Shown: positions 1 to 64,000 of the stretch, piece after piece | Position numbering within the stretch: the first letter of the stretch is position 1 | Layout of the letters: every line of letters begins with the position of its first letter | Origin: Alphaproteobacteria bacterium | GTDB lineage: Bacteria; Pseudomonadota; Alphaproteobacteria; Micropepsales; Micropepsaceae | Assembly: GCA_016124635.1 (NCBI GenBank) | Contig: WGNJ01000006.1 | Span: forward strand, 1-64,000 | Reading direction: 5' to 3' | DNA: 64,000 nucleotides | Translations under genes and position numbers: made by a program | The notes under the pieces: generated by a model | What the model was told of the DNA's origin: nothing | Database searches by the model: none | The model's input: only the letters and a program-made list of their open reading frames with translations

Positions 1-852
1 ATCGAAGATCACGCCGGTGAGGCCAACGATAATGCCGGCTGCAAAGGAAATATTTGCCGGCATCTTCAAGGTATGGATTGCGTAGGTGGTCATGTAATCG
101 AGGACGTAGGCGCCGATGGTGGCGCTCGCGAGCAGCATCAGTCCAAGGATGATGACGCGAAAATAAGGGCGCAGCGGCGGGCGCTTCGTACCCGACGTCG
201 CCATCGAAAACGTTTCGGGCAGGTTGCGACGGAGCGCCAAACCGAACGGGACGATCGAAGCGCCCAGCAACAGAGCAATGCGCCAACCCCAATCCTGAAG
301 CTCCTGATCGCTCATGAAGTTCGCGAGGATGAAGCCGATAAGGCTTGCGCTCAGCACTGCAATATCCTGCGTCCATGCCTGCATGGCGGCATAGAAACCA
401 CGCCGGTTCGGTGGCGCCGCTTCGATCATGAATGCGGTTGTCGGCCCAACCTCGCCACCGAGGGCAAAGCCTTGCAGGAGCCGGAAGCCGATGACGAGAA
501 CCGGGGCGAGCGCGCCGATGGTTGCGTATGAGGGAGTCAGAGCGAGACCGGTGATCGCAACGCCCATCATCGTGAAGGACATGATCATCGCCGGCTTTCG
601 GCCGATACGATCCGCCATGATGCCGATGACGAAGCCGCCGATGGGGCGCGTTACGAAGCCGGCCCCGAACGTCGCGAGCGAGGCCAGCAAGCTCGCGCTC
701 GGATCGTCGGACGGGAAAAAAGCTCTGCCGATATAGACGGCGAAGAAGGAATAGGTGAGGAAGTCGTAGAATTCGAGCGCGTTGCCAAGGACGACCGCAG
801 CGACGTGGCGCGCGGGAACTGATGTCGGCGAACCACTAATCGCTTCGCTCAC
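1..852 (-). CDS. MFS transporter, MHS-like, 3' end cut by window edge
   Basis: Predicted inner-membrane secondary transporter of the major facilitator superfamily. From the GTG at 852 the frame is open for 284 codons to the window edge, so roughly the last third is missing. GNALEFYDF just after a short N-terminus is typical of the metabolite:H+ symporter branch; the loop 2-3 motif ADRIGRKPA and GGEVGPTTAF also fit. It lies 10 bp downstream of a cytochrome c gene on the same strand, and both are divergent from a marR gene that precedes a molybdenum hydroxylase operon. Uptake of the hydroxylase substrate is therefore a reasonable inference, but the substrate cannot be read from sequence. Confidence 0.85.
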   Translation of the reverse strand, partial: MSEAISGSPTSVPARHVAAVVLGNALEFYDFLTYSFFAVYIGRAFFPSDDPSASLLASLATFGAGFVTRPIGGFVIGIMADRIGRKPAMIMSFTMMGVAITGLALTPSYATIGALAPVLVIGFRLLQGFALGGEVGPTTAFMIEAAPPNRRGFYAAMQAWTQDIAVLSASLIGFILANFMSDQELQDWGWRIALLLGASIVPFGLALRRNLPETFSMATSGTKRPPLRPYFRVIILGLMLLASATIGAYVLDYMTTYAIHTLKMPANISFAAGIIVGLTGVIFD

Positions 853-862
853 GGCGCTCTCC

Positions 863-1405
863 TCACTTTGGGCATGGCATTCCGCCCGCCACCCACTGAT
901 GCATCAAGGCAATCATATCTTTGTGCGCGAGCGGCACCGCTTTGCGGCTGCCACCGGGAGACCAACCCCAGAGCACGAGCGGCTCGCGATCCACATGTTC
1001 GATCAGCTGCTCGCCGTTGCGGTTGCCATTGGTCTTTGGATCTTTGAGCGCGGCGCAAAGTTCGGCTGGCGACTTGCCTTGCCAGGTCATGCTCGCCGGC
1101 GCGAGCCGCCATCCCTTTGCGCCGGGCGTACCGGTCATCTCATCGTTGCCGGATGGCTTGTGGCATGTCGCGCAACGCATGCCTCCGGTGCCGGCGCCGT
1201 TTGGGCCGCCGGAGACGCGCGGCACGTGGGGTTTGCCCTCATCGCCCTGTAGAGGCGCCGTCGCCTGGTGGCAATTCAAGCAACGTGGGTGCTTCAGTAC
1301 CGCCTCGATCTTGCTCCAGGCGCTCAGGCCGTCCGCTGCCTCTGCTCGCAGGCACCCAAAGACCAAGATCAAAGCGAGTGCGGCAAAATGAAATCGGTTC
1401 TTCAT
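863..1405 (-). CDS. Exported cytochrome c-type protein with two CxxCH motifs
   Basis: 180-residue protein with a cleavable Sec signal peptide (hydrophobic residues 7-20, likely cleavage after AEA near residue 23) and two heme-attachment motifs, CLNCH at 42-46 and CATCH at 78-82. It is therefore probably a periplasmic diheme electron carrier; whether both sites carry heme is not shown. A run of G just upstream of the ATG at 1405 can act as ribosome binding site. It is the first gene of a minus-strand pair with the MFS transporter and is divergent from marR. Neighbouring genes encode a periplasmic molybdenum hydroxylase, a class that often donates electrons to cytochromes c, so electron transfer from that enzyme is likely but inferred. 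Confidence 0.82.
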   Translation of the reverse strand: MKNRFHFAALALILVFGCLRAEAADGLSAWSKIEAVLKHPRCLNCHQATAPLQGDEGKPHVPRVSGGPNGAGTGGMRCATCHKPSGNDEMTGTPGAKGWRLAPASMTWQGKSPAELCAALKDPKTNGNRNGEQLIEHVDREPLVLWGWSPGGSRKAVPLAHKDMIALMHQWVAGGMPCPK

Positions 1406-1484
1406 GACGACCCCCCGGACGACGACCGTAACACGACTCGACCGGGCTGCACGCCCTTAACCACCGGAAACGGGACGCACGTGG

Positions 1485-1517
1485 TACACTTGCCCGCGTG
1501 TGTATCATCGGTATGGT
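1485..1517 (+). promoter_or_regulatory. Candidate marR promoter with overlapping inverted repeat
   Basis: TACAC (1485-1489) and GTGTA (1500-1504) form an inverted repeat with a 10 bp spacer. It overlaps a promoter-like pair, TTGCCC at 1490-1495 and TATGGT at 1512-1517 (16 bp spacer), placed 28 bp before the marR start. An operator here would let MarR repress itself and the divergent cytochrome/MFS pair. The half-sites are short, so this is weak evidence. Confidence 0.3.
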
Positions 1518-1544
1518 GCCGCGTTCGGGTGCACAAGGTTGGAA

Positions 1545-2003
1545 ATGGCCAAGAATAGCGAGCTGGCGGAGTCGCTGCGGGTCAGTTTTGCCCGGCTCAA
1601 TCGCGCGCTCAAGATCGAAGGCGTGCGCGACCGCAATCACCCTTACGCACGACTGAACGTTCCCGATCTCGTCGCGCTCGACCTCATCGGCCGCCAAGAC
1701 AATTGCATCATGAGCGACGTCGCTCAGGAGCTCGGTTCGCCGATGAGTACAGTCACCAGCGTCGTCGATCGCTTGGTCAAGGGTGGCCTCGTGTCGCGCG
1801 AGCGCGACGTCAAAGACAAACGGAGCATTCGCCTCGCGCCGACGAAGCTCGGCCGCAAGCTCTTGGCGATGCTGGGTGAGGAGCAACGGCGTAATTGTGA
1901 GGTCGTCCTGGCGGCGCTAAAGCCCAAGGAACGCGACATTTTTGTATTGCTGATCGCCAAGGTGGCGAGCGCCATCGAGGCCGACGCTTTCAAGGCGAAG
2001 TAG
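1545..2003 (+). CDS. MarR-family transcriptional regulator
   Basis: 152-residue winged helix-turn-helix regulator of the MarR family. Helix-turn-helix region around MSDVAQELGSPMSTVTSVVD, followed by the wing DKRSIRL that is the family hallmark; helices at both ends would form the dimer interface. I chose the ATG at 1545 because the in-frame codons back to about 1500 add residues unlike the family. It sits between a divergent cytochrome/MFS pair and, 141 bp downstream, the molybdenum hydroxylase operon, so it is the obvious candidate to sense the substrate and control both. The ligand is unknown. Confidence 0.88.
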   Translation: MAKNSELAESLRVSFARLNRALKIEGVRDRNHPYARLNVPDLVALDLIGRQDNCIMSDVAQELGSPMSTVTSVVDRLVKGGLVSRERDVKDKRSIRLAPTKLGRKLLAMLGEEQRRNCEVVLAALKPKERDIFVLLIAKVASAIEADAFKAK

Positions 2004-2144
2004 CGCCGAGTTCCAATTAGTACGACTTTCGAACAATTCGTTTGACCGGCCTTGGGGCAAGTGCTCTGATGCTGAGCACAAGCTGCTTTGCAGCTGTGCG
2101 GCGGGGGCCGCACGCACCGACACTGCGACGCTCAGGGGCGCTCC

Positions 2145-2645
2145 ATGACCAAATTCGCCGTCAACGGCAAAGACTTCGAGACCAACGATCCCGGTGACAT
2201 GCCATTGCTTTGGGCGTTGCGAGACCGGCTGAAAATGCACGGCACCAAATACGGCTGCGGCATCGGCGCTTGTGGCGCTTGCACCGTGATCATCGACGGA
2301 CAGGCGGTGCGTAGCTGCCAAGTCCCGATCGCCAATCTCGAAGGCAAGTCGATCACGACGATCGAGGGGTTGGCACCCGCCGAAACGCCGACGGCCGTGC
2401 AGGCGGCATGGGTCGCCGAGCAAGTTCCTCAGTGCGGCTACTGTCAGTCGGGTATGATCATGGCGGTCACGGCGTTGCTCGCCCGCTCACCCAATCCGAC
2501 CGACACGGAGATCGACGAAGCGATCACCAACATCTGCAGATGCGGAACATATCCGCGCATTCGGCTTGCCATTCATCGAGCAGCCGGCATGAGCGCTTCG
2601 GCGGCACCAGTCGCGCCTGCGACGACGGAGGCGGGTCATGAGTAA
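2145..2645 (+). CDS. Molybdenum hydroxylase small subunit, two [2Fe-2S] clusters (IorA-like)
   Basis: 166-residue iron-sulfur subunit of a xanthine-oxidase-family hydroxylase, of the isoquinoline 1-oxidoreductase alpha type. Cys38, Cys43, Cys46 and Cys58 fit the plant-ferredoxin cluster (YGCGIGACGACTV); Cys97, Cys100, Cys131 and Cys133 fit the second cluster next to the molybdopterin (QCGYCQSG and ICRCGTY). There is no signal peptide; this subunit class is thought to be co-exported with its Tat-targeted partner. The stop overlaps the next start by 8 bp (ATGAGTAA), showing translational coupling to the catalytic subunit. Electrons from substrate oxidation would pass through it to cytochrome c. 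Confidence 0.93.
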   Translation: MTKFAVNGKDFETNDPGDMPLLWALRDRLKMHGTKYGCGIGACGACTVIIDGQAVRSCQVPIANLEGKSITTIEGLAPAETPTAVQAAWVAEQVPQCGYCQSGMIMAVTALLARSPNPTDTEIDEAITNICRCGTYPRIRLAIHRAAGMSASAAPVAPATTEAGHE

Positions 2646-4890
2646 GATCACGCGGCGCATCTTCCTGTTCACGGGCGCGGCTGTCGGCGCGGGGTTGGCG
2701 CTTGGCGTCGGTTATCTTTCGACCGTCGACACGGACGGACTTTCGCCCGGCGAAGGGCACGACGGCGCCGCCAAACTGAATGCATGGGTCGAGATCAGAC
2801 CCGACGGAAAAGTGCGCATCGCCGTACCGCGCGCCGAGATGGGGCAGGGTGTCTATACCGGTATTGCGACGTTGATCGCCGAGGAGCTCGAGATCGCGCT
2901 CGATCCGGCGACGGTCATCGTCGAGCACCCGGACGAACTTCTACCGGTCTACACGAACTTCGTCGGCGCGCTGAACAAGCGGCCCGAGGACATCAGCGGG
3001 CCGATCGATTGGGTGATGAAGAAGGTTTACGCTTCGGTGCCGTTCATCTTGACGGGCGGCAGTTCGAGCATTGTCGACGGCTATCATTCGATGCGCGTCG
3101 CCGGCGCGACCGCGCGCACCATGTTGGTCGAAGCTGCCGCGGCGCGTCTCGGCGTCGCGCCGGACTCCTGCAAAGCCGAGAACGGCCGCGTCTTGCATGC
3201 GGAGAGCGGGCGGTCGCTCTCATACGCCGAAGTGGTGCAAGATGCCGCCAAGCGTACGCCACCCTCCAGCCCAAAGCTGAAGGCACAATCGGAATTCAAG
3301 CTGATCGGTACGGACGCCGTGAAGCGCGTCGACATTCCGGATAAGACACGCGGCGCCGCGAAGTTCGGCATCGACGTCGATTTGCCCGGCATGTTGATCG
3401 CGACTGTCGTCCAATCGCCGGTGTTTGGCGGCAAGGTGAAGTCCGTCGATTCAAGTGCGGCCATGGCGCTGCCGGGCGTCAAGAAGGTCGTCGATCTCGG
3501 CTCTGCGGTCGGCGTGATCGGCGAGACCTATTATCACGCGCGCAAAGCCGCGGACGCCCTCAAGATCGAGTGGGACGAGGGGGCAGGTGCTGAGCTCAGC
3601 TCGGCCGGCATCTCGGCCGAGTATCTGAAATCGATCGAGACTGGCCAGCCGTATGTTGCGCGCAACGACGGCGACGTCGATGCGGCGCTCAAGAACGGAC
3701 AAGCGATCGAAGCTATCTATGAGACGCCGTTGCTGGCTCATGCGTGCATGGAGCCGATGAATACGACGGCGCTGTGGAAGGACGGCAAGTTCGAAATTTG
3801 GTCGCCGAACCAGTCGCCGACGGTGGTGCGTTGGGGCGCACTCAAGGCGAACGACCAGGCGAAGGACGTCGCCATTCATACGACGATCATGGGCGGCGGT
3901 TTCGGCCGGCGCGCGGACAGCGACATGATCGTACAGGCGGCGCAGCTTGCGGTCGCTATGCCCGACGTGCCGGTGAAATTGGTTTGGTCGCGCGAGGAGG
4001 ATACGCAGCATGACGCCTATCGCCCGTCGGCGACGATGAGGGCGCGAGCGGTGCTCGGCAGCGACGGAAAGCCGGCGGCGATCGACTTCCGGAACGCGAC
4101 GCAATCGGCATTCCTGTCGTTCAGCAAGCGCAACATGCCGTTTGAAATGGGCGGCGATAAAGATCCGGCGAACCTCGAGGGCGCTGTCGAAATGCCCTAC
4201 GAGGTGGCGAATGTAAGAGTCGCAACCTCGACGATCGAAACGCCGGTCCCGCTCGGCTTCTGGCGGAGCGTCGGCAACTCTAACACGGGTTTCTTCGTCG
4301 AAAGCTTCATCGACGAGCTGGCGGCCTCGGCGAAAGCCGACCCCATGGATTACCGGCGCGAGCTTCTGAAACACGAGCCGCGGCGGCTCGCCGTTCTCGA
4401 CATGCTCAAGGAGAAGTCTGGGTGGGCGACCAAGCTGGACGGCGCGGGCCGGGGTCGCGGCGTCTCGTTGCATACGTCGTTCCGCAGCCATGTCGGCGAA
4501 GTTGCCGAGGTAACCGTCGGGAGCGATGGCACGCTCAAGGTCGACCGCGTCGTCGCGGTCGTCGACTGCGGACAAACGGTCAACCCGAACACGGTAAAGG
4601 CGCAGGTCGAGGGCGCTGTCATCTTTGCACTGTCGGCCCTCATGTACGGCGAGATCACGCTGGAGAAGGGGCGCGTTACGCAGAGCAATTTCGACACGTA
4701 CGACATGGTGCGGATCGCGCAGGCACCGAAGATCGAAGTCTACATCGTGCCAAGTACGGAGCTGCCCGGCGGGATCGGCGAACCTGGAACGCCGCCCTTG
4801 TTTGCGGCGGTAACGAACGCGATTTTTGCGGCAACCGGCAAGCGCGTTCGCAAGCTGCCGCTTTCCGGCCAAGGTTATATGTTCGCTTGA
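2638..4890 (+). CDS. Molybdenum hydroxylase large subunit (IorB-like), Tat-exported
   Basis: 750-residue molybdopterin-cytosine-dinucleotide catalytic subunit of the isoquinoline 1-oxidoreductase beta / aldehyde dehydrogenase branch of the xanthine oxidase family. The N-terminus has a twin-arginine signal (TRRIFLF, Arg6-Arg7) followed by a hydrophobic stretch, so the folded enzyme should act in the periplasm. MGGGFGRRAD is a molybdopterin-binding loop, and Glu715 in GGIGEPGTPP matches the catalytic glutamate of the family. It is preceded by the Fe-S subunit (8 bp overlap) and followed 8 bp later by a cytochrome c gene, giving a complete electron route. Substrate class (N-heterocycle or aldehyde) cannot be decided from sequence. 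Confidence 0.92.
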   Translation: MSKITRRIFLFTGAAVGAGLALGVGYLSTVDTDGLSPGEGHDGAAKLNAWVEIRPDGKVRIAVPRAEMGQGVYTGIATLIAEELEIALDPATVIVEHPDELLPVYTNFVGALNKRPEDISGPIDWVMKKVYASVPFILTGGSSSIVDGYHSMRVAGATARTMLVEAAAARLGVAPDSCKAENGRVLHAESGRSLSYAEVVQDAAKRTPPSSPKLKAQSEFKLIGTDAVKRVDIPDKTRGAAKFGIDVDLPGMLIATVVQSPVFGGKVKSVDSSAAMALPGVKKVVDLGSAVGVIGETYYHARKAADALKIEWDEGAGAELSSAGISAEYLKSIETGQPYVARNDGDVDAALKNGQAIEAIYETPLLAHACMEPMNTTALWKDGKFEIWSPNQSPTVVRWGALKANDQAKDVAIHTTIMGGGFGRRADSDMIVQAAQLAVAMPDVPVKLVWSREEDTQHDAYRPSATMRARAVLGSDGKPAAIDFRNATQSAFLSFSKRNMPFEMGGDKDPANLEGAVEMPYEVANVRVATSTIETPVPLGFWRSVGNSNTGFFVESFIDELAASAKADPMDYRRELLKHEPRRLAVLDMLKEKSGWATKLDGAGRGRGVSLHTSFRSHVGEVAEVTVGSDGTLKVDRVVAVVDCGQTVNPNTVKAQVEGAVIFALSALMYGEITLEKGRVTQSNFDTYDMVRIAQAPKIEVYIVPSTELPGGIGEPGTPPLFAAVTNAIFAATGKRVRKLPLSGQGYMFA

Positions 4891-4898
4891 GAGGTCGG

Positions 4899-5210
4899 AT
4901 GCGGACGATCGTGTTGAGCGGAGTCTTTCTTGCAGCGGTTTTGAGTCCCGCGCGGGCGGCGGACGTCACGCTGCTGTTCAAGAAGTACAAATGCACCCAG
5001 TGTCATGCGGCCGACCATCGGTCCGGCACGGCGCCGTCCTATGACAAGATCATGAAGAAGTACGAAGGTCAGGCGGATGCGCCGGCGCATCTCGCGTCGG
5101 TGATCAAGAACGGCGGCGGCGACGTTTGGGGCTTTGTGCGCATGCCCGCAAATCCATCGGTTCCCGACGCCGACGTTCAAGCCATGGTCGATTGGATCTT
5201 GAAACACTAG
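4899..5210 (+). CDS. Small periplasmic cytochrome c, c551-like
   Basis: 103-residue monoheme cytochrome c. Signal peptide residues 1-20 ending in ARA; heme motif CTQCH at 32-36; Met in VRMPANPSV is the probable distal axial ligand. Size and layout match class I c551/c8-type cytochromes. The start at 4899 is 8 bp after the catalytic subunit stop, so it is the third gene of the operon and the likely direct electron acceptor of the molybdenum hydroxylase. It converges with topA, whose stop lies 38 bp away, and no convincing intrinsic terminator is visible between them. Confidence 0.87.
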   Translation: MRTIVLSGVFLAAVLSPARAADVTLLFKKYKCTQCHAADHRSGTAPSYDKIMKKYEGQADAPAHLASVIKNGGGDVWGFVRMPANPSVPDADVQAMVDWILKH

Positions 5211-5247
5211 CGCGTTGCGCCCTCCTTGCGTTGAGAGGGAAGGCTCG

Positions 5248-8004
5248 CTAGGTGTCGGTCTCTTCCAAGACCTTCTTTTTCGCCGAAGCTTTCTTGGCTG
5301 TCTTCTCGGACGATGCCTTTGCGGCCTTCGCCGGTTTGGCGTCGTCCTTGGCTTCCTTGGCGGCCGCTTTCTTCGACGGCTTGGCTTCGCCGTCCTTTTT
5401 CGCCGCCTTCTTTTTCTTCTTCGGTCCGCCGCCGGCTTCGATGCGCGCGGCGATCAGGTCGAGTGCTTGCTGGAGCGTCGTATTTTGCGGGTCGGCGCCT
5501 CTGGGCAGCGTCGCGTTGACCGTGCCGTCGGTGACATAGGGGCCGTAGCGGCCGCTCATCACCTTCACGGCAGCGCCGCTTGGGTCGTTGCCGAGTTCTT
5601 TGAGCGCTTGCGCCTGCCGGCGGAAGCTCTTGCCACCCTTCGCCTTCTTTTCGGCGATCAGCGTGACCGCGCGATTGAGGCCGATGGTGAAGACGTCTTC
5701 CAAAGACTCGAGATTGGCGTAGGTGCCGTCATTGACAACATACGGTCCGAAGCGGCCGAGATTGGCGACGATCGGCGTGCCGGTTTCGGGATGAATTCCA
5801 ACTTCGCGCGGCAACGATAGGAACTGGAGCGCGCGCTCGAGCGTCATGTTCGCCGTGTCCTCGCCGCGCGGGATTCCCGCGCGCTTGGGCTTCGGCACGT
5901 CGTCCGCTTCGCTCTTGGGCGGTTTCGGCTCGCCCTTCTTGCGCTTCGGCTTTGGCGGCGGATCGTCGCCGAGTTGGAGGTAGGGGCCGAAGCGGCCGAC
6001 CTTCAGATAGACGCTCTTGCCGCCCGCCGGATCGGTGCCCAGCGTACGGGCTTCGACGCCGTTGCCCTCACCGTCGCCCGGCGTCGCGAAGGGCCGCGTG
6101 TAGCTGCACTCGGGATAGTTGGAGCAGCCGATGAAAGCTCCGTATTTGCCGAGGCGCAGACCGAGCGTTCCGTCGGCGCAGGACGGGCACTTGCGCGGGT
6201 CACCGCCGTCGGCCGGCTGCGGGAAGATGTGCGGCGCCAGCACTTCGTTCAGCGTATCGAGAACGTTCGTGATGCGCAGTTCGGAGATATCTTCGATCGC
6301 CGCGTGGAAATCCTTCCAGAAGTCGCGAAGAAGGTCCTTCCACTTCAGCTCGCCGGCGGAAACCTGATCCAGCTGCTCTTCGAGATTGGCCGTGAAGTTG
6401 TACTCGACATAGTGCTCGAAGAAGTTTTCGAGGAAGGCGATAACAAGGCGTCCCTTGTCTTCCGGAATGAAGCGCTTCTGGTCCATGCGCACATAGGCGC
6501 GGCGGCGCAGGACCTCGAGGGTCGAGGCGTATGTCGAAGGACGACCGATGCCGAGCTCTTCGAGTTTCTTGACGAGCGACGCCTCCGAGAAACGCGGCGG
6601 CGGTTCGGTGAAGTGCTGTTCCGGCTTCACTTCCTTGACGCCGGTGGCATCGCCGTTTGCGACCTTCGGCAAGCGCGCGCTGTCGTCGTCGTCGCCGGCG
6701 TCGTCCTGACCTTCCTGATAGAGCGCGAGGAAGCCGTCGAACGTGAGAACGGAGCCGGTCGCACGCAAGCCGGTGCGGTTGTCGCCGGTCTCGATGTCGA
6801 TCGTCGTCCGCTCGAACTCGGCCGATTCCATCTGGCTCGCAACCATGCGCTTCCAGATCAGCTCGTAGAGCCTGGCCATGTCAGGCTCGATGACGCGCGC
6901 GACGTCGTCGGGCGTGCGCTCGAGATCGGTCGGGCGGATGGCTTCGTGCGCTTCCTGCGCGTTCTTGGCTTTGACCTTGTAGACGCGCGGCGTCTCGGGC
7001 ACGTGGCGGTCGCTGAAGCGATTACCGATAAGCTTGCGTGTTTGTGCGATCGCTTCCGGCGTCACATCGACGCCGTCGGTACGCATATACGTGATGAGGC
7101 CGACGGTATCGCCGTCCAGTTCGACGCCCTCATAGAGGCGCTGCGCGATGCGCATTGTGTGCGAGGCGGAGAACCCGAGCTTGCGCGCGGCCTCTTGCTG
7201 CAGCGTCGAGGTCGTGAACGGCGGCGGCGGATTGCGGCGCGCGGGCTTCGATTCGATCGCGGTAACGGCGAACTTGCCTGCTTCGATCGCTTGACGCGCG
7301 GACTGCGCGGCGGCCTCGTTGGCGAGCGAAAACTTGTCCAGCTTCTCGCCGTTGAGTCTCACGAGCCGCGCGGTAAAGGTCTCACCGGCGGGTGTGGTCA
7401 GAACTGCGTCGACGGTCCAGTATTCCTGGCTCTTGAATTTTTCGATCTCGATCTCGCGATCGACGATGATGCGCAGGGCGACGGATTGCACGCGGCCGGC
7501 CGAGCGGGCGCCAGGAAGCTTACGCCAGAGGACCGGAGAGAGGTTGTAGCCAAAGAGGTAGTCGAGGGCGCGGCGTGCCAGATAGGCATCGACCAGCTCG
7601 CTGTCGATGCTGCGCGGTTTGGCCATGGCCTCAAGCACGGCGGACTTGGTGATGGCGTTGAAGACGACCCGCTCAACCGGGATGTCCTTCAAGGCCTTGT
7701 TCTTCTTGAGCACCTCGATCAGGTGCCACGAGATCGCTTCACCCTCGCGGTCAGGGTCGGTGGCGAGAATGAGTTTCTTGGCCCCTTTGACGGCACTCGT
7801 GATGGCCTTGAGGGGCTTCGCCGCTTTGTCGCCGACCTCCCAGGTCATCTCAAAATCGTGGTCGGGCTTAACCGAACCGTCCTTTTCCTCCAGGTCACGA
7901 ACGTGGCCGTAGGAGGCAAGCACCTGGTACCCGGACCCTAGGTATTTGTTGATGGTCTTGGCCTTCGCCGGGGACTCAACGATGACAATATTACTAGCGG
8001 CCAA
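5248..8004 (-). CDS. topA: DNA topoisomerase I
   Basis: 918-residue type IA topoisomerase that relaxes negative supercoils. Toprim domain at the N-terminus (VESPAKAKTI, then DPDREGEA around residues 83-90); active-site Tyr306 in LITYMRTDG; a four-cysteine zinc motif (CPSC...CSNYPEC) after the core; then zinc-ribbon-derived repeats with GRFGPY / GRYGPY. The last ~60 residues are a Lys/Ala-rich tail that probably binds DNA nonspecifically. The start is TTG at 8004, supported by GGAG 7 nt upstream. It is the last gene of the pyrB-pyrC'-plsY-dprA-topA series, 130 bp after dprA. Confidence 0.98.
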   Translation of the reverse strand: MAASNIVIVESPAKAKTINKYLGSGYQVLASYGHVRDLEEKDGSVKPDHDFEMTWEVGDKAAKPLKAITSAVKGAKKLILATDPDREGEAISWHLIEVLKKNKALKDIPVERVVFNAITKSAVLEAMAKPRSIDSELVDAYLARRALDYLFGYNLSPVLWRKLPGARSAGRVQSVALRIIVDREIEIEKFKSQEYWTVDAVLTTPAGETFTARLVRLNGEKLDKFSLANEAAAQSARQAIEAGKFAVTAIESKPARRNPPPPFTTSTLQQEAARKLGFSASHTMRIAQRLYEGVELDGDTVGLITYMRTDGVDVTPEAIAQTRKLIGNRFSDRHVPETPRVYKVKAKNAQEAHEAIRPTDLERTPDDVARVIEPDMARLYELIWKRMVASQMESAEFERTTIDIETGDNRTGLRATGSVLTFDGFLALYQEGQDDAGDDDDSARLPKVANGDATGVKEVKPEQHFTEPPPRFSEASLVKKLEELGIGRPSTYASTLEVLRRRAYVRMDQKRFIPEDKGRLVIAFLENFFEHYVEYNFTANLEEQLDQVSAGELKWKDLLRDFWKDFHAAIEDISELRITNVLDTLNEVLAPHIFPQPADGGDPRKCPSCADGTLGLRLGKYGAFIGCSNYPECSYTRPFATPGDGEGNGVEARTLGTDPAGGKSVYLKVGRFGPYLQLGDDPPPKPKRKKGEPKPPKSEADDVPKPKRAGIPRGEDTANMTLERALQFLSLPREVGIHPETGTPIVANLGRFGPYVVNDGTYANLESLEDVFTIGLNRAVTLIAEKKAKGGKSFRRQAQALKELGNDPSGAAVKVMSGRYGPYVTDGTVNATLPRGADPQNTTLQQALDLIAARIEAGGGPKKKKKAAKKDGEAKPSKKAAAKEAKDDAKPAKAAKASSEKTAKKASAKKKVLEETDT

Positions 8005-8134
8005 GGCGACACTCCGACGGGGTGGCGGGGCGGTTTTGAGGGGGCGGACAGTGGTCTGAATCCGGTTAAGGTGTCAACCAACGGCCGTCACACCGCCGCC
8101 GGGAACCCGATATTTTCCCTTTGGACTCAGTGTG

Positions 8135-9229
8135 TTAGCTGCCGCTCAGGGCAACCTTTTGCCCCGCGTGGCGGCTGATCTTGCCCTCGAACTCGAGGTC
8201 CAAAAGGGCCGCCGCGACGGCGGCAGGAAGTGAACCGATTTGGCGCACGAGCTCGTCGATTTCAACCGGTGATGGGCCGAGGCGGTTCAAAATTTCGCGC
8301 CTGAGACCGGAAATTTCGTCGGCATTTGGCTGCCATAGAACGGCTCTTGGCGGTTCCGCATGCGGTTCCAGTGTTGATTGAAGAGCTGTCAGTACGTCCT
8401 CCGCCGATTCCGTCAGGATCGCGCCTTGCCGCAAGAGGCCGTTCGTTCCTCGTGCCCGTGGATCGAGGGGTGAGCCCGGTACAGCGAAGACATCGCGACC
8501 CTGTTCGCCGGCGATCCGCGCGGTGATCAACGACCCCGAGTTCATCGCCGCTTCCACGACGACGACACCGCGCGCGAGCCCCGAGATAATTCTGTTTCGC
8601 CGCGGGAAGTGTTGCGCGACCGGTTTGAAACTGAAGGGCAGTTCGGACACGACAACGCCACGCTCCACGATTTCGTCGTAGAGCGTTTTGTTTTCGGGCG
8701 GGTAGACGACGTCGATGCCGCCGGCCATGACAGCGCAGGTGCCGGTCGGCAAGCTGCCCTTGTGCGCCGCCGTATCGATGCCGCGCGCAAGTCCCGAGGC
8801 GACAGCGAATCCGGCGCTCCCAAGTTCAACCGCCATTTCACGCGCAAAGCGTGCACCCAAGGCCGACGCATTGCGCGCGCCGACGATCGCAATCATCTCG
8901 CGCGCTAGGACTTCGAGCGAGCCGCGCACGCTGAGCAATGGGGGCGGCACATCGACGGCGGCAAGGGCGCGGGGATAATCCGGTTCGCCGCATGCGATCA
9001 ATCTTCCGCCCGCCTCGCGCAATGCGTCGAGTTCGCGCTGCGCCTCGTCGAGTGGGATGAAGGTCTTCGGCTTTACCGCGGAGATCGCTTCAAGCGCGCT
9101 GCCGAAGCGATTGATCAGACCCCAGAACGTTACGCCGCCGATCGTGTCGGAGCGTATCAGGCGCAGGCGCGCCAGGCGCTCTTCCTCGCTTAATTCCCGT
9201 TGACGATGCCGTGCGGTTGGCTGTTGCAT
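8135..9229 (-). CDS. dprA: DNA processing protein DprA
   Basis: 364-residue Smf/DprA protein, the loader of RecA onto incoming single-stranded DNA in transformation. It has the extended Rossmann fold signature (IAIVGARNAS, ASGLARGIDTAAHKG, FPRRNRIISGLA) and the C-terminal winged-helix domain (residues ~300-364) found in many proteobacterial members. An in-frame TTG at 9265 would add 12 residues; I prefer the ATG at 9229 because the extra residues are unlike the family. Downstream of plsY on the same strand. Presence of dprA alone does not prove natural competence, as it is very widely conserved. Confidence 0.93.
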   Translation of the reverse strand: MQQPTARHRQRELSEEERLARLRLIRSDTIGGVTFWGLINRFGSALEAISAVKPKTFIPLDEAQRELDALREAGGRLIACGEPDYPRALAAVDVPPPLLSVRGSLEVLAREMIAIVGARNASALGARFAREMAVELGSAGFAVASGLARGIDTAAHKGSLPTGTCAVMAGGIDVVYPPENKTLYDEIVERGVVVSELPFSFKPVAQHFPRRNRIISGLARGVVVVEAAMNSGSLITARIAGEQGRDVFAVPGSPLDPRARGTNGLLRQGAILTESAEDVLTALQSTLEPHAEPPRAVLWQPNADEISGLRREILNRLGPSPVEIDELVRQIGSLPAAVAAALLDLEFEGKISRHAGQKVALSGS

Positions 9230-9373
9230 TCCGGCACAATCCGGCGTCGGCGCCACCCGGGCCAAGCCTGTTCGTGTAACAAACCTTGTCGCAATGGCCT
9301 CGGCTTTTGATCGAAATCAAAGCGGGAATTCGGGCGCCCGCGCAGCCTCCCTAAGAAATCGGGAGAACGGGCC

Positions 9374-9487
9374 ATGGATTTCGGCAGTCAGGTGTTCTTG
9401 TTTGCCTGCATCGGTGCGATGAGCATCTTTGCGGTGACATTGTTTGTCGTCAGCTTGATCGCGCCAGGCTCAAGCAATCCGCGGTAA
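9374..9487 (+). CDS. Possible small single-helix membrane protein (37 aa)
   Basis: A 38-codon frame begins at ATG 9374, 8 nt after GGAG (9362-9365), and ends with TAA at 9487. The product begins MDFGSQVFLF and is mostly hydrophobic (residues ~7-30), with a polar C-terminus SSNPR, so it would be a one-helix membrane peptide. It lies in the gap between plsY and dprA but on the opposite strand, ending 3 bp from the plsY stop. A good ribosome site and a clean transmembrane profile argue for a real gene; the short length and lack of recognisable homologues argue for caution. Confidence 0.45.
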   Translation: MDFGSQVFLFACIGAMSIFAVTLFVVSLIAPGSSNPR

Positions 9488-9490
9488 CGC

Positions 9491-10087
9491 TCAGGATTTT
9501 TTGGCGCCGATCTTCGGCTCCTCGCCTTTGAGGAGGCGGCGGATATTTTCGCGGTGCGTGATGAAAATAAGCACCGCGAGGATCGCCGCGCCGAAGGCGT
9601 AGGCCGGGCTCGCTTCGTAATACATATAGATCGGCGACAGCGCGGCGGCGACAAGCGCCGCCAACGACGAGATGCGGCCAACGGCGGCAACGACGAGCCA
9701 GGTTGCGCAGACCATCAGCGCGGCCGGCCAGGCGAGCGCAAAGACAATGCCGATGTAGGTGGCGACGCCCTTGCCGCCTTTGAAGTTCAGCCAGATCGGA
9801 AAAATGTGGCCGAGGAACGCGCCCAGCGCCGCGATCAATGCCGGGCCATCGCCGAATTGGCGCGCGATCAGGACCGCGACAATGCCCTTGCCAACGTCGC
9901 CGAGCAGCGTGAGCGCGGCCGCGAAGCGATTTCCGGTGCGCAAAACGTTCGTGGCGCCGACATTGCCTGAGCCGACGCTGCGGATATCGCCGAGGCCGAA
10001 GGCTTTCGTGATAACGAAGGCGAACGGGATGGAGCCCAGAAGATAGCCGCCTACGAAGGCGGCAAGATCGATAAAAAATTCGCTCAC
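9491..10087 (-). CDS. plsY: Glycerol-3-phosphate acyltransferase PlsY
   Basis: 198-residue polytopic membrane enzyme that moves the acyl group from acyl-phosphate to glycerol-3-phosphate, the first committed step of phospholipid synthesis. The family's conserved loops are all present: GSIPFAFV, RSVGSGNVGATNVLR and FKGGKGVATY. About five membrane segments are visible. The start is GTG at 10087. It follows pyrC' by 6 bp and precedes dprA, so it is probably transcribed from the pyrB promoter. PlsY needs PlsX as partner, which is not in this window. Confidence 0.96.
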   Translation of the reverse strand: MSEFFIDLAAFVGGYLLGSIPFAFVITKAFGLGDIRSVGSGNVGATNVLRTGNRFAAALTLLGDVGKGIVAVLIARQFGDGPALIAALGAFLGHIFPIWLNFKGGKGVATYIGIVFALAWPAALMVCATWLVVAAVGRISSLAALVAAALSPIYMYYEASPAYAFGAAILAVLIFITHRENIRRLLKGEEPKIGAKKS

Positions 10088-10093
10088 AGCCGT

Positions 10094-11383
10094 TCAGCCT
10101 TCGAAGACGGTCTTGCCGGCGACCACTGTGCGCAAAACGCGGCCTTGCATCAACCTGCCGACGAATGGCGAGTTCTTGGTGTGGGAATGGAATTCGTTGG
10201 GATCGATCTTACGCGGGCTTCCCATGTCGAAGATCACGAGGTCCGCCGGCGCACCCTTGGCCAATCGGCCGCTTGGCAAGCGCAAGATGTTCGCCGGGGC
10301 CACCGTCACACAACGCAAGACGTCGAGTAGCGGGATGCCCGCTTCGTGATGGAGCGACAACACGACCGGCAACAGCGTTTCGAGCCCGACCGCGCCGTAA
10401 GCCGCTTGTGCGAACGGTAAGCGTTTTGTTTCCGGCGCCTGAGGATCGTGGCTCGAGACGATCGCGTCGATCTGACCGCTGCGAACGCCTTCGATCATGG
10501 CCTTGCGATCGGCTTCGCAGCGGAGGGCAGGGGAGACCTTGGCGAAGGTCTTGTATTCGCCGATGTCTTGTTCATTCAGGGCCAGATGGTGCGCGGAGAC
10601 GGCGCAAGTCGGCTTCAAGCCGCGCTGGCGCGCTCGCATGAGCGCCTCGAGCGCCTCGGCGCAAGACACCTGCGCGAGGTGATAGCGGGCGTTCGTCAGT
10701 TCGAGAAGGCGCAGATCGCGCTCGAGCGCGATTGTCTCCGCCGCCGACGGAATACCGCCGAGGCCCATACGCGCCGCGAACCCGCCTTCATTCATTTGGC
10801 CAGCGGCGGCGAGCCAAGGATCTTCGACATGCGCTAAAATCTGCGCGTCGAAGTTGGCGGCGTAAGCGAGGCAGCGGCGCATGATCAGGCTGGATTGGAT
10901 CGTACGATCGCCATCAGTGAACGCGATCGCGCCGGCTTCCTTGAGCAAGCCGATCTCGCTCATCTGCTCGCCGTTGAGACCACGCGTCAGCGCCGCCGCT
11001 GGATAGACGTGCACCTTTGCCGTTGCCTCGGCGCGCCGCCTGATGAAGTCGACCAAGGCGGCGTCGTCGATCACAGGATCCGTGTTCGGCATGACGACGA
11101 TAGAGGTGACGCCGCCCGCCGCCGCCGACGCGCTTGCCGACTTCAGCGTCTCGCGATGTTCCGCGCCGGGCTCGCCTGTGAACACGCGCATATCGATGAG
11201 GCCCGGTGCGAGGACCTGACCTTTGGCATCGATGATTTCGGCGTTCGTGGGCTTGCCGTCGTTGAAGAGGCGCGGCCCAATGTCGGCGATTGCGCCGTTC
11301 TCGATCAGAACAGAACCTGTGCCATCGAAGCCGGAGGCCGGATCGACGATGCGCGCGTTGATGATCGCCGTTCGCGCGCTCAT
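10094..11383 (-). CDS. pyrC: Dihydroorotase-like protein PyrC', probably non-catalytic
   Basis: 429-residue amidohydrolase-fold protein of the dihydroorotase family, sitting directly after pyrB with an ATGA overlap. The family's metal-binding D-x-H-x-H after PGLID is replaced: residues 64-68 read DMRVF, so both histidines are gone, and the usual DHAPH is SHDPQ. Known pseudo-dihydroorotases of this kind (PyrC' in Pseudomonas) are structural partners needed for aspartate transcarbamoylase assembly. I infer the same role here: not an enzyme but part of a PyrB-PyrC' complex. A catalytic PyrC should be encoded elsewhere. Length and overall fold markers ([25 protein letters not shown]) are otherwise normal. 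Confidence 0.93.
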
Positions 11384-12333
11384 GAGCGCCGTCCCGGATC
11401 GTTCGGCAGCTGCCGCGACAGCGCGTCGAGGACGGCCATGCGGCTCGCAACCCCCATCTCGACCTGTTCGTGGATCAAGCTGCGCTCGACGTCGTCGGCG
11501 ATCGCGCTGTCGATCTCGACGCCGCGGTTCATCGGGCCCGGATGCATGACCAAGGCGCCGGGCTTCGCGAGTTTCAGCTTGGCGGCGTCGAGGCCATAGA
11601 AGTGGAAATATTCGCGCGTCGAGGGAAGGAAGGAGCCGGACATGCGCTCCATCTGAAGGCGCAACATCATGACAATGTCGGCGCCCTTTATGCCCTCGTG
11701 CATATCGGTGAAGACTTCCGCGCCCCAGCTTTCCGCCGCGATCGGCAAGAGTGTGCGTGGCGCGATCAAGCGCACGCGCGCGCCCAGCTTGTTCAGGAGA
11801 TGCACATTCGAGCGCGCGACGCGGCTATGGAGCACGTCGCCGCAAATCGCGACGGTCAAGCCCTCGATGCGCTTCATGCGGCGGCGAATGGTGAGTGCAT
11901 CGAGCAACGCTTGCGTGGGGTGCTCGTGCGCTCCGTCGCCGGCGTTGATGACCGCGCAGGAGACTTTGTCGGCTAGGAGCGCGACGGCTCCCGAGTCCTG
12001 ATGGCGGATGACGATGATGTCGGGCCGCATCGCGTTCAGCGTCGTCGCCGTATCGATCAAGGTTTCGCCCTTGCGCACAGACGATTGGGCGACCGACATG
12101 TTCATGACGTCGGCGCCGAGACGCTTGCCGGCGAGCTCGAACGAGCTTTGCGTGCGCGTCGACGGCTCGAAGAACAGATTGATCAGCGTCCGGCCGCGGA
12201 GCGTGTCGCGCTTCTTTTGGACCTGCGTGTTCAGCGCGACATAGGTGTCGGCCAAATCCAGCAACGATTCGATCTCTTGGCGCGACAAGGGCGCGATGGC
12301 GAGGAGGTGCTGGCGGGCGTACTGGCCGGTCAT
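11380..12333 (-). CDS. pyrB: Aspartate carbamoyltransferase catalytic subunit
   Basis: 317-residue aspartate transcarbamoylase, which condenses carbamoyl phosphate and aspartate in pyrimidine synthesis. Signature motifs are intact: [12 protein letters not shown] (carbamoyl-phosphate binding), [16 protein letters not shown] and MHPGPMNRG. The ATG at 12333 gives the normal family length; an in-frame TTG at 12372 would add 13 residues. The stop overlaps the pyrC' start in ATGA. It is the first gene of the pyrB-pyrC'-plsY-dprA-topA series, and its upstream neighbour ends 46 bp away, so the promoter would be short or shared. Confidence 0.97.
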
Positions 12334-12379
12334 CGCGGGCGTCGGTATAGGGGCTGAGCCTTGCGCCCGCAAGGCGTTG

Positions 12380-13291
12380 TCAGGCGAAAACCCACAGGAT
12401 GAGCGGCATGGTTACCATTGCGACCAGCGTTTGCGCGGTCGTGATGTTGGCCATCAGCGGTGCGTCGCCGCCCAGTTGCCGCGCCAGGATGAAAGAAGAC
12501 GAAGCGCCGGGCACCGCGCCGCAGATAAGCGCCGCCGCCTTCGCGGTGCCGCCGACACCCACCAGCAGCGTGCCGGCGAGGACGAGAAGCGGCATCACGA
12601 GCAAGCGCAGCGTGATGGAAACGAGAACTGGCAGAGGGCGTGCCCGTGCATCCGCGAGATCGAGGCTGGCACCGACAGCGAGGAGACCAAGCGGCAAGGC
12701 GGCCTTTCCCGCCATGCCGACGGTGGTCACCAGGACCTTCGGAATCGGAATGCCGAGAAGCTGCACGGCAATGGCCGCCAAACAGGACATGATCAACGGA
12801 TTCTGCACGAACTGCTTGGCGAACATTGCAATCGTCGCCTCGTCATCACTTGCATGGTGCATCAACACGGTCACGCACAACGTGTTGAGCAGCGGCACCA
12901 TGACGGCGACGGCTATGGCAGATACCGCAATACCCTGCGGCCCAAGCATCGAAGCGATGGCAGCAAGCGCGACATAGGAATTGAACCTGAGTGCGCCCTG
13001 AAAAACGCTCGTGAAGGCGGGACCGTCGAACTTGAGGACGCTCTGGATGGCGTAGACGAGCAACGTCATCACCGCGATCGCACCGACGAGGATGAGCGCG
13101 ATGCGGCCGACCGGCTCACCTGTGAAATCAGCGACCGCGATGGCGTTGAAGAGAAAGGCGGGAAAGAGGACGTAATAGGTGACGCGCTCAATCGCGCGCC
13201 AACTTGTTTCGTCGATGAAGTGTGCGCGATGCAAGGCTGCGCCGACCGCGATCAAGGCGAAGACCGGGACGAGCGCCTCGACGACGTTCAT
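12380..13291 (-). CDS. AEC-family (auxin efflux carrier-type) transporter
   Basis: 303-residue membrane protein with about ten hydrophobic helices and the two-fold layout of the AEC family, to which bacterial malonate and other organic-acid carriers belong. The start is the ATG at 13291, sharing one base with the TGA of the upstream MFS gene (TGATG), so the two are translationally coupled. Substrate unknown; a paired MFS and AEC transporter suggests organic anion traffic, but that is a guess. Confidence 0.88.
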
Positions 13292-14559
13292 CAACCCTCG
13301 CGCTCCGGCGCGACGGTCTCCAACGACTTTGCAGCGGGCTCAGGCAGCATCCAGATCGGCAACAAGACGAGCGGCGCCGGAATCATCATCAATGCGATGG
13401 CATCGCCGTGGTTGCCGGTGTGGGTGTAGAGCGCGGCTTCGACCAGGAAGCCGAGGGCACCGGCGAGTATCGAGGCCAAATAGCGAATGCCCGCGGCAAG
13501 CGCGCGGTGCGACGTGGGGAAGAGCTCCGCCGCCATCCCGCCGATGAGAATTGCGGCCGTGAGATCGGCAAAGATCGTCAGAATCCAGAAGACGACGAGC
13601 CACGGTCCATCGGCCCAGGTGTAGAACGACGCCAAGCTCGGCACGCCGACCAGAACGGCGATCGACAGCACTGCGCGGCGGCCGATGCGGTCGCTCAGCG
13701 AACCGACGACGAGCGCGCCAGCGAGCGCTAGCAGGCCGGCGGTCAGGATAAGCGCCGTCACCTGCCATGGTGCCCAGCCGTGGGTCGATTGCAGGAATTT
13801 GGGTGTCAGTATGACTGCCGGTGCCGACGCGAACGAAAGCGGCACGGTCATCGTGATCACCAAGAACAGGCGGATCGGATAGGCGCGTATCAGGTTCTGC
13901 AGCGGCGCCAGATAAGTCGCGGCCACTTTTCGCTGAGCGAACCGTCGCGTTTCCGGCAAGCGCCGACGCGCCCATAGCAACCAGAGCAACGGACCTGCGC
14001 CCAAGAAGAAGAGTGCGCGCCAGCCGAACGGCAGAAGGGTTACGGTTGAAAAGACCAACGCTGCGACCCCGGTGCCGGCAGCGCCAAGGGCGCCCAGCGT
14101 GCCGGTCGCCCAGCCGCGCATCCGCTCGTCGAATTCCTCGGCGATTACGACGTAGCACAACATCGTCTCCGCATAGCCAAACACGCGCGCCGATGTTTGT
14201 GCGATGAGAAACTGGTTCAAGTCTTGTGAAAACGCCGTCGCTAGCGTTGCAACGGTCGTACCTGCGGCCGTCACCATCAGCATGTTGCGTCTGCCGAAGA
14301 CGTCGGCGAGGTAGGCGAGCACGAGCGCCGGAATCACGCCCAGACGGAAGTAGAAGATGACGAGTCCGACTTCACCTTCTGTGATGCCGAAGGCCTTTTG
14401 GATCTGCGGCGCCGCGAGCGCGTAGAGCGCAACGTCGTAGGCCTCCAACAGCAGGGCCACGCCGACGAGCCAAAGAACGCGGCGTTGGTCCGCTGTAATC
14501 GCTCCCGGCCGGAGCCGCTTCATCAGCAGATAGATCGGATTGAGATCGGCCAGGTCCAC
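13291..14559 (-). CDS. MFS transporter
   Basis: 422-residue major facilitator with twelve predicted helices. The region LAYLADVFGRRNML matches the conserved loop between helices 2 and 3 and SLSDRIGRRAVL is its repeat in the second half, the pattern of the sugar/metabolite porter group. The GTG start at 14559 directly abuts the ruvX stop, and its own stop overlaps the AEC gene start. The set VOC-ruvX-MFS-AEC therefore reads as one minus-strand operon. Substrate not predictable. Confidence 0.9.
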   Translation of the reverse strand: MDLADLNPIYLLMKRLRPGAITADQRRVLWLVGVALLLEAYDVALYALAAPQIQKAFGITEGEVGLVIFYFRLGVIPALVLAYLADVFGRRNMLMVTAAGTTVATLATAFSQDLNQFLIAQTSARVFGYAETMLCYVVIAEEFDERMRGWATGTLGALGAAGTGVAALVFSTVTLLPFGWRALFFLGAGPLLWLLWARRRLPETRRFAQRKVAATYLAPLQNLIRAYPIRLFLVITMTVPLSFASAPAVILTPKFLQSTHGWAPWQVTALILTAGLLALAGALVVGSLSDRIGRRAVLSIAVLVGVPSLASFYTWADGPWLVVFWILTIFADLTAAILIGGMAAELFPTSHRALAAGIRYLASILAGALGFLVEAALYTHTGNHGDAIALMMIPAPLVLLPIWMLPEPAAKSLETVAPEREG

Positions 14560-15030
14560 TCACGCTTTCCTTTGTGACAGAAAATCCAGAACGCCTTGCA
14601 GGATGAACGATGCCGCCATCTTATCGACGACCTCCTTGCGCTTGGCGCGCGAAACGTCCGCCTCGATCAAGGTGCGGGTGACAGCAGCGGTCGAAAGACG
14701 CTCGTCCCAGAACAGGATCGGCAGGTCGTGCTTTGCAAGGAAGTTGCGGGCGAAGGCGCGGGCGCTCTGAGCGGAGGGACCTTCAGTGCCATTCATGTTG
14801 AGTGGCAGGCCGACCACGAGACCGCCGACGCCATGCTTCGTGATCAGGGCGATCATCGCCTCGGCGTCGAGAGAGAATTTCTTTCGCGTCAAAGTCTCAA
14901 GGGGTGTCGCGACGGTGAGCATGACGTCGGAGAGCGCGAGGCCAATCGTCTTCTCGCCGAGGTCGAGGCCCAGGAGGCGCTCACCTTTTTTCAACGAGGC
15001 CGCAAGTTCCGACGGATCGGTGACGATCAC
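14560..15030 (-). CDS. ruvX: Putative Holliday junction resolvase YqgF/RuvX
   Basis: 156-residue RNase H-fold protein. LLGLDLGEKTIGLALSD near the N-terminus carries the first catalytic aspartate of the YqgF family, and the C-terminal WDERLST the later acidic residue. Family members act in 16S rRNA 5' end maturation and are also described as Holliday junction resolvases. GTG start at 15030 overlaps the TGA of the VOC gene (GTGA). Coupled to downstream transporter genes by position only. Confidence 0.93.
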   Translation of the reverse strand: MIVTDPSELAASLKKGERLLGLDLGEKTIGLALSDVMLTVATPLETLTRKKFSLDAEAMIALITKHGVGGLVVGLPLNMNGTEGPSAQSARAFARNFLAKHDLPILFWDERLSTAAVTRTLIEADVSRAKRKEVVDKMAASFILQGVLDFLSQRKA

Positions 15031-15392
15031 CGGTACCCAATCTCGATGCGGTTGCCGACGGGGTCGCGGATGAAGAAGCGGGTGAGGCCCTCGGCGGTTC
15101 CGCCTTCCTCGATCGCCACATGATGACGCTTCATCGCGTGGCGCGCGGCATCGAGATTGTCGACGAGGATGCAGAAATGGCGGCGGCTCTGCGGGACTTC
15201 GAGATCTTCGAGACTGACGTGAATTTGGGCATTGCCGGCTTCGAACCAGGCGCCGCCGCGCGACCTAAGCTCGACCGGCTTTGGAATCTCGAGCAAGCCC
15301 AGGACCTCGCGGTAGAAGCGCAGGACCTCGGCCTCGCGGGCACGGGGCACGGCAACGTTGACGTGGTCGAAAGCGGTGATGTGGAACGTCAC
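15027..15392 (-). CDS. VOC (glyoxalase-fold) family protein
   Basis: 121-residue protein of the vicinal oxygen chelate fold, two beta-alpha-beta-beta-beta modules. The first module starts ITAFDHVNVAVPRA with a metal-type His, and the second ends FFIRDPVGNRIEIGYR, where DPxGNxIE is the classic C-terminal signature with a glutamate ligand. Could be a lyase, dioxygenase or resistance-type binding protein; nothing in the neighbourhood decides. GTG start at 15392, stop overlapping ruvX by 4 bp. Divergent from gatC, with a 73 bp gap holding both promoters. Confidence 0.87.
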   Translation of the reverse strand: MTFHITAFDHVNVAVPRAREAEVLRFYREVLGLLEIPKPVELRSRGGAWFEAGNAQIHVSLEDLEVPQSRRHFCILVDNLDAARHAMKRHHVAIEEGGTAEGLTRFFIRDPVGNRIEIGYR

Positions 15393-15465
15393 TGGCTTAC
15401 CGTCCTTGCAAGGCCAATCCTAGGTTGCTAGCAAAGCCGCCACTTTCCAACAAGCGACTAAACCC

Positions 15466-15753
15466 ATGTCTGTCGACAAGACTACCGTGAAACGCGTGGC
15501 AAAGCTTGCCCGTCTGGCCTTTCCCGAGGAGCGCCTGGAGCCCATGGCCGGCGAACTGAACCGAATCTTGGCGTGGGTCGAGCAACTGAACGAGGTGGAC
15601 ACGAGTTCGGTCGAACCGATGACCAGCGTGGTCAAGGTGTCGCTGAAGATGCGCGAAGACGTGGTGACTGACGGCAACCAGCCCATCGCCGTGACCGAGA
15701 ACGCGCCCGAAGGCGAGGACCACTTCTTTGCCGTGCCGAAGGTGGTCGAATGA
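15466..15753 (+). CDS. gatC: Glu-tRNA(Gln)/Asp-tRNA(Asn) amidotransferase subunit C
   Basis: 95-residue GatC, the small stabilising subunit of the GatCAB amidotransferase that converts mischarged Glu-tRNA(Gln) (or Asp-tRNA(Asn)) to the amidated form. The typical start ([12 protein letters not shown]), [16 protein letters not shown] and the C-terminal FAVPKVVE are all seen. Its stop overlaps the gatA start in ATGA. First gene of gatC-gatA-gatB. Confidence 0.97.
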
Positions 15754-17228
15754 GCGAGTTGACCGACCTTACGATCGCCGATGCGCGCGACGGGCTGAAA
15801 AAGAAGTCGTTCAGCGCGCGAGAGCTCGCGGATGCGCACATCAAGGCCATTGAAAAGGGCCGGGCGCTCAATGCGTTCGTCACGGAGACACCGGATCTGG
15901 CGCGCAAGATGGCGCTCGAGAGCGATCGCCGGATCGCCGCCGGCGAGGCGCGGCCGCTCGAAGGTCTGCCGCTCGGCATCAAGGATCTGTTCTGCACCAA
16001 AGAGGTGCTGACGACGGCGGGGAGTCACATTCTCGACGGCTTCAAGCCGCCCTACGAGTCGACCGTCACGCGTAATCTGTGGGACGCGGGCGCGGTGATG
16101 CTCGGCAAGCTCAACATGGACGAGTTCGCGATGGGCTCGTCGAACGAGACGAGCTACTACGGACCGGTCACCAATCCCTGGCGTCGCAAGGGCGCGAACA
16201 CGAAGCTGGTGCCGGGCGGTTCGTCGGGCGGTTCGGCGGCGGCCGTCGCGGCGCGCATGGTGCTCGGTGCGACGGGCACGGATACGGGCGGTTCAATCCG
16301 CCAGCCGGCCGCCGTCACCGGGATCGCCGGCATCAAGCCAACCTATGGGCGCTGCTCGCGCTGGGGCATCGTCGCGTTCGCATCGTCGCTCGATCAGGCC
16401 GGTCCGATGGCGCGCACCGTTCGCGACTGCGCGATCATGCTGAAGGCGATGGCAAGCCACGACCCGATGGACTCGACAAGCGTCAACGTGCGCGTGCCGG
16501 ACTACGAAAGGGCAATGACCGGCGAGGTCCGCGGCCTGCGCGTTGGAATCCCGAAGGAATATCGCATCGACGGTATGCCCGCCGAAATCGAGGCGCTCTG
16601 GCAGAAGGGGATTCAGTGGCTCAAGGATGCGGGTGCACAAATCGTCGACGTCAGCCTGCCGCACACCAAATACGCGTTACCCGCTTATTACATTGTGGCG
16701 CCGGCGGAGGCTTCGTCGAACTTGGCGCGCTATGACGGCGTGCGCTACGGGCTGCGTGTCCCCGGCAAAGACATCATCTCGATGTACGAGAATACGCGTG
16801 CCGCGGGCTTCGGACGCGAGGTTCAGCGCCGAATCCTGATCGGCACCTACGTGCTGTCGGCGGGCTATTACGATGCCTACTACATCAAGGCGCAAAAGCT
16901 TCGCACCTTGATTGCGCAAGATTTCGATCAGGCGTTCGAGAAGGTCGACGTGCTGCTGACGCCGACGGCGCCGGGTCCCGCATTCGGTATTGGCGAAAAG
17001 ACCGACGATCCTATTTCCATGTACTTGAACGACGTTTTCACCGTGACCGTGAACCTTGCCGGCTTGCCGGGGATTTCGGTGCCGGCGGGCTTGAACAACG
17101 AAGGCTTGCCGCTGGGCCTGCAGCTGATCGGCAAGGCGTTCGACGAGTCGACACTCTTTCGCGTCGGAGAAGTGATCGAGCGCTCGGCCGGGCCGACGCC
17201 GCGACCCGGGACGTGGTGGGAGGTTTGA
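15750..17228 (+). CDS. gatA: Glu-tRNA(Gln)/Asp-tRNA(Asn) amidotransferase subunit A
   Basis: 492-residue amidase-signature enzyme that releases ammonia from glutamine for the GatB active site. The Ser-cisSer-Lys triad is in place: Lys78 (GLPLGIKDL), Ser158 in PGGSSGGS and nucleophile Ser182 in [12 protein letters not shown]. Length is normal for the family. Coupled to gatC by a 4 bp overlap and followed by gatB after 4 bp. Confidence 0.98.
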
Positions 17229-17232
17229 GGCC

Positions 17233-18705
17233 ATGAGCACGACACGCACGGAAACCGGACCTCTCGTCGACGGCGCGACCGGCAAATGGGAGATCGTCAT
17301 CGGCATGGAAGTGCACGCACAGGTGCTTTCCAAGGCCAAATTGTTTTCAGGCGCGTCCGCCGCATTCGGTGCCGAACCCAACGCGCACGTCTCGTTCGTC
17401 GATGCGGCAATGCCCGGCATGCTGCCGGTGATCAACCGGTATTGTGTCGAGCAGGCCGTGCGGACGGGCCTCGGCCTCAAGGCCCAGATCAACAACGTCT
17501 CGGTGTTCGATCGGAAGAACTATTTTTATCCCGATCTGCCGGCCGGCTATCAGATTTCGCAGTACAAAAGCCCGATCGTGGGCGAGGGCGAGGTGATCGT
17601 CGACCTGCCAGGCGGGCGAGCGATCACAGTCGGGATCGAACGGTTGCATCTCGAGCAGGACGCCGGCAAGAGCCTGCACGATCAGCATCCGCACATGTCG
17701 TTCGTCGATCTCAATCGCGCCGGTGTGGCGTTGATGGAAATCGTGTCCAGGCCCGACCTTCGGTCGTCGGAGGAGGCGGCCGCCTATTTGCGCAAGCTGC
17801 GCGCAATCGTGCGCTATCTCGGCACCTGCGACGGCAATATGGAGGAAGGCTCCATGCGCGCGGACGTGAACGTGTCGGTGCGCAAGCCTGGCGGCCCGCT
17901 CGGAACGCGCTGCGAAATCAAGAACGTCAACTCCATGCGCTTTGTCGCGCAGGCCGTCGAGTATGAAGCGCGGCGGCAGATCGACATCATCGAGGCGGGC
18001 GGGAAGATCGATCAGGAGACCCGCCTGTTCGACGCCAAGAAGGGCGAGACGCGCTCGATGCGCTCGAAGGAAGAGGCGCACGACTATCGCTATTTCCCCG
18101 ATCCCGACCTTCTGCCGCTCGAGCTCGAGGATGCTTGGATCGAGCAGATCAAGAAGTCGCTGCCGGAGCTGCCCGACGACAAGAAAGCCCGCTTCATGCG
18201 CGACTATGGCTTGAACGCCTACGATGCCGGCGTGCTGGTGCAGGAGCGCGAGAGTGCTGCCTATTTCGAAGAGGTGGCAAAGGGGCGCGACGGCAAGTTG
18301 GCGGCGAACTGGGTGATCAACGAGCTGTTCGGGCGGCTCAACAAAGAAGGTCTTGAAGTGGGGAAGAGCCCGGTGTCGGCCGACGCGCTCGGTTCGATCA
18401 TCGCCATGATCGGTGACGGCACCATCTCCGGCAAGATTGCAAAAGATGTCTTCGAGATTGCTTGGGAAGAGGGCGGCGATCCAAAAGAGATCGTCGAGAA
18501 GCGAGGACTGCGTCAGGTCACCGACACAGGCGCGATCGAGAAGGCGATCGACGAAGTGATCGCCGCCAATCCTGCGAAGGTCGAGCAGGTGAAGGCGAAG
18601 CCCGCAATGCTCGGTTGGTTCGTCGGCCAGGTGATGCAGGCGACCGGCGGCAAAGCCAATCCGAAAGCCGTCAACGAGCTTCTCAAAAGGAAACTCGCGC
18701 TATAG
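17233..18705 (+). CDS. gatB: Glu-tRNA(Gln)/Asp-tRNA(Asn) amidotransferase subunit B
   Basis: 490-residue kinase/transamidase subunit that phosphorylates the tRNA-bound carboxylate and amidates it with ammonia channelled from Gat[13 protein letters not shown] at the start, [16 protein letters not shown], and the C-terminal YqeY-like tail with [15 protein letters not shown] are diagnostic. Last gene of the operon; no clear intrinsic terminator follows, though a short perfect inverted repeat lies at 18818-18833. Confidence 0.98.
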
Positions 18706-19062
18706 GCCGCGCCGCAAACCGTTCATGGTTTGGCACGCAGCGTGCGTTCGACGGACGATGATGTTGTGCGGCCTGTTGAGAGCGACGACGTGAATCAGTC
18801 ATCACTTCTCCACACCTGATTCGCCTGCGAATCGTCAAAGGCAAGCAGCGAGCGGTGTGCCGACAAGCGACGAGTTTTGTTTCGTCTGTACACTGACGAG
18901 CTTTAAAATTGCCTGACAACACTGCGTATGTTGCGCGCGTGTCTTTCTTGCATCACCGTGGTGCGTCGGCTCGGGTTGCGACTCACGCACGAGTTGCTCA
19001 TCATGCGTGCGTTCGGAAACGCGGGGTGCGTTTCCCTCATTGCACTTGAGGAGTTGCTCCCA
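18706..19062. other. Intergenic region between gatB and the small basic gene
   Basis: 357 bp without a convincing gene. It contains a perfect 7 bp inverted repeat with a 2 nt loop at 18818-18833, a TTTAAAAT stretch near 18902 that may be part of a promoter, and near the end the hairpin described at 19015-19035. GC is lower than in the neighbouring genes. No tRNA-like cloverleaf seen. Confidence 0.5.
19015..19035 (+). promoter_or_regulatory. Perfect hairpin in the leader of the small basic protein gene
   Basis: GGAAACGC (19015-19022) and GCGTTTCC (19028-19035) form a perfect 8 bp stem with a 5 nt loop. It ends 12 nt before the GAGGAG ribosome site (19048-19053). The block GAGTTGCTC-NNN-ATG also occurs twice, near 18991 and 19051, so the leader contains a duplicated start-like segment. 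A role in translation control is possible but not shown. Confidence 0.45.
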
Positions 19063-19167
19063 ATGCCGATGGCACGGAAGAAGAAGGTTGTGAAGAAGAC
19101 AAAGGCGAAGGCGAAGACGAAAGCTGCGGCGAAGCCGAAGGCCGCGCGCAAGACGAAGCGGAGATAG
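19063..19167 (+). CDS. Small, very basic Lys/Ala-rich protein (34 aa)
   Basis: 34-codon gene beginning MPMARKKKVV and made almost only of Lys, Ala, Thr, Pro and Arg, with histone H1-tail-like KAKTKAAAKPKA repeats. Ribosome site GAGGAG at 19048-19053 is 9 nt before the ATG at 19063. A structured leader precedes it and a strong intrinsic terminator follows at 19196, so it looks like a free-standing transcription unit. Likely a nucleic-acid-binding peptide; function inferred from composition only. The same frame is open further upstream, but the preceding residues look non-coding. Confidence 0.55.
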   Translation: MPMARKKKVVKKTKAKAKTKAAAKPKAARKTKRR

Positions 19168-19195
19168 CTCGCGCTTCTTTTGTCTTGAATCGAAG

Positions 19196-19248
19196 CTGCG
19201 GCTCGCGGGTGCGCTTTCAAGCGTATTGCGGGCCGCAGTTCTTTTTTT
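19196..19248 (+). terminator. Strong Rho-independent terminator
   Basis: An 11 bp stem with one G-U pair, left arm 19196-19206 (CTGCGGCTCGC), right arm 19228-19238 (GCGGGCCGCAG), followed by a T-rich tail at 19239-19248. A second small stem (CGCTT/AAGCG) sits inside the loop. It would end transcription of the small basic gene 28 bp after its stop. Confidence 0.8.
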
Positions 19249-19319
19249 GCCCGCTGCACCGGATTCCGATCGAGCTCAGCGAATTTTTTTCTCCCGTTCA
19301 GCATCGGTATATGCCGTCG

Positions 19320-19448
19320 TTAATGTGACGAGCGCTGCAGCGTTAACTCGAAGAGCTGCGATTTTTCAGTCTGTTTTCAAAAGTATTCGCGAGCGCCTTA
19401 ACTGAAAAAAGCCCGCCGTTGTTAAACAAAACGCATCTCCTCTATTAA
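19320..19448 (+). promoter_or_regulatory. Phased TTAA motifs upstream of the Sel1 gene
   Basis: Five TTAA tetramers, mostly within GTTAA/TTAAC, start at 19320, 19343, 19398, 19422 and 19445. Neighbouring spacings of 23, 24 and 23 bp are close to two helical turns. TTAA is the half-site of CtrA, the alphaproteobacterial cell-cycle regulator, but its canonical TTAA-N7-TTAA form is not present. The region is AT-rich against a high-GC background and probably holds the promoter of the Sel1-repeat gene. Confidence 0.3.
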
Positions 19449-19536
19449 CCCGCCATTCAGCGAGAGGCCTTCAAATCTGACTCCATCATGCCGTGCACCA
19501 AGAAGAATTGCGGCATTCAAATGGAGGAGAAGCCCC

Positions 19537-19812
19537 ATGGCGGTGATCGATTTGGATACCGTCGCTGACATCGAAAGCGACGCGCGCGCGGGCAAGCCGA
19601 ATGCGTTGTACCAACTGGGCCTGTGCTATTCGACCGGGCAGGGTGTCGAGCTCGATCTGGTCAAGGCGCACAAATATTTCAATCTCGCCGCCATGAAAGG
19701 CGTGGTGGAGGCGCGGTTGTGGCGTTCGGAATTGGCGCAGCAGATGGGTGCGAACGAGATTGCCGAAGCGCAGCGCCTGGCGCGCCTGTGGCTGCAAGAG
19801 ACGGCTCACTAA
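19537..19812 (+). CDS. Short Sel1-repeat protein
   Basis: 91-residue protein with one to two Sel1-like (TPR-type) repeats: ARAGKPNALYQLGLCYSTGQ, then VELDLVKAHKYFNLAAMKG. No signal peptide and no membrane helix, so probably cytoplasmic. Such repeats bind protein partners. A good ribosome site (GGAGGAG) lies just before the ATG at 19537. Single transcription unit preceded by ~290 bp of AT-rich DNA with phased TTAA motifs. Partner unknown. Confidence 0.85.
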   Translation: MAVIDLDTVADIESDARAGKPNALYQLGLCYSTGQGVELDLVKAHKYFNLAAMKGVVEARLWRSELAQQMGANEIAEAQRLARLWLQETAH

Positions 19813-19921
19813 CGTTTTTTCTGAAGTTCTGCGCGGCGGAGCGGCAGCCTTGCCGCTCCGCCGTTCTTGCGCCTAGACTCCGGCATTCCCCGTTCAACCG
19901 AACGACGGAGATGGATTGCGC

Positions 19922-20726
19922 ATGAGCAGGCCGAAAAAGGCCGCCGAAACCGGTTGCGTACTTCGGGAGCGCAGCGACGACGGCGTGCTGACGGTTGCGA
20001 TCAACCGGCCGGAAGCGAACAACGCGATCAACAACGACACGCGCAACGGCTTGCTGGGCGCCTTCGATGAGGCAGCCAAGGACGCGAGCTTGCGCGCGGT
20101 CGTCTTGACCAGCACCGGCGAGGACGCCTTCTCGGTCGGCAATGACATCGCCGAGATCGCCGCCTATGCACCGGCGGAGGCCGAAGCGTTGGGGCAGAAA
20201 GCCCTGGCGATTTATGGCGCAATGCTGAAGCTCGAGATTCCCGTCATTGCAGCGATCAAAGGCGCGTGCCTCGGCGCCGGCTTTGAGCTCGCTCTGCACG
20301 CCGACATTCGCTTGGCGCGCGGCGATGCGCGGTTCGGCTTGCCTGGGATCAACGTGGGTCTCGTCTCGAGCGGCGCGGGGTTGGCGCGGTTGCAACGCGT
20401 CAGCGGCCTTGGCTCGGCGGCCGCGTTGGCGCTCACCGGCGGAATGGTGACGGCTGAACGCGCCTTCATGCTAGGCGTGCTGTCGAACGTCGCGTCACAA
20501 AAAAGACTTTGCGCCCGCCGTCGAGCAGCTTGCGCAACACTTCACAGCGCTATCGCCGGTCGCGGTGGCGGAGACCAAGCGGATGCTACGTGCCGCCGTT
20601 GAGGACGTCGACGCCGCGGCCGCGCTCGGGCCTAAGGCGCTTGCACGTTGCTTTGGTGAAGGCGACGCGCTTGCGCGCTTGCACATGATGCTGGGCGGGC
20701 GCGATCCGCAGGCGACGCTGCACTAG
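19922..20726 (+). pseudogene. Enoyl-CoA hydratase/isomerase family gene with a frameshift at an A6 run
   Basis: Crotonase-fold gene whose frame breaks at 20499-20504. From the ATG at 19922 the protein is clear (VLTVAINRPEANNAIN, then IAAIKGACLGAGFELALHAD) up to VLSNVASQK; after the six A's the frame becomes nonsense and ends at 20602. Reading on with one A fewer gives DFAPAVEQLAQHFTALSP and a normal C-terminus LGGRDPQATLH ending at TAG 20726, total about 267 residues, the family length. So this is either a one-base insertion in the genome, a sequencing error in a homopolymer, or slippage. Ser/Gly residues stand where the catalytic glutamates of true hydratases lie. Convergent with slt, 29 bp away. 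Confidence 0.82.
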
Positions 20727-20755
20727 CGGTTCGAACCCTGACTCTTGCTCTTGCC

Positions 20756-23116
20756 CTAGTGGTGCGCACGATGGTGGTGGCGCCTTCTGCTTTTCTTGCC
20801 TTTGCCCTTCTTGTGCTTCTTGCCTTTCGCGGCCGGCTTCTTCGGCTCGTCAGGTGGATCGTCGGCAATCGGCGTGCTCGAGACGACGGAGACGAATTGC
20901 GCCTGAGCGTCGCCGGTCGTGGTGGGCGAGGGCGGCGTCTGCTGAGAGCCCGCCGCTTCCGCTGCCGCTGCGGCCGCGATCGGTGCAACGGCGGCAGCTG
21001 CGGGCGCCGATGAGAACTGCGGTGCGACCGTGCTCACTGTCGAATAGGCGCCGCGTTTGAGATCGCTATCGAGCGCGATTTCGACGCCGCGGCCGGCGAG
21101 GATGTTGCGGTAGACTTGCGTATTCTCGAGCACACGCTGCACGTAGTTGCGCGTCTCGTTGAAGGGGATGCGCTCGATCCAGTCGACCATGTCGTCCGGC
21201 GTGGCGCGTGGATCGCCGTATTGCGAGATCCACTGACTGATGCGGCCTGCGCCGGCGTTGTAGGAGGCGACCGCGAGCACGTACGAGCCCGAGAACTTGT
21301 CCAGAAGATCGGCGACGTGCGCCATGCCCAGCTGCATGTTCGTCGTCGGCGAATAGAGATCGTTCTTACTCGAGTAAGACAGCCCATGCTGTCTCGCGAC
21401 CAGCTTCGCGGTGCCGGGCATCAATTGCATGAGCCCGCGCGCACCCGCACCCGAGTGTGCTTCCGGATCGAACTCGCTTTCTTGACGTGTCAGACCCAGG
21501 ACCAGCGCGCTCTCCGGCGCTGCGCCGTCGCCGCGGAACGGAGGCAAGCCCGTCGTGGGATAGGCAATGTCGAAGACCGGAAGGTTCTTCTGGAGACCCT
21601 TTTTCGCAACGCGTAGCGCAAGCGCCGGTTCGTTCAGTTGGCGCAGGAAATTGTTCAGAAGCGTGAACTCGTCGCGATCGTCGGCGCCTTCGGCAATCGC
21701 GATGGCAAATGAGCGGAGCAAGCCTTGCGAGCCAACGTCGGCGAGACATTGCATCGCTTGCATCAGGCTCTGGCCCATGAACGCTCGCTTCGTCGAGGGC
21801 GTCGCGCCGTGGCCTGCGGGCAGGTCGAGCTTCGCTTTAGGGTTCGCGACGACGGCCGCAAGCTGGCCGTAGTAGGTCATCGGGTAAGCGGCGGCCAAAC
21901 CGTATTGGCGCGAAGCTTCCGATGTGCGCCCCGCCTTCTGGGCGGCGCGGCCGGCCCAATAGTGGGCTCGCGCCACGCTGATCGGCGCCGATACGCCCTC
22001 GCGCAGCCGCAAGAAATGGGTGAGAGCTTGGTCGGGCTTATTCAGATAGCGTAGCGCGATCCAACCCGCGAGGAACTCGGCTTCCGCATATGCGACGCCG
22101 TCGTCTTTCGTAAGATCGTTGCCGGCGGCCAACAAATAGGCCTGCTGCGTGTCTCCGGCGTCGAGGGCGGCACGCGCCTCATAATTCCGCTCGTTCCACC
22201 AATCGGTGACGTCCGGCGGCGGTCCAGTCATGACCGCCGAAGCGCGGATGAGAAGGGGCCGGGCCTCGGCTTCGCGATCGCGCTTGCGCAGCCAACGCGC
22301 GCGATCGAAGAGCAGGCCAGGATCGTTTGCAAGCGGGCCGGAGACATGCTGATAGGCAGCGTCGGCGTCCCGTGTGTTGCGGCGCATCTTGATGCGCGCG
22401 TTCATGAGCGTGACCCACGACGGACCGACTATGTTGGTCATCGCCTGGGCTTGCGTGAATTCATCCGCCCACAACAAGCGCGAGAGGCGCGCTTCATTGT
22501 CCGCCGTTGTCAGCAAATCGCTGTGGCGCGTCGCGACATAGGCAGCGCGCTCCGGGGTGAAGTTGCCTTGCACCCATGCTTTGACGATCCAGCTCTTCGC
22601 GTTGGCCGTCTGACCTTTGCGCGAATAGGCTTCGCCGAGCTTCAGCATGCCTTCGCCGCTGGTGGGCTGGCGACCTTGAAACCAGGCGATGACATCGTCG
22701 GGCGCCATATCCAGAGGCATGGCTTCTTCGGCGCGCGCTTGCAGGCGGCTTTGGCTCGGCCAGTCGCGATGACTCGAGATGAAGGCGTTGATCTCGGCAA
22801 AGGTGGCGCCGTTGTCCTTGGTGACGAAGGCGCGCCAATCGACGAGGTCGCGCGCGGCTTGGTTCGAAATATGCGAAGCGATGTCGCGCGCGCGCGTCCA
22901 ATCCTTGCGGTCTGCGGCGTCGAAAGCCTGCGAGAGCTGGCTCAGATCACTCGACGAGAGAAACTGCGCGTGCGCACGCGTCTCGCGCGGGCCGCCCTCG
23001 TCGTCGTCGTAGATGGGAGACATTTCGGCGGCCGCATATGCGGGGCCTACTGCGGTGCTGCACAAAAGGAGCATTGCGCCGACGCGGCGCAAACGATTGC
23101 CGAATGTCGATGTCAC
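20756..23116 (-). CDS. slt: Soluble lytic murein transglycosylase
   Basis: 786-residue periplasmic transglycosylase that cleaves the MurNAc-GlcNAc bond of peptidoglycan with 1,6-anhydro product. Signal peptide residues 1-30 (cleavage near AYAAA); long alpha-helical superhelix of TPR-like units (about 50-500); C-terminal SLT domain with catalytic Glu546 in TRQESEFDP, followed by GARGLMQLMPGTA and ASYNAGAGRI. Beyond residue ~690 comes an Ala-rich linker and a tail of Lys, Arg and His ending RRRHHHRAHH, which is unusual and could hold the enzyme to acidic cell-wall polymers. Divergent from dapA. Confidence 0.96.
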   Translation of the reverse strand: MTSTFGNRLRRVGAMLLLCSTAVGPAYAAAEMSPIYDDDEGGPRETRAHAQFLSSSDLSQLSQAFDAADRKDWTRARDIASHISNQAARDLVDWRAFVTKDNGATFAEINAFISSHRDWPSQSRLQARAEEAMPLDMAPDDVIAWFQGRQPTSGEGMLKLGEAYSRKGQTANAKSWIVKAWVQGNFTPERAAYVATRHSDLLTTADNEARLSRLLWADEFTQAQAMTNIVGPSWVTLMNARIKMRRNTRDADAAYQHVSGPLANDPGLLFDRARWLRKRDREAEARPLLIRASAVMTGPPPDVTDWWNERNYEARAALDAGDTQQAYLLAAGNDLTKDDGVAYAEAEFLAGWIALRYLNKPDQALTHFLRLREGVSAPISVARAHYWAGRAAQKAGRTSEASRQYGLAAAYPMTYYGQLAAVVANPKAKLDLPAGHGATPSTKRAFMGQSLMQAMQCLADVGSQGLLRSFAIAIAEGADDRDEFTLLNNFLRQLNEPALALRVAKKGLQKNLPVFDIAYPTTGLPPFRGDGAAPESALVLGLTRQESEFDPEAHSGAGARGLMQLMPGTAKLVARQHGLSYSSKNDLYSPTTNMQLGMAHVADLLDKFSGSYVLAVASYNAGAGRISQWISQYGDPRATPDDMVDWIERIPFNETRNYVQRVLENTQVYRNILAGRGVEIALDSDLKRGAYSTVSTVAPQFSSAPAAAAVAPIAAAAAAEAAGSQQTPPSPTTTGDAQAQFVSVVSSTPIADDPPDEPKKPAAKGKKHKKGKGKKSRRRHHHRAHH

Positions 23117-23207
23117 GCGGTTCCCCCGGGTACCGTACTCAACAGGGTATCAGGCACCTTATCGATTTGACTGGTCCGCGCCAATCAAAAGTGTCGTAAA
23201 ATCAGCG

Positions 23208-23230
23208 CCTTGTTCCCCTGCGGAGCAAGG
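23208..23230 (+). promoter_or_regulatory. Hairpin in the dapA leader
   Basis: CCTTGTTCC (23208-23216) pairs with GGAGCAAGG (23222-23230), nine base pairs with one G-U and a 5 nt loop. A smaller GGCC-TAA-GGCC repeat follows at 23241. Both lie in the 40 bases before dapA. No T-run follows, so it is not a plain terminator; it resembles neither the lysine riboswitch in size nor in layout. Confidence 0.35.
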
Positions 23231-23270
23231 TCTAACTTTTGGCCTAAGGCCCCTTTAACACGATTCTACA

Positions 23271-24164
23271 ATGACCCAGAATCTTGACCGAATTCGCGGT
23301 TCGATTACCGCATTGATAACGCCGTTTCGCGATGGAAAAGTCGATCTTAAGGCTCTTGCCGAGATCGTTGAACGACAGGTTGCGGAAGGCACGTTGGGGT
23401 TGGTCCCCTGCGGTACAACGGGCGAAACGCCCACCCTGTCACATGATGAATTCTTGGCCGTCGTGGGGACGACTGTCAAAACCGCGAAGGGGCGCGTGCC
23501 TGTCATTGCCGGGACTGGCACGAACTCGACGGCGCACACGATCGAACTGACGCAAGCTGCAGAAAAACTCGGTGCCGATGCAGCGCTGGTGGTGACTCCT
23601 TATTACAACAAGCCGACGCAGGAAGGTCTCTACCTGCATTATCAGGCGGTGGCGGCGGCAACGCGGTTACCAATCCTTATCTACAATATTCCTGGTCGAG
23701 CCGCGGTGGAGATGAGTGTCGAGACCATGGCTCGCGTCGCCAAGCTTTCCAATGTCGTCGGCGTGAAGGATGCGACGGCGAATTTGGGCCGCGTGACTCA
23801 GCAGCGGCTCGCGTGCGGCGCGAACTTCATCCAGATCTCCGGTGAAGATCCGACCGCCCTCGGCTTCAACGCGCATGGCGGCGTCGGCTGCATTTCGGTG
23901 ACCTCGAACGTCGCACCACGTCTATGCTCCGATATGCAAAACGCGACGCTGAAGGGCGACTACGCGGCGGCGCGCGCGATCCAGGATCGGTTGATGCCGC
24001 TGCACGAGGCGCTGTTCTGCGAAACCAGTCCCGCACCGGTGAAGTATGCGGCGAGCTTGCTCGGACTGTGCAGCGAGGATTGCCGGTTGCCGTTGGCGCC
24101 GCTGACCGAGACGTCGAAGGCGCGCGTCCGCGCGGCCATGACGAAAGCGGGGCTGGTCAACTAG
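23271..24164 (+). CDS. dapA: 4-Hydroxy-tetrahydrodipicolinate synthase
   Basis: 297-residue class I aldolase that condenses pyruvate and aspartate semialdehyde in the lysine/diaminopimelate pathway. Schiff-base Lys166 in VGVKDATANL, Tyr138 in LIYNIPGR and Thr49-Thr50 in CGTTGE match the catalytic set, so it is a true DapA rather than a neighbouring N-acetylneuraminate lyase type. Start ATG at 23271. Diaminopimelate is a peptidoglycan building block, which is thematically linked to the divergent slt, though no shared control is visible. Confidence 0.96.
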   Translation: MTQNLDRIRGSITALITPFRDGKVDLKALAEIVERQVAEGTLGLVPCGTTGETPTLSHDEFLAVVGTTVKTAKGRVPVIAGTGTNSTAHTIELTQAAEKLGADAALVVTPYYNKPTQEGLYLHYQAVAAATRLPILIYNIPGRAAVEMSVETMARVAKLSNVVGVKDATANLGRVTQQRLACGANFIQISGEDPTALGFNAHGGVGCISVTSNVAPRLCSDMQNATLKGDYAAARAIQDRLMPLHEALFCETSPAPVKYAASLLGLCSEDCRLPLAPLTETSKARVRAAMTKAGLVN

Positions 24165-24280
24165 ATCGCACTCGCACCTCGTCCAGAGGCGCTGGCTATC
24201 CCATATTCAACAGGGGTCGAATGATGTAGACGATGCCGCCGCTTGGAAGCGGGCGGCGTCAAATCGATTGTGCTGAAGCA

Positions 24281-24757
24281 ATGGCGAAGAAAGAAAAAGA
24301 AGAGCGCTACAAGATCGCCGCGGAAAACCGCAAGGCGCGCCACAACTATTACATCGAGTCGACCGTCGAGGCCGGCGTCCAGCTTGCGGGCACGGAAGTG
24401 AAGGCGCTACGCGAGGGCCACGCGACGATCGGGGAGTCCTACGCGCACAGCAAGGACGGCGAGATCTTCCTCGTGAACGCCTATATTCCGGAATACAAGG
24501 CCGGAAATCGTTTCAATCACGAAACCAGGCGGCCGCGCAAACTACTGTTGCACAAGCGTGAGATTGCGAAGCTCAGCCAAGCGGTGGAGCGCGAAGGCAT
24601 GACGCTCGTTCCGCTCAAGCTGTACTTCAACCCGAAGGGCCGCGCGAAGATCGAGCTTGGTCTCGCGAAAGGCAAGAAGCTGCACGACAAACGCGACACC
24701 GAGAAGAAGCGCGATTGGGAGCGGGAGAAGGGGCGGCTCATGCGCATGAAGGGCTGA
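24281..24757 (+). CDS. smpB: SsrA-binding protein SmpB
   Basis: 158-residue small basic protein that carries tmRNA into stalled ribosomes. [18 protein letters not shown] at the start, [18 protein letters not shown] and the C-terminal [17 protein letters not shown] tail needed for mRNA-channel reading are all typical. The start is the ATG at 24281; in-frame upstream codons look non-coding. The tmRNA gene itself was not found in the window. Two bases separate its stop from the next start. Confidence 0.97.
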
Positions 24758-24759
24758 GC

Positions 24760-25422
24760 ATGGCGGAGGGCGACGACGAGGGTCGGATCAAGCAAAAGCT
24801 GATCGAGACGAAGCAGAAGTGGGCGCGCGACGGCAGGCTGCTCACAGGCATGCCGGACGAAGGGCATGTGCAGCGATTGCCGCCCGGTCAGCGCGAAGTG
24901 AAGAACTGGCCCGTGCTCGATCTGGGTCTGCAGCCGGACATCGACAAGGGCGACTGGCGGCTGGCCGTCGACGGCTTGGTCGAGCTCCCGGCGACGCTGT
25001 CCTACGAGCAGTTTCTAGCGCTGCCGCAAACAGAGACCGTTTCCGACATCCACTGCGTCACCCAGTGGAGCCGATACGACAATCATTGGAAGGGTGTCGC
25101 CGCGCGAGATCTCATTGCATTGGTGCGCCCCAAGGCCGAAGCGCAACACGTCATTTTCCATTCCTATGACGGCTACACGACAAACGTCGCGCGCGATGTG
25201 TTCGATGCCGATGATGTCATCGTCGCCTATCAATGGGAAGGCCAACCATTGACGCGCGAGCACGGAGGGCCCGTTCGCATAGTGATCCCGCGCTTCTATT
25301 TCTGGAAAAGCGCCAAGTGGGTGAAACGCATCGAATTTTCGCGCGACGACAAGCCGGGCTTCTGGGAGGTCCGCGGCTACCACAATGTGGGCGATCCTTG
25401 GAAAGAGGAGCGCTACAGCTAA
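24760..25422 (+). CDS. Sulfite-oxidase-like molybdopterin oxidoreductase
   Basis: 220-residue protein of the sulfite oxidase / YedY molybdopterin fold. The Mo-ligand cysteine is in DIHCVTQWSRYDN, and GGPVRIVIPRFYFWKSAKW matches the conserved pterin-binding end. Unlike YedY/MsrP it has no signal peptide, so it should act in the cytoplasm. It starts 2 bp after smpB at ATG 24760. Substrate unknown for this short stand-alone subfamily; there is no partner heme or membrane subunit nearby. Confidence 0.88.
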   Translation: MAEGDDEGRIKQKLIETKQKWARDGRLLTGMPDEGHVQRLPPGQREVKNWPVLDLGLQPDIDKGDWRLAVDGLVELPATLSYEQFLALPQTETVSDIHCVTQWSRYDNHWKGVAARDLIALVRPKAEAQHVIFHSYDGYTTNVARDVFDADDVIVAYQWEGQPLTREHGGPVRIVIPRFYFWKSAKWVKRIEFSRDDKPGFWEVRGYHNVGDPWKEERYS

Positions 25423-25485
25423 AGGCGCCTCGCGGCGATGTCCGTCGGGGCACCTGAATCACGGGATTAGGTGTAAGGTTGCTCG

Positions 25486-26172
25486 ATGCCGCCAGTCGTA
25501 CCCGCTCTTCTTGCGCTCAATATCGTCGTCTTCTTGATGTGGCTCTTGCTCGGCCAGAGCCAGTTCATGATCGACAATTTTTTGATCAGCTGGGACGCAC
25601 TGGCCGCCGGCCGCTATTGGACTGTGTTGACGTCCGCGTTTTCGCACATCGCCTTCCTGCACATTTTTCTGAACATGTATGTGCTCGTGATGTTCGGTTC
25701 GATCGTCGAGGCGGTCATCGGATCGGGACGGTTCTTACGCTTCTATCTGGTCGCCGCAGTGATCAGCTCGATCAGTCACGCGGCCGTATCGGCTTTTCTG
25801 CTGCACAAACCCGATCTGCCGGCGCTCGGCGCGTCCGGTGCGATCTCCGGCGTGGTTCTGGTGTTCTGCTTCTTGTTCCCTCGGGCGCGGCTACTTCTCT
25901 TCGCCATCATTCCGATGCCGGCGATCGTCGGCGCGATCCTGTTCGTAGGCATCGATGCGATCGGCCTCTATGCGCAGGCCGGGGGCGGCGGATTGCCCAT
26001 TGGTCACGGCGCGCATCTCGGCGGCGCGGCGACCGGTGCTCTCTACTATCTTTTCTTCCTTCGCGGTCAGCGGCTGCAGCATTGGGGACCGCGCGACTAT
26101 TCGGACGTTACCACCTGGCGATCCATGTTGAGGCAATACCGCCGACCCGATTGGGACGGCGATGAGCGCTGA
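25486..26172 (+). CDS. Rhomboid-family intramembrane serine protease
   Basis: 228-residue polytopic membrane protein with about six helices. The catalytic dyad is present: Ser117 in GASGAISG and His177 in GHGAHLGG. HIFLNMYVLVMFG carries the conserved HxxxN loop that stabilises the oxyanion. Cleaves membrane-anchored substrates within the lipid bilayer. The soluble C-terminus is short and basic. Substrate unknown. It faces an EamA transporter gene, with only 3 bp between the two stop codons. Confidence 0.92.
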   Translation: MPPVVPALLALNIVVFLMWLLLGQSQFMIDNFLISWDALAAGRYWTVLTSAFSHIAFLHIFLNMYVLVMFGSIVEAVIGSGRFLRFYLVAAVISSISHAAVSAFLLHKPDLPALGASGAISGVVLVFCFLFPRARLLLFAIIPMPAIVGAILFVGIDAIGLYAQAGGGGLPIGHGAHLGGAATGALYYLFFLRGQRLQHWGPRDYSDVTTWRSMLRQYRRPDWDGDER

Positions 26173-26175
26173 CCT

Positions 26176-27048
26176 CTAGGCCCTTCGCTTCGCGCGCTGC
26201 ATGAGGACGACCGTGACACCGCCGAGTGTCGCGACGGCGGCAACGACGAGACGAACGCTGAGTTGCTCCGACAAGAAGAGCACGCCGCCGAGCGCGGCGA
26301 TCGCGGGGACCGAAAGCTGCACGGTCGCGGCGCTGGTCGCGCCCAGGCCCGGGAGCGCCGCGTACCAAATGACATAGCCGAGGCCCGAGGTAATCGCACC
26401 GGACACGACGGCAAGCCAGAGGCCGCGCGTGGTGGCTTCGAGGCCGATATTCATGGACAGCAGCTCAACCACGACGATTGCGGGAACGCAAAGGACGAAG
26501 GCACCCGTCGTCGCCGCCAAGGGGTCGCGCGCGCCGCGGCCGATGAGCGAGTAGAAGCCCCAGGAAACGCCGGCGATTGCCATCGACAAAGCGGCGGCGG
26601 GATCAGGTGCGGTTACGCCGGGTGACACCAGGTAAACGAGGCCGGCGATCGCTAGGCCCAAGCCAAGCCAGGAAAGCGGCGAGAAACTTTCGCCGCTCCG
26701 CAATGCCGCCGTGAACATCGTGAGCTGCACCGCGCCAAAGAGGATGAGGGCGCCTGTACCCGTGCTCAGCGAGATGTAGGCGTAGGTGAAGAAGACGACA
26801 TAGGCGAAGAGCATCAATGCGGCGCGCCAATTTGCTCCGGCAAGAATGTTGCGGTTGCCCCTCAGCAGCATGATGGCGCTCAGCGTGAGCGCGCCCGAAA
26901 CGACGCGGATGGTCGCGAACGAAGCCGCGTCGATCGTGTGGAAGCCGAGGGCCAGGCGGCACAGAACAGAGTTGGCTGCGAAGGCGATCATCGCGATCAC
27001 TGTGAGCGTGATCGTGCGGGTGGGAATTGAGAACGTGGGTTCTGCCAT
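26176..27048 (-). CDS. EamA/DMT-family permease
   Basis: 290-residue membrane protein with ten predicted helices in two homologous EamA halves, typical of drug/metabolite exporters (RhaT, YdcZ type). I use the ATG at 27048, 4 bp after the stop of the uracil-DNA glycosylase gene; a TTG at 27081 would overlap that gene. It is the last gene of the NYN-glycosylase-EamA series. Substrate cannot be inferred. Confidence 0.88.
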   Translation of the reverse strand: MAEPTFSIPTRTITLTVIAMIAFAANSVLCRLALGFHTIDAASFATIRVVSGALTLSAIMLLRGNRNILAGANWRAALMLFAYVVFFTYAYISLSTGTGALILFGAVQLTMFTAALRSGESFSPLSWLGLGLAIAGLVYLVSPGVTAPDPAAALSMAIAGVSWGFYSLIGRGARDPLAATTGAFVLCVPAIVVVELLSMNIGLEATTRGLWLAVVSGAITSGLGYVIWYAALPGLGATSAATVQLSVPAIAALGGVLFLSEQLSVRLVVAAVATLGGVTVVLMQRAKRRA

Positions 27049-27052
27049 GTGC

Positions 27053-27712
27053 TCAGCCGAGGGTTGCTTTGACTGCTGCAAAGACCGCCTCGAACATCTC
27101 CGTCGTCAGCTTGCCGGTGTTCGTGTTGTAGCGTGAGCAGTGGAAGCTGTCGAAGAGCGTCAGGTGCGAAAGCGTATGCCTTGCGCCATGGCCGAAGGTG
27201 AAGCGATTGAGCTTTTGGTCGAACGCACGCAGCGTTGCGTCGTGCGCGATGCGGCCGAGCGCGACGACGGCTTTGAGGTGCGGCATGTTTTCGAATGTCG
27301 CCTTGAGGAAGACCCGACAGGTTTTGGCTTCTTCAGGCGTTGGCTTGTTTTCCGGGGGGACGCAGCGCACGGCGTTGGTGATGCGGCAGTCGACAAGCTC
27401 GAGGCCGTCGTCTGAGCGCGCCTCGTATTTGCCCTTGGCAAAACCGAACTTGAGAAGCGTGCCGTAGAGCAGGTCGCCGGCGTAGTCGCCGGTGAAAGGG
27501 CGACCGGTGCGGTTCGCGCCGCCAACGCCGGGCGCGAGACCGACGATCAATAGCCGCGCGTCGTTCAAACCGAACGATGGGACCGGCGCATTGAACCAGC
27601 CGGCGTGCGCTTTTCTATTTTCCGTTCGGTAATCGACGAGACGAGGGCAGAGCGAACAATCGTGCGGCGGCTCTTCGGCGGCGGCAAGCGCTGCCGCAGA
27701 TGCGGCGCGCAT
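27053..27712 (-). CDS. Uracil-DNA glycosylase, family 5 (UdgB-like)
   Basis: 219-residue Fe-S uracil-DNA glycosylase. GLAPGVGGANRTGRPFTGD is the family 5 active-site motif, where the usual catalytic Asp/Asn of other families is missing; the cysteines in CSLCPRL, RCVPPENKP and AKTCRVF fit the 4Fe-4S site. Family 5 enzymes remove uracil and other deaminated bases such as hypoxanthine, an asset at high GC or high temperature. The ATG at 27712 shares a base with the TGA of the NYN gene (TGATG), so the two are translated together. Confidence 0.9.
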   Translation of the reverse strand: MRAASAAALAAAEEPPHDCSLCPRLVDYRTENRKAHAGWFNAPVPSFGLNDARLLIVGLAPGVGGANRTGRPFTGDYAGDLLYGTLLKFGFAKGKYEARSDDGLELVDCRITNAVRCVPPENKPTPEEAKTCRVFLKATFENMPHLKAVVALGRIAHDATLRAFDQKLNRFTFGHGARHTLSHLTLFDSFHCSRYNTNTGKLTTEMFEAVFAAVKATLG

Positions 27713-28326
27713 CAATCGCTGTCGAGGCTGACCGGTTGCGGCGGTACGTAAGCCTGCTGTTGCTGCTGATGGTTCTGATTGTACTGCTGACGCGGACCGC
27801 CCTCGCGCGCGATCGACGGCTGGACTTCGACGAGGTCGATGAAGTGATCCGCTTGGCGGCGGAGGTCATCGGCGACCATCGCGGGCTGGGTGCGTAAGGT
27901 CGAGACGACGCTGACGCGGCGGCCCTTGCGTTGCACCGCTTCGACGAGCCGGCGGAAATCGCCGTCACCGGAGAACAGGACGATGTGATCGACATGCTCG
28001 GACATGTTCATCATGTCGACGCAGATCTCGATGTCCATGTTGCCTTTGATCTTGCGGCGGCCCATCGAGTCGGTGAATTCCTTCGCGTTCTTGGTGACGA
28101 GCGTGTAGCCGTTGTAGTCGAGCCAGTCGACGAGGGGGCGGAGCGGAGAGTATTCGCGGTCTTCGATCAGCGCCGTGTAGTAATAAGCTCTGACCAGAAC
28201 GCCTTTCTTCGAGAATTCGGTCAGTAATTTCTTGTAATCGATGTCGAAATTCAAAGCGCGGGCCGTCGAGTAGAGGTTGGCTCCGTCGATGAACAGGGCG
28301 AGTTTTTCTTGCGGATAGAAGAGCAT
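27712..28326 (-). CDS. NYN-domain (LabA/DUF88) nuclease-family protein
   Basis: 204-residue protein of the NYN/PIN-like nuclease superfamily. The acidic metal site is complete: Asp14 in LFIDGANLY, the central Asp in GNMDIEICVDMM and the SGDGDF motif. The C-terminus is a Gln-rich low-complexity tail (QHHxQ-like run NQNHQQQQQA). Family members include RNases and regulators such as cyanobacterial LabA. ATG at 28326 preferred over TTG at 28329. Coupled by a one-base overlap to a uracil-DNA glycosylase, a link that hints at a nucleic-acid repair or surveillance role. Confidence 0.9.
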   Translation of the reverse strand: MLFYPQEKLALFIDGANLYSTARALNFDIDYKKLLTEFSKKGVLVRAYYYTALIEDREYSPLRPLVDWLDYNGYTLVTKNAKEFTDSMGRRKIKGNMDIEICVDMMNMSEHVDHIVLFSGDGDFRRLVEAVQRKGRRVSVVSTLRTQPAMVADDLRRQADHFIDLVEVQPSIAREGGPRQQYNQNHQQQQQAYVPPQPVSLDSD

Positions 28327-28412
28327 CAAGAACTCCCGAAATCACTGCAGTAATATCCGTGGACGGAGAATCCCGACCAACGTGAACAAGCTTTAACGCA
28401 ACCGCGGGATGC

Positions 28413-28445
28413 AAAAAAAGAGGCTACCGGGGCTTCAGACCCCCG
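28413..28445 (-). terminator. Rho-independent terminator after the SDR gene
   Basis: On the minus strand, CGGGG (28445-28441) pairs with CCCCG (28432-28428), followed 8 nt later by seven T's (28419-28413). It lies about 120 bp beyond the SDR stop and before the NYN start, so it separates the two transcription units. Confidence 0.6.
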
Positions 28446-28563
28446 ATTCTCCCCATTTTTCGATGATGCTCGCCGAATTTCCGATCCAGCAGCGGGTTTG
28501 AGGTAACTGCAAGGCGGGTTGGAGACAGTGATTCGCGGGCAGATTGGTGTCGCGAGCGTCAGG

Positions 28564-29409
28564 TCAGACGCGCTTGGCCCAATCGGCTCGTCGCGCCGCA
28601 AAGCCGGTGAGCGTGCGTGTCAGCCACCGCGGCGTCACTTGTGCCCACGCGGCACTCACTTGGTTCGGGATGCCGGGCACCTGGATGACACGGCCTGCCA
28701 TCAACGCGGCATAGCCCTGTTTGGCGACGTCCTTCGGATCGGAGATCAGCATGGATGGAAGAGAGGCCGCGGTCGCCGAGCGCGCTTTGACGCCCGCCAC
28801 CATCGCCGTGTCGGTCAGGCCGGGGCAGAGCGCGGTGAACTTCACGCCGGTGCCGCGCAACTCCTCGGACAAGGCTTCGGTGAGCGAGAGAACGTAGGCC
28901 TTGCTTGCGGCGTAGGCCGCCATCGTCGGCAGCGGCTGGAAGGCGGCGAGCGAGGCAACGTTCAGTACACGGCCGAACTTGCGCTCGACCATGCGCGGCA
29001 CAAGCAAGCTCGTCAGTTGCGTAAGGGCCGCGATGTTCAGCTGGACGAGCTTCATGACTTCTTCGGTCGACGTCTCCGAAAATGCGCCGACTTCGAGAAC
29101 GCCGGCGTTGTTGACGAGGATGTCGATCTCTTCCTTACGCTTGTCGAGATTTGCCACGACGCCCGCGACGCCTTTTGCGGTCGAGAGGTCGGCGGGCACG
29201 ACGATCGAATCCGTCCCGAATTCGAACTTCAGCTCATCGGCAAGTGCCTTTAGCTTGTCTTCGCTGCGCGCGACGAGCGCGAGCTTGTGCCCATGTTTCG
29301 CGAAGACGCGGGCCAGCTCGGCGCCGATCCCGGCCGAGGCGCCGGTGATCAGCACACGGCCCATCTCGCGCCCGCCGACGAGCTGCTTCTTCGGTTTTGC
29401 GTTCGCCAT
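28564..29409 (-). CDS. Short-chain dehydrogenase/reductase
   Basis: 281-residue classical SDR. NAD(P)-binding TGASAGIGAELA near the start, NNAG motif in ILVNNAGVLE, and the catalytic Ser and YAASKAY set. LARVFAKHGHKLALVARSEDK, with Arg after the second strand, suggests NADP(H) preference. Fits acyl-CoA/ketone reductases of the YqjQ/DltE type. ATG at 29409. It follows the phasin gene by 75 bp containing a strong hairpin, so it may be only partly co-expressed with the storage-lipid operon. Confidence 0.9.
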   Translation of the reverse strand: MANAKPKKQLVGGREMGRVLITGASAGIGAELARVFAKHGHKLALVARSEDKLKALADELKFEFGTDSIVVPADLSTAKGVAGVVANLDKRKEEIDILVNNAGVLEVGAFSETSTEEVMKLVQLNIAALTQLTSLLVPRMVERKFGRVLNVASLAAFQPLPTMAAYAASKAYVLSLTEALSEELRGTGVKFTALCPGLTDTAMVAGVKARSATAASLPSMLISDPKDVAKQGYAALMAGRVIQVPGIPNQVSAAWAQVTPRWLTRTLTGFAARRADWAKRV

Positions 29410-29432
29410 GCCTACCGTTCCCCAAACGAATG

Positions 29433-29463
29433 GCGCCCCGCCCAATGCAATTGGGCGAGGCGC
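29433..29463 (-). terminator. Long hairpin between phasin and SDR genes
   Basis: Fourteen-pair stem with one C-A mismatch and a GCA loop (arms 29433-29446 and 29450-29463). There is no T-run after it on the minus strand, so it is not a standard intrinsic terminator; it may protect the 3' end of the phasin mRNA or weaken read-through into the SDR gene. Confidence 0.5.
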
Positions 29464-29484
29464 TTCGACGACTTCTAGCGCTTC

Positions 29485-29910
29485 TTAGGCCGCCTTGCGG
29501 GGGGCGTCGCGAAAGGACGCGACGAACTTGCCGAGCGGCTTGAACGCCGACTGGCCGCCCATCGTCAGCATCTCGGTGACTTCGCGGATCTGCTTCAGAT
29601 TGCGCTCGAACGTCTCGCGCAGCGCCTCTTGCTGGATCTTGAGCGCGTCTTGGAAGTTCTCCGCCTCGAGGACGGCGCGCAGCGTCTCAAAACCCTGCGT
29701 CATGTTCTCTTCGGCATTGGAGATGACCTTGAGCGCGATCTTGCGGCTCTGGTCGCCGGCGAGGCCGCCGGCTTCGCGCAGCGCTTCGCCCGCGTCGCGG
29801 AAGCTGTCTTGAACGCGCGCGAACATCTTCGCGTTCGTCTCGGTCGCATGGACCTTGGCAGTGCCGTTGACCTTCGTCTTCGTGCGCCGCGCCTTCTTTG
29901 CAGTCGTCAT
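29485..29910 (-). CDS. Phasin-family granule-associated protein
   Basis: 141-residue helical protein of the phasin family. After a basic N-terminus (MTTAKKARRTKTKV) come heptad-like helices with LREAGGLAGDQSRKIALKV and FKPLGKFVASFRD. Phasins coat polyhydroxyalkanoate or lipid granules and control their size. The ATG at 29910 has GGAG 6 nt upstream; the in-frame ATG at 29922 lacks this. It is the third gene behind a wax ester synthase and an alpha/beta hydrolase, only 22 bp after the latter, so here it may coat neutral-lipid rather than PHB granules. Confidence 0.85.
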   Translation of the reverse strand: MTTAKKARRTKTKVNGTAKVHATETNAKMFARVQDSFRDAGEALREAGGLAGDQSRKIALKVISNAEENMTQGFETLRAVLEAENFQDALKIQQEALRETFERNLKQIREVTEMLTMGGQSAFKPLGKFVASFRDAPRKAA

Positions 29911-29932
29911 GTCAGTCTCCATCTGTGCTCAG

Positions 29933-30856
29933 TTATGCCGCAACAGATTGCGCGGCTGTTACCTGCGCGGAGCGGGCGTGAGCTATGATCAGCTCACCGA
30001 TCCGCGGCAGGAATTTCGCTGGCAGGTCGTGGCCCATGCCGTCGATGACCTCCAGGCGCGCGCCCTTGATGTTGCGCGCGGAATCGATGCCGGCTTCAAC
30101 CAACGCCAGAGGATCCTTGGATCCGTGAATGACGAGGGTCGGGGCCGTAATTTTGCGGATGTAGGGACGCAGGTCGCCGGTCGCAATGATTGCGGCGAGC
30201 TGTCGCCGAACACCGGCGGGGTAGTAGGAGCGGGTGACGGCCGCATCCAGCGTCTTGCGGAACTCGGCCTTGTCGGCGCCGGACTCGGGCGTTCCGATGA
30301 CATCCCACACCGCCATCATGCGGTTGAGAATTTCTTCCTTCGACTTGCCGCCGCGCGCCGATCCGCCGGCAAGCAGCAGCCCCATCGTCTCGCGGCTCGG
30401 GCGCGGCAGCCTCGGGTTGTTTGTGCCCGACATGATCGACGTCAGCGAGAGGACGCGATCCGGATGCTGGGCTGCCATCAGCTGCGCGATCATGCCGCCC
30501 ATCGATGCGCCGACGACATGTGCCTGCTTGATCTTCAGGGCGTCCAGCACGCCGACGGCGTCGGCGACCATGTTGTGCAGCGTGTAGGGCGCGAGATTGT
30601 TTACGCCAATCACCTTGGCGGCGATCTGAAACAACGGGTTCACGACGCGGCGGCCGTGGAACTTTTCAGTCAACCCGATATCACGGTTGTCGAAGCGCAC
30701 GACGCGGAAGCCTGCGTCCGTGAACATCTTCAACAGCGCCTGCGGCCACAACGTCATCTGCGCCGCGAGGCCCATGATAAGCAGGATGACGGGGCCGTCC
30801 TTCGGCCCCATCTCGTCGTACTCGATCTTGATGCCGTTCGCGGTGACCGCGGACAT
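29933..30856 (-). CDS. Alpha/beta hydrolase
   Basis: 307-residue alpha/beta-hydrolase. Nucleophile Ser118 in GASMGGM, acid in HGSKDPLAL, catalytic His near residue 287 in GMGHDLP, so the triad is complete. No signal peptide. It lies 11 bp after the wax ester synthase and 22 bp before the phasin gene in one operon. An esterase or lipase that mobilises stored lipid is the most natural guess, but haloalkane-type or thioesterase activities use the same fold. Confidence 0.9.
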   Translation of the reverse strand: MSAVTANGIKIEYDEMGPKDGPVILLIMGLAAQMTLWPQALLKMFTDAGFRVVRFDNRDIGLTEKFHGRRVVNPLFQIAAKVIGVNNLAPYTLHNMVADAVGVLDALKIKQAHVVGASMGGMIAQLMAAQHPDRVLSLTSIMSGTNNPRLPRPSRETMGLLLAGGSARGGKSKEEILNRMMAVWDVIGTPESGADKAEFRKTLDAAVTRSYYPAGVRRQLAAIIATGDLRPYIRKITAPTLVIHGSKDPLALVEAGIDSARNIKGARLEVIDGMGHDLPAKFLPRIGELIIAHARSAQVTAAQSVAA

Positions 30857-30867
30857 GCACGTCTCCT

Positions 30868-32379
30868 TTAGGCGGCGTTGTCGACCTTGGTGCCGTCGAC
30901 GGTAGCCAGTGACACTTTCTTCTTGCGCGAGCGCTTCTTGGTTTCGCCGGCGCGTTCACGCGGCTTGCCCAGAGTCGCGGCCTTCATTTCCTCAAACGAC
31001 TCCTGGATGCAGTCTTGGTAGTGCTCCGGATCCGGCATGATGTCTCGATCCGACGTGAACGAGATCGTGATGCGGCCGCAATTCGAGAACACAGGGTGGA
31101 TAATGCCCATGCCTTCGAACACCGGGCCGAGGCCATACTGGGTCACGAGGCGCGCGCCGTTCATATAGAGCGGAACCGGCGGACCCGGGATGTTGGTGAT
31201 CACGGTGTTGAACATCGGCGCAACGCGGTTAGCCAAGCCCAGGCCTACGTACAGACGGGCTGCGAGGCCGGTCAGCATCGACGGCGTGAACTTCGAATAG
31301 TCTGACAGCTCGCGCGCGCCGACAGCCTTCGTGAGTGCCTTTGAGGCCTCCGCTTCGTCGTGCGCGAACGTCAGGCGGGCGAGCGGGTCGGCGATATGCG
31401 TGCCGATCGGGATCGTCATCGCGGAGACCTGATTGCCGAGCGTGTTGCGCTCACCAGCGGTGCGCACGGAGATCGGGGCCATGGCCACCATCGATTCCGA
31501 AGGCAGCTCGCTCTTGCCCTTGAGGTAATGACGCATGGCGCCGCCGACGATGGCGACGACGACGTCGTTGACGGTTGCGCCCGGAACCTTCAGGCGCATT
31601 TCCTTCACGGTGGCGAGATCGAAGTCGCAGCCGCCGACGACGCGATGCGAACCGACCGAGCCATTGAAGCGCGTGCGAGGGACGCTGCCGAAGCCCGAGC
31701 GCAAGGTGCCGCGTGCAACGCCTTGAACCAGGCGCGCAAGACCGGGCAGTGTCTTGGCCACTTGACGGCCAAAGCGCAGTGGCAGCGCGATTGTGTTCAG
31801 CTGGGCGCGCGCAATGAGTTCAACCGAGCTTGGGGTGCGCTCCGGCAGCCAAGGCTTCTCCGGCGGCGCAATCGCCGTGTCCGGCGACGGGCTGTGCAGT
31901 GCCGTCGCGATGTCGACGCCCGAGACGCCGTCGATCGCGGCGTGATGAATCTTGGAGATGATCGCGTACGAGCCCTTCGGCACGCCGGGGATCTTGTTCA
32001 AGCCTTCGACGACGGTGAATTCCCAGAGTGGCTTCTTAAGGTCGAGCATGCGCGAATGAAGGCGCGCGGCTTGAATGCAGAGCTGGCGCCAGTCGCCCGG
32101 CTGCGGCAGCGCGATGTGGCGTACGTGATATTCGAGGTCGAAATCGGAATCCTCGACCCAGTATGGGTAGTCGATGTTGAGCGGCGGCGTGACGACCTTG
32201 CGGCGGAAGCTCTTGGCGAGGTGCAGACGCTCCTCGATGAAGCGGAGGATGTCTTTGAAACGAACAAAGCCGTTCGGCGCTGTCGAGGGATCGTAGATCG
32301 CGATGCCGCCGATATGCATCGGCGTCTTGGCGGTCTCCATGTAGAGGAAGGCTGAGTCCATTCCCGACAGCTGTTCCAT
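30868..32379 (-). CDS. Wax ester synthase/acyl-CoA:diacylglycerol acyltransferase
   Basis: 503-residue bifunctional WS/DGAT, which esterifies acyl-CoA to fatty alcohols or diacylglycerol to make wax esters or triacylglycerol. Catalytic HHxxxDG is HHAAIDG at 145-151; the typical start MEQLSGMDSAFLYMET, PLWEFTVVEGL, and the later NVPGPP-like TNIPGPPVPLYMNG are present. A basic C-terminal tail (KKRSRKKKVS) follows. Best known from actinobacteria and Acinetobacter; less common in alphaproteobacteria. First gene of the synthase-hydrolase-phasin operon, with its own promoter and a candidate TetR operator upstream. Confidence 0.95.
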   Translation of the reverse strand: MEQLSGMDSAFLYMETAKTPMHIGGIAIYDPSTAPNGFVRFKDILRFIEERLHLAKSFRRKVVTPPLNIDYPYWVEDSDFDLEYHVRHIALPQPGDWRQLCIQAARLHSRMLDLKKPLWEFTVVEGLNKIPGVPKGSYAIISKIHHAAIDGVSGVDIATALHSPSPDTAIAPPEKPWLPERTPSSVELIARAQLNTIALPLRFGRQVAKTLPGLARLVQGVARGTLRSGFGSVPRTRFNGSVGSHRVVGGCDFDLATVKEMRLKVPGATVNDVVVAIVGGAMRHYLKGKSELPSESMVAMAPISVRTAGERNTLGNQVSAMTIPIGTHIADPLARLTFAHDEAEASKALTKAVGARELSDYSKFTPSMLTGLAARLYVGLGLANRVAPMFNTVITNIPGPPVPLYMNGARLVTQYGLGPVFEGMGIIHPVFSNCGRITISFTSDRDIMPDPEHYQDCIQESFEEMKAATLGKPRERAGETKKRSRKKKVSLATVDGTKVDNAA

Positions 32380-32445
32380 TGTGTTTCCGTCCCAGAGGTT
32401 TGTTTGTTTAGGGGCCGATTATACCGCCGGCAGTTACTTCGCAGG

Positions 32446-32474
32446 TGCATATAAGAAAATGGAGTTGACGTCAA
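32446..32474 (-). promoter_or_regulatory. Candidate promoter of the wax ester synthase operon
   Basis: On the minus strand TTGACG (32474-32469) and TATGCA (32451-32446) are spaced by 17 bp, about 67 bp before the start codon. TTGACG lies inside the perfect palindrome TTGACGTCAA (32465-32474). The candidate TetR operator covers the -35 element, which fits repression. Confidence 0.45.
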
Positions 32475-32484
32475 TTATAGACTC
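32467..32484 (-). promoter_or_regulatory. Candidate TetR operator, site 1
   Basis: Minus-strand GAGTCTATAATTGACGTC matches site 2 at 33264-33281 in 12 of 18 positions, including the block GTCTAT. It overlaps the -35 element of the synthase operon promoter. Two sites only, so the motif is tentative. Confidence 0.4.
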
Positions 32485-32591
32485 TAGGGCCGCGTTGACG
32501 CAGCCCGTAAACGCGCAGAAATCCGCGCGAAATTGGCCGCGCTCCTGACGACTGCAACAATAGATTCTGGATGGGGTTGGGTGCTGCTTTT

Positions 32592-33227
32592 CTAGGCGGC
32601 GGCGCGGGCGCGCAGGACGCCGCGCAGCACGAGCTCAAGGGCCTGACGATTGGCCTCGGTCGCGCGGTCGGTGTCGCCGGTCTTTGCCCAACTGACCGCA
32701 ATCGCGTTCCAGGTGGAGACGAGCGATAGGCCGACGACATAGGGATCGAGATGCGCATCGAATTCGCCGGACTTCTGTCCTTCGCGAATGACCTCGGCAA
32801 CAAGCTCGACGAGGCCTTGGTTCACTTCGGAAAATGCCGCCATTGACGCTGGTTGCGCAACGAATTCCGTCACAAGTTGGCGCATCATATTTCGATGCTT
32901 GCGCCACTCGTCGAGCATCATCGTGCGCAACCGTTCGAGCTTTTCGACCGCGGTACCTTCGAAGGCTCCGAGTTCCTCGGCGATCTTGCTCGCGACTTCT
33001 TCGTTGAAGGCGGCGATGAGCGATGCCTTGGTCGGGAAGTGCAGGAAGAACGTCGCGTTGGCGACGTCGGCAGCGGCGCTGATCTCCTCGATCTTGACCT
33101 CGGCGTAGGGCCGCTTGGCCATGAGCTGCAGCGCGGCCTCCAAGATGCGCCGGCGCGTCTCGCGCTTCTTGCGTTCGCGGCGCGAGATCGTCGGATAAGA
33201 GGGCTGACTTTCTTTCGATTCCGTCAT
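32592..33227 (-). CDS. TetR-family transcriptional regulator
   Basis: 211-residue TetR regulator. N-terminal helix-turn-helix after a basic start (RRERKKRETRRRILEAAL, then VKIEEISAAADVANATFFLH); FFLHFPTKASL is the recognition helix variant of the family. The C-terminal ligand domain holds ETARS-unlike helices and cannot be matched to a ligand. Placed between the wax ester synthase operon (212 bp downstream) and a divergent hydrolase gene. A perfect inverted repeat GTCTA-N6-TAGAC 37 bp before its own start is a probable autoregulatory site. Acyl-CoA or fatty acid would be sensible ligands, by context only. Confidence 0.9.
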   Translation of the reverse strand: MTESKESQPSYPTISRRERKKRETRRRILEAALQLMAKRPYAEVKIEEISAAADVANATFFLHFPTKASLIAAFNEEVASKIAEELGAFEGTAVEKLERLRTMMLDEWRKHRNMMRQLVTEFVAQPASMAAFSEVNQGLVELVAEVIREGQKSGEFDAHLDPYVVGLSLVSTWNAIAVSWAKTGDTDRATEANRQALELVLRGVLRARAAA

Positions 33228-33263
33228 GGGTTACGCGATCTTGCAGCGCCGAAGCGCAGGGTA

Positions 33264-33281
33264 GTCTACATTGATAGACCC
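33264..33281 (-). promoter_or_regulatory. Candidate TetR operator, site 2 (perfect inverted repeat)
   Basis: GTCTA (33264-33268) and TAGAC (33275-33279) are perfect inverted arms around a 6 bp spacer. It lies 37 bp upstream of the tetR start and about 195 bp upstream of the divergent hydrolase, a normal place for an autoregulated TetR operator. Read on the minus strand it shares GGGTCTAT-like sequence with site 1. Confidence 0.5.
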
Positions 33282-33475
33282 AACTCTAATAATCTGTTTG
33301 CGTCCACGGCAAGCTGCCAGTCGCTAGCGTGGTAAATCTGCATCTGAATGCAGCGCAACATCATTGCAGGCATCGTATTCATGCCTTTGCAAATCTTGCC
33401 GCACCCTTCCTGGAACCATAGCTTCCTTGTGGAAAACTTGAGCGAATCGCTCGGGTTGTAGAGCGAGGACCACTT

Positions 33476-34279
33476 ATGGCGGTCGTTGAAGCCTTCGACT
33501 CCTCCGTTGCCATCAAGCCGCCGTCGATCGGCCTCGCGCTCATCGAGGGGCAGCGTGCGCTCGCCGAATTGGCGACGCTGCCTGTCGCTTCTCCCCTGCT
33601 GCGTCTCGCGCCAGGCGGCGACGGTCATCCGGTGATGGTGCTGCCCGGTTTTCTCGCCGGCGGCGGGACAACAGTTCCGCTGCGCCGATTTCTACGGTCG
33701 AAAGGCTACGAGCCCTTCTGCTGGGAGCTCGGCCGCAATCTCGGCCCGAAGGCGATCGGACCTCAGGGCGAACTCCTCGCGCATCGACTGCAGAGCGTTC
33801 ATCGCAAGATGGGCCGCAAAGTGACGCTGATCGGGTGGAGCTTGGGCGGCGTGATGGCGCGCGAGATCGCCAAGCAGTACCCCGACATGGTTCGCCAAGT
33901 TATTTCGCTCGGCAGTCCCTTCGGCGGAGATCCGAGGGCGAGCCATGTCTTCCACATCTACCGGGCAATTACCGGCCACGATATCGATCCGGACGAAATG
34001 GCCGAAGAGTTTGCGGCGCTCCGTGAGCCGCCGGCCGGCATCCCGTCGACCGCCATCTATTCGAAGACCGACGGCGTCGTCGCTTGGCGAACCTGCGTCG
34101 AGAAGCGCTCGGCTTTGACGGACAACATCGAGGTCTACGCGAGCCATTGCGGCCTTGGCGTGAACCCGGCCGTGTTCTTCGCGATCGCCGACCGCTTGGC
34201 GCAGGCCGAAACGGACTGGCGGCCGTTCGATCGGGCGAGTTCGTGGCGCCGTCTCATCTATCCCTCGTCCGGACACTGA
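33476..34279 (+). CDS. Alpha/beta hydrolase (lipase-like)
   Basis: 267-residue alpha/beta hydrolase. GHPVMVLPGFLAGGG is the oxyanion loop, nucleophile Ser122 is in GWSLGGV, and a His is found in ASHCGLG near residue 222. The overall pattern resembles triacylglycerol lipases of the cytoplasmic type and there is no signal peptide. Divergent from tetR and next to the wax ester synthase operon, so lipid turnover is a plausible role. Stands alone; folK follows after 94 bp. Confidence 0.85.
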   Translation: MAVVEAFDSSVAIKPPSIGLALIEGQRALAELATLPVASPLLRLAPGGDGHPVMVLPGFLAGGGTTVPLRRFLRSKGYEPFCWELGRNLGPKAIGPQGELLAHRLQSVHRKMGRKVTLIGWSLGGVMAREIAKQYPDMVRQVISLGSPFGGDPRASHVFHIYRAITGHDIDPDEMAEEFAALREPPAGIPSTAIYSKTDGVVAWRTCVEKRSALTDNIEVYASHCGLGVNPAVFFAIADRLAQAETDWRPFDRASSWRRLIYPSSGH

Positions 34280-34373
34280 TCGAGTTTTGCCGGGAAACCG
34301 GCGCTCTCGAGCTGCGTGACCTCGAAGGAACTTGGCGGTTCATGCTGCCGCCGCGGTGATCTAGTATCGAACG

Positions 34374-34868
34374 ATGATCTACCTCGCTTTGGGCGCGAAC
34401 ATGCCGTCGTCGGTCGGTTCGCCCGAGCAAACGTTGCGGCGCGTGTTGGCGTTGCTGCCGAGCCGCGGCGTGATTGTCGAGGCGGTATCGCCGTTCTATC
34501 GCTCCCCGGCTTGGCCCGACGCTGCGGACCCACCCTTCGTGAACGTGGTGGCGCGTGTGCGAACCAGGTTGCCCCCGGCCGATTTGATGCGCGCTTTGCT
34601 CCAACTCGAGAGCGAGTTCGGACGGAAGCGAACCGTCAAGAATGCGCCGCGCACGTTGGATATCGACATCGTCGACTATGCCGGCCTGGTAACGGATGCG
34701 CCGCATTTGATGCTGCCCCATCCAAGGCTTCACGAGCGTGCCTTCGTCCTTAGGCCCTTGTGCGATCTGGCGCCTGATTGGCGTCATCCCGAGACTGGGC
34801 AGACGGTTAGCGAATTGCTGAGGATTGTTGGGGAAGATGGACTAGAGCGGCTTGAATCCGCTCGCTAA
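34374..34868 (+). CDS. folK: 2-Amino-4-hydroxy-6-hydroxymethyldihydropteridine pyrophosphokinase
   Basis: 164-residue HPPK of folate synthesis, which transfers pyrophosphate from ATP to hydroxymethyl-dihydropterin. IYLALGANMPSS at the start, SPFYRSPAWPDAADPPFVN, RTLDIDIVDY and PHPRLHERAFVLRPL are the diagnostic motifs. Length normal. Upstream of rpoZ by 78 bp. No folP or folB beside it. Confidence 0.96.
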   Translation: MIYLALGANMPSSVGSPEQTLRRVLALLPSRGVIVEAVSPFYRSPAWPDAADPPFVNVVARVRTRLPPADLMRALLQLESEFGRKRTVKNAPRTLDIDIVDYAGLVTDAPHLMLPHPRLHERAFVLRPLCDLAPDWRHPETGQTVSELLRIVGEDGLERLESAR

Positions 34869-34946
34869 TTGGCCCAGCCCCCTTGCCTTCGCGTATGCAG
34901 CAAGCTAATTGAACGGATTGCCCTTGATATTGAGGTCTTTTCGCCG

Positions 34947-35330
34947 ATGGCGCGCGTCACCGTTGAAGATTGCGTGGACAAAATCCCGAACCGTTTCGAG
35001 CTCGTCCTCCTGGCTGCGCACCGCGCCCGGGCAATCAGCTCCGGTTCGCAGCTCGTGGTCGACCGCGACAACGACAAGAACCCGGTCGTCTCGCTGCGTG
35101 AGATCGCCTCGACCAAGATCCAGCCGGATCAGCTGCGCGAAGACTTCGTGCACAGCCTGCAGCGTCACATCGAGCAGGACGAACCCGAAATCCAGCAAGC
35201 GACGCTCGACGAGACGCCGGATGTGCCGGAATTTGCTCATATCTCCGAAGCCGACTACGCGCGCGGCATGCGCGCCGATACGGACAAGCGTCCCGAGCAG
35301 GTGGAAGAGGTTGACGAGGGCGAGGAATAG
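34947..35330 (+). CDS. rpoZ: RNA polymerase omega subunit
   Basis: 127-residue omega subunit. [20 protein letters not shown] and the RARAISSGS helix that contacts beta' are clear. The C-terminal half is acidic (EEVDEGEE), as often in alphaproteobacteria. ATG at 34947 chosen because this is the universal family start; the in-frame upstream codons look non-coding. Followed by rsh, as in many proteobacteria, with 117 bp between. Confidence 0.97.
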
Positions 35331-35356
35331 GGCCGCATCCCGGATCCTCGGAGAGA

Positions 35357-35377
35357 CGATCGGGCTTCGGCCTATCG
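35357..35377 (+). promoter_or_regulatory. UUCG-loop hairpin between rpoZ and rsh
   Basis: An 8 bp stem with one bulged C closes on a C(UUCG)G tetraloop, the most stable RNA loop class. It sits between the rpoZ stop and the rsh start, with no T-run, so it is more likely a processing or stability element than a terminator. Confidence 0.4.
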
Positions 35378-35447
35378 CTCTGCGCCTCACGCCGCATCGG
35401 CGGCAACACTTCGTTTTGGCAGAGTGCGCACATGGGAGTGATTGCCC

Positions 35448-37640
35448 ATGATGCGGCAGTTCGAACTCGTTGAACGTGTCAAAGCTTACGCGCCGGAGGC
35501 CGATGAGGATCTCCTCAATCGGGCCTATGTGTATGGCGTCAAAGCGCACGGCCATCAAAAGCGCGACTCGGGCGACCCCTATTTTTCGCACCCGCTCGAA
35601 GTCGCCGGCATCCTGACAGACCTTAAGCTCGACGAAGCGACGATCGTAACCGCGCTCTTGCACGACACGATCGAAGATACGCACGCGACGCACGACGAGA
35701 TCGAAAAGATGTTCGGCCGCGAGATCGCCGATCTGGTCGATGGCGTGACCAAGCTTTCCAAGCTCGAGCTCCAATCCGAGCAGACGAAGCAGGCGGAAAA
35801 CTTCCGCAAGTTCATGCTGGCGATGAGTAGCGACATCCGCGTACTGCTCGTGAAGCTGGCCGACCGCCTGCACAACATGCGTACGCTGAGCCACATCAAG
35901 AATGCGGACCGGCGCCGGCGGATCGCGACGGAGACGATGGACATCTATGCGCCGCTCGCGGGGCGCATGGGTATGCAACGGTTCCGCGACGAGCTCGAAG
36001 ATCTGGCGTTCGCCGAACTCAATCCGGAGATGCGCGCGTCGATCGTCAAACGGCTCGAGACGCTGCAGAAAGAGAGCGGCCAGCTGACCGGCCGCATCGC
36101 CGACGCGGTGAAGCGCAAGCTCGCCGAACACGGCCTCAACGCTTGGGTCACGGGCCGGCAGAAACGGCCCTATTCGATTTGGCGCAAGATGGAGGAGAAG
36201 CGAATTACGTTCGAACAGCTCTCGGACGTCTTCGCATTTCGCGTGGTCGTGAAGACGCTGGACGAGTGCTACCAAGCCCTCGGGATCTTGCACGGCTCGT
36301 GGCGCCACGTGCCCGGCCGCTTCAAGGACTACATCTCGCTGCCGAAGTCGAACAACTACCGGTCCCTGCACACGACGATCATCGGGCCTGAGAACCAGCG
36401 CGTCGAGCTGCAGATACGAACGAGCGAAATGCACGAGGTTGCGGAACGCGGCGTCGCGGCGCACTGGAGCTACAAGGACAAGGTCAACGGCAGGAAGCCG
36501 CTCGACCGGGTAGACGCTTACGAGTCATTGCGCTCGTTGATCGAGTCGCTTCGCATCGGCGATACGCCGGAAGAATTCCTCGAGCATACGAAGCTCGAAC
36601 TGTTTCAAGATCAGGTTTTCTGCTTCACGCCCAAGGGTGAGCTGATCTCGTTGCCTCGCGGCGCGACGCCGATCGACTTTGCCTATGCCGTGCATACGGA
36701 CATCGGCGACAGCACGGTGGGCGCCAAGGTGAACGGCCGCCACGTGCCGCTGGCGACGCCGTTGAAGAACGGCGACTCCGTCGAGATCATTCGCTCGCCG
36801 AAGCAAGGGCCGTCTGCGATCTGGGATCAGATGGTGGTGACGGGCAAAGCGCGTTCCGCCATTCGCCGTTATTTGCGGAACGCCGAACGCATCGAGCAGC
36901 AGCGCATGGGCCGCGCGATCTTAGAGAAGGCCTTCAAGGACTCTGGCCGCGATTTCTCGGAGAAGGCGCTCGACGGCGTTCTGAAGAAGCTGAAGCTTGC
37001 GAAGGCCGATGAGGTCTATGCGCTTTTGGCGCAGGGCACGGTTACGGCCGCAGAGGTGCTGACCGGCATCTTCCCGGATCTCAAGACGAGCGACACGATT
37101 GCGGCATGGTCGGCGTGGGCGACGAAGAAAGCGAAGGGCGCGGCGATCCCAATTCAAGGGTTGGTGCCGGGCCTCGCCTACAATCTCGCGCCTTGCTGCA
37201 ATCCGCTGTTCGGCGACCGGATCATCGGCGTTGTGACGCCCGGCACGGGCGTGTTGGTGCACACCGCGGACTGCGAGCAGCTCGAGCATGTGCAGGATCA
37301 ACCCGATCGCTGGCTCGACCTGCGCTGGGCCAAGGACGCGGCGAACGAACCGCAAGTCGGGCGCCTCAATGTCAGCCTCAACAACGAGTCCGGTGCCCTT
37401 GCCACGATGTGCACGGTGATCGCGCGGCACGGCGGCAACATCAGCAATTTGAAAATCACCAACCGCAATCCGCTCGTGTTCGAGCTCGTGGTTGACGTCG
37501 AGGTGCGCGACGTGAAACACCTCGCCAACATCATCGCCGCTCTGCACGCATCGCCGAGCGTCAACTCCGTCGACCGCCCGCATGGCGAGAAAGGACCTGA
37601 AACACATGACGCCGGAGCAAGTGCTGAGCGAGTTTCGTAA
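35448..37640 (+). CDS. rsh: Bifunctional (p)ppGpp synthetase/hydrolase (RelA/SpoT homologue)
   Basis: 730-residue stringent-response enzyme. HD hydrolase domain ([20 protein letters not shown] with His72-Asp73), synthetase domain ([32 protein letters not shown]), TGS domain ([24 protein letters not shown]) and C-terminal ACT domain. Both catalytic halves look intact, as expected for the single Rsh of alphaproteobacteria. ATG at 35448 has GGAG 9 nt upstream; TTG at 35442 also possible. The 3' end overlaps pyrE by 35 bp, coupling the alarmone enzyme to nucleotide synthesis. Confidence 0.97.
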
Positions 37641-38190
37641 GGCGGGTGCCCTGCTGAACGGGCATTTCGTTCTCTCGTCGGGCCTGCATTCGGACGTGTT
37701 CTTGCAAAAGGCGCTGGTGTTTCAGTATCCGAAGCGCACCGCGAAATTGTGCAAGGCGCTCGCGGCGCTCGTTCGCACGAAGGTGAAAAAGCGTATCGAC
37801 GCGATCGTATCGCCGGCTGTCGGCGGCATCGTTCCCGGCTACGAGACCGCGCGGCATCTGGGCGTGCCGGCAATGTACGTCGAGCGGCAAGACGGCACCT
37901 TTCAGCTTCGCCGTGGTTTCCATCTCGACAAGAAAACAAATGTGTTGATGGTCGAAGACATCGTGACGACCGGTTTGTCGTCGCGCGAGTGCATCGACGC
38001 CATCAAGAAGACCGGGGCCAATGTGGTGGCTGCGGCGTGCTTGATCGACCGCTCGGGCGGCAAGGCAAAAGTCGGCGTGCCGCTGCTCTCGCTCGCGCGC
38101 GTCAATTTCCCCGCCTACGATCCGGCGAAGTTGCCCGCCCGCTTGAGGAACACGCCGGCGATCAAGCCGGGCAGCCGAGGATTGGCGTGA
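37606..38190 (+). CDS. pyrE: Orotate phosphoribosyltransferase
   Basis: 194-residue enzyme making OMP from orotate and [20 protein letters not shown] and the PRPP-binding [14 protein letters not shown] are diagnostic. I start it at ATG 37606 (AAGGA 10 nt upstream); an in-frame ATG at 37582 would lengthen the overlap with rsh and lacks a ribosome site. The stop overlaps the next gene in GTGA. Confidence 0.96.
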
Positions 38191-38729
38191 CGAAGCGCGA
38201 CGCGCCCACCGAGACAATCATGGTGCGGCTCAATCGGTTGAGCCAACTCTTCAACTCATTCGACCCTTCACCGTTCAACGAAAAGGATCTCGATTCCGAC
38301 GCGGAAGATTTCATTGTCGGTTGGCTGCGCGATATCGGCGACAAGAACTTCCGCATCCGCGTGAGCTTACTGGCCGACGAGGCCCAGAAGGCGCCGGCCG
38401 AAGATATCGCGAACGGAATCCGCAATCACTTCGACTACAAGCTTAAGAACGAGCGGCGGCAGCTGCGCCTTCAGTTTCAACGTGGCCGCAACGCTCTGCT
38501 GATCGGGTTGGCCTTTCTTACGATATGCCTGTCGCTGCGTGCTCTGGTCGCGCAGATGCTGAGCCCGCCTCTCGAGCCCATCGTCGGCGAGAGTTTGCTG
38601 ATCTTGGGCTGGGTGGCGATGTGGGGACCGCTCGACGTATTCTTGTACGGCTGGTGGCCGATCGTGGAGCGTTCGCGGCTTTATCGGCGGCTGTCCCAAG
38701 CCGAGGTCGAAGTGCGGAAGGTGGAGTAA
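38187..38729 (+). CDS. Uncharacterised two-helix membrane protein
   Basis: 180-residue protein of unknown function. An acidic cytoplasmic N-terminal half ([17 protein letters not shown], then [20 protein letters not shown]) is followed by two membrane helices (about residues 95-117 and 130-152) and a short tail [19 protein letters not shown]. The segment [20 protein letters not shown] is the most distinctive part; I recall similar Trp-rich LGWVA...FLYxWWP segments in unannotated proteins of other proteobacteria, but cannot verify this. GTG start overlaps pyrE by 4 bp and the stop overlaps pdxJ (TAATG), so it is fully embedded in the operon. ATG 38220 is an alternative start. Confidence 0.8.
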
Positions 38730-39499
38730 TGGTGGAGGGGAAGAAGGCGCCATATCTGCGCCTAGGCGTGAATATCGATCACGTGGCGACGATCAGGAAT
38801 GCGCGCGGCGGCAAGTTTCCAGACCCGATCCGCGCTGCGCAGCTCGCCGTCGAGGCGGGCGCCGACGGGATCACGGCACATTTGCGTGAAGACCGGCGGC
38901 ACATCAGCGATGAGGACATCGATCGTCTCGCAGCGGGCGTCGGCGGCAAGCCGCTGAACCTCGAGATGGCGGCGACCGAGGAGATGCTTGCGATCGCTCT
39001 GCGGCACAAGCCGCATGCGGTATGCCTCGTGCCCGAGCGGCGCGAGGAGCGTACGACCGAAGGCGGGCTCGACGCCGCGGGCGGGCATAATCATTTGGCT
39101 CCCATCGTTCGGCAGCTCGTCGCGGCGCGAATCCGCGTCTCACTCTTCATCGAAGCGCAACCGATGCAGTTCCAAGCGGCGAAATCGCTCGGCGCACAGG
39201 TGGTCGAAATTCATACCGGCGCTTATTGCGACGCGCATGGGCACGAAGATTACGCTGCGCGCGACCGGGTTCTTGAGCGCATCAAGGCCGGCGCCAAGCA
39301 GGCCACGGATCTCGGGCTCGAAGTCCATGCCGGGCACGGGCTGACCTTCGATACCGTCGTCCCGATCGCGGCGATCGCGCAAATCGTCGAACTCAATATC
39401 GGCCACTTCTTGGTGGGCGAGGCGATCTTTGTCGGCCTCGATGCCGCAATCCGCCGGATGCGGCACTTGATGGACGAGGGGCGCCAAGCGATCTCATGA
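38729..39499 (+). CDS. pdxJ: Pyridoxine 5'-phosphate synthase
   Basis: 256-residue TIM-barrel enzyme that closes the vitamin B6 ring from deoxyxylulose phosphate and aminoacetone phosphate. [53 protein letters not shown] and [12 protein letters not shown] are diagnostic. The ATG at 38729 overlaps the preceding TAA; its own stop overlaps the MOSC gene (ATGA at 39496-39499). Confidence 0.97.
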
Positions 39500-40038
39500 G
39501 CGGACGTGTCGTCGCCGTCAGCGCCAGTGGCTCGCATACGATGTCGAAGCCGAATGTTGCGCGCATCCGGCTTCTCGAGGGGCTTGGGGTCGAGGGCGAC
39601 GCGCATATGGGCGTCACCGTCAAGCACCGGTCGCGTGTCGCGCGGGACCCGACGCAACCCAATCTGCGCCAAGTGCATTTGGTTCATGCGGAGTTGTTCG
39701 ACGAGCTTCGAGTTCAGGGGTTCGAGGTCACGTCCGGGCTGATCGGCGAGAACATAACAACGCGCGATGTCGATTTGCTTGGTCTGCCGACGGGCGCACT
39801 CTTGCATATCGGGGCGAATGCAGTTGTGAAAGTGACCGGCCTGCGCAATCCGTGCACACAGCTCGACGGACTGCAGCAAGGATTGATGCGGGCGACGCTC
39901 GGAAGAGACAGAGAGGGCAACCCGATGCGCAAGGCGGGCGTCATGGGTGTCGTCATCGCAAGCGGCAATGTCGCGTCCGGCGATGCGATTCGGGTAGAGT
40001 TGCCGTCCGGGCCGCACACGCGGCTCAAGCCAGTCTGA
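39496..40038 (+). CDS. MOSC-domain protein
   Basis: 180-residue stand-alone MOSC domain, the sulfur-carrier fold found at the end of molybdenum-cofactor sulfurases and in YiiM/Yua[12 protein letters not shown] at the start, [26 protein letters not shown] and the conserved cysteine in [10 protein letters not shown] are typical. Known relatives detoxify N-hydroxylated bases or use Moco. Inserted between pdxJ and acpS, which are often adjacent in alphaproteobacteria. The Moco enzyme genes at 2.1 kb and 24.8 kb are not linked to it. Confidence 0.92.
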
Positions 40039-40053
40039 TCTTGAGGTGAAAGC

Positions 40054-40455
40054 GTGATCATCGGCCTCGGCAGCGATTTGATCGACATCAGGCGCATCGA
40101 GAAAACGCTCGAGAGGTTCGGTCCGCGCTTCATCGACCGGCTGTTCACGGATGTCGAGAAGGCGAAGTCCGAAGGGCGCAAGAACCGCGCCGCTTCCTAT
40201 GCAAAGCGGTTCGCGGCAAAGGAGGCATGCGCGAAGGCGCTGGGCACCGGGCTGCGCGCCAACGTGTTCTGGCGCGACATGGGGGTGATCAACCTGCGTT
40301 CGGGCAAGCCGACCATGGCGCTCACGAACGGTGCCCTCGCCAGGCTTCAGAAGATTACGCCGCCGGGCATGAAGGCGCAGATCGACCTCACCATAACGGA
40401 CGACTTCCCGCTGGCGCAGGCGATCGTCATCATCTCGGCGGTGAAGGACGAGTAA
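40054..40455 (+). CDS. acpS: Holo-[acyl-carrier-protein] synthase
   Basis: 133-residue enzyme that moves phosphopantetheine from CoA to acyl carrier protein. Asp8 in GLGSDLIDI and Glu57 in [12 protein letters not shown] are the Mg2+-binding residues. The start is GTG at 40054. Its stop directly abuts the stop of the opposite-strand protease gene at 40456, so the two transcripts must overlap. Confidence 0.96.
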
Positions 40456-41376
40456 TCAGCCGCGGCCGTCTTGGCCGGGCAGATACTGAACGCTCGGCGC
40501 GTGCGAGCCGGCGCCAGGATAAAGCGCGACGAGGTCGACGATCTCGCGCGGCATTTCGGTCGAGACGTTCAAGCCCAGCTCGCGCGCTTCTGGTACCGTG
40601 ATCGGATAAGAATGGGTCCACTTGCCGCTCGCGAGCTCATCGGAGATCGTGCAAGTGCCGTCGTGATTGTAGGTGCCCTCCATCAGCTCGCAGGCTTGGC
40701 GGCGCATCTGATCCATCGCTTTTTGAGCGATGTCGGCCTGGATGAGCGTGAAGTCGTTCACCGTCTCGATCGGCTTGTCGCGCGCGACCTTGATGATCGA
40801 GGCGGCGGGCAGTCCGCTGATCTGAGGATCGATCGGCCCCAAGACGGCGTGGTCGCTCATGACGATTTCATCTGCTGCCAGCGCGATCAGGGTGCCGCCG
40901 GACATCGCAAAGTATGGGACGAACACCGTCTTCTTGGCGGGATGCGCTTTGACGGCGCGCGCGATTTGGAGCGCGGCCAAAGCCTCACCGCCCTCTGTGT
41001 GAAGGATGATGTCGAGCGGACGATCCGCACTCGTCTTGCTGATCGCCGCAACCACGCCCTCGAAATCGTTCAGATCGATGTAGCTCCGCCCGGGATCCAT
41101 GAAAGGGATAGCGCCCATATGGGTCTCGCGGTGGATGATGGCGATCACGCGTGAACCACGCAGGCGCTGGATGCGGCCGAGTTGCTCAGCCTGACGGTCG
41201 GGCGAGGGGCCGAGAGAGTGGTCGCGCCTGCGGATGAAGAGCGTCGCGATCACGGCGGCGATCAGGACCGCCGTGGCAATCGTGGGAACGGGCCACGCCA
41301 AAACGAGTGCCCAGACGCTCTGCGCAAGTTCGATGGCAGCCGTCCATTTGGCGGCGAACCAATCTGAAAAATTCAT
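40456..41376 (-). CDS. Membrane-anchored Clp-fold serine protease, SDH/SppA-like
   Basis: 306-residue protein with one N-terminal membrane helix (about residues 25-48) and a ClpP/crotonase-fold domain of the serine dehydrogenase proteinase family (relative of SppA/S49). The probable nucleophile is Ser in AMSGGTLIALAADEI; ILHTEGGEALAALQIA forms the oxyanion side. The start ATG 41376 has a G-rich ribosome site 8 nt upstream. Likely degrades membrane or signal peptides; function in alphaproteobacteria not established. It is transcribed against acpS and divergently from lepB1. Confidence 0.88.
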   Translation of the reverse strand: MNFSDWFAAKWTAAIELAQSVWALVLAWPVPTIATAVLIAAVIATLFIRRRDHSLGPSPDRQAEQLGRIQRLRGSRVIAIIHRETHMGAIPFMDPGRSYIDLNDFEGVVAAISKTSADRPLDIILHTEGGEALAALQIARAVKAHPAKKTVFVPYFAMSGGTLIALAADEIVMSDHAVLGPIDPQISGLPAASIIKVARDKPIETVNDFTLIQADIAQKAMDQMRRQACELMEGTYNHDGTCTISDELASGKWTHSYPITVPEARELGLNVSTEMPREIVDLVALYPGAGSHAPSVQYLPGQDGRG

Positions 41377-41835
41377 GCCACTTGCCCCCCAGCAACGGCA
41401 CGTCCCCAATCAAATTACTGTAGGTGCAAACGGTGAGCGTGGAAAGCAGCCACAGTGCTGCCGCATTTGGTGCCAAAGTTGGGTGCGCGCGTCCGACTTG
41501 GCAGAATCACCTTGTGAATCGGCTCGCGTGGCTAAGCGTATCGCGCTTGTCTCCTTCCACCGTTGGAGCCCTCGCTGCAAGTATTCGCCGATGTGTCGCA
41601 CAAATGCTGCTATGGCAAACGCCGCAGTTCCCTTCGCGATTGAGCCGATCGCAACGACAATTGCCTAAAAGTAATCGTCGGCTTGATTGACACCCGGGCA
41701 ATGGGTTGACACTTAACGTTGTGCCCTTAGGGCATCAGCCGGAAACCGCGAGAAACTTCTACATCCCTAGATCATGGCGAGAGCGTTCTTGATTTATCGA
41801 TTACAGCTTGGCGGCAAACGCCGGGGGCCTGGCGC
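41377..41835. other. Intergenic region between the Clp-fold protease and lepB1
   Basis: 459 bp with several open frames but none with a ribosome site, recognisable product or family-like composition. It holds the TTGACAC pair at 41687-41712 and a short TGCCC-TTA-GGGCA repeat near 41722, so the lepB1 promoter is probably there. No RNA gene recognised. Confidence 0.5.
41687..41712 (+). promoter_or_regulatory. Repeated TTGACAC upstream of lepB1
   Basis: TTGACAC occurs at 41687-41693 and 41706-41712, start to start 19 bp. Either could be a -35 element; no strong -10 follows. The same heptamer recurs at 42727-42733 before the second lepB gene, so both signal peptidase genes may use the same kind of promoter. 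Confidence 0.35.
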
Positions 41836-42642
41836 GTGAACCTGCGGACAATATCGGCCGCGCAAGGCTTTGAGCTTCTGAAAAGCGCCTTTCGCTCCAA
41901 GTTGCTGCGCGAGTTCGTGCAGACGATCGTGGTCGTGGCGGCGATCGTCTTCGTGGTTCGCACCTTCCTGTTTCAGCCGTTCCGGATACCCTCGGGTTCG
42001 ATGGAAGATACGCTGCTGGTGGGCGACTACATCATCGTCTCGAAGTATCCTTACGGCTATTCGAACTACTCGATTCCATTCGCCCCCGATCTGTTTTCAG
42101 GCCGCATCTTTGCCTCTGCGCCGGCACGTGGCGACGTCGTCGTCTTCGCTTATCCGGCGAATCCGTCGATCGACTACATCAAACGTATAGTGGGTCTGCC
42201 GGGCGACCGGATTCGAATGACCGGCGGCGTGCTCTACGTCAACGGCACGCCGGCGAAGATGCAGCGCGTCGACGACTTCGTCGAATCGTTGTCGAACGGG
42301 ATGGACGTGCCCGTCCCGCGCTATCGCGAGACACTTCCCGACGGGTCGTCGCACGAGATTTTGGATAGCGAAGCCAACGGCGAATACGACGATACGCCCG
42401 AATTCATCGTTCCCCCGGGCCACTATTTCATGATGGGGGACAATCGCGACCGCTCCAACGACAGCCGTGTGCCGGACAGCGGCGTCGGATTCGTGCCAGA
42501 GGCGAACATCATCGGCCGCGCCGAGTTCGTCCTGTCGTCTTGGTCATGCTCGGGCGATTGGGATTGCACGACTCGGCTGGCGGAGGTTTGGACCTGGCCG
42601 TGGACGCTCAGAACCGACCGAATCCTGCACGCAATTAAGTGA
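41836..42642 (+). CDS. lepB: Signal peptidase I, first copy
   Basis: 268-residue leader peptidase of the inner membrane, active site facing the periplasm. One N-terminal helix (about 28-44), catalytic Ser55 in IPSGSMEDTL, catalytic Lys116 in DYIKRIVGLPGD, and the GDNRDRSNDSR box. Cleaves Sec and Tat signal peptides. The start is GTG at 41836. A second, related gene follows 175 bp later with its own promoter-like sequence, before rnc-era-recO, where other alphaproteobacteria normally have one lepB. Confidence 0.95.
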   Translation: MNLRTISAAQGFELLKSAFRSKLLREFVQTIVVVAAIVFVVRTFLFQPFRIPSGSMEDTLLVGDYIIVSKYPYGYSNYSIPFAPDLFSGRIFASAPARGDVVVFAYPANPSIDYIKRIVGLPGDRIRMTGGVLYVNGTPAKMQRVDDFVESLSNGMDVPVPRYRETLPDGSSHEILDSEANGEYDDTPEFIVPPGHYFMMGDNRDRSNDSRVPDSGVGFVPEANIIGRAEFVLSSWSCSGDWDCTTRLAEVWTWPWTLRTDRILHAIK

Positions 42643-42742
42643 ATGCGGCGCGGCGATTCTGTAAACGACAGCGACACCAAGATGCCGCACGCAAGATGAG
42701 CTTAATGCCCTTTAATCCCAAATTTCTTGACACTCGGCGGAG

Positions 42743-42758
42743 GCATCCTATTGGATGC
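42743..42758 (+). promoter_or_regulatory. Inverted repeat and promoter-like sequence before lepB2
   Basis: GCATCC (42743-42748) and GGATGC (42753-42758) are perfect arms around TATT. A TTGACAC lies at 42727-42733, 10 bp upstream. Together they look like a promoter with an overlapping operator, separate from lepB1. Confidence 0.4.
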
Positions 42759-42817
42759 GCCGCGCTGCCGAAGGCGTTCATTTTCTTGAGTGATTCGGCG
42801 AGTTGCGGGGGACGGGC

Positions 42818-43600
42818 ATGAACTCTGAGATCTTGATGCGGCTGTGGAAGTCGCCAGCCGTCGTCGAGACGGTGAAGACGGTGGTCTACGCCCTCCTGAT
42901 CGTGTCGGTCATTCTGACCTTCATCTTCCGGCCCTACGTCATTCCATCGAGCTCGATGAAGGACACGCTTTTGGTCGGCGACTACGTCTTCGTCACCAAA
43001 TTCTCGTACGGCTACTCGAAGTACTCCTTCTTCTTCTCGGCCTTTAACGCGTTCTCGGGGCGCATATGGGGTTCAGATCCCGAGCGCGGCGACGTCGTCG
43101 TCTTCCGCAAGCCCTCGCAGCCGGACATCGACTACATCAAGCGCGTGGTCGGCTTGCCGGGGGACCGCATCCAGATGATCGGCGGCAAGCTCTACATCAA
43201 CGGCGAGATGGCGAAGCAAACGCCCGCCGGCTATTTCGACGAAGAGGAGTCGGACTGTCCGGCGGCGCAGCCGGTCCCGCGCTACCACGAGACACTGCCC
43301 GGCGGCGTCACGCACGACGTTCTCGACTGCCGCCGCAGCGAGCTCGACGACACTCAGGAATTCGTCGTGCCGCCCGGCCACTTCTTCATGATGGGCGACA
43401 ATCGCGACAATTCGGCCGATAGCCGCGATCTGAACGGCGGCGTGGGCTTTGTGCCGGCCGAAAACCTCATCGGAAAAGCCCAGTTCATCATCATCTCCGC
43501 CGTCTGCTATGATGAGGGCAGATGCAAGGCCCACATCTGGGAATTCTGGAAGTGGCCTTGGGCCATTCGCTACGATCGGTTCTTCAAGCCTGTCGAATAA
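42818..43600 (+). CDS. lepB: Signal peptidase I, second copy
   Basis: 260-residue paralogue of the preceding gene. Catalytic Ser46 in IPSSSMKDTL, Lys108 in DYIKRVVGLPGD, and MGDNRDNSADSRD, so it is complete and likely active. Four cysteines in the periplasmic part (SDCPAAQ, LDCRRSE, VCYDEG, RCKAH) could make disulfides that the first copy shares only in part. Ribosome site GGGGGA 5-10 nt before ATG 42818. Its 3' end overlaps rnc, so this is the copy tied to the conserved lepB-rnc-era-recO operon. Confidence 0.95.
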   Translation: MNSEILMRLWKSPAVVETVKTVVYALLIVSVILTFIFRPYVIPSSSMKDTLLVGDYVFVTKFSYGYSKYSFFFSAFNAFSGRIWGSDPERGDVVVFRKPSQPDIDYIKRVVGLPGDRIQMIGGKLYINGEMAKQTPAGYFDEEESDCPAAQPVPRYHETLPGGVTHDVLDCRRSELDDTQEFVVPPGHFFMMGDNRDNSADSRDLNGGVGFVPAENLIGKAQFIIISAVCYDEGRCKAHIWEFWKWPWAIRYDRFFKPVE

Positions 43601-44261
43601 CAAAGCCAACGGCGAACTAATCGCTGCGCTCGGACACAACTTCGCCGAAGCGAAGCTGCTTGAGCGTGCGCTGACACATTCGAGCACGGGCAAAGCCGAC
43701 AACGAGCAGCTCGAGTTCCTGGGTGACCGGGTGCTTGGCTTTGTCGTGGCCGAGATGCTGATCAGGCAGTTTCCGGAAGAGCGCGAGGGTGCCCTTGCGC
43801 TCAAGCTCAACGCGCTCGTGCGGATGGAGACATGTGCGCGCGTCGCGGAGGCGGCGGGCCTCGACAAGCATCTCATTCTGGCGCCGGCCGAGGATCGGTC
43901 CGGCGGGCGCAAGAAACCGGCGATCCTCGGCGACGTCTGCGAGGCGGTGATCGCCGCGCTCTATCTCGACGGCGGTATCGACGTGGCCCGCGAGTTCATC
44001 GCGCGCTACTGGCGGCCATTGATGACCGAGGTCAAGGGCGACCTGCGCGATCCAAAGAATGTGCTGCAGGAGTGGGCGCAAGCTCGCTCGCTCGGCACGC
44101 CGGCCTATCGCGTCGTCAAACGCGAGGGGCCGGATCACGCGCCGCGCTTCACCGTCGAGGTGCGGATCGAGCGGCATGATCCAGCGCAGGGCGAAGGTCA
44201 GAGCCTGCGCTCGGCCGAGCAAGCGGCGGCGCGCGCGCTGATGGCGCGGGTGAACGGGTGA
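43512..44261 (+). CDS. rnc: Ribonuclease III
   Basis: 249-residue double-strand-specific RNase for rRNA processing. Catalytic signature NEQLEFLGDRVLGFVVAE and later GDVCEAVIAAL; C-terminal dsRNA-binding domain from KNVLQEWAQ to the end. The start is uncertain: ATG 43509/43512 lies inside lepB2 and gives a ~30-residue extension; the family's usual start would be near the CTG at 43590. Stop overlaps era (TGATG). Length is slightly long for the family because of the chosen start. Confidence 0.94.
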   Translation: MRADARPTSGNSGSGLGPFATIGSSSLSNNKANGELIAALGHNFAEAKLLERALTHSSTGKADNEQLEFLGDRVLGFVVAEMLIRQFPEEREGALALKLNALVRMETCARVAEAAGLDKHLILAPAEDRSGGRKKPAILGDVCEAVIAALYLDGGIDVAREFIARYWRPLMTEVKGDLRDPKNVLQEWAQARSLGTPAYRVVKREGPDHAPRFTVEVRIERHDPAQGEGQSLRSAEQAAARALMARVNG

Positions 44262-45214
44262 TGGCCGATGAGGCAAAGCGTTTCGGCTTCGTCGCCATCC
44301 TAGGCGCGCCGAACGCCGGCAAGTCGACGCTGGTCAATCTGCTGGTCGGGTCGAAGGTCTCGATCGTCAGCCGCAAGGTCCAAACGACGCGCATGCGCAT
44401 ACGCGGCGTCGCGATCGAGGGTGCGAGCCAAATCGTCTTCGTCGATACGCCGGGGATATTCGCGCCGAAGCGCAAGCTCGACGAGGCGATGGTCGACGCC
44501 GCGTGGGCCGGCGCCGCGGACGCCGATCTTGTCGCCGTGCTCGTCGATGCGCCGGCGGTCGCGGCCGAGCCGAACGGCCTTGCGGCGAAGGATACGGCGC
44601 GCATCGTCGAGGGACTGAACAAAGCCGACCGCGAAGCGATCCTAGTGCTCAACAAGGTCGATGCCATTCAGCGCGAGAAGCTGTTGCCGCTCGCCGACGC
44701 ACTGAACAAACAGGGCAAATTCAGCGACACGTTTATGGTCTCTGCCCAGACCGGCAGCGGTACCAAGGTGCTGCTCAAGCATCTCGCGACGCACGTGCCG
44801 GCAGGCGAGTGGGCCTATCCGGAAGAACAGGCGGCCGATATTCCCTTGCGACTGCTGGCGGCCGAAATCACGCGCGAGCGCATCTATGACCGGCTGCATC
44901 AAGAGTTGCCGTATGCGTCGACAGTCGTGACGGACCAGTGGACACAGAAGAAGGACGGCAGCGTCCGCATCGACCAAACCATCTTCGTCGAGCGCGAAAG
45001 CCAGAAGCCGATCGTGCTCGGCAAAGGCGGCGCCATGGTCAAGCTCCTGGGCGAACAAGCGCGTAAAGCCTTGGAAGAAATGCTCGGCCACCGCGTGCAC
45101 TTGTTTTTGCACGTGAAGGTTGGAAACTGGTCGGAGGATCCGCGCCATCTGCGCGAGATCGGTTTGGAACCAGCGCAGCCGAAGAAGGCGGCGAAGAAGA
45201 CAAATAAGCGATAG
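44261..45214 (+). CDS. era: GTPase Era
   Basis: 317-residue GTPase for 30S ribosome assembly, binding the 3' end of 16S rRNA. G1 GAPNAGKS (15-22), G3 DTPG, G4 NKVD, and C-terminal KH domain with VERESQKPIVLGKGG. A short Lys-rich tail (KKAAKKTNKR) ends the protein. ATG 44261 overlaps the rnc stop by one base; GTG 44258 is also possible. A REP-like hairpin follows before recO. Confidence 0.97.
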   Translation: MADEAKRFGFVAILGAPNAGKSTLVNLLVGSKVSIVSRKVQTTRMRIRGVAIEGASQIVFVDTPGIFAPKRKLDEAMVDAAWAGAADADLVAVLVDAPAVAAEPNGLAAKDTARIVEGLNKADREAILVLNKVDAIQREKLLPLADALNKQGKFSDTFMVSAQTGSGTKVLLKHLATHVPAGEWAYPEEQAADIPLRLLAAEITRERIYDRLHQELPYASTVVTDQWTQKKDGSVRIDQTIFVERESQKPIVLGKGGAMVKLLGEQARKALEEMLGHRVHLFLHVKVGNWSEDPRHLREIGLEPAQPKKAAKKTNKR

Positions 45215-45234
45215 CGCTACGCCTTTCCTTCCCT

Positions 45235-45345
45235 GCGCGCGGTGAGCCACCCCTTCCGTCTCGCCATAGTCGCACAGTGGTTCACTTCAGCGCCTTGCCG
45301 GCTCGACACCTCCGCCCGCACGCTTTGCGTGCAGGGGAGGAAAGA
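45235..45345. repeat. REP-like palindromic intergenic element
   Basis: Between era and recO. The core is a long imperfect hairpin at 45309-45340: perfect GCACGC-TTT-GCGTGC stem extended by CC/GG and CCTCC/GGAGG with one mismatch and one bulge, then GGAAAGA. The preceding stretch CACCCCTTCCGTCTCGCC and the hairpin resemble dispersed intergenic palindromes seen in alphaproteobacterial genomes. Only one copy is in this window, so its repeat status rests on resemblance. Confidence 0.45.
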
Positions 45346-45388
45346 ATGTGGCGGCGTCATGCGATGCGATTGAGCTAGGGTGCTGGTC

Positions 45389-46129
45389 ATGGATTGGAGC
45401 GACGACGCGATCGTTCTAGGGCTTAGGCATTACGGGGAGCATTCGGCAATCCTCGACGCCTTGACGCGCGAGCACGGGCGCCATCTCGGCCTCATTCGTG
45501 GCGCCACGTCGAAGCGTCTCAAGGGCGCGCTCGAGCCCGGCAATCTGCTGACGGCGCAGTGGCGTGGGCGGTTGGACGAGCATCTCGGCACCTATTCCGT
45601 CGAGCTCGCGCGATCGCGAGCCGCGCAATTTTTCGCCGACGGTTTGAAGCTGAATGTACTCGCGTCGGCATGCGCCATTACGGCGGCGACGTTGCCGGAG
45701 CGCGAGGTTCACACTCGCGCGTTCGAGGCGCTCAGTCACCTTCTCGCGACATTGTCGGACGAGCCGGCGCACGCAGGCGTCGCCGACTATGTGCGCTTCG
45801 AAGCCGTGCTGCTCGAGGACTTGGGCTTCGGGCTCGACCTCGAAAGCTGTGCCGCAACCGGTGCGCGAGACGACCTCACTCATGTATCGCCGAAAAGCGG
45901 CCGTGCGGTCAGCGCGGGCGCGGCGATGCCTTATCGGGACAAATTATTCGCCTTGCCCGCGTTTCTGCTCGACCACACTGCAAGCCCAAGCCTCAAGGAT
46001 TTGGCCGACGGTTTGACGCTGACCGGATTTTTCCTCAGCCGGAGCGTGCTCGAACCCGGCGGGATTGCCGTGCCGGCTGCTAGAACCAGATTGGTTGAGC
46101 GGCTTGCGGCGGAACGGCCCGCCAGCTAA
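45389..46129 (+). CDS. recO: DNA repair protein RecO
   Basis: 246-residue RecO, which loads RecA on SSB-coated gaps with RecR. OB-fold N-terminus (DAIVLGLRHYGEHSAILDAL, then EPGNLLTAQWRGRL) and the helical C-terminal part with FEAVLLEDLGFGLDL. The zinc cysteines seen in some RecO proteins are mostly absent here. ATG at 45389 chosen over GTG 45380. Followed by parC after 31 bp. Confidence 0.94.
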   Translation: MDWSDDAIVLGLRHYGEHSAILDALTREHGRHLGLIRGATSKRLKGALEPGNLLTAQWRGRLDEHLGTYSVELARSRAAQFFADGLKLNVLASACAITAATLPEREVHTRAFEALSHLLATLSDEPAHAGVADYVRFEAVLLEDLGFGLDLESCAATGARDDLTHVSPKSGRAVSAGAAMPYRDKLFALPAFLLDHTASPSLKDLADGLTLTGFFLSRSVLEPGGIAVPAARTRLVERLAAERPAS

Positions 46130-46160
46130 CCCAAGCCATTGTTGTTGAAAGGGATTCGCG

Positions 46161-48377
<2,217 letters not shown>

Positions 48378-48390
48378 GGTTCTTCGTTCC

Positions 48391-48407
48391 TCGTTCGTCG
48401 CGAACGA
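48391..48407 (+). terminator. Short hairpin after parC
   Basis: TCGTTCG (48391-48397) and CGAACGA (48401-48407) form a 7 bp stem with a 3 nt loop, 14 bp after the parC stop. Only a weak T stretch follows about 17 nt later, so it may be a poor terminator. Confidence 0.35.
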
Positions 48408-48484
48408 CCGGGTTGGGACACATTTTCTGACGACGGTTATGAATTGGCGACGAGGCAGTCGCTGGCCTTGAAGGGACAATGCGG

Positions 48485-48850
48485 ATGGAACGCCCTTACA
48501 CCCTCTCATGCCATTGCCGCGCGGTCCGTTTTCAGGTCGACGCCGATCTCACCGGTCTTGTGGAATGCAATTGCTCGACTTGCGGTCGTCACGGTTTTCT
48601 GCACTGGAAGGTCCCTGCGGCCGCGATACGGTTGCTGACCCAAAAGTGCGTCGTCTCGACATACAAGTGGCGTGATGCCGACGGTGGGCATGAGTTTTGT
48701 CCGGCGTGCGGCGTTGCGCTCTTTCGCGCCGGCTATCCTGGCGGGGTGATCTCCGTCAATGCACGCTGCATCGAAGGTTTGGACGTCTTTACGCTTCCAA
48801 TCGTTCGGTATGATGGGCGCACCAAAATGCCGCCCGGCCCATATGACTAA
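48485..48850 (+). CDS. GFA/CENP-V family zinc protein
   Basis: 121-residue protein of the Gfa-like (glutathione-dependent formaldehyde-activating) fold. Zinc cysteines in SCHCRAV, ECNCSTCGRHG and FCPACGVALF match the family. Many members are not formaldehyde enzymes, so the specific activity is open. ATG 48485 has AAGGGA 8 nt upstream, better than the in-frame ATG at 48479. Confidence 0.88.
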   Translation: MERPYTLSCHCRAVRFQVDADLTGLVECNCSTCGRHGFLHWKVPAAAIRLLTQKCVVSTYKWRDADGGHEFCPACGVALFRAGYPGGVISVNARCIEGLDVFTLPIVRYDGRTKMPPGPYD

Positions 48851-48900
48851 TATTTCGCTCGAGTTGACCGGTTGACGCCATGGGCGAGCAGCGAGTGTCC

Positions 48901-49491
48901 TCATTTGAGGGCGACTTCGGCAATCGTTCTTTGGGCTTCCCTCCTTCGCCACTCGTCGCGCGTTAGCCTGTAGTGGCGCAATTCCACGAAGGCCTCGCGG
49001 TTCGCCGCAGGCTTGTAGCTGCTGTGCTCGTGAACCCAGCCGTTCCGGTCCATGACCTTTAGAATCTGTTGGTTGGTTCCAAGAACGGAGCACCGGGCGG
49101 ACGCTAGATCCATTTCTTCAAAGAAGTAGCGATACATGACGTCCCGCGTTTCGCTCCGCGCACCTTTGTTTCTTGCACCCGTTTCACCAACGAGGATGTT
49201 GACTAGAAATTCGTCTTGCTCGGCGTCAATCATCACCGCACGAATTCCGATCAGCAAGCCGCTACATTTATCGAAAATGCCGAGGAGATGCGCTGTCACG
49301 CGATCGAAGCTCCGAACAAAATCGGCAAGTTCCTCGAAGGTAAGTTTCGCAGGTCTTGCATTCAGGTTGTTTGCCGTGACCGGGTCAGCAAGCCAGCTTT
49401 GCCAACCTTCGGTGATGTCCGCCGTTTCGAGGCTGCGCACAATGTAATTTGGCGTTTCGAGCTGGATTGCTCTTGGTGCGAATTGCTTCAT
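48901..49491 (-). CDS. GNAT-family N-acetyltransferase
   Basis: 196-residue acetyltransferase-like protein. YIVRSLETADITEGWQSWL at the start and the middle segment LLIGIRAVMIDAEQDEFLVNI followed by RNKGARSETRDVMYRYFFEEM resemble the RimJ/RimL group that acetylates protein N-termini or small molecules; RNKGAR takes the place of the usual acetyl-CoA loop. Lower GC and more atypical codons than its neighbours suggest recent transfer. Substrate unknown. Confidence 0.72.
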   Translation of the reverse strand: MKQFAPRAIQLETPNYIVRSLETADITEGWQSWLADPVTANNLNARPAKLTFEELADFVRSFDRVTAHLLGIFDKCSGLLIGIRAVMIDAEQDEFLVNILVGETGARNKGARSETRDVMYRYFFEEMDLASARCSVLGTNQQILKVMDRNGWVHEHSSYKPAANREAFVELRHYRLTRDEWRRREAQRTIAEVALK

Positions 49492-49596
49492 GTCTTCGCG
49501 CCTCAGTCACTTCAGTTGCCGCGTTTCCTACTTCGGGAGATTCTCGGTGATTCTGCAATGCATTGAAACCAATGACATCTCCGGCGGCATCAGAAT

Positions 49597-49878
49597 TCAA
49601 TACGGTGAGCGGCGCAGGCGTTTGGCGCGGTGCTCGCGGTTTGGAATATCTGCCTTGCGGATGTCGACTTCGCGAAGGACCTTCTTACGGGCCTCGTCAC
49701 CCATCGTGGCCCAGGTGGCGATCTCGTTCATGGTGCGGCCGCAGCCGATGCACCAGCCGGTGTCGTCGTCGATCGAACACACGTCTACGCAGGGCGAGTT
49801 GAAGGGGCGGGCGCCTGACATGGCGCGAAGGTAGTGCTCGACGGACTCGCGGTCCAGGCGCGCCGGCCTGGTTGACAC
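49597..49878 (-). CDS. DUF1289 small cysteine-rich protein
   Basis: 93-residue protein with the DUF1289 motif SPCVDVCSIDDDTGWCIGCG followed by RTMNEIATWATM. The four cysteines probably bind a metal or Fe-S centre. Function unknown; members are widespread in proteobacteria. GTG at 49878 used; an ATG at 49821 would give the shorter, more usual length of ~74 residues. No strong ribosome site supports either. Confidence 0.83.
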   Translation of the reverse strand: MSTRPARLDRESVEHYLRAMSGARPFNSPCVDVCSIDDDTGWCIGCGRTMNEIATWATMGDEARKKVLREVDIRKADIPNREHRAKRLRRSPY

Positions 49879-50240
49879 GGTATTGCTAAAAACGCAATAT
49901 GCATTTGATCAGTCTTCTGACGATGCGAAGTGAAATCTGGAGTGACCATTGTTCGACCTTCATCCGTCACGCGTGTGAGCTTTCGTGACGGATTTTTCCG
50001 CGGAAATGAGCCATTGTGCGAATGTGCGAACTTGAGTGACACCACTGCAAAGCACGGCCGCGGCTGGTGGTTCGCCGCGAACGGCATGATGGGCCGTCGC
50101 GGCGGCGCGACCGTAGCGTCATGCGGCGCCCCTTGCCGCACAAGCGAAGGCGGTAATTGCAAGCGGACGCGCCCTCGGTATCATCCGCCCCATCGACAAA
50201 TTGCCGGCGGCCACCAGCCGCCTCGCAGGAGCTTGAAGCA
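49879..50240. other. Intergenic region before the acyl-CoA dehydrogenase pair
   Basis: 362 bp with no credible gene. It holds the 10 bp inverted repeat at 49962-49993 and, near the end, the ribosome site of the first acyl-CoA dehydrogenase gene. Confidence 0.5.
49962..49997 (+). terminator. Perfect 10 bp inverted repeat followed by T5
   Basis: ATCCGTCACG (49962-49971) and CGTGACGGAT (49984-49993) are perfect arms with a 12 nt loop, followed by TTTTT to 49997. The form is that of an intrinsic terminator on the plus strand, but no plus-strand gene ends just upstream (the nearest ends 1.1 kb away). It may instead end a small unannotated RNA or act as an operator of the downstream genes. Confidence 0.5.
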
Positions 50241-51434
50241 ATGAATCTCGACTTTACCCCCGCCGAAGAGACGTTCCGCGACGAAGTCCGCCAATTCATC
50301 GCGGAGAACTACCCCGCCGAGATCAGAGGAAAATCGCGCGGCGAGTTCACGAGCAAGGACGACTTCCTGGCCTGGCACAAGGCGCTCTACAAGAAGGGCT
50401 GGATCGCACCGTCGTGGCCGAAGGAGTATGGCGGCACAGGCTGGACGTCGACCCAGAAGTACATCTTCTCCGAGGAATGCGCGCGGGCGGATACGCCGCT
50501 GGTGCTGCCGTTCGGCGTGGCGATGGTCGGGCCGGTGATCTACACCTTCGCCAACGAAGAGCAGAAGAAGGAGCACCTGCCCAAGATCCTTTCCGGCGAG
50601 GTGTGGTGGTGCCAAGGCTACTCCGAGCCTGGCTCGGGCTCGGACCTCGCGTCGCTCAAGACGCGGGCGGTGCGCGAGGGCGATTACTACATCGTCAACG
50701 GTCAAAAGACCTGGACGACGCTGGCGCAATACGCCGATTGGATCTTCTGCCTCGTGCGTACCGATCCGAACGCCAAGCAACAGCAAGGCATCTCATTCCT
50801 GCTCATCGACATGAAGACGCCTGGCGTGACGGTGAAGCCGATCATCACGATGGACGGCGCGCACGAAGTGAACGAGGTCTTCCTCGACAACGTCAAAGTG
50901 CCGGTGAAGAACTTGATCGGCAAAGAGAACGAGGGTTGGACCTACGCCAAGTTCCTGCTGGGACACGAGCGGGCCGGCATCGCGGGCGTCGCGCGCTCGA
51001 AGCGCGGCGTCGAGAAGCTGAAGAAGATCGCCGAGACCGAGCAAGACGGCGGCAAGCCACTGCTCGACGATCCGGAGTTCTCGCGGCATGTGGCGGAGCT
51101 CGAGGTCGATCTTCTGGCGCTCGAATTCACCGAGCTTCGGACGCTTGCCGGCGAGAGCAAGGGACGGGGGCCCGGACCCGAGGCCTCGATCCTCAAGATC
51201 AAAGGCACCGACATTCAGCAGCGACTGACCGAGCTGACGCTGGAGGCCGTGGCTTATTACGGCAATCCCTATAAGCCGTTCGCGCACGACCACATGACGA
51301 ACGAGTATGTGCCGGGGCCGGAGTATGCGGCCGGCGCGGCGCAGAACTACTTCCTGACGCGGCGCACGACGATCTACGGCGGCTCGAGCGAGATCCAGCG
51401 CAACATCATTGCGAAGATGGTCTTGGGCCTCTAA
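50241..51434 (+). CDS. Acyl-CoA dehydrogenase, large-subunit type (PimC-like)
   Basis: 397-residue flavin acyl-CoA dehydrogenase that makes the 2,3-double bond. FAD/substrate loops WWCQGYSEPGSGSDLAS and FLLGHERAGIAG are conserved. The MCAD-type glutamate is absent (IYGGSSEIQR has Gly there), but Glu243 in GHERAG sits at the isovaleryl-CoA dehydrogenase position. Sequence and pairing with the next gene resemble the pimeloyl-CoA dehydrogenase PimC-PimD pair, so a heteromeric enzyme acting on dicarboxyl or cyclic acyl-CoA is likely. AGGAG 9 nt before ATG 50241. Confidence 0.92.
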   Translation: MNLDFTPAEETFRDEVRQFIAENYPAEIRGKSRGEFTSKDDFLAWHKALYKKGWIAPSWPKEYGGTGWTSTQKYIFSEECARADTPLVLPFGVAMVGPVIYTFANEEQKKEHLPKILSGEVWWCQGYSEPGSGSDLASLKTRAVREGDYYIVNGQKTWTTLAQYADWIFCLVRTDPNAKQQQGISFLLIDMKTPGVTVKPIITMDGAHEVNEVFLDNVKVPVKNLIGKENEGWTYAKFLLGHERAGIAGVARSKRGVEKLKKIAETEQDGGKPLLDDPEFSRHVAELEVDLLALEFTELRTLAGESKGRGPGPEASILKIKGTDIQQRLTELTLEAVAYYGNPYKPFAHDHMTNEYVPGPEYAAGAAQNYFLTRRTTIYGGSSEIQRNIIAKMVLGL

Positions 51435-51479
51435 GACGTACGCACCGATATCAACACCAAAAGCTAGCCGGGAACGTCC

Positions 51480-52610
51480 ATGGATTTTGCCTTTTCCGAA
51501 GAGCAAACGCTGCTGCGCAACAGCGTGCAGAAGTTCGTGCAAAACAACTATCCGTTCGATACCCGCCGCCAGATCGTGAAGAGCGAAGCCGGCTGGAAGC
51601 GTGAGAACTGGAAGCAGTTCGCGGAGCTCGGGCTGCTTGGCGCGCCGTTCACGGAAGAGCAGGGTGGGCTCGGCGGCGGACCGATCGAGACCATGATCAT
51701 CATGGAGGAGTTCGGCCGCGGGCTCGTGGTCGAGCCCTATCTCGGGACGGTCGTGCTGGCCGGCGGCTTTCTCCGCCACGGCGGTTCGAAGGCCCAGCAA
51801 GAGCAGCTGATCCCGGAGATCATCGAGGGCAAACGCGTGTTCGCCTTCGCCTTTGCCGAGCCGCAAGGGCGCTACAATCTTGCCGACTTGCAGGTCACCG
51901 CGAAGAAGGCGGGCTCGGGTTACACGCTCAACGGTCACAAGGCCGTCGTCGTCGGCGCGCCGTGGGCCGATACGCTCATCGTCACAGCGCGCACGTCCGG
52001 CGGGCAACGCGACGCGAAGGGTGTCTCGGTCTTTGTCGTGGACAAGAAGGCGAAAGGTGTCGCGACGCGCGACTATCCGACGGTCGATGGCTTGCGCGCG
52101 TCGGAGGTGACGTTCGAGAACGTCAGTGTCGGCGCCGACGCGATGGTCGGCCAGGTCGACGACGGTTTGAAGCTGGTCGAGCAGGTGACCGACGAAGGCA
52201 TTGCCGCGCTATCGGCCGAAGCAATCGGCGCGATGAAGGTGCTGAACGACACGACGGTCGAGTACTGCAAGACGCGCAAGCAATTCGGCGTGCCGATCGG
52301 CAAGTTCCAAGTGCTTCAGCACCGCATGGTCGACATGTTCATGAACTATGAACAGTCGGTGTCGATCACTTACATGGTGACGCTGAAGCTGGGCGAGAGC
52401 GAGACCGAGCGCAAGAAGGCGGCCTCGGCCGCGAAGGTGCAGATCGGCAAGGCGGGACGCTTCATCGGCCAGAACGCCGTGCAGTTGCACGGCGGCATGG
52501 GCATGACGGACGAGCTCAATGTCGGCCACTACTTCAAGCGGCTGACGATGATCGACACGATGTTCGGCAACGTCGATCACCACCTGAAGCGCTACGCCTC
52601 GTTCGACTAA
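51480..52610 (+). CDS. Acyl-CoA dehydrogenase, small-subunit type (PimD-like)
   Basis: 376-residue partner of the preceding gene, 45 bp downstream. MDFAFSEEQTLLRNSVQ and FAFAEPQGRYNLADL belong to the fold, and AVQLHGGMGMTDELNVGHYF is the C-terminal flavin site. The second catalytic position is less conserved than in the large subunit, as is usual for paired acyl-CoA dehydrogenases where one chain is regulatory or structural. Converges with a histidine kinase gene, 20 bp away. Confidence 0.9.
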   Translation: MDFAFSEEQTLLRNSVQKFVQNNYPFDTRRQIVKSEAGWKRENWKQFAELGLLGAPFTEEQGGLGGGPIETMIIMEEFGRGLVVEPYLGTVVLAGGFLRHGGSKAQQEQLIPEIIEGKRVFAFAFAEPQGRYNLADLQVTAKKAGSGYTLNGHKAVVVGAPWADTLIVTARTSGGQRDAKGVSVFVVDKKAKGVATRDYPTVDGLRASEVTFENVSVGADAMVGQVDDGLKLVEQVTDEGIAALSAEAIGAMKVLNDTTVEYCKTRKQFGVPIGKFQVLQHRMVDMFMNYEQSVSITYMVTLKLGESETERKKAASAAKVQIGKAGRFIGQNAVQLHGGMGMTDELNVGHYFKRLTMIDTMFGNVDHHLKRYASFD

Positions 52611-52630
52611 GCGCCGCGAGGCTCGGCCGT

Positions 52631-54091
52631 TCAGATCACGGCAGTGAGGCGGATTGGGACTGGCTGCGGGGCGGTAAGGCGCTCGCGCGGGAAGCTCGCG
52701 GTGACGGTGGTACCCTTGCCGACTTCGCTCGTCAGGCCGACCTTGCCGCCGTGGGCCTCGACGAGGCCGCGCACGATCGGGAGGCCGAGGCCAGTGCCCT
52801 TCTCCTTGACGGAAAGATCGTGCTGGCCCTGGCCGAAGGCTTCGAAGACATGCGGGACGTCTTCGGGAGCGATGCCGACGCCGCTGTCGGTGACGCCGAC
52901 ATCGAGGCCGCCTTGCTCGTTGCGGCGGGCGAAGATCGTGACGGTGCCGTTCTCGGGCGTGAACTTTATCGCGTTCGAGATGAGGTTGAGCAGTACCTGG
53001 CGCACGGCGCGCTCGTCGGCGATCAACAGCGGTAGGTCGTTCTCGACGTCGCGCTGGAGGTCGACCTTGCCCTCAGCGGCGCGGACGGCGAAGAGATTGA
53101 TCGCGCCGGCGATCTCGTCCTTGAGGTCGATCTCGGTTGCCTTGATGACGAAGCGGCCGGCTTCGATGCGGCTCAAATCGAGCACGTCGTTGATGAGGCC
53201 GAGCAAGTGCTCGCCGCTCGAATGAATGTGGGCCGCGTACTCAGAATATTGTGGGCTGCCGACAGGGCCGAAGACTTCGCCCTTCATGATCTCCGAGAAG
53301 CCTAGGATGGCGTTGAGCGGCGTGCGCAGCTCATGGCTCATGTTGGCCAGGAATTCGGATTTGGCGTGGCTCGCGGCTTCGGCGCGATAGCGCGCTTTGT
53401 CGGATTCGATCTTCGCGGCGGTGAGTTGTTCGATGAGATCGTTCTTGTCCTCGCGCAGCAGCAACATGTCGCGTGTCGTGGCGTAAACTTGCTGCGCCAT
53501 GTACGCCATGAAAAAGCTGAAGCCGGCGGCGAGAAAGGCGATGCCATAGTAGAAGCCGCCGCCTTGAAGCAGCGGCGGCAGGATAATGGCAATGGCGTTG
53601 GTAATGAGCGCGGAGATACTGCACGGCTTGCACGGGGACGTGATGGCGGCGGCGCCCGCCATGTTGCAGGCGTAGACCATCAGCAGGAACATGCGGCCGA
53701 GGTCACTGCACTCCGACCAGAAGATCAGCGGCGGCAGCACCCAGACGACGTTGAAGACGGCGGCTTGAGCGCTCAGGATCCAGGTCCAGCGGTCGGCATA
53801 TCGGAGCTGCGCGCGGCCGCGGCGCAAGAAGATATGGTGGCCCGCGGCGTAGAAGGCGGTGACGGCGAGCACCGCGCCGAACCACATCTCGAGTTCGACG
53901 AGCGGCACCCACTCCGCGAGGACGAAGCAAATCGCCAACGCCAACATCGGCAGGCCGAACATACCGGGGCGGATGTTCTTGACCACCAATTGGAGCTGGT
54001 CGAGTTTGAGCTTGGCAACGCGCTCGGCCGTCATCGCGCGCTTCGCTGCGTTCGTCTGAGACGAATACGAGTTGTTGGCTGCGGACGTCAT
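52631..54091 (-). CDS. Membrane sensor histidine kinase, PleC/DivJ-like
   Basis: 486-residue kinase. Five to six membrane helices between residues ~46 and ~200, a short coiled-coil (about 205-240), then HisKA with His253 in [19 protein letters not shown], the form shared with PleC/DivJ and related cell-cycle kinases, and HATPase_c ([28 protein letters not shown]). No receiver domain or response regulator gene is adjacent. Start ATG 54091; in-frame upstream codons overlap the divergent hydratase leader and look non-coding. The N-terminal membrane domain is not one I recognise. Confidence 0.93.
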
Positions 54092-54274
54092 GGACGCTCG
54101 ACGCGCTCTCGCTCTGCTTGAAACCCCGGGAGGCAAAGCGTGCCAGAAAGCCGTTAAGGAAATGGCGAACCAGCGGGTGGCGAGGCCGCCGCGAATTCCC
54201 GGGTTTCTCTTGGCGTCAAAGGCTTGGTTCGTTACCGTGATCTTAACAAGCACTCGAAGAAGGGCCCTGAACGC

Positions 54275-55075
54275 ATGAGCGAAGCATTGTTGGTCGATAT
54301 CGAAGGACCGGTCGCGACACTGACGATCAATCGGCCGGACGCACGCAATCCCTTGGGGCACGAAGGCGACGGCGACCTCTTTGAGGGCGTTTGCGCACGG
54401 CTCAACGCCGACCGGAGCGTTCGCGCGGTCATCCTGACGGGCGCTGGGAAGGCGTTCTCCGCGGGCGGCGACGTCAAGGCGATGCGCGAGCGCGGCGGCT
54501 CGTTCGCGGGCCCCGCCGTTGCGATCCGCGAGCGCTATCGCACGGGTATTCACCGCATGGTGCGCGCGCTTTGGGGGATCGAAGTGCCGATGATCGCGGC
54601 CGTCAACGGGCCGGCGATCGGTCTCGGGAACGATGTCGCTTGCTTGGCGGATACCAGGATTGCGTCGGATAAAGCGATCTTCGGGGCGACGTTCTTGAAG
54701 ATCGGTCTGATCCCGGGAGACGGCGGCGCGTGGCTGCTGCCCAAAGTGATCGGGATGGCGCGGGCGTCGGAGCTCCTCTACACCGGCGAAACGATTGACG
54801 CCCAGACGGCCCTGTCATGGGGGCTCGTGTCGAAAGTTGTGCCGGGTGATCAACTGATGAACGAGGCGCAGGCTCTGGCGCAGAAGATCGTGCGTCAGCC
54901 GCCGGATGTTCTCCGTATGACGAAGCGTCTGCTGCGCGAGGGGCAGAGTGCCAGCTTCGACATGATCATGGAGCTGTCGGCTGCCATGCAGTCGCTCGCG
55001 CATCACACCGAAGATCACGCGGAGGCGGTGAACGCGTTCTTCGAGAAGCGGCCCGGTCAGTACAAAGGACGCTAG
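54275..55075 (+). CDS. Enoyl-CoA hydratase/isomerase family protein
   Basis: 266-residue crotonase-fold enzyme. MIAAVNGPAIGLGNDVACLAD carries the oxyanion hole. GLIPGDGGAWLLPK resembles the PaaG/PaaB-type loop, where Asp replaces one of the two hydratase glutamates, and the other is also absent (FGATFLKIG), so isomerase or ring-opening chemistry is as likely as hydration. ATG 54275. Followed after 153 bp by the monooxygenase-acyl-CoA dehydrogenase-SDR operon. Confidence 0.9.
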   Translation: MSEALLVDIEGPVATLTINRPDARNPLGHEGDGDLFEGVCARLNADRSVRAVILTGAGKAFSAGGDVKAMRERGGSFAGPAVAIRERYRTGIHRMVRALWGIEVPMIAAVNGPAIGLGNDVACLADTRIASDKAIFGATFLKIGLIPGDGGAWLLPKVIGMARASELLYTGETIDAQTALSWGLVSKVVPGDQLMNEAQALAQKIVRQPPDVLRMTKRLLREGQSASFDMIMELSAAMQSLAHHTEDHAEAVNAFFEKRPGQYKGR

Positions 55076-55228
55076 GAGCGTTTCGACCAATTTCGTGAGC
55101 GGCCTCGGCACCAAGGACGTGGGCGAAACCCGTTTCCTAGCGTCAGCCGCGTGCGGCGAGCGCTTGTGCTTAGGCGCGGGCTTTAGTCTATTGCATCGAT
55201 CACTATTGGCTTTTGGGAGGCACTGGAC

Positions 55229-55519
55229 ATGACAATCGGAATCGTCGCGACGCTGAAGGTGAAGACGGGCAAGGAAACGGAATTCGAAACCGTATTCCGC
55301 GACCTGCAGGAAGCGGTCGCAAAGAACGAAAGCGGCTGCTTGCTCTATCAGGTGTTCAAGTCGCGCAGCCAGCCGTCGACCTACATCGTCATGGAGCAAT
55401 ACAAAAGCCAGGCTGATCTCGATGCTCATCGGACGACGCCGCATATGGCGGCGGCCGGACCGAAGCTCGGAGGCGTCTTGGACGGCCGACCGTCGATCGA
55501 ATTGCTGGATAAGGTCTGA
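55229..55519 (+). CDS. Antibiotic biosynthesis monooxygenase (ABM) domain protein
   Basis: 96-residue dimeric alpha-beta barrel (ferredoxin-like fold) of the ABM/YgiN family. TIGIVATLKVKTGKETEFET, NESGCLLYQVFKS and FIVMEQY-like YIVMEQYKSQADLDAH are typical. Members act as quinol or heme-degrading monooxygenases, or only bind small molecules. GGGAGG lies 8 nt before ATG 55229. Only 4 bp separate it from the next acyl-CoA dehydrogenase, an unusual pairing. Confidence 0.9.
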   Translation: MTIGIVATLKVKTGKETEFETVFRDLQEAVAKNESGCLLYQVFKSRSQPSTYIVMEQYKSQADLDAHRTTPHMAAAGPKLGGVLDGRPSIELLDKV

Positions 55520-55523
55520 GGCC

Positions 55524-56732
55524 ATGGATCTCAGCTTCAGCAAGGAAGACATCAAATTTCGCGATGAGGTTCGTGCGTTTATCACCGAGCGCTACGACGA
55601 AGACCTCAAGCGGAAGATGTCGCTGACCAAGAACGGCTATCTGGACAAAGCCGGGCAGGTGAAGTGGCAGAAGGCTCTTTATGACCGCGGTTGGGCGGCA
55701 CCGAATTGGCCCAAGGAGTTTGGCGGCGCCGGGTTCACGTCGGCGCAGAAATACATCTTCGAGATCGAGATGGCCTCGGCCGGAACACCGATCGTCAGCC
55801 CCATGGGCTTGAAGATGGTGGCGCCGGTGATCATGGCGTTCGGGAGCGACGCGCAGAAGAAGATGCATCTGCCGCCGATCCTGTCGTCCGACATTTGGTG
55901 GTGCCAAGGCTATTCGGAGCCTGGCTCGGGCTCCGACCTTGCCAGCTTGCAGATGCGCGCCGAGGACAAAGGCGATCATTATCTTTGCAACGGCACCAAG
56001 ATCTGGACGACCCACGCACAATGGGCGGATTGGATCTTCTGCCTGGTTCGCACGACGCCTGGGAAGAAGCCGCAGGAAGGCATTTCGTTCATCTTGATCG
56101 ACATGAAGACGCCGGGCGTCACGGTGAAACCGATCGTGACTCTCGATGGCCCGGCGGAAAACCAACAAGAGATCAATCAGGTCTTCTTCGACGACGTCCG
56201 CGTGCCGAAGGAAAACCTCGTCGGCAAGCAGGACGAAGGCTGGACCTATGCGAAATACTTACTCGAGTTCGAGCGTGGCAACGCTGGGTCTCCGGGTCTC
56301 AAGCGCGCTCTGAAGAAAGTGCGATCCGTTGCGACGATCGAGCAGGCCGACGGGCACAAGCTCATCGAGTCGGAGGATTTTCGCCGGAAGATCGACGACG
56401 TCGACATCCAAATTCAGGCGCTCGAGTTCACGGAACTGCGAATCTTCTCGAAGATGGCCGCCGGTCAGCGGCCGGGCGCCGAATCCTCGCTTCTGAAGAC
56501 GCGCGCGACGGAATTGCAGCAAGCCGTGACCGAGCTCGCGCTCGAGGCGGTGAACTATGCGGCGATGCCGTTCGTGCAGGATCCGTGGGCACGGGTGAAC
56601 GAGCCCTGGCCGCAGCCCGACTACGCGGTGACGACGGCGCCCTATTACTTCAGCATGCGCAAAGCGTCGATCTACGCCGGGTCGAACGAGATTCAGCGCA
56701 ACATCATGGCGAAGATGGTGCTGGGACTGTAA
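55524..56732 (+). CDS. Acyl-CoA dehydrogenase
   Basis: 402-residue acyl-CoA dehydrogenase, close in sequence to the large subunit at 50241 (both have WWCQGYSEPGSGSDLAS and end ...NIMAKMVLGL / NIIAKMVLGL). The MCAD glutamate is Ala here (IYAGSNEIQR) and the likely base is Glu250 in LLEFERGN. Probably a duplicate with another chain-length or branch preference. It has no small-subunit partner next to it. Followed by an SDR gene after 13 bp. Confidence 0.92.
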   Translation: MDLSFSKEDIKFRDEVRAFITERYDEDLKRKMSLTKNGYLDKAGQVKWQKALYDRGWAAPNWPKEFGGAGFTSAQKYIFEIEMASAGTPIVSPMGLKMVAPVIMAFGSDAQKKMHLPPILSSDIWWCQGYSEPGSGSDLASLQMRAEDKGDHYLCNGTKIWTTHAQWADWIFCLVRTTPGKKPQEGISFILIDMKTPGVTVKPIVTLDGPAENQQEINQVFFDDVRVPKENLVGKQDEGWTYAKYLLEFERGNAGSPGLKRALKKVRSVATIEQADGHKLIESEDFRRKIDDVDIQIQALEFTELRIFSKMAAGQRPGAESSLLKTRATELQQAVTELALEAVNYAAMPFVQDPWARVNEPWPQPDYAVTTAPYYFSMRKASIYAGSNEIQRNIMAKMVLGL

Positions 56733-56745
56733 GGCAAGAAACACG

Positions 56746-57609
56746 ATGGCGGACAAGGTCGCTGTTGTTACCGGCGCCGCGCGTGGGATCGGCGCCGGCG
56801 TCGCATCGGGATTGGCGGCCAACGGCTATCGTGTCGCGTTGATCGGCCTTGAGGGCGATCTTCTGCGCTCGAACGCGCGTGCGCTCGGCGACAGGGCGAT
56901 GGCGTTCGAGGCGGACGTGACGGATCGGATCGCGCTCACCAGCGCGTTCGAGAGCATTCGCGAGCGATGGGGACGCATCGATGCCGTCGTGTCGAACGCC
57001 GGGATTTCCAACTACGATCTGCTGCGGACGATGTCGCCGGATCATTTCGAGCGCGTGATCAACGTCAATCTCGGCGGTACGTTCAATACGATCCAAGCTT
57101 CGTTTCCGGCATTGAAGGAAAGCAAAGGCTATTTCCTCGGCGTCGCATCGATTGCAGCCGCCGCGGCACCGCCGGGGATGGCCGCCTACGGTGCATCGAA
57201 GTCGGCGACGGAGTCGATTTGCGACACATTCCGAGCCGAAGTCGTGCATCTGGGGATTGCGGTCGGCGTGGCCTATTTCGGGTGGCTCGATACCGACCTC
57301 GTGAAGACCGGCGAGGGTCACGCGGCGTTTCAATTCATGCGCAAGCACTTGCCTGGACCGCTGCGCGCGATCGCTTCCGTCGACATTGCGGTCAAGGCGA
57401 TCGTCGATGGTGTCGAGCGGCGCAGGCACCGGGTGATGGCGCCGGGTTGGCTGCGCTTCGCGCTGGCGTCGCGATGGCTCATATCGGGCCGTACCGGTCG
57501 TTATCGCGAGCTGATGCCGGAGATCGAGCGGCTGTGCGCCGAGGAGCTCAAGAAGCGCGGCGGCCGCGAGAAGGCGATGCTGACTGATCCGATGCGGCGG
57601 CTGTCCTAG
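56746..57609 (+). CDS. Short-chain dehydrogenase/reductase
   Basis: 287-residue SDR. TGAARGIGAGVA cofactor loop, SNAG (in place of NNAG) in VVSNAGISNYD, and catalytic Ser in VASIAA with YGASKSA. A long C-terminal part after residue 190 (RHRVMAPGWLRFALASRWL) is typical of a lipid/steroid-type subgroup, with a membrane-leaning segment. Third gene of the ABM-acyl-CoA dehydrogenase-SDR set, so a 3-hydroxyacyl or alcohol step is likely. Confidence 0.9.
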   Translation: MADKVAVVTGAARGIGAGVASGLAANGYRVALIGLEGDLLRSNARALGDRAMAFEADVTDRIALTSAFESIRERWGRIDAVVSNAGISNYDLLRTMSPDHFERVINVNLGGTFNTIQASFPALKESKGYFLGVASIAAAAAPPGMAAYGASKSATESICDTFRAEVVHLGIAVGVAYFGWLDTDLVKTGEGHAAFQFMRKHLPGPLRAIASVDIAVKAIVDGVERRRHRVMAPGWLRFALASRWLISGRTGRYRELMPEIERLCAEELKKRGGREKAMLTDPMRRLS

Positions 57610-57627
57610 AAACCGCGCGCCTGCCGT

Positions 57628-59520
57628 TCATTGCTGGCCTGAGCTTGGTCGCGGGAAGGTGTGGATACCGGCCGCGACGGCGTCGGCAACGTGCTCTTTC
57701 GTTATGATGCCGATAACGTCGGCCGGCCGCGGCAGATGGAATTTCGGATAGTCGTCGCGCACGACCAATGCCATGGCGCCGTTCCTTCGCCAAAGCCGAG
57801 TGATCACGTCGAAGGCGACGTCGTGCGCGCGCACAATCGTGAAGCGCTTGTTGGCGACGTCGCCGAAGCTGGTCCCCGGTCCGAGTTCCGTTGCCGTGCT
57901 GTGCAGCCCCGTATTGATCCGCACCGTGCCCATGATGCGGTCGCCATTGGTGACAATCACGTGACGCATCCCGTGGCGATGCTCGGGCCTTTGCAAGAAG
58001 GCGTCGAGGCGCATCTCGGCCGGGACGAGCGAGAACCCCTTTTCCATGACGTCCTTGGCGGCGCGCACAAGGAACATGTTGGCGTGTAACGCTTTCGGAA
58101 TCACGTGGCCGCGACCGACAAGCTTGGCCGTGTAGATGTTCTCGCGCGACAGCGCACGACGCACGCCGAGCCCCGCCGCGACCGCGAGGATCATCGGCAG
58201 CACGATGTGATAGTCGAGCGTCATCTCGAAGATCATGGTGACGGCGGTCATGGCGGCACCGGTACCACCGCCGACCATCGCACCCATGCCGACCATTGCG
58301 AATGCCGGCACGTCGAGCCCGAGGCCCGGCATCAGCAATGCCGCGATCGTTGCGAAGGCGGCTCCCAAGGTCGAGCCCATGAACAAGGACGGCGAGAAGA
58401 TACCGCCCGACGAACCGGCGCCCAGGCTGGTCGACGTTGCAAAGAGCTTGCAAACAAAGAGGAGGCCCAGCATCCAAGCGCCCGCGTCCCAGCGATTGAG
58501 GATCGCCTGAATCGTCGAGTACCCCGCGCCTTCGACGAAGTAATGACCGTACGTCTCGCGCAGTGTGTAGATGAGTCCGCCGACCAGCAGCATACCGAGG
58601 ATATGCCGCGTGTAGCGGCCTGGTATTTTCTCGAGCATGTCCTCTGCAACGTGCAGCGTCTTGATGAACGCGGCCGCGGCAACACCGCAGAGGGCTCCAA
58701 GCAGTATGTAAAGGCAAAGGGTCACCAGCGCGACATCAGGATGGGCGAGCGATAGCGCGTCGATCTGCGGAACTTTGAAGGCCGGCTGCGGACCGAAGAT
58801 GAGCCGGCCGATGAACGTCGCGGTGCCGGTTGCTGCCGCCACCGGCAAGAAGGTGTTGACGCTGACTTCAGGCAGCATCAGTTCGATCGCAAACAAGACC
58901 CCGCCGATCGGCGTGTTGAACGTGGCGGCGATGCCGGCACCGGCGCCCGCGGCGACCAATGTGATGCGTTGACCGGCGGGCATCCGAACGATCTGCCCAA
59001 GGGTCGAGCCGATCGCCGAGCCTATCTGAATGATCGGCCCTTCGCGGCCAACGGCGGCGCCGCTGCCGATCGCCAACGCCGAGGCCAGCGATTTGGCGAT
59101 CGCGACGATCGGGCGGATGCGTCCGCCGTTGTAGTAGATGGCATCCATAACTTCTGGGACGCCGTGGCCCTTCGCCTCCGGCGCCAGGTTGGCGATAATG
59201 AAGGTGACGCCGATCGCACCCACGGCGGGCACAAGGATCACCCACGGTCCCCACGGGTTGATTGGCGTAAAGACGCTGGCGTCAAACGCAATCGACCATT
59301 TCTGCAAGAAGAAGAGGTTGTGGATCAGACCGATGAGCGTACGGAAGATATAGGCGCCGATACCGGTGACGATGCCGACTCCGACCGCGAAAAACGTCAT
59401 CGAAATCAGATCGAACGGCGCTATGCCGACCTCCCACCCGGGCAGCGCCGAGGATGCGGCGGGCTTGGATGCAGCCGATGGAGCAGACCTTATCGAAGTG
59501 TCACGAATAGTCTCAGTCAC
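57628..59520 (-). CDS. ClC-type chloride channel/transporter with CBS domains
   Basis: 630-residue ClC protein: about 450 residues of membrane helices, then two CBS domains (after ~480) that sense nucleotides. Selectivity motifs: GHGVPE (residues 118-123; His119 stands where E. coli ClC has Ser107), GREGPIIQIG with gating Glu160, and GGIFSPSLF. The position of the internal proton glutamate (E. coli Glu203) is Leu214 (AIELMLP), which suggests passive anion flow rather than Cl-/H+ exchange. Start GTG at 59520. Faces the SDR gene tail to tail. Confidence 0.94.
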   Translation of the reverse strand: MTETIRDTSIRSAPSAASKPAASSALPGWEVGIAPFDLISMTFFAVGVGIVTGIGAYIFRTLIGLIHNLFFLQKWSIAFDASVFTPINPWGPWVILVPAVGAIGVTFIIANLAPEAKGHGVPEVMDAIYYNGGRIRPIVAIAKSLASALAIGSGAAVGREGPIIQIGSAIGSTLGQIVRMPAGQRITLVAAGAGAGIAATFNTPIGGVLFAIELMLPEVSVNTFLPVAAATGTATFIGRLIFGPQPAFKVPQIDALSLAHPDVALVTLCLYILLGALCGVAAAAFIKTLHVAEDMLEKIPGRYTRHILGMLLVGGLIYTLRETYGHYFVEGAGYSTIQAILNRWDAGAWMLGLLFVCKLFATSTSLGAGSSGGIFSPSLFMGSTLGAAFATIAALLMPGLGLDVPAFAMVGMGAMVGGGTGAAMTAVTMIFEMTLDYHIVLPMILAVAAGLGVRRALSRENIYTAKLVGRGHVIPKALHANMFLVRAAKDVMEKGFSLVPAEMRLDAFLQRPEHRHGMRHVIVTNGDRIMGTVRINTGLHSTATELGPGTSFGDVANKRFTIVRAHDVAFDVITRLWRRNGAMALVVRDDYPKFHLPRPADVIGIITKEHVADAVAAGIHTFPRPSSGQQ

Positions 59521-59562
59521 CGCGGGACTCTTGTTATTACGATGACCAGCCCGTGATCGACG

Positions 59563-60465
59563 TTATTTGCCGCTGATGAGCTGGAAGAATTTGCCGGTCT
59601 GTTCGCCGCCCATGAAGTAGGCTTTCGCGCCCGACATGTCACTGATCTTCGGCCATGCCGCGGCGACCTTCTCCGCGGTTAGGTCATTGTGTCCCAGGAA
59701 CGCGCCCGGCGACTCGATGATCTGCGCCACGGCGAATGCGCCGCCACCGGCAGCGAGGATGACGCCGTTTGGCGCGTCTTCGCTCACGAGATAGATCACG
59801 CCAGGCGTGACGTATTCGGGTTTCAGCGCTTCGAGCGCTTGCGGCGGCATCAGGTTCTCGGTCATGCGGGTGCCCGCGACGGGGGCCAGCGAGTTGACCT
59901 TGATGTTGTCCTTTTGGCCCTCGAGCTTCAGCGTGTTCATGAAGCCAACGAGGCCGAGCTTGGCGGCGCCGTAGTTCGTCTGGCCGAAGTTGCCGTAGAG
60001 ACCCGACGACGACGAGGTCATCAGGATGCGGCCGTATTGCTGGGTCTTCATGATTTCCCAGCAAGCCTTCGTCACTTTGACCGAGCCCATCAAATGGACG
60101 TCGAGCACGAACTCGAAGTCCTTGATCTCCATCTTGCCGAAGCTCTTGTCGCGCAGGACGCCGGCGTTGTTGATTAGAATGTCGATACGGCCGAAGGTGT
60201 CTATCGTCTGCTTGACCAAGCCTGCGACACCAGTGTCGTCGGTCACGGATGCGCCATTGGCGATCGCTTGGCCGCCGAAGCCCTTGATCTCTTCAACGAC
60301 TTTCTTAGCGGCTTCGGACGAGCCGCCCGAACCGTCGACAGTGCCGCCCAGATCGTTGACGACCACCTTGGCGCCGCGCCGGGCGAGTTCCAGCGCGTGC
60401 GCGCGGCCTAGGCCGCCGCCAGCGCCCGTGACAATGGCGACCTTCCCGTCAAAGCGTATGGACAT
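59563..60465 (-). CDS. SDR, 3-hydroxyacyl-CoA dehydrogenase-like (HSD17B4/FadB'-type)
   Basis: 300-residue SDR matching the dehydrogenase domain of peroxisomal multifunctional enzyme 2. TGAGGGLGRAHALELARRGA with NDLGG after it, NNAGVLRDKSF, MTSSSSGLYGNFGQTNYGAAK (Ser, Tyr, Lys) and TRMTENLMPP are all characteristic. It may oxidise 3-hydroxyacyl-CoA made by the hydratases in this region. It ends with FMGGEQTGKFFQLISGK. Upstream and divergent is the CNT transporter. Confidence 0.93.
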   Translation of the reverse strand: MSIRFDGKVAIVTGAGGGLGRAHALELARRGAKVVVNDLGGTVDGSGGSSEAAKKVVEEIKGFGGQAIANGASVTDDTGVAGLVKQTIDTFGRIDILINNAGVLRDKSFGKMEIKDFEFVLDVHLMGSVKVTKACWEIMKTQQYGRILMTSSSSGLYGNFGQTNYGAAKLGLVGFMNTLKLEGQKDNIKVNSLAPVAGTRMTENLMPPQALEALKPEYVTPGVIYLVSEDAPNGVILAAGGGAFAVAQIIESPGAFLGHNDLTAEKVAAAWPKISDMSGAKAYFMGGEQTGKFFQLISGK

Positions 60466-60628
60466 GCTCTTTACCTCGATTGCTGCAATTGCGAATTGCC
60501 GCTGTTCTGGCGTAACGCCTACAAAGCGGTCAAGCGGCAGAACCGCGCATCTGCTGGTTGCCGCGGCCTACTGCGATTTACGAATAGTCGCCATGCTGAC
60601 CGTAGCTTGAGTCGGGACGGTGCAGCGC

Positions 60629-61879
60629 ATGGACATTATCCCTTATCTACAGAGTGCTTTGGGTTTGGTGGTTTTTGTGGCCATCGCGTGGCTCCTCTCC
60701 GAGAATCGACGCGCGTTTCCATTGCAAACGGTGATCGTCGGCATCGGTCTGCAAATCATTCTTGCCGTCCTGCTGCTTGGAATTCCCATCATTCGAGATG
60801 GGCTCTATTCGCTCAACGTCGTCGTCGATGCGATCCAGGCGGCGACGGCGAAGGGAACGTCATTCGTGTTCGGCTTTGTCGGCGGCGGCAAACCACCGTT
60901 CGCGGTTACCGATCAGGGCTCGATGGTGACACTGGCATTTTCGATCTTGCCTCTGGTGCTGGTCGTGTCGGCGCTTTCGGCATTGCTCTGGCATTGGCGA
61001 GTCTTGCAGGTGGTCGTGAAAGGTTTCGCGCTGGCGCTCGAGCGCTCAATGCGAATCGGCGGTGCGCTCGGCGTCGGATGCGCGGCCAGCATCTTCTTGG
61101 GCATGATCGAGGTGCCTCTCTTGATCCGGCCTTATCTCGAGAAGCTGACGCGAAGCGAGTTGTTCACGCTCTTCACCTGCGGGCTCGCGACAGTCGCCGG
61201 TACGGTGCTCGTGCTCTACGCCTTCATCCTCAAACCGGTCGTGCCGAATGCAATCGGGCACATTCTCGTCGCGTCGTTGCTGTCGATCCCAGCGTCAATT
61301 CTGCTGTCGAAAGTGATGATACCGGGCGAGGAAACGACGCCGTCGAACGCAAGTACGGCGCGTCTCTATCGCTCTTCGATGGACGCGGTCGCCAAAGGCG
61401 CCGAGGATGGCATGAAGATCTATCTCAACATCATCGCGATGTTGGTCGTAATGATCGCCCTGGTCGCGCTCGCCAATTCGATCTTGGGCAATGTCACCGT
61501 CGGGGATACGCCGCTGACCTTCGAGCGTGTCGCCGGGTGGTTTTTTGCGCCGATCGTCTGGCTGATCGGCGTGCCCGCGAGCGAGGCCGCGACAGCTGGC
61601 AGCCTCATGGGGACCAAGACCATCCTCAACGAGCTGATCGCTTACCTCAATCTCGCCGCATTGCCCGGCGATGCTTTGAGCGCGCGGTCGAAACTGCTGA
61701 TGGTGTACGCGTTGTGTGGGTTCGCGAATCTGAGCTCGGTCGGCATGATGATCGGCGGCGTGAGCGCGCTGGCGCCGTCGCGCCGCGACGAGATCGTGGA
61801 ATTGGCCCTCAAGTCGATCATCCCCGGCACGCTTTCGACCTGCATGACGGCGGCCGTGGTCGGGCTGCTTCCGTTGTAG
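60629..61879 (+). CDS. Concentrative nucleoside transporter (CNT family)
   Basis: 416-residue membrane protein with the CNT layout: LLSENRRAFPLQTVIVGIGLQ at the start, GTSFVFGFVGGGKPP, GTKTILNELIAYLNLA and the late GFANLSSVGMMIGG. CNT proteins import nucleosides with Na+ or H+. ATG 60629; GTG 60620 possible. Coupled to a small membrane protein whose ribosome site (AGGAG) overlaps this gene's stop. Confidence 0.9.
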   Translation: MDIIPYLQSALGLVVFVAIAWLLSENRRAFPLQTVIVGIGLQIILAVLLLGIPIIRDGLYSLNVVVDAIQAATAKGTSFVFGFVGGGKPPFAVTDQGSMVTLAFSILPLVLVVSALSALLWHWRVLQVVVKGFALALERSMRIGGALGVGCAASIFLGMIEVPLLIRPYLEKLTRSELFTLFTCGLATVAGTVLVLYAFILKPVVPNAIGHILVASLLSIPASILLSKVMIPGEETTPSNASTARLYRSSMDAVAKGAEDGMKIYLNIIAMLVVMIALVALANSILGNVTVGDTPLTFERVAGWFFAPIVWLIGVPASEAATAGSLMGTKTILNELIAYLNLAALPGDALSARSKLLMVYALCGFANLSSVGMMIGGVSALAPSRRDEIVELALKSIIPGTLSTCMTAAVVGLLPL

Positions 61880-61888
61880 GAGCTTGAG

Positions 61889-62248
61889 ATGGGGCGAGTT
61901 CAGTCGTGGATGATGTGGGTGGCAGGCATGCTCGCGATCCTCGGCAGCATAAACGTGGTCAGTTTGCCGCTGAGCATTCTGTTCGTGCAGGTCAATGTGC
62001 TGATGCCTGTCGTCGGAATCTTGTGCTTCGCCGTGGCCTACGTTTCCTACGAGCAGGCGCACAAGAACACGACGCTGAACTGGATCCTGTGGGCGACCGG
62101 ATGCGCCGCGTTTCTAACTGCGGTCCTGAGTTTCGTGCCGTTGGTCGATCTCAAGATCGTCTTGCCGTTTTTGACCATAAACGGCCTGATGCTGATCCTC
62201 GGCTTCGTCTGCCTGTTGATTGCCTATCTCAAGACTTGGCGGCGATAG
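61889..62248 (+). CDS. Small four-helix membrane protein of unknown function
   Basis: 119-residue protein with four hydrophobic helices (about residues 6-28, 33-52, 63-82 and 88-113) and short polar loops. I do not recognise the family. The start is 9 bp after the CNT stop, with AGGAG formed across that stop, so it is very likely made together with the nucleoside transporter and may be an accessory subunit. Confidence 0.75.
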   Translation: MGRVQSWMMWVAGMLAILGSINVVSLPLSILFVQVNVLMPVVGILCFAVAYVSYEQAHKNTTLNWILWATGCAAFLTAVLSFVPLVDLKIVLPFLTINGLMLILGFVCLLIAYLKTWRR

Positions 62249-62355
62249 GCACGTGATCGCCACATGTTGAGACGTCAAGCCGCAATGACGGCTTGTGTTT
62301 GAGCGCCGCGCCCCCTATCGCATGCATTCCCACCGGCGCCGGAGCCAATGATCCC

Positions 62356-63843
62356 GTGCAGCGTTTGACCGTCGAAGCACAGCCTGTGAGACGCCTCTCG
62401 TGGGCGACCCTAGTCGGCTTCGGCCAGCTTGCCGTGCCCTTGGCCACGGCGGGCCTGCCCATTTCGGTCTTCGTGACGAAATTCTATGCCAGCGACCTTC
62501 ACATCAACCTGGTCGATGTCGGCATTATTCTGTTTTTGGCGCGCATATCCGACTTCGTCGTCGATCCGTTGATCGGCTACGTGAGCGACAGGACGAGGTG
62601 GGGCATCGGCCGCCGTCGCACTTGGGTTTTTCTCGGCGCCCCGATCTTCATGCTCGGCGTGTACATGCTGTTTCTGCCGCAATCGTTTCTTATGCAGCAG
62701 AGCGAGTTCGCGCGCGAAGTCTATTTGCTGATCTGGATCTCCGTTTTCTATCTCGGCTGGACGATGATCACGATCCCCTACGGGGCGTGGGGTGCGGAAC
62801 TTTCGGACGACTACAACGAACGCTCGCGCATCACCGGCGTGCGCGAGGTGTTCACGCTGCTTGGCCTTGCGCTTGCGGGATCCATTCCGGTCTTCATGGG
62901 AAGCGGCGCGCCGGAACCGGAAGCGACGGCGGCCGCCGTCACCAATGCCCATGCGGCAGGCAGCCTCTGGGGCGTGATGGCAACGCTCGGTGTTGCGATC
63001 CTCGTGCTGACGCCGATCGGTGCCGGCATCCTCTACCTGACGACGCCGGAGCCGCCGGTCAAAGAGATGGAACACATTCCGATGTGGCGTGCGGTCAAGG
63101 CCGCCGCGACGAACTGGCCGTTCATTCGGCTGTTCAGCTCCATCATTGGCATTCGCCTCGGATCAAAGGCCGCGGAGAGCCTGCTGCTGTTCTATCTCGT
63201 CGACGCGGCCGGTCTTCTGCAAAAAGAGGCCAGTCAATCCCTGCTGGCGCTGCTTGTTGCGTCGATCTTCTTCGCGCCGGTGTGGATTTGGGCGGGCAAG
63301 CGATTCACAAAGCATCGCGCGCTGTCGATCGCGATGATGAGCGGCATGATTGTGTTCGCCGTGCTGCCGTCCCTGCGCGGAACTGGGTATTGGCCGAACA
63401 TCATTGCCTTTGCCGCGTTGGGCGCGGCATTTTCGGCGCCGTTTACGCTCGGCCAATCGATGGCGGCCGACGTCGTCGATCTCGATTCGTTGCGCACTCG
63501 CCAACCGCGCGCCGGTTTGCTGATTTCGTTTTTCGGCATTGCGATCAAGGGCGGCGACATGTTGGGCGTCGTTCTGGCGCTAACGCTCGCCGGATGGCTT
63601 GGCTACGATCCCAAGGCCGCCGTCAAGACGCACGAGGCGATCCAAGTCTTGTCGGCGGTCTATGTGCTGTTGCCGGTAATTTTCTGGATCCCGTCGATCG
63701 CGCTGATCTGGAACTTCCCGATTACGCCGAGGATTCAGCACCGCATTCGCGCGCTTATCGAGAAGCGCGTCAAGCTGGAGCATTCCGGAAAGCTTCGGCG
63801 ATCAGCTCATACGAGCGAACCCGAGCAGCAAAGTCATACGTGA
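62356..63843 (+). CDS. GPH-type MFS symporter (melibiose-carrier-like)
   Basis: 495-residue membrane transporter. FVTKFYASDLHINLVDVG, FVVDPLIGYVSDRTRWGIGRR and WTMITIPYGAWGAELSDDYNERSR are typical of the glycoside-pentoside-hexuronide:cation symporter group. GTG 62356 used (GGAG 11 nt upstream); in-frame TTG 62293 would add 21 atypical residues. The last ~25 codons are polar and overlap the 3' end of the opposite-strand oxidoreductase gene by 74 bp. Confidence 0.88.
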   Translation: MQRLTVEAQPVRRLSWATLVGFGQLAVPLATAGLPISVFVTKFYASDLHINLVDVGIILFLARISDFVVDPLIGYVSDRTRWGIGRRRTWVFLGAPIFMLGVYMLFLPQSFLMQQSEFAREVYLLIWISVFYLGWTMITIPYGAWGAELSDDYNERSRITGVREVFTLLGLALAGSIPVFMGSGAPEPEATAAAVTNAHAAGSLWGVMATLGVAILVLTPIGAGILYLTTPEPPVKEMEHIPMWRAVKAAATNWPFIRLFSSIIGIRLGSKAAESLLLFYLVDAAGLLQKEASQSLLALLVASIFFAPVWIWAGKRFTKHRALSIAMMSGMIVFAVLPSLRGTGYWPNIIAFAALGAAFSAPFTLGQSMAADVVDLDSLRTRQPRAGLLISFFGIAIKGGDMLGVVLALTLAGWLGYDPKAAVKTHEAIQVLSAVYVLLPVIFWIPSIALIWNFPITPRIQHRIRALIEKRVKLEHSGKLRRSAHTSEPEQQSHT

Positions 63844-64000
63844 TCGACAAGATGTTGAGATCCTCGGCGCCGTACGCGGCGGCGAGGCTTGCCAGCTTGT
63901 CGCGGACAACGGTCGGATTGCCGGAGATGCTGCGCGCGGAGATCGCCTTTATCTGCGCGCGGTCAGCATCGCTGTAGGGATAAGCGAGCGCTTCTTCGGG
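63770..64000 (-). CDS. Luciferase-like (LLM) flavin-dependent oxidoreductase, 5' part outside window
   Basis: Only the last 76 codons are inside the window. Visible are GNPTVVRDKLASLAAAYGAE, then LNILSITYDFAARVRSYELI and a short end, the C-terminal pattern of LuxA-like monooxygenases of the MsnO8 type. The stop is at 63770-63772, so the gene overlaps the tail of the symporter gene by 74 bp, tail to tail. Confidence 0.85.
   Translation of the reverse strand, partial: PEEALAYPYSDADRAQIKAISARSISGNPTVVRDKLASLAAAYGAEDLNILSITYDFAARVRSYELIAEAFRNAPA

Follow-up and report, generated by a model that had tools for sequence, protein, structure and literature searches.

Which kind of storage inclusion does a phasin serve when its gene lies in a row with the gene for a wax ester synthase / diacylglycerol acyltransferase (WS/DGAT)? 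Here, we address this question for a locus within the window, i.e., the whole 64-kb stretch of DNA that was analysed. The preliminary description of this DNA had proposed that the phasin coats wax ester or triacylglycerol droplets, partly on the grounds that no PHB synthase gene was seen in the window. We combined profile searches, comparisons of gene order, phylogenetic trees, and analyses of the intergenic regions to weigh this proposal against its alternatives.

Gene content of the locus

In the order of transcription, the closely spaced minus-strand row consists of the genes for a TetR-family regulator, the WS/DGAT, an alpha/beta hydrolase, the phasin, and an SDR-family oxidoreductase (Table 1). 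The genes described previously were all found in their places, and we confirmed the gaps of 11 bp between the WS/DGAT and hydrolase genes and of 22 bp between the hydrolase and phasin genes (with the phasin ATG at 29910), as well as the SDR gene as the next one in the row. An alternative in-frame phasin ATG at 29922 would shorten the second gap to 10 bp, and an alternative start at 29364 is possible for the SDR gene. A divergent gene for a lipase-like alpha/beta hydrolase, which lies outside of the range covered by the preliminary description, had been overlooked. Compared with their counterparts in the nearest relative, all six genes have dN values of 0.08-0.12 and dS values of 0.5-1.6, i.e., a dN/dS far below 1, and are under purifying selection.

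Table 1. Features of the WS/DGAT-phasin locus, with positions in the window
Feature	Position	Strand	Details and matches
SDR-family oxidoreductase	28564-29409	-	281 aa; PF00106, 178.6 bits
Hairpin between phasin and SDR genes	29433-29463	-	14 pairs; by folding
Phasin of the WS/DGAT-linked clade	29485-29910	-	141 aa; basic N-terminal tail; PF09361, tree
Alpha/beta hydrolase	29933-30856	-	307 aa; GASMG nucleophile elbow; PF00561
WS/DGAT	30868-32379	-	503 aa; HHAAIDG; TIGR02946, PF03007, PF06974
Promoter-like block upstream of WS/DGAT gene	32438-32474	-	TTGACG-N17-TATGCA, then CCTGCGAA
TetR-family regulator	32592-33227	-	211 aa; PF00440
PhaR-type box core	33349-33357		TGCGCTGCA on the minus strand; between tetR and divergent hydrolase gene; same place in L033
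Divergent lipase-like alpha/beta hydrolase	33476-34279	+	267 aa; GWSLG elbow

Enzymes of the WS/DGAT family join acyl-CoA to diacylglycerol or a fatty alcohol. The WS/DGAT of the window, the only one encoded in its genome, scored 434 bits against TIGR02946 (cut-off 310), both of its Pfam domains exceeded their curated cut-offs (PF03007, 221 bits; PF06974, 113 bits), and the HHxxxDG active-site motif is present at residue 145. The solved structures 7nxg (187 bits) and 6chj (176 bits) align with this protein over its full length and share the conserved histidine motif, although both are distant from it in sequence.

The operon hydrolase, whose best solved relative is 8pzg "ORF17" (238 bits), is probably an esterase or lipase, as judged from its sequence, and triacylglycerol lipases are among the weak solved relatives of the divergent lipase-like protein. 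We found a lipase-like gene at most 1.2 kb from the WS/DGAT gene in 63 of 71 loci outside of the genus (L042-L112), which belong to other alphaproteobacteria and, in some cases, to beta- or gammaproteobacteria and mostly have no phasin gene there. Hence, no other partner of this WS/DGAT is as widely conserved as the lipase-like gene, and the genes for the operon hydrolase and the phasin are additions of narrower distribution; the pair of WS/DGAT and lipase-like gene is also more widespread than the link to the phasin. Three betaproteobacterial loci (L098, L101, and L110) combine two WS/DGAT genes with the lipase-like gene and a gene related to that of the operon hydrolase (46-47% identity) and lack a phasin gene. 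For the SDR, the best model was a mycolate reductase, with a score far under the cut-off of that model, and the TetR-family regulator scored 51.3 bits against the FadR-type NF053878 equivalog (cut-off 200), with similar models also under their cut-offs.

Conservation of the gene order

We detected WS/DGAT in 25 of 337 alphaproteobacterial genomes, each at least 90% complete, and the earlier statement that WS/DGAT genes are not typical of alphaproteobacteria is therefore fair. Within the genus, ten of 11 genomes, the window genome counted, have a WS/DGAT gene at 73% identity or more (73-89%). The order divergent hydrolase-TetR-WS/DGAT-hydrolase-phasin-SDR is kept in all nine of these genomes with enough contig; in the tenth (L037), the contig stops short of the phasin gene. 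The five-gene row is also present in family f76 (L190), and a shorter WS/DGAT-hydrolase-phasin row is present in family f105 (L187 and L189); the WS/DGATs of these two families have 59-64% identity, and their lipase-like gene is located downstream in convergent orientation. Other layouts include a phasin gene immediately upstream of the WS/DGAT gene in f31 (L183, L184, and L185), the order hydrolase-phasin-WS/DGAT in two further f105 loci (L186 and L188), and phasin genes on both sides in f55 (L182). Based on the WS/DGAT tree, in which the cut contig L037 was scored as "no phasin," the label "phasin nearby" must have changed six times or more along branches with good support.

The adjacency of WS/DGAT and phasin genes, which the preliminary description had suggested searching for, is thus conserved in the genus, f76, and f105 and takes other forms in f31 and f55. 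In the class sample with the window's own genome left out, a phasin gene lies within ~3 kb of the WS/DGAT gene in 6/24 WS/DGAT genomes, while the numbers of genes and the sizes of the genomes predict 0.28 pairs (P ~1.5e-7 for at least six genomes, a value that assumes independent genomes and is overstated by kinship, as two families account for four of the six). Because the row is kept in the genus (at 73-89% WS/DGAT identity) and in another family (at 59%), and because dN/dS is far below 1, it does not represent a chance arrangement. As judged by form, i.e., by the short gaps and the order conserved across genomes, the genes make up one unit, as had been proposed.

The f76 locus has an additional feature. 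Beside its WS/DGAT operon, L190:13358-15406 contains a second phasin gene, a weak PF05597 match, and a gene for a 358-aa PhaC-like protein (partial PhaC_N). The sequence of this region would be compatible with a short PHA synthase cluster joined to the WS/DGAT operon, which we consider possible.

The operon phasin

The phasin scored 51.5 bits against PF09361 (cut-off 24.9) and 54 bits against the TIGR01985 equivalog, below the cut-off of 99.7; by these matches, the operon protein is a phasin, though not the standard one. In a tree of 41 phasin sequences, one clade (SH-aLRT 98) unites the phasins encoded in the operons of the genus, f105, and f76. The second phasin of L190 also falls within this clade, and the other phasin type of f105 joins it (89). 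The remaining phasins of the genus genomes are placed elsewhere in the tree, and the f31 phasins group with one of those types. A profile of the operon phasins, which was built partly from clade members that it then scored, gave at least 64 bits inside the clade, 47 bits for one f55 phasin, and at most 34 bits for PHB-type phasins. With this profile, 13 of the 337 class genomes had a match at E 1e-9 or better. WS/DGAT is present in eight of these 13 genomes versus 17 of the 324 genomes without such a match (Fisher p 3e-7, which is overstated because the genomes are related), and in the four genomes with the best matches, the match adjoins WS/DGAT. An exception is G146, which has a 74-bit clade match and no WS/DGAT. 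Altogether, the clade of the operon phasin is distinct from the other phasins encoded in the genome and tracks the presence of WS/DGAT.

The AlphaFold model of the phasin, which is of low confidence (mean pLDDT 58.5), has long helices at residues 22-82 and 86-134 after a disordered start. Over the first 40 residues, the operon phasins of the genus and f76 carry net charges between +4 and +8, compared with +7 to +8 for the other f105 phasin type and -3 to +3 for other phasins, excepting two long, probably mis-started frames; the basic tail is absent from two f105 operon phasins. It is our guess, by analogy, that the basic and probably disordered N-terminal tail could tie droplets to DNA.

PHB genes in the window genome and its relatives

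The window genome contains two phaC genes, both of which are on other contigs, a single phaR gene (PF07879, G000:C25:200004), and four Phasin_2 genes over the cut-off, the operon phasin gene included, in addition to one weak match. No phaC gene is present within the 64-kb window. The statement that the window has no PHB synthase gene is, consequently, correct yet misleading with regard to the genome, which has two phaC genes, phaR, and at least three other phasin genes. Across the genus, phaC is present in ten of 11 genomes, and no phaC gene lies near the operon phasin gene in the genus, f31, f55, and f105.

In the family of the window genome, ten of the 13 genomes without Phasin_2 are also without phaC, and phasins in this family therefore follow PHB storage in general. 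Ten genomes from a single sister genus, several of which are near complete, lack both phaC and Phasin_2 (G016, G017, G020, G021, G024, G026, G028, G052, G065, and G078), as expected if PHB storage was lost as a unit. In one species of the genus (G090), the gene for a short phasin is located 11 bp before phaC (L204:6877-9167), and the relatives of these two genes in the window genome sit on separate contigs.

Promoter regions and PhaR-type boxes

The published PhaR site is TGCRNYGCASMA (PMC6201568); we searched for its core, TGCRNYGCA, only. In the 250 bp upstream of the WS/DGAT genes of the genus (2.25 kb in total), we identified 12 core boxes, distributed over eight of nine loci, compared with seven in the remaining 97 kb of these loci, corresponding to a 74-fold enrichment. 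Among the distant WS/DGAT-phasin loci, seven upstream core boxes in 2.2 kb compare with 11 in 109 kb. Because the box sites are inherited among related species and are not independent, p-values overstate the case. In four species of the genus, paired boxes upstream of WS/DGAT are 58-59 bp apart. In the window genome, the major gene for a PHB-type phasin has two boxes ~57 bp apart, and three orthologues have such a pair as well. The boxes of the sister-species operons thus share the arrangement of those at this phasin gene. In the window species, the WS/DGAT promoter region (32380-32591) contains no PhaR-type box, and none was found there in the nearest relative (L033).

Because a sigma-70 scan returned no minus-strand promoter at the locus, the promoter-like block upstream of the WS/DGAT gene was judged by its conservation: it is almost identical across the genus and recognisable, by eye, in L187, L189, and L190. 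In most species of the genus, a palindrome TCTA-N4-6-TAGA, also identified by eye, is located in the region upstream of tetR (33228-33475 in the window; L033-L041). The palindrome in the window, GTCTATCAATGTAGAC, is a candidate operator for autoregulation by the TetR-family protein.

A hairpin downstream of the phasin gene

The hairpin between the phasin and SDR genes has a z-score of -3.5 in the window, -3.7 to -5.7 in eight other loci, and -0.9 in L033, and a long stem that differs in sequence is present at this place in all ten loci folded. A terminator scan, whose total was at chance level, lists the hairpin as resembling a terminator, with a weak T-rich tail. Because an Rfam search of positions 26000-36000 gave no match, the hairpin does not represent a known family. 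It is probably a stability element or a partial stop, favouring the phasin over the SDR.

Function of the operon and alternative explanations

Building on the gene content, synteny, phasin clade, purifying selection, box enrichment, and hairpin established here, we consider it rather probable that this locus is an operon for neutral-lipid storage that includes a phasin of its own and that it is linked to PHB control via PhaR. According to this model, WS/DGAT would make wax ester or triacylglycerol, the phasin, as a member of the clade that travels with WS/DGAT, would coat the resulting droplets, and the operon hydrolase together with the divergent lipase-like hydrolase would mobilise the stored lipid. 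The SDR could work on an acyl or alcohol intermediate, while the TetR-family regulator may sense acyl-CoA. In most sister species, PhaR sequestered by PHB granules would probably free the operon once storage granules form; in the window species, the box between tetR and the divergent hydrolase gene suggests that control by PhaR would be indirect. The hairpin probably acts by stabilising or terminating part of the mRNA, such that the phasin would be made in preference to the SDR.

The two phaC genes, phaR, and the at least three other phasin genes, together with the PhaR-type boxes in eight sister species, argue for a probable connection of the operon to PHB physiology, as opposed to a separate system. 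The proposal of a phasin for wax ester or triacylglycerol droplets is supported in part, namely by the separate, WS/DGAT-tied clade and by synteny in several families, whereas the argument from a missing PHB synthase does not carry it. Counting against our model are the PhaR-type boxes and the two phaC genes, with which a phasin of PHB granules would likewise agree, the window promoter without a box, the G146 exception, and the two f105 operon phasins without the basic tail.

A phasin of PHB granules or mixed granules that shares an operon with WS/DGAT as both answer carbon surplus is a tangible possibility, albeit an unlikely one; in that scenario, the neutral lipid would be a minor part of PHB granules or form separate, uncoated droplets. 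Such a function would agree with the presence of phaC and phaR in the window genome and of phaC in all but one of the genus genomes, with the finding that the operon, like the major gene for a PHB-type phasin, has PhaR-type boxes in eight sister species, and with the lack of phaC in most phasin-less genomes of the family. However, the clade of the operon phasin excludes the PHB-type phasins found in these genomes and tracks WS/DGAT instead, and phaC genes are not found near the operon phasin gene in the four groups examined. Members of the WS/DGAT family have a broad acceptor range, and it has to be considered that the enzyme acylates another alcohol to give a membrane, cell-wall, or exported lipid, with the phasin being a chaperone-like or surface protein. 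While the best model for the SDR, a mycolate reductase, points in this direction, albeit far under its cut-off, we regard such a function as highly unlikely in view of the WS/DGAT score over the TIGR02946 cut-off, the full active-site motif, and the phasin and PhaR-type boxes, which suggest storage inclusions. Finally, in the class sample, the majority of the genomes that encode WS/DGAT lack a phasin gene near it, as would be the case if the phasin gene were a chance neighbour without a shared role. We rejected this idea, which is scarcely credible given that the order recurs in another family and other layouts occur in more families, that the adjacency has a P of ~1.5e-7 under independence of genomes, and that the gaps are only 11 and 22 bp.

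Returning to the neutral-lipid storage operon, the boxes in most sister species suggest that oil-droplet storage and bioplastic (PHB) storage are wired together. It is conceivable, though quite unlikely, that PhaR senses the surfaces of polyester and oil droplets alike, making it one repressor for two carbon stores of different chemistry, and that the basic-tailed phasin is a proteobacterial lipid-droplet coat tying droplets to the nucleoid. The link between the two storage systems can be tested in any cultured relative that has the operon, given that the small size of the phasin gene, of the promoter boxes, and of the hairpin permits each of them to be deleted or swapped.

Comparison with known systems

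A study from 2023 (PMC10351704) described alphaproteobacterial WS/DGAT genes with nearby PHA genes in Ahrensia sp. R2A130 and Sulfitobacter sediminilitoris, a phasin gene near one betaproteobacterial WS/DGAT gene, and alpha/beta hydrolase genes adjoining WS/DGAT genes in gammaproteobacteria. Therefore, a general link between WS/DGAT and PHA genes has already been published. The Ahrensia and Sulfitobacter loci, in which genes for PHA metabolism and regulation lie near WS/DGAT, are comparable to the operon of the window; however, the descriptions of these alphaproteobacterial clusters name no phasin, hydrolase-phasin-SDR operon, or PhaR boxes. In a search of mainly open-access literature, we found no publication on the phasin clade, on PhaR boxes at WS/DGAT genes, or on the hairpin.

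In Sinorhizobium, PHB sequesters PhaR and thereby relieves phasin repression, and the PhaR binding sites are near the -35 and -10 elements (PMC12542648). PhaP1 and PhaP2 of Sinorhizobium (PMC12542648) and PhaP1 and PhaP4 of Bradyrhizobium (PMC6201568) share the Phasin_2 domain with the operon phasin, and, as in these PhaR-controlled PHB phasin genes, PhaR-type boxes lie near a promoter in the sister-species operons, while the promoter in the window has no box. Unlike these PHB phasins, the operon phasin is encoded in a WS/DGAT operon, belongs to a separate clade, and has a basic tail. MLDS of Rhodococcus jostii (PMC5504291) and PhaM of Ralstonia (PMC3556143) are inclusion proteins that bind DNA and tie inclusions to it; we speculate that the basic tail of the operon phasin could have the same role.

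As cited in PMC6273058, PhaP1 of Ralstonia goes to triacylglycerol inclusions of Rhodococcus and Mycobacterium (Haenisch 2006). According to this citation, a foreign phasin was placed in another host, whereas the phasin gene analysed here is native to a WS/DGAT operon. Moreover, a granule protein of Rhodococcus ruber was isolated from lipid inclusions (PMC5658603). Together with PhaP1, as far as the cited account goes, this protein makes a lipid-coating phasin plausible.
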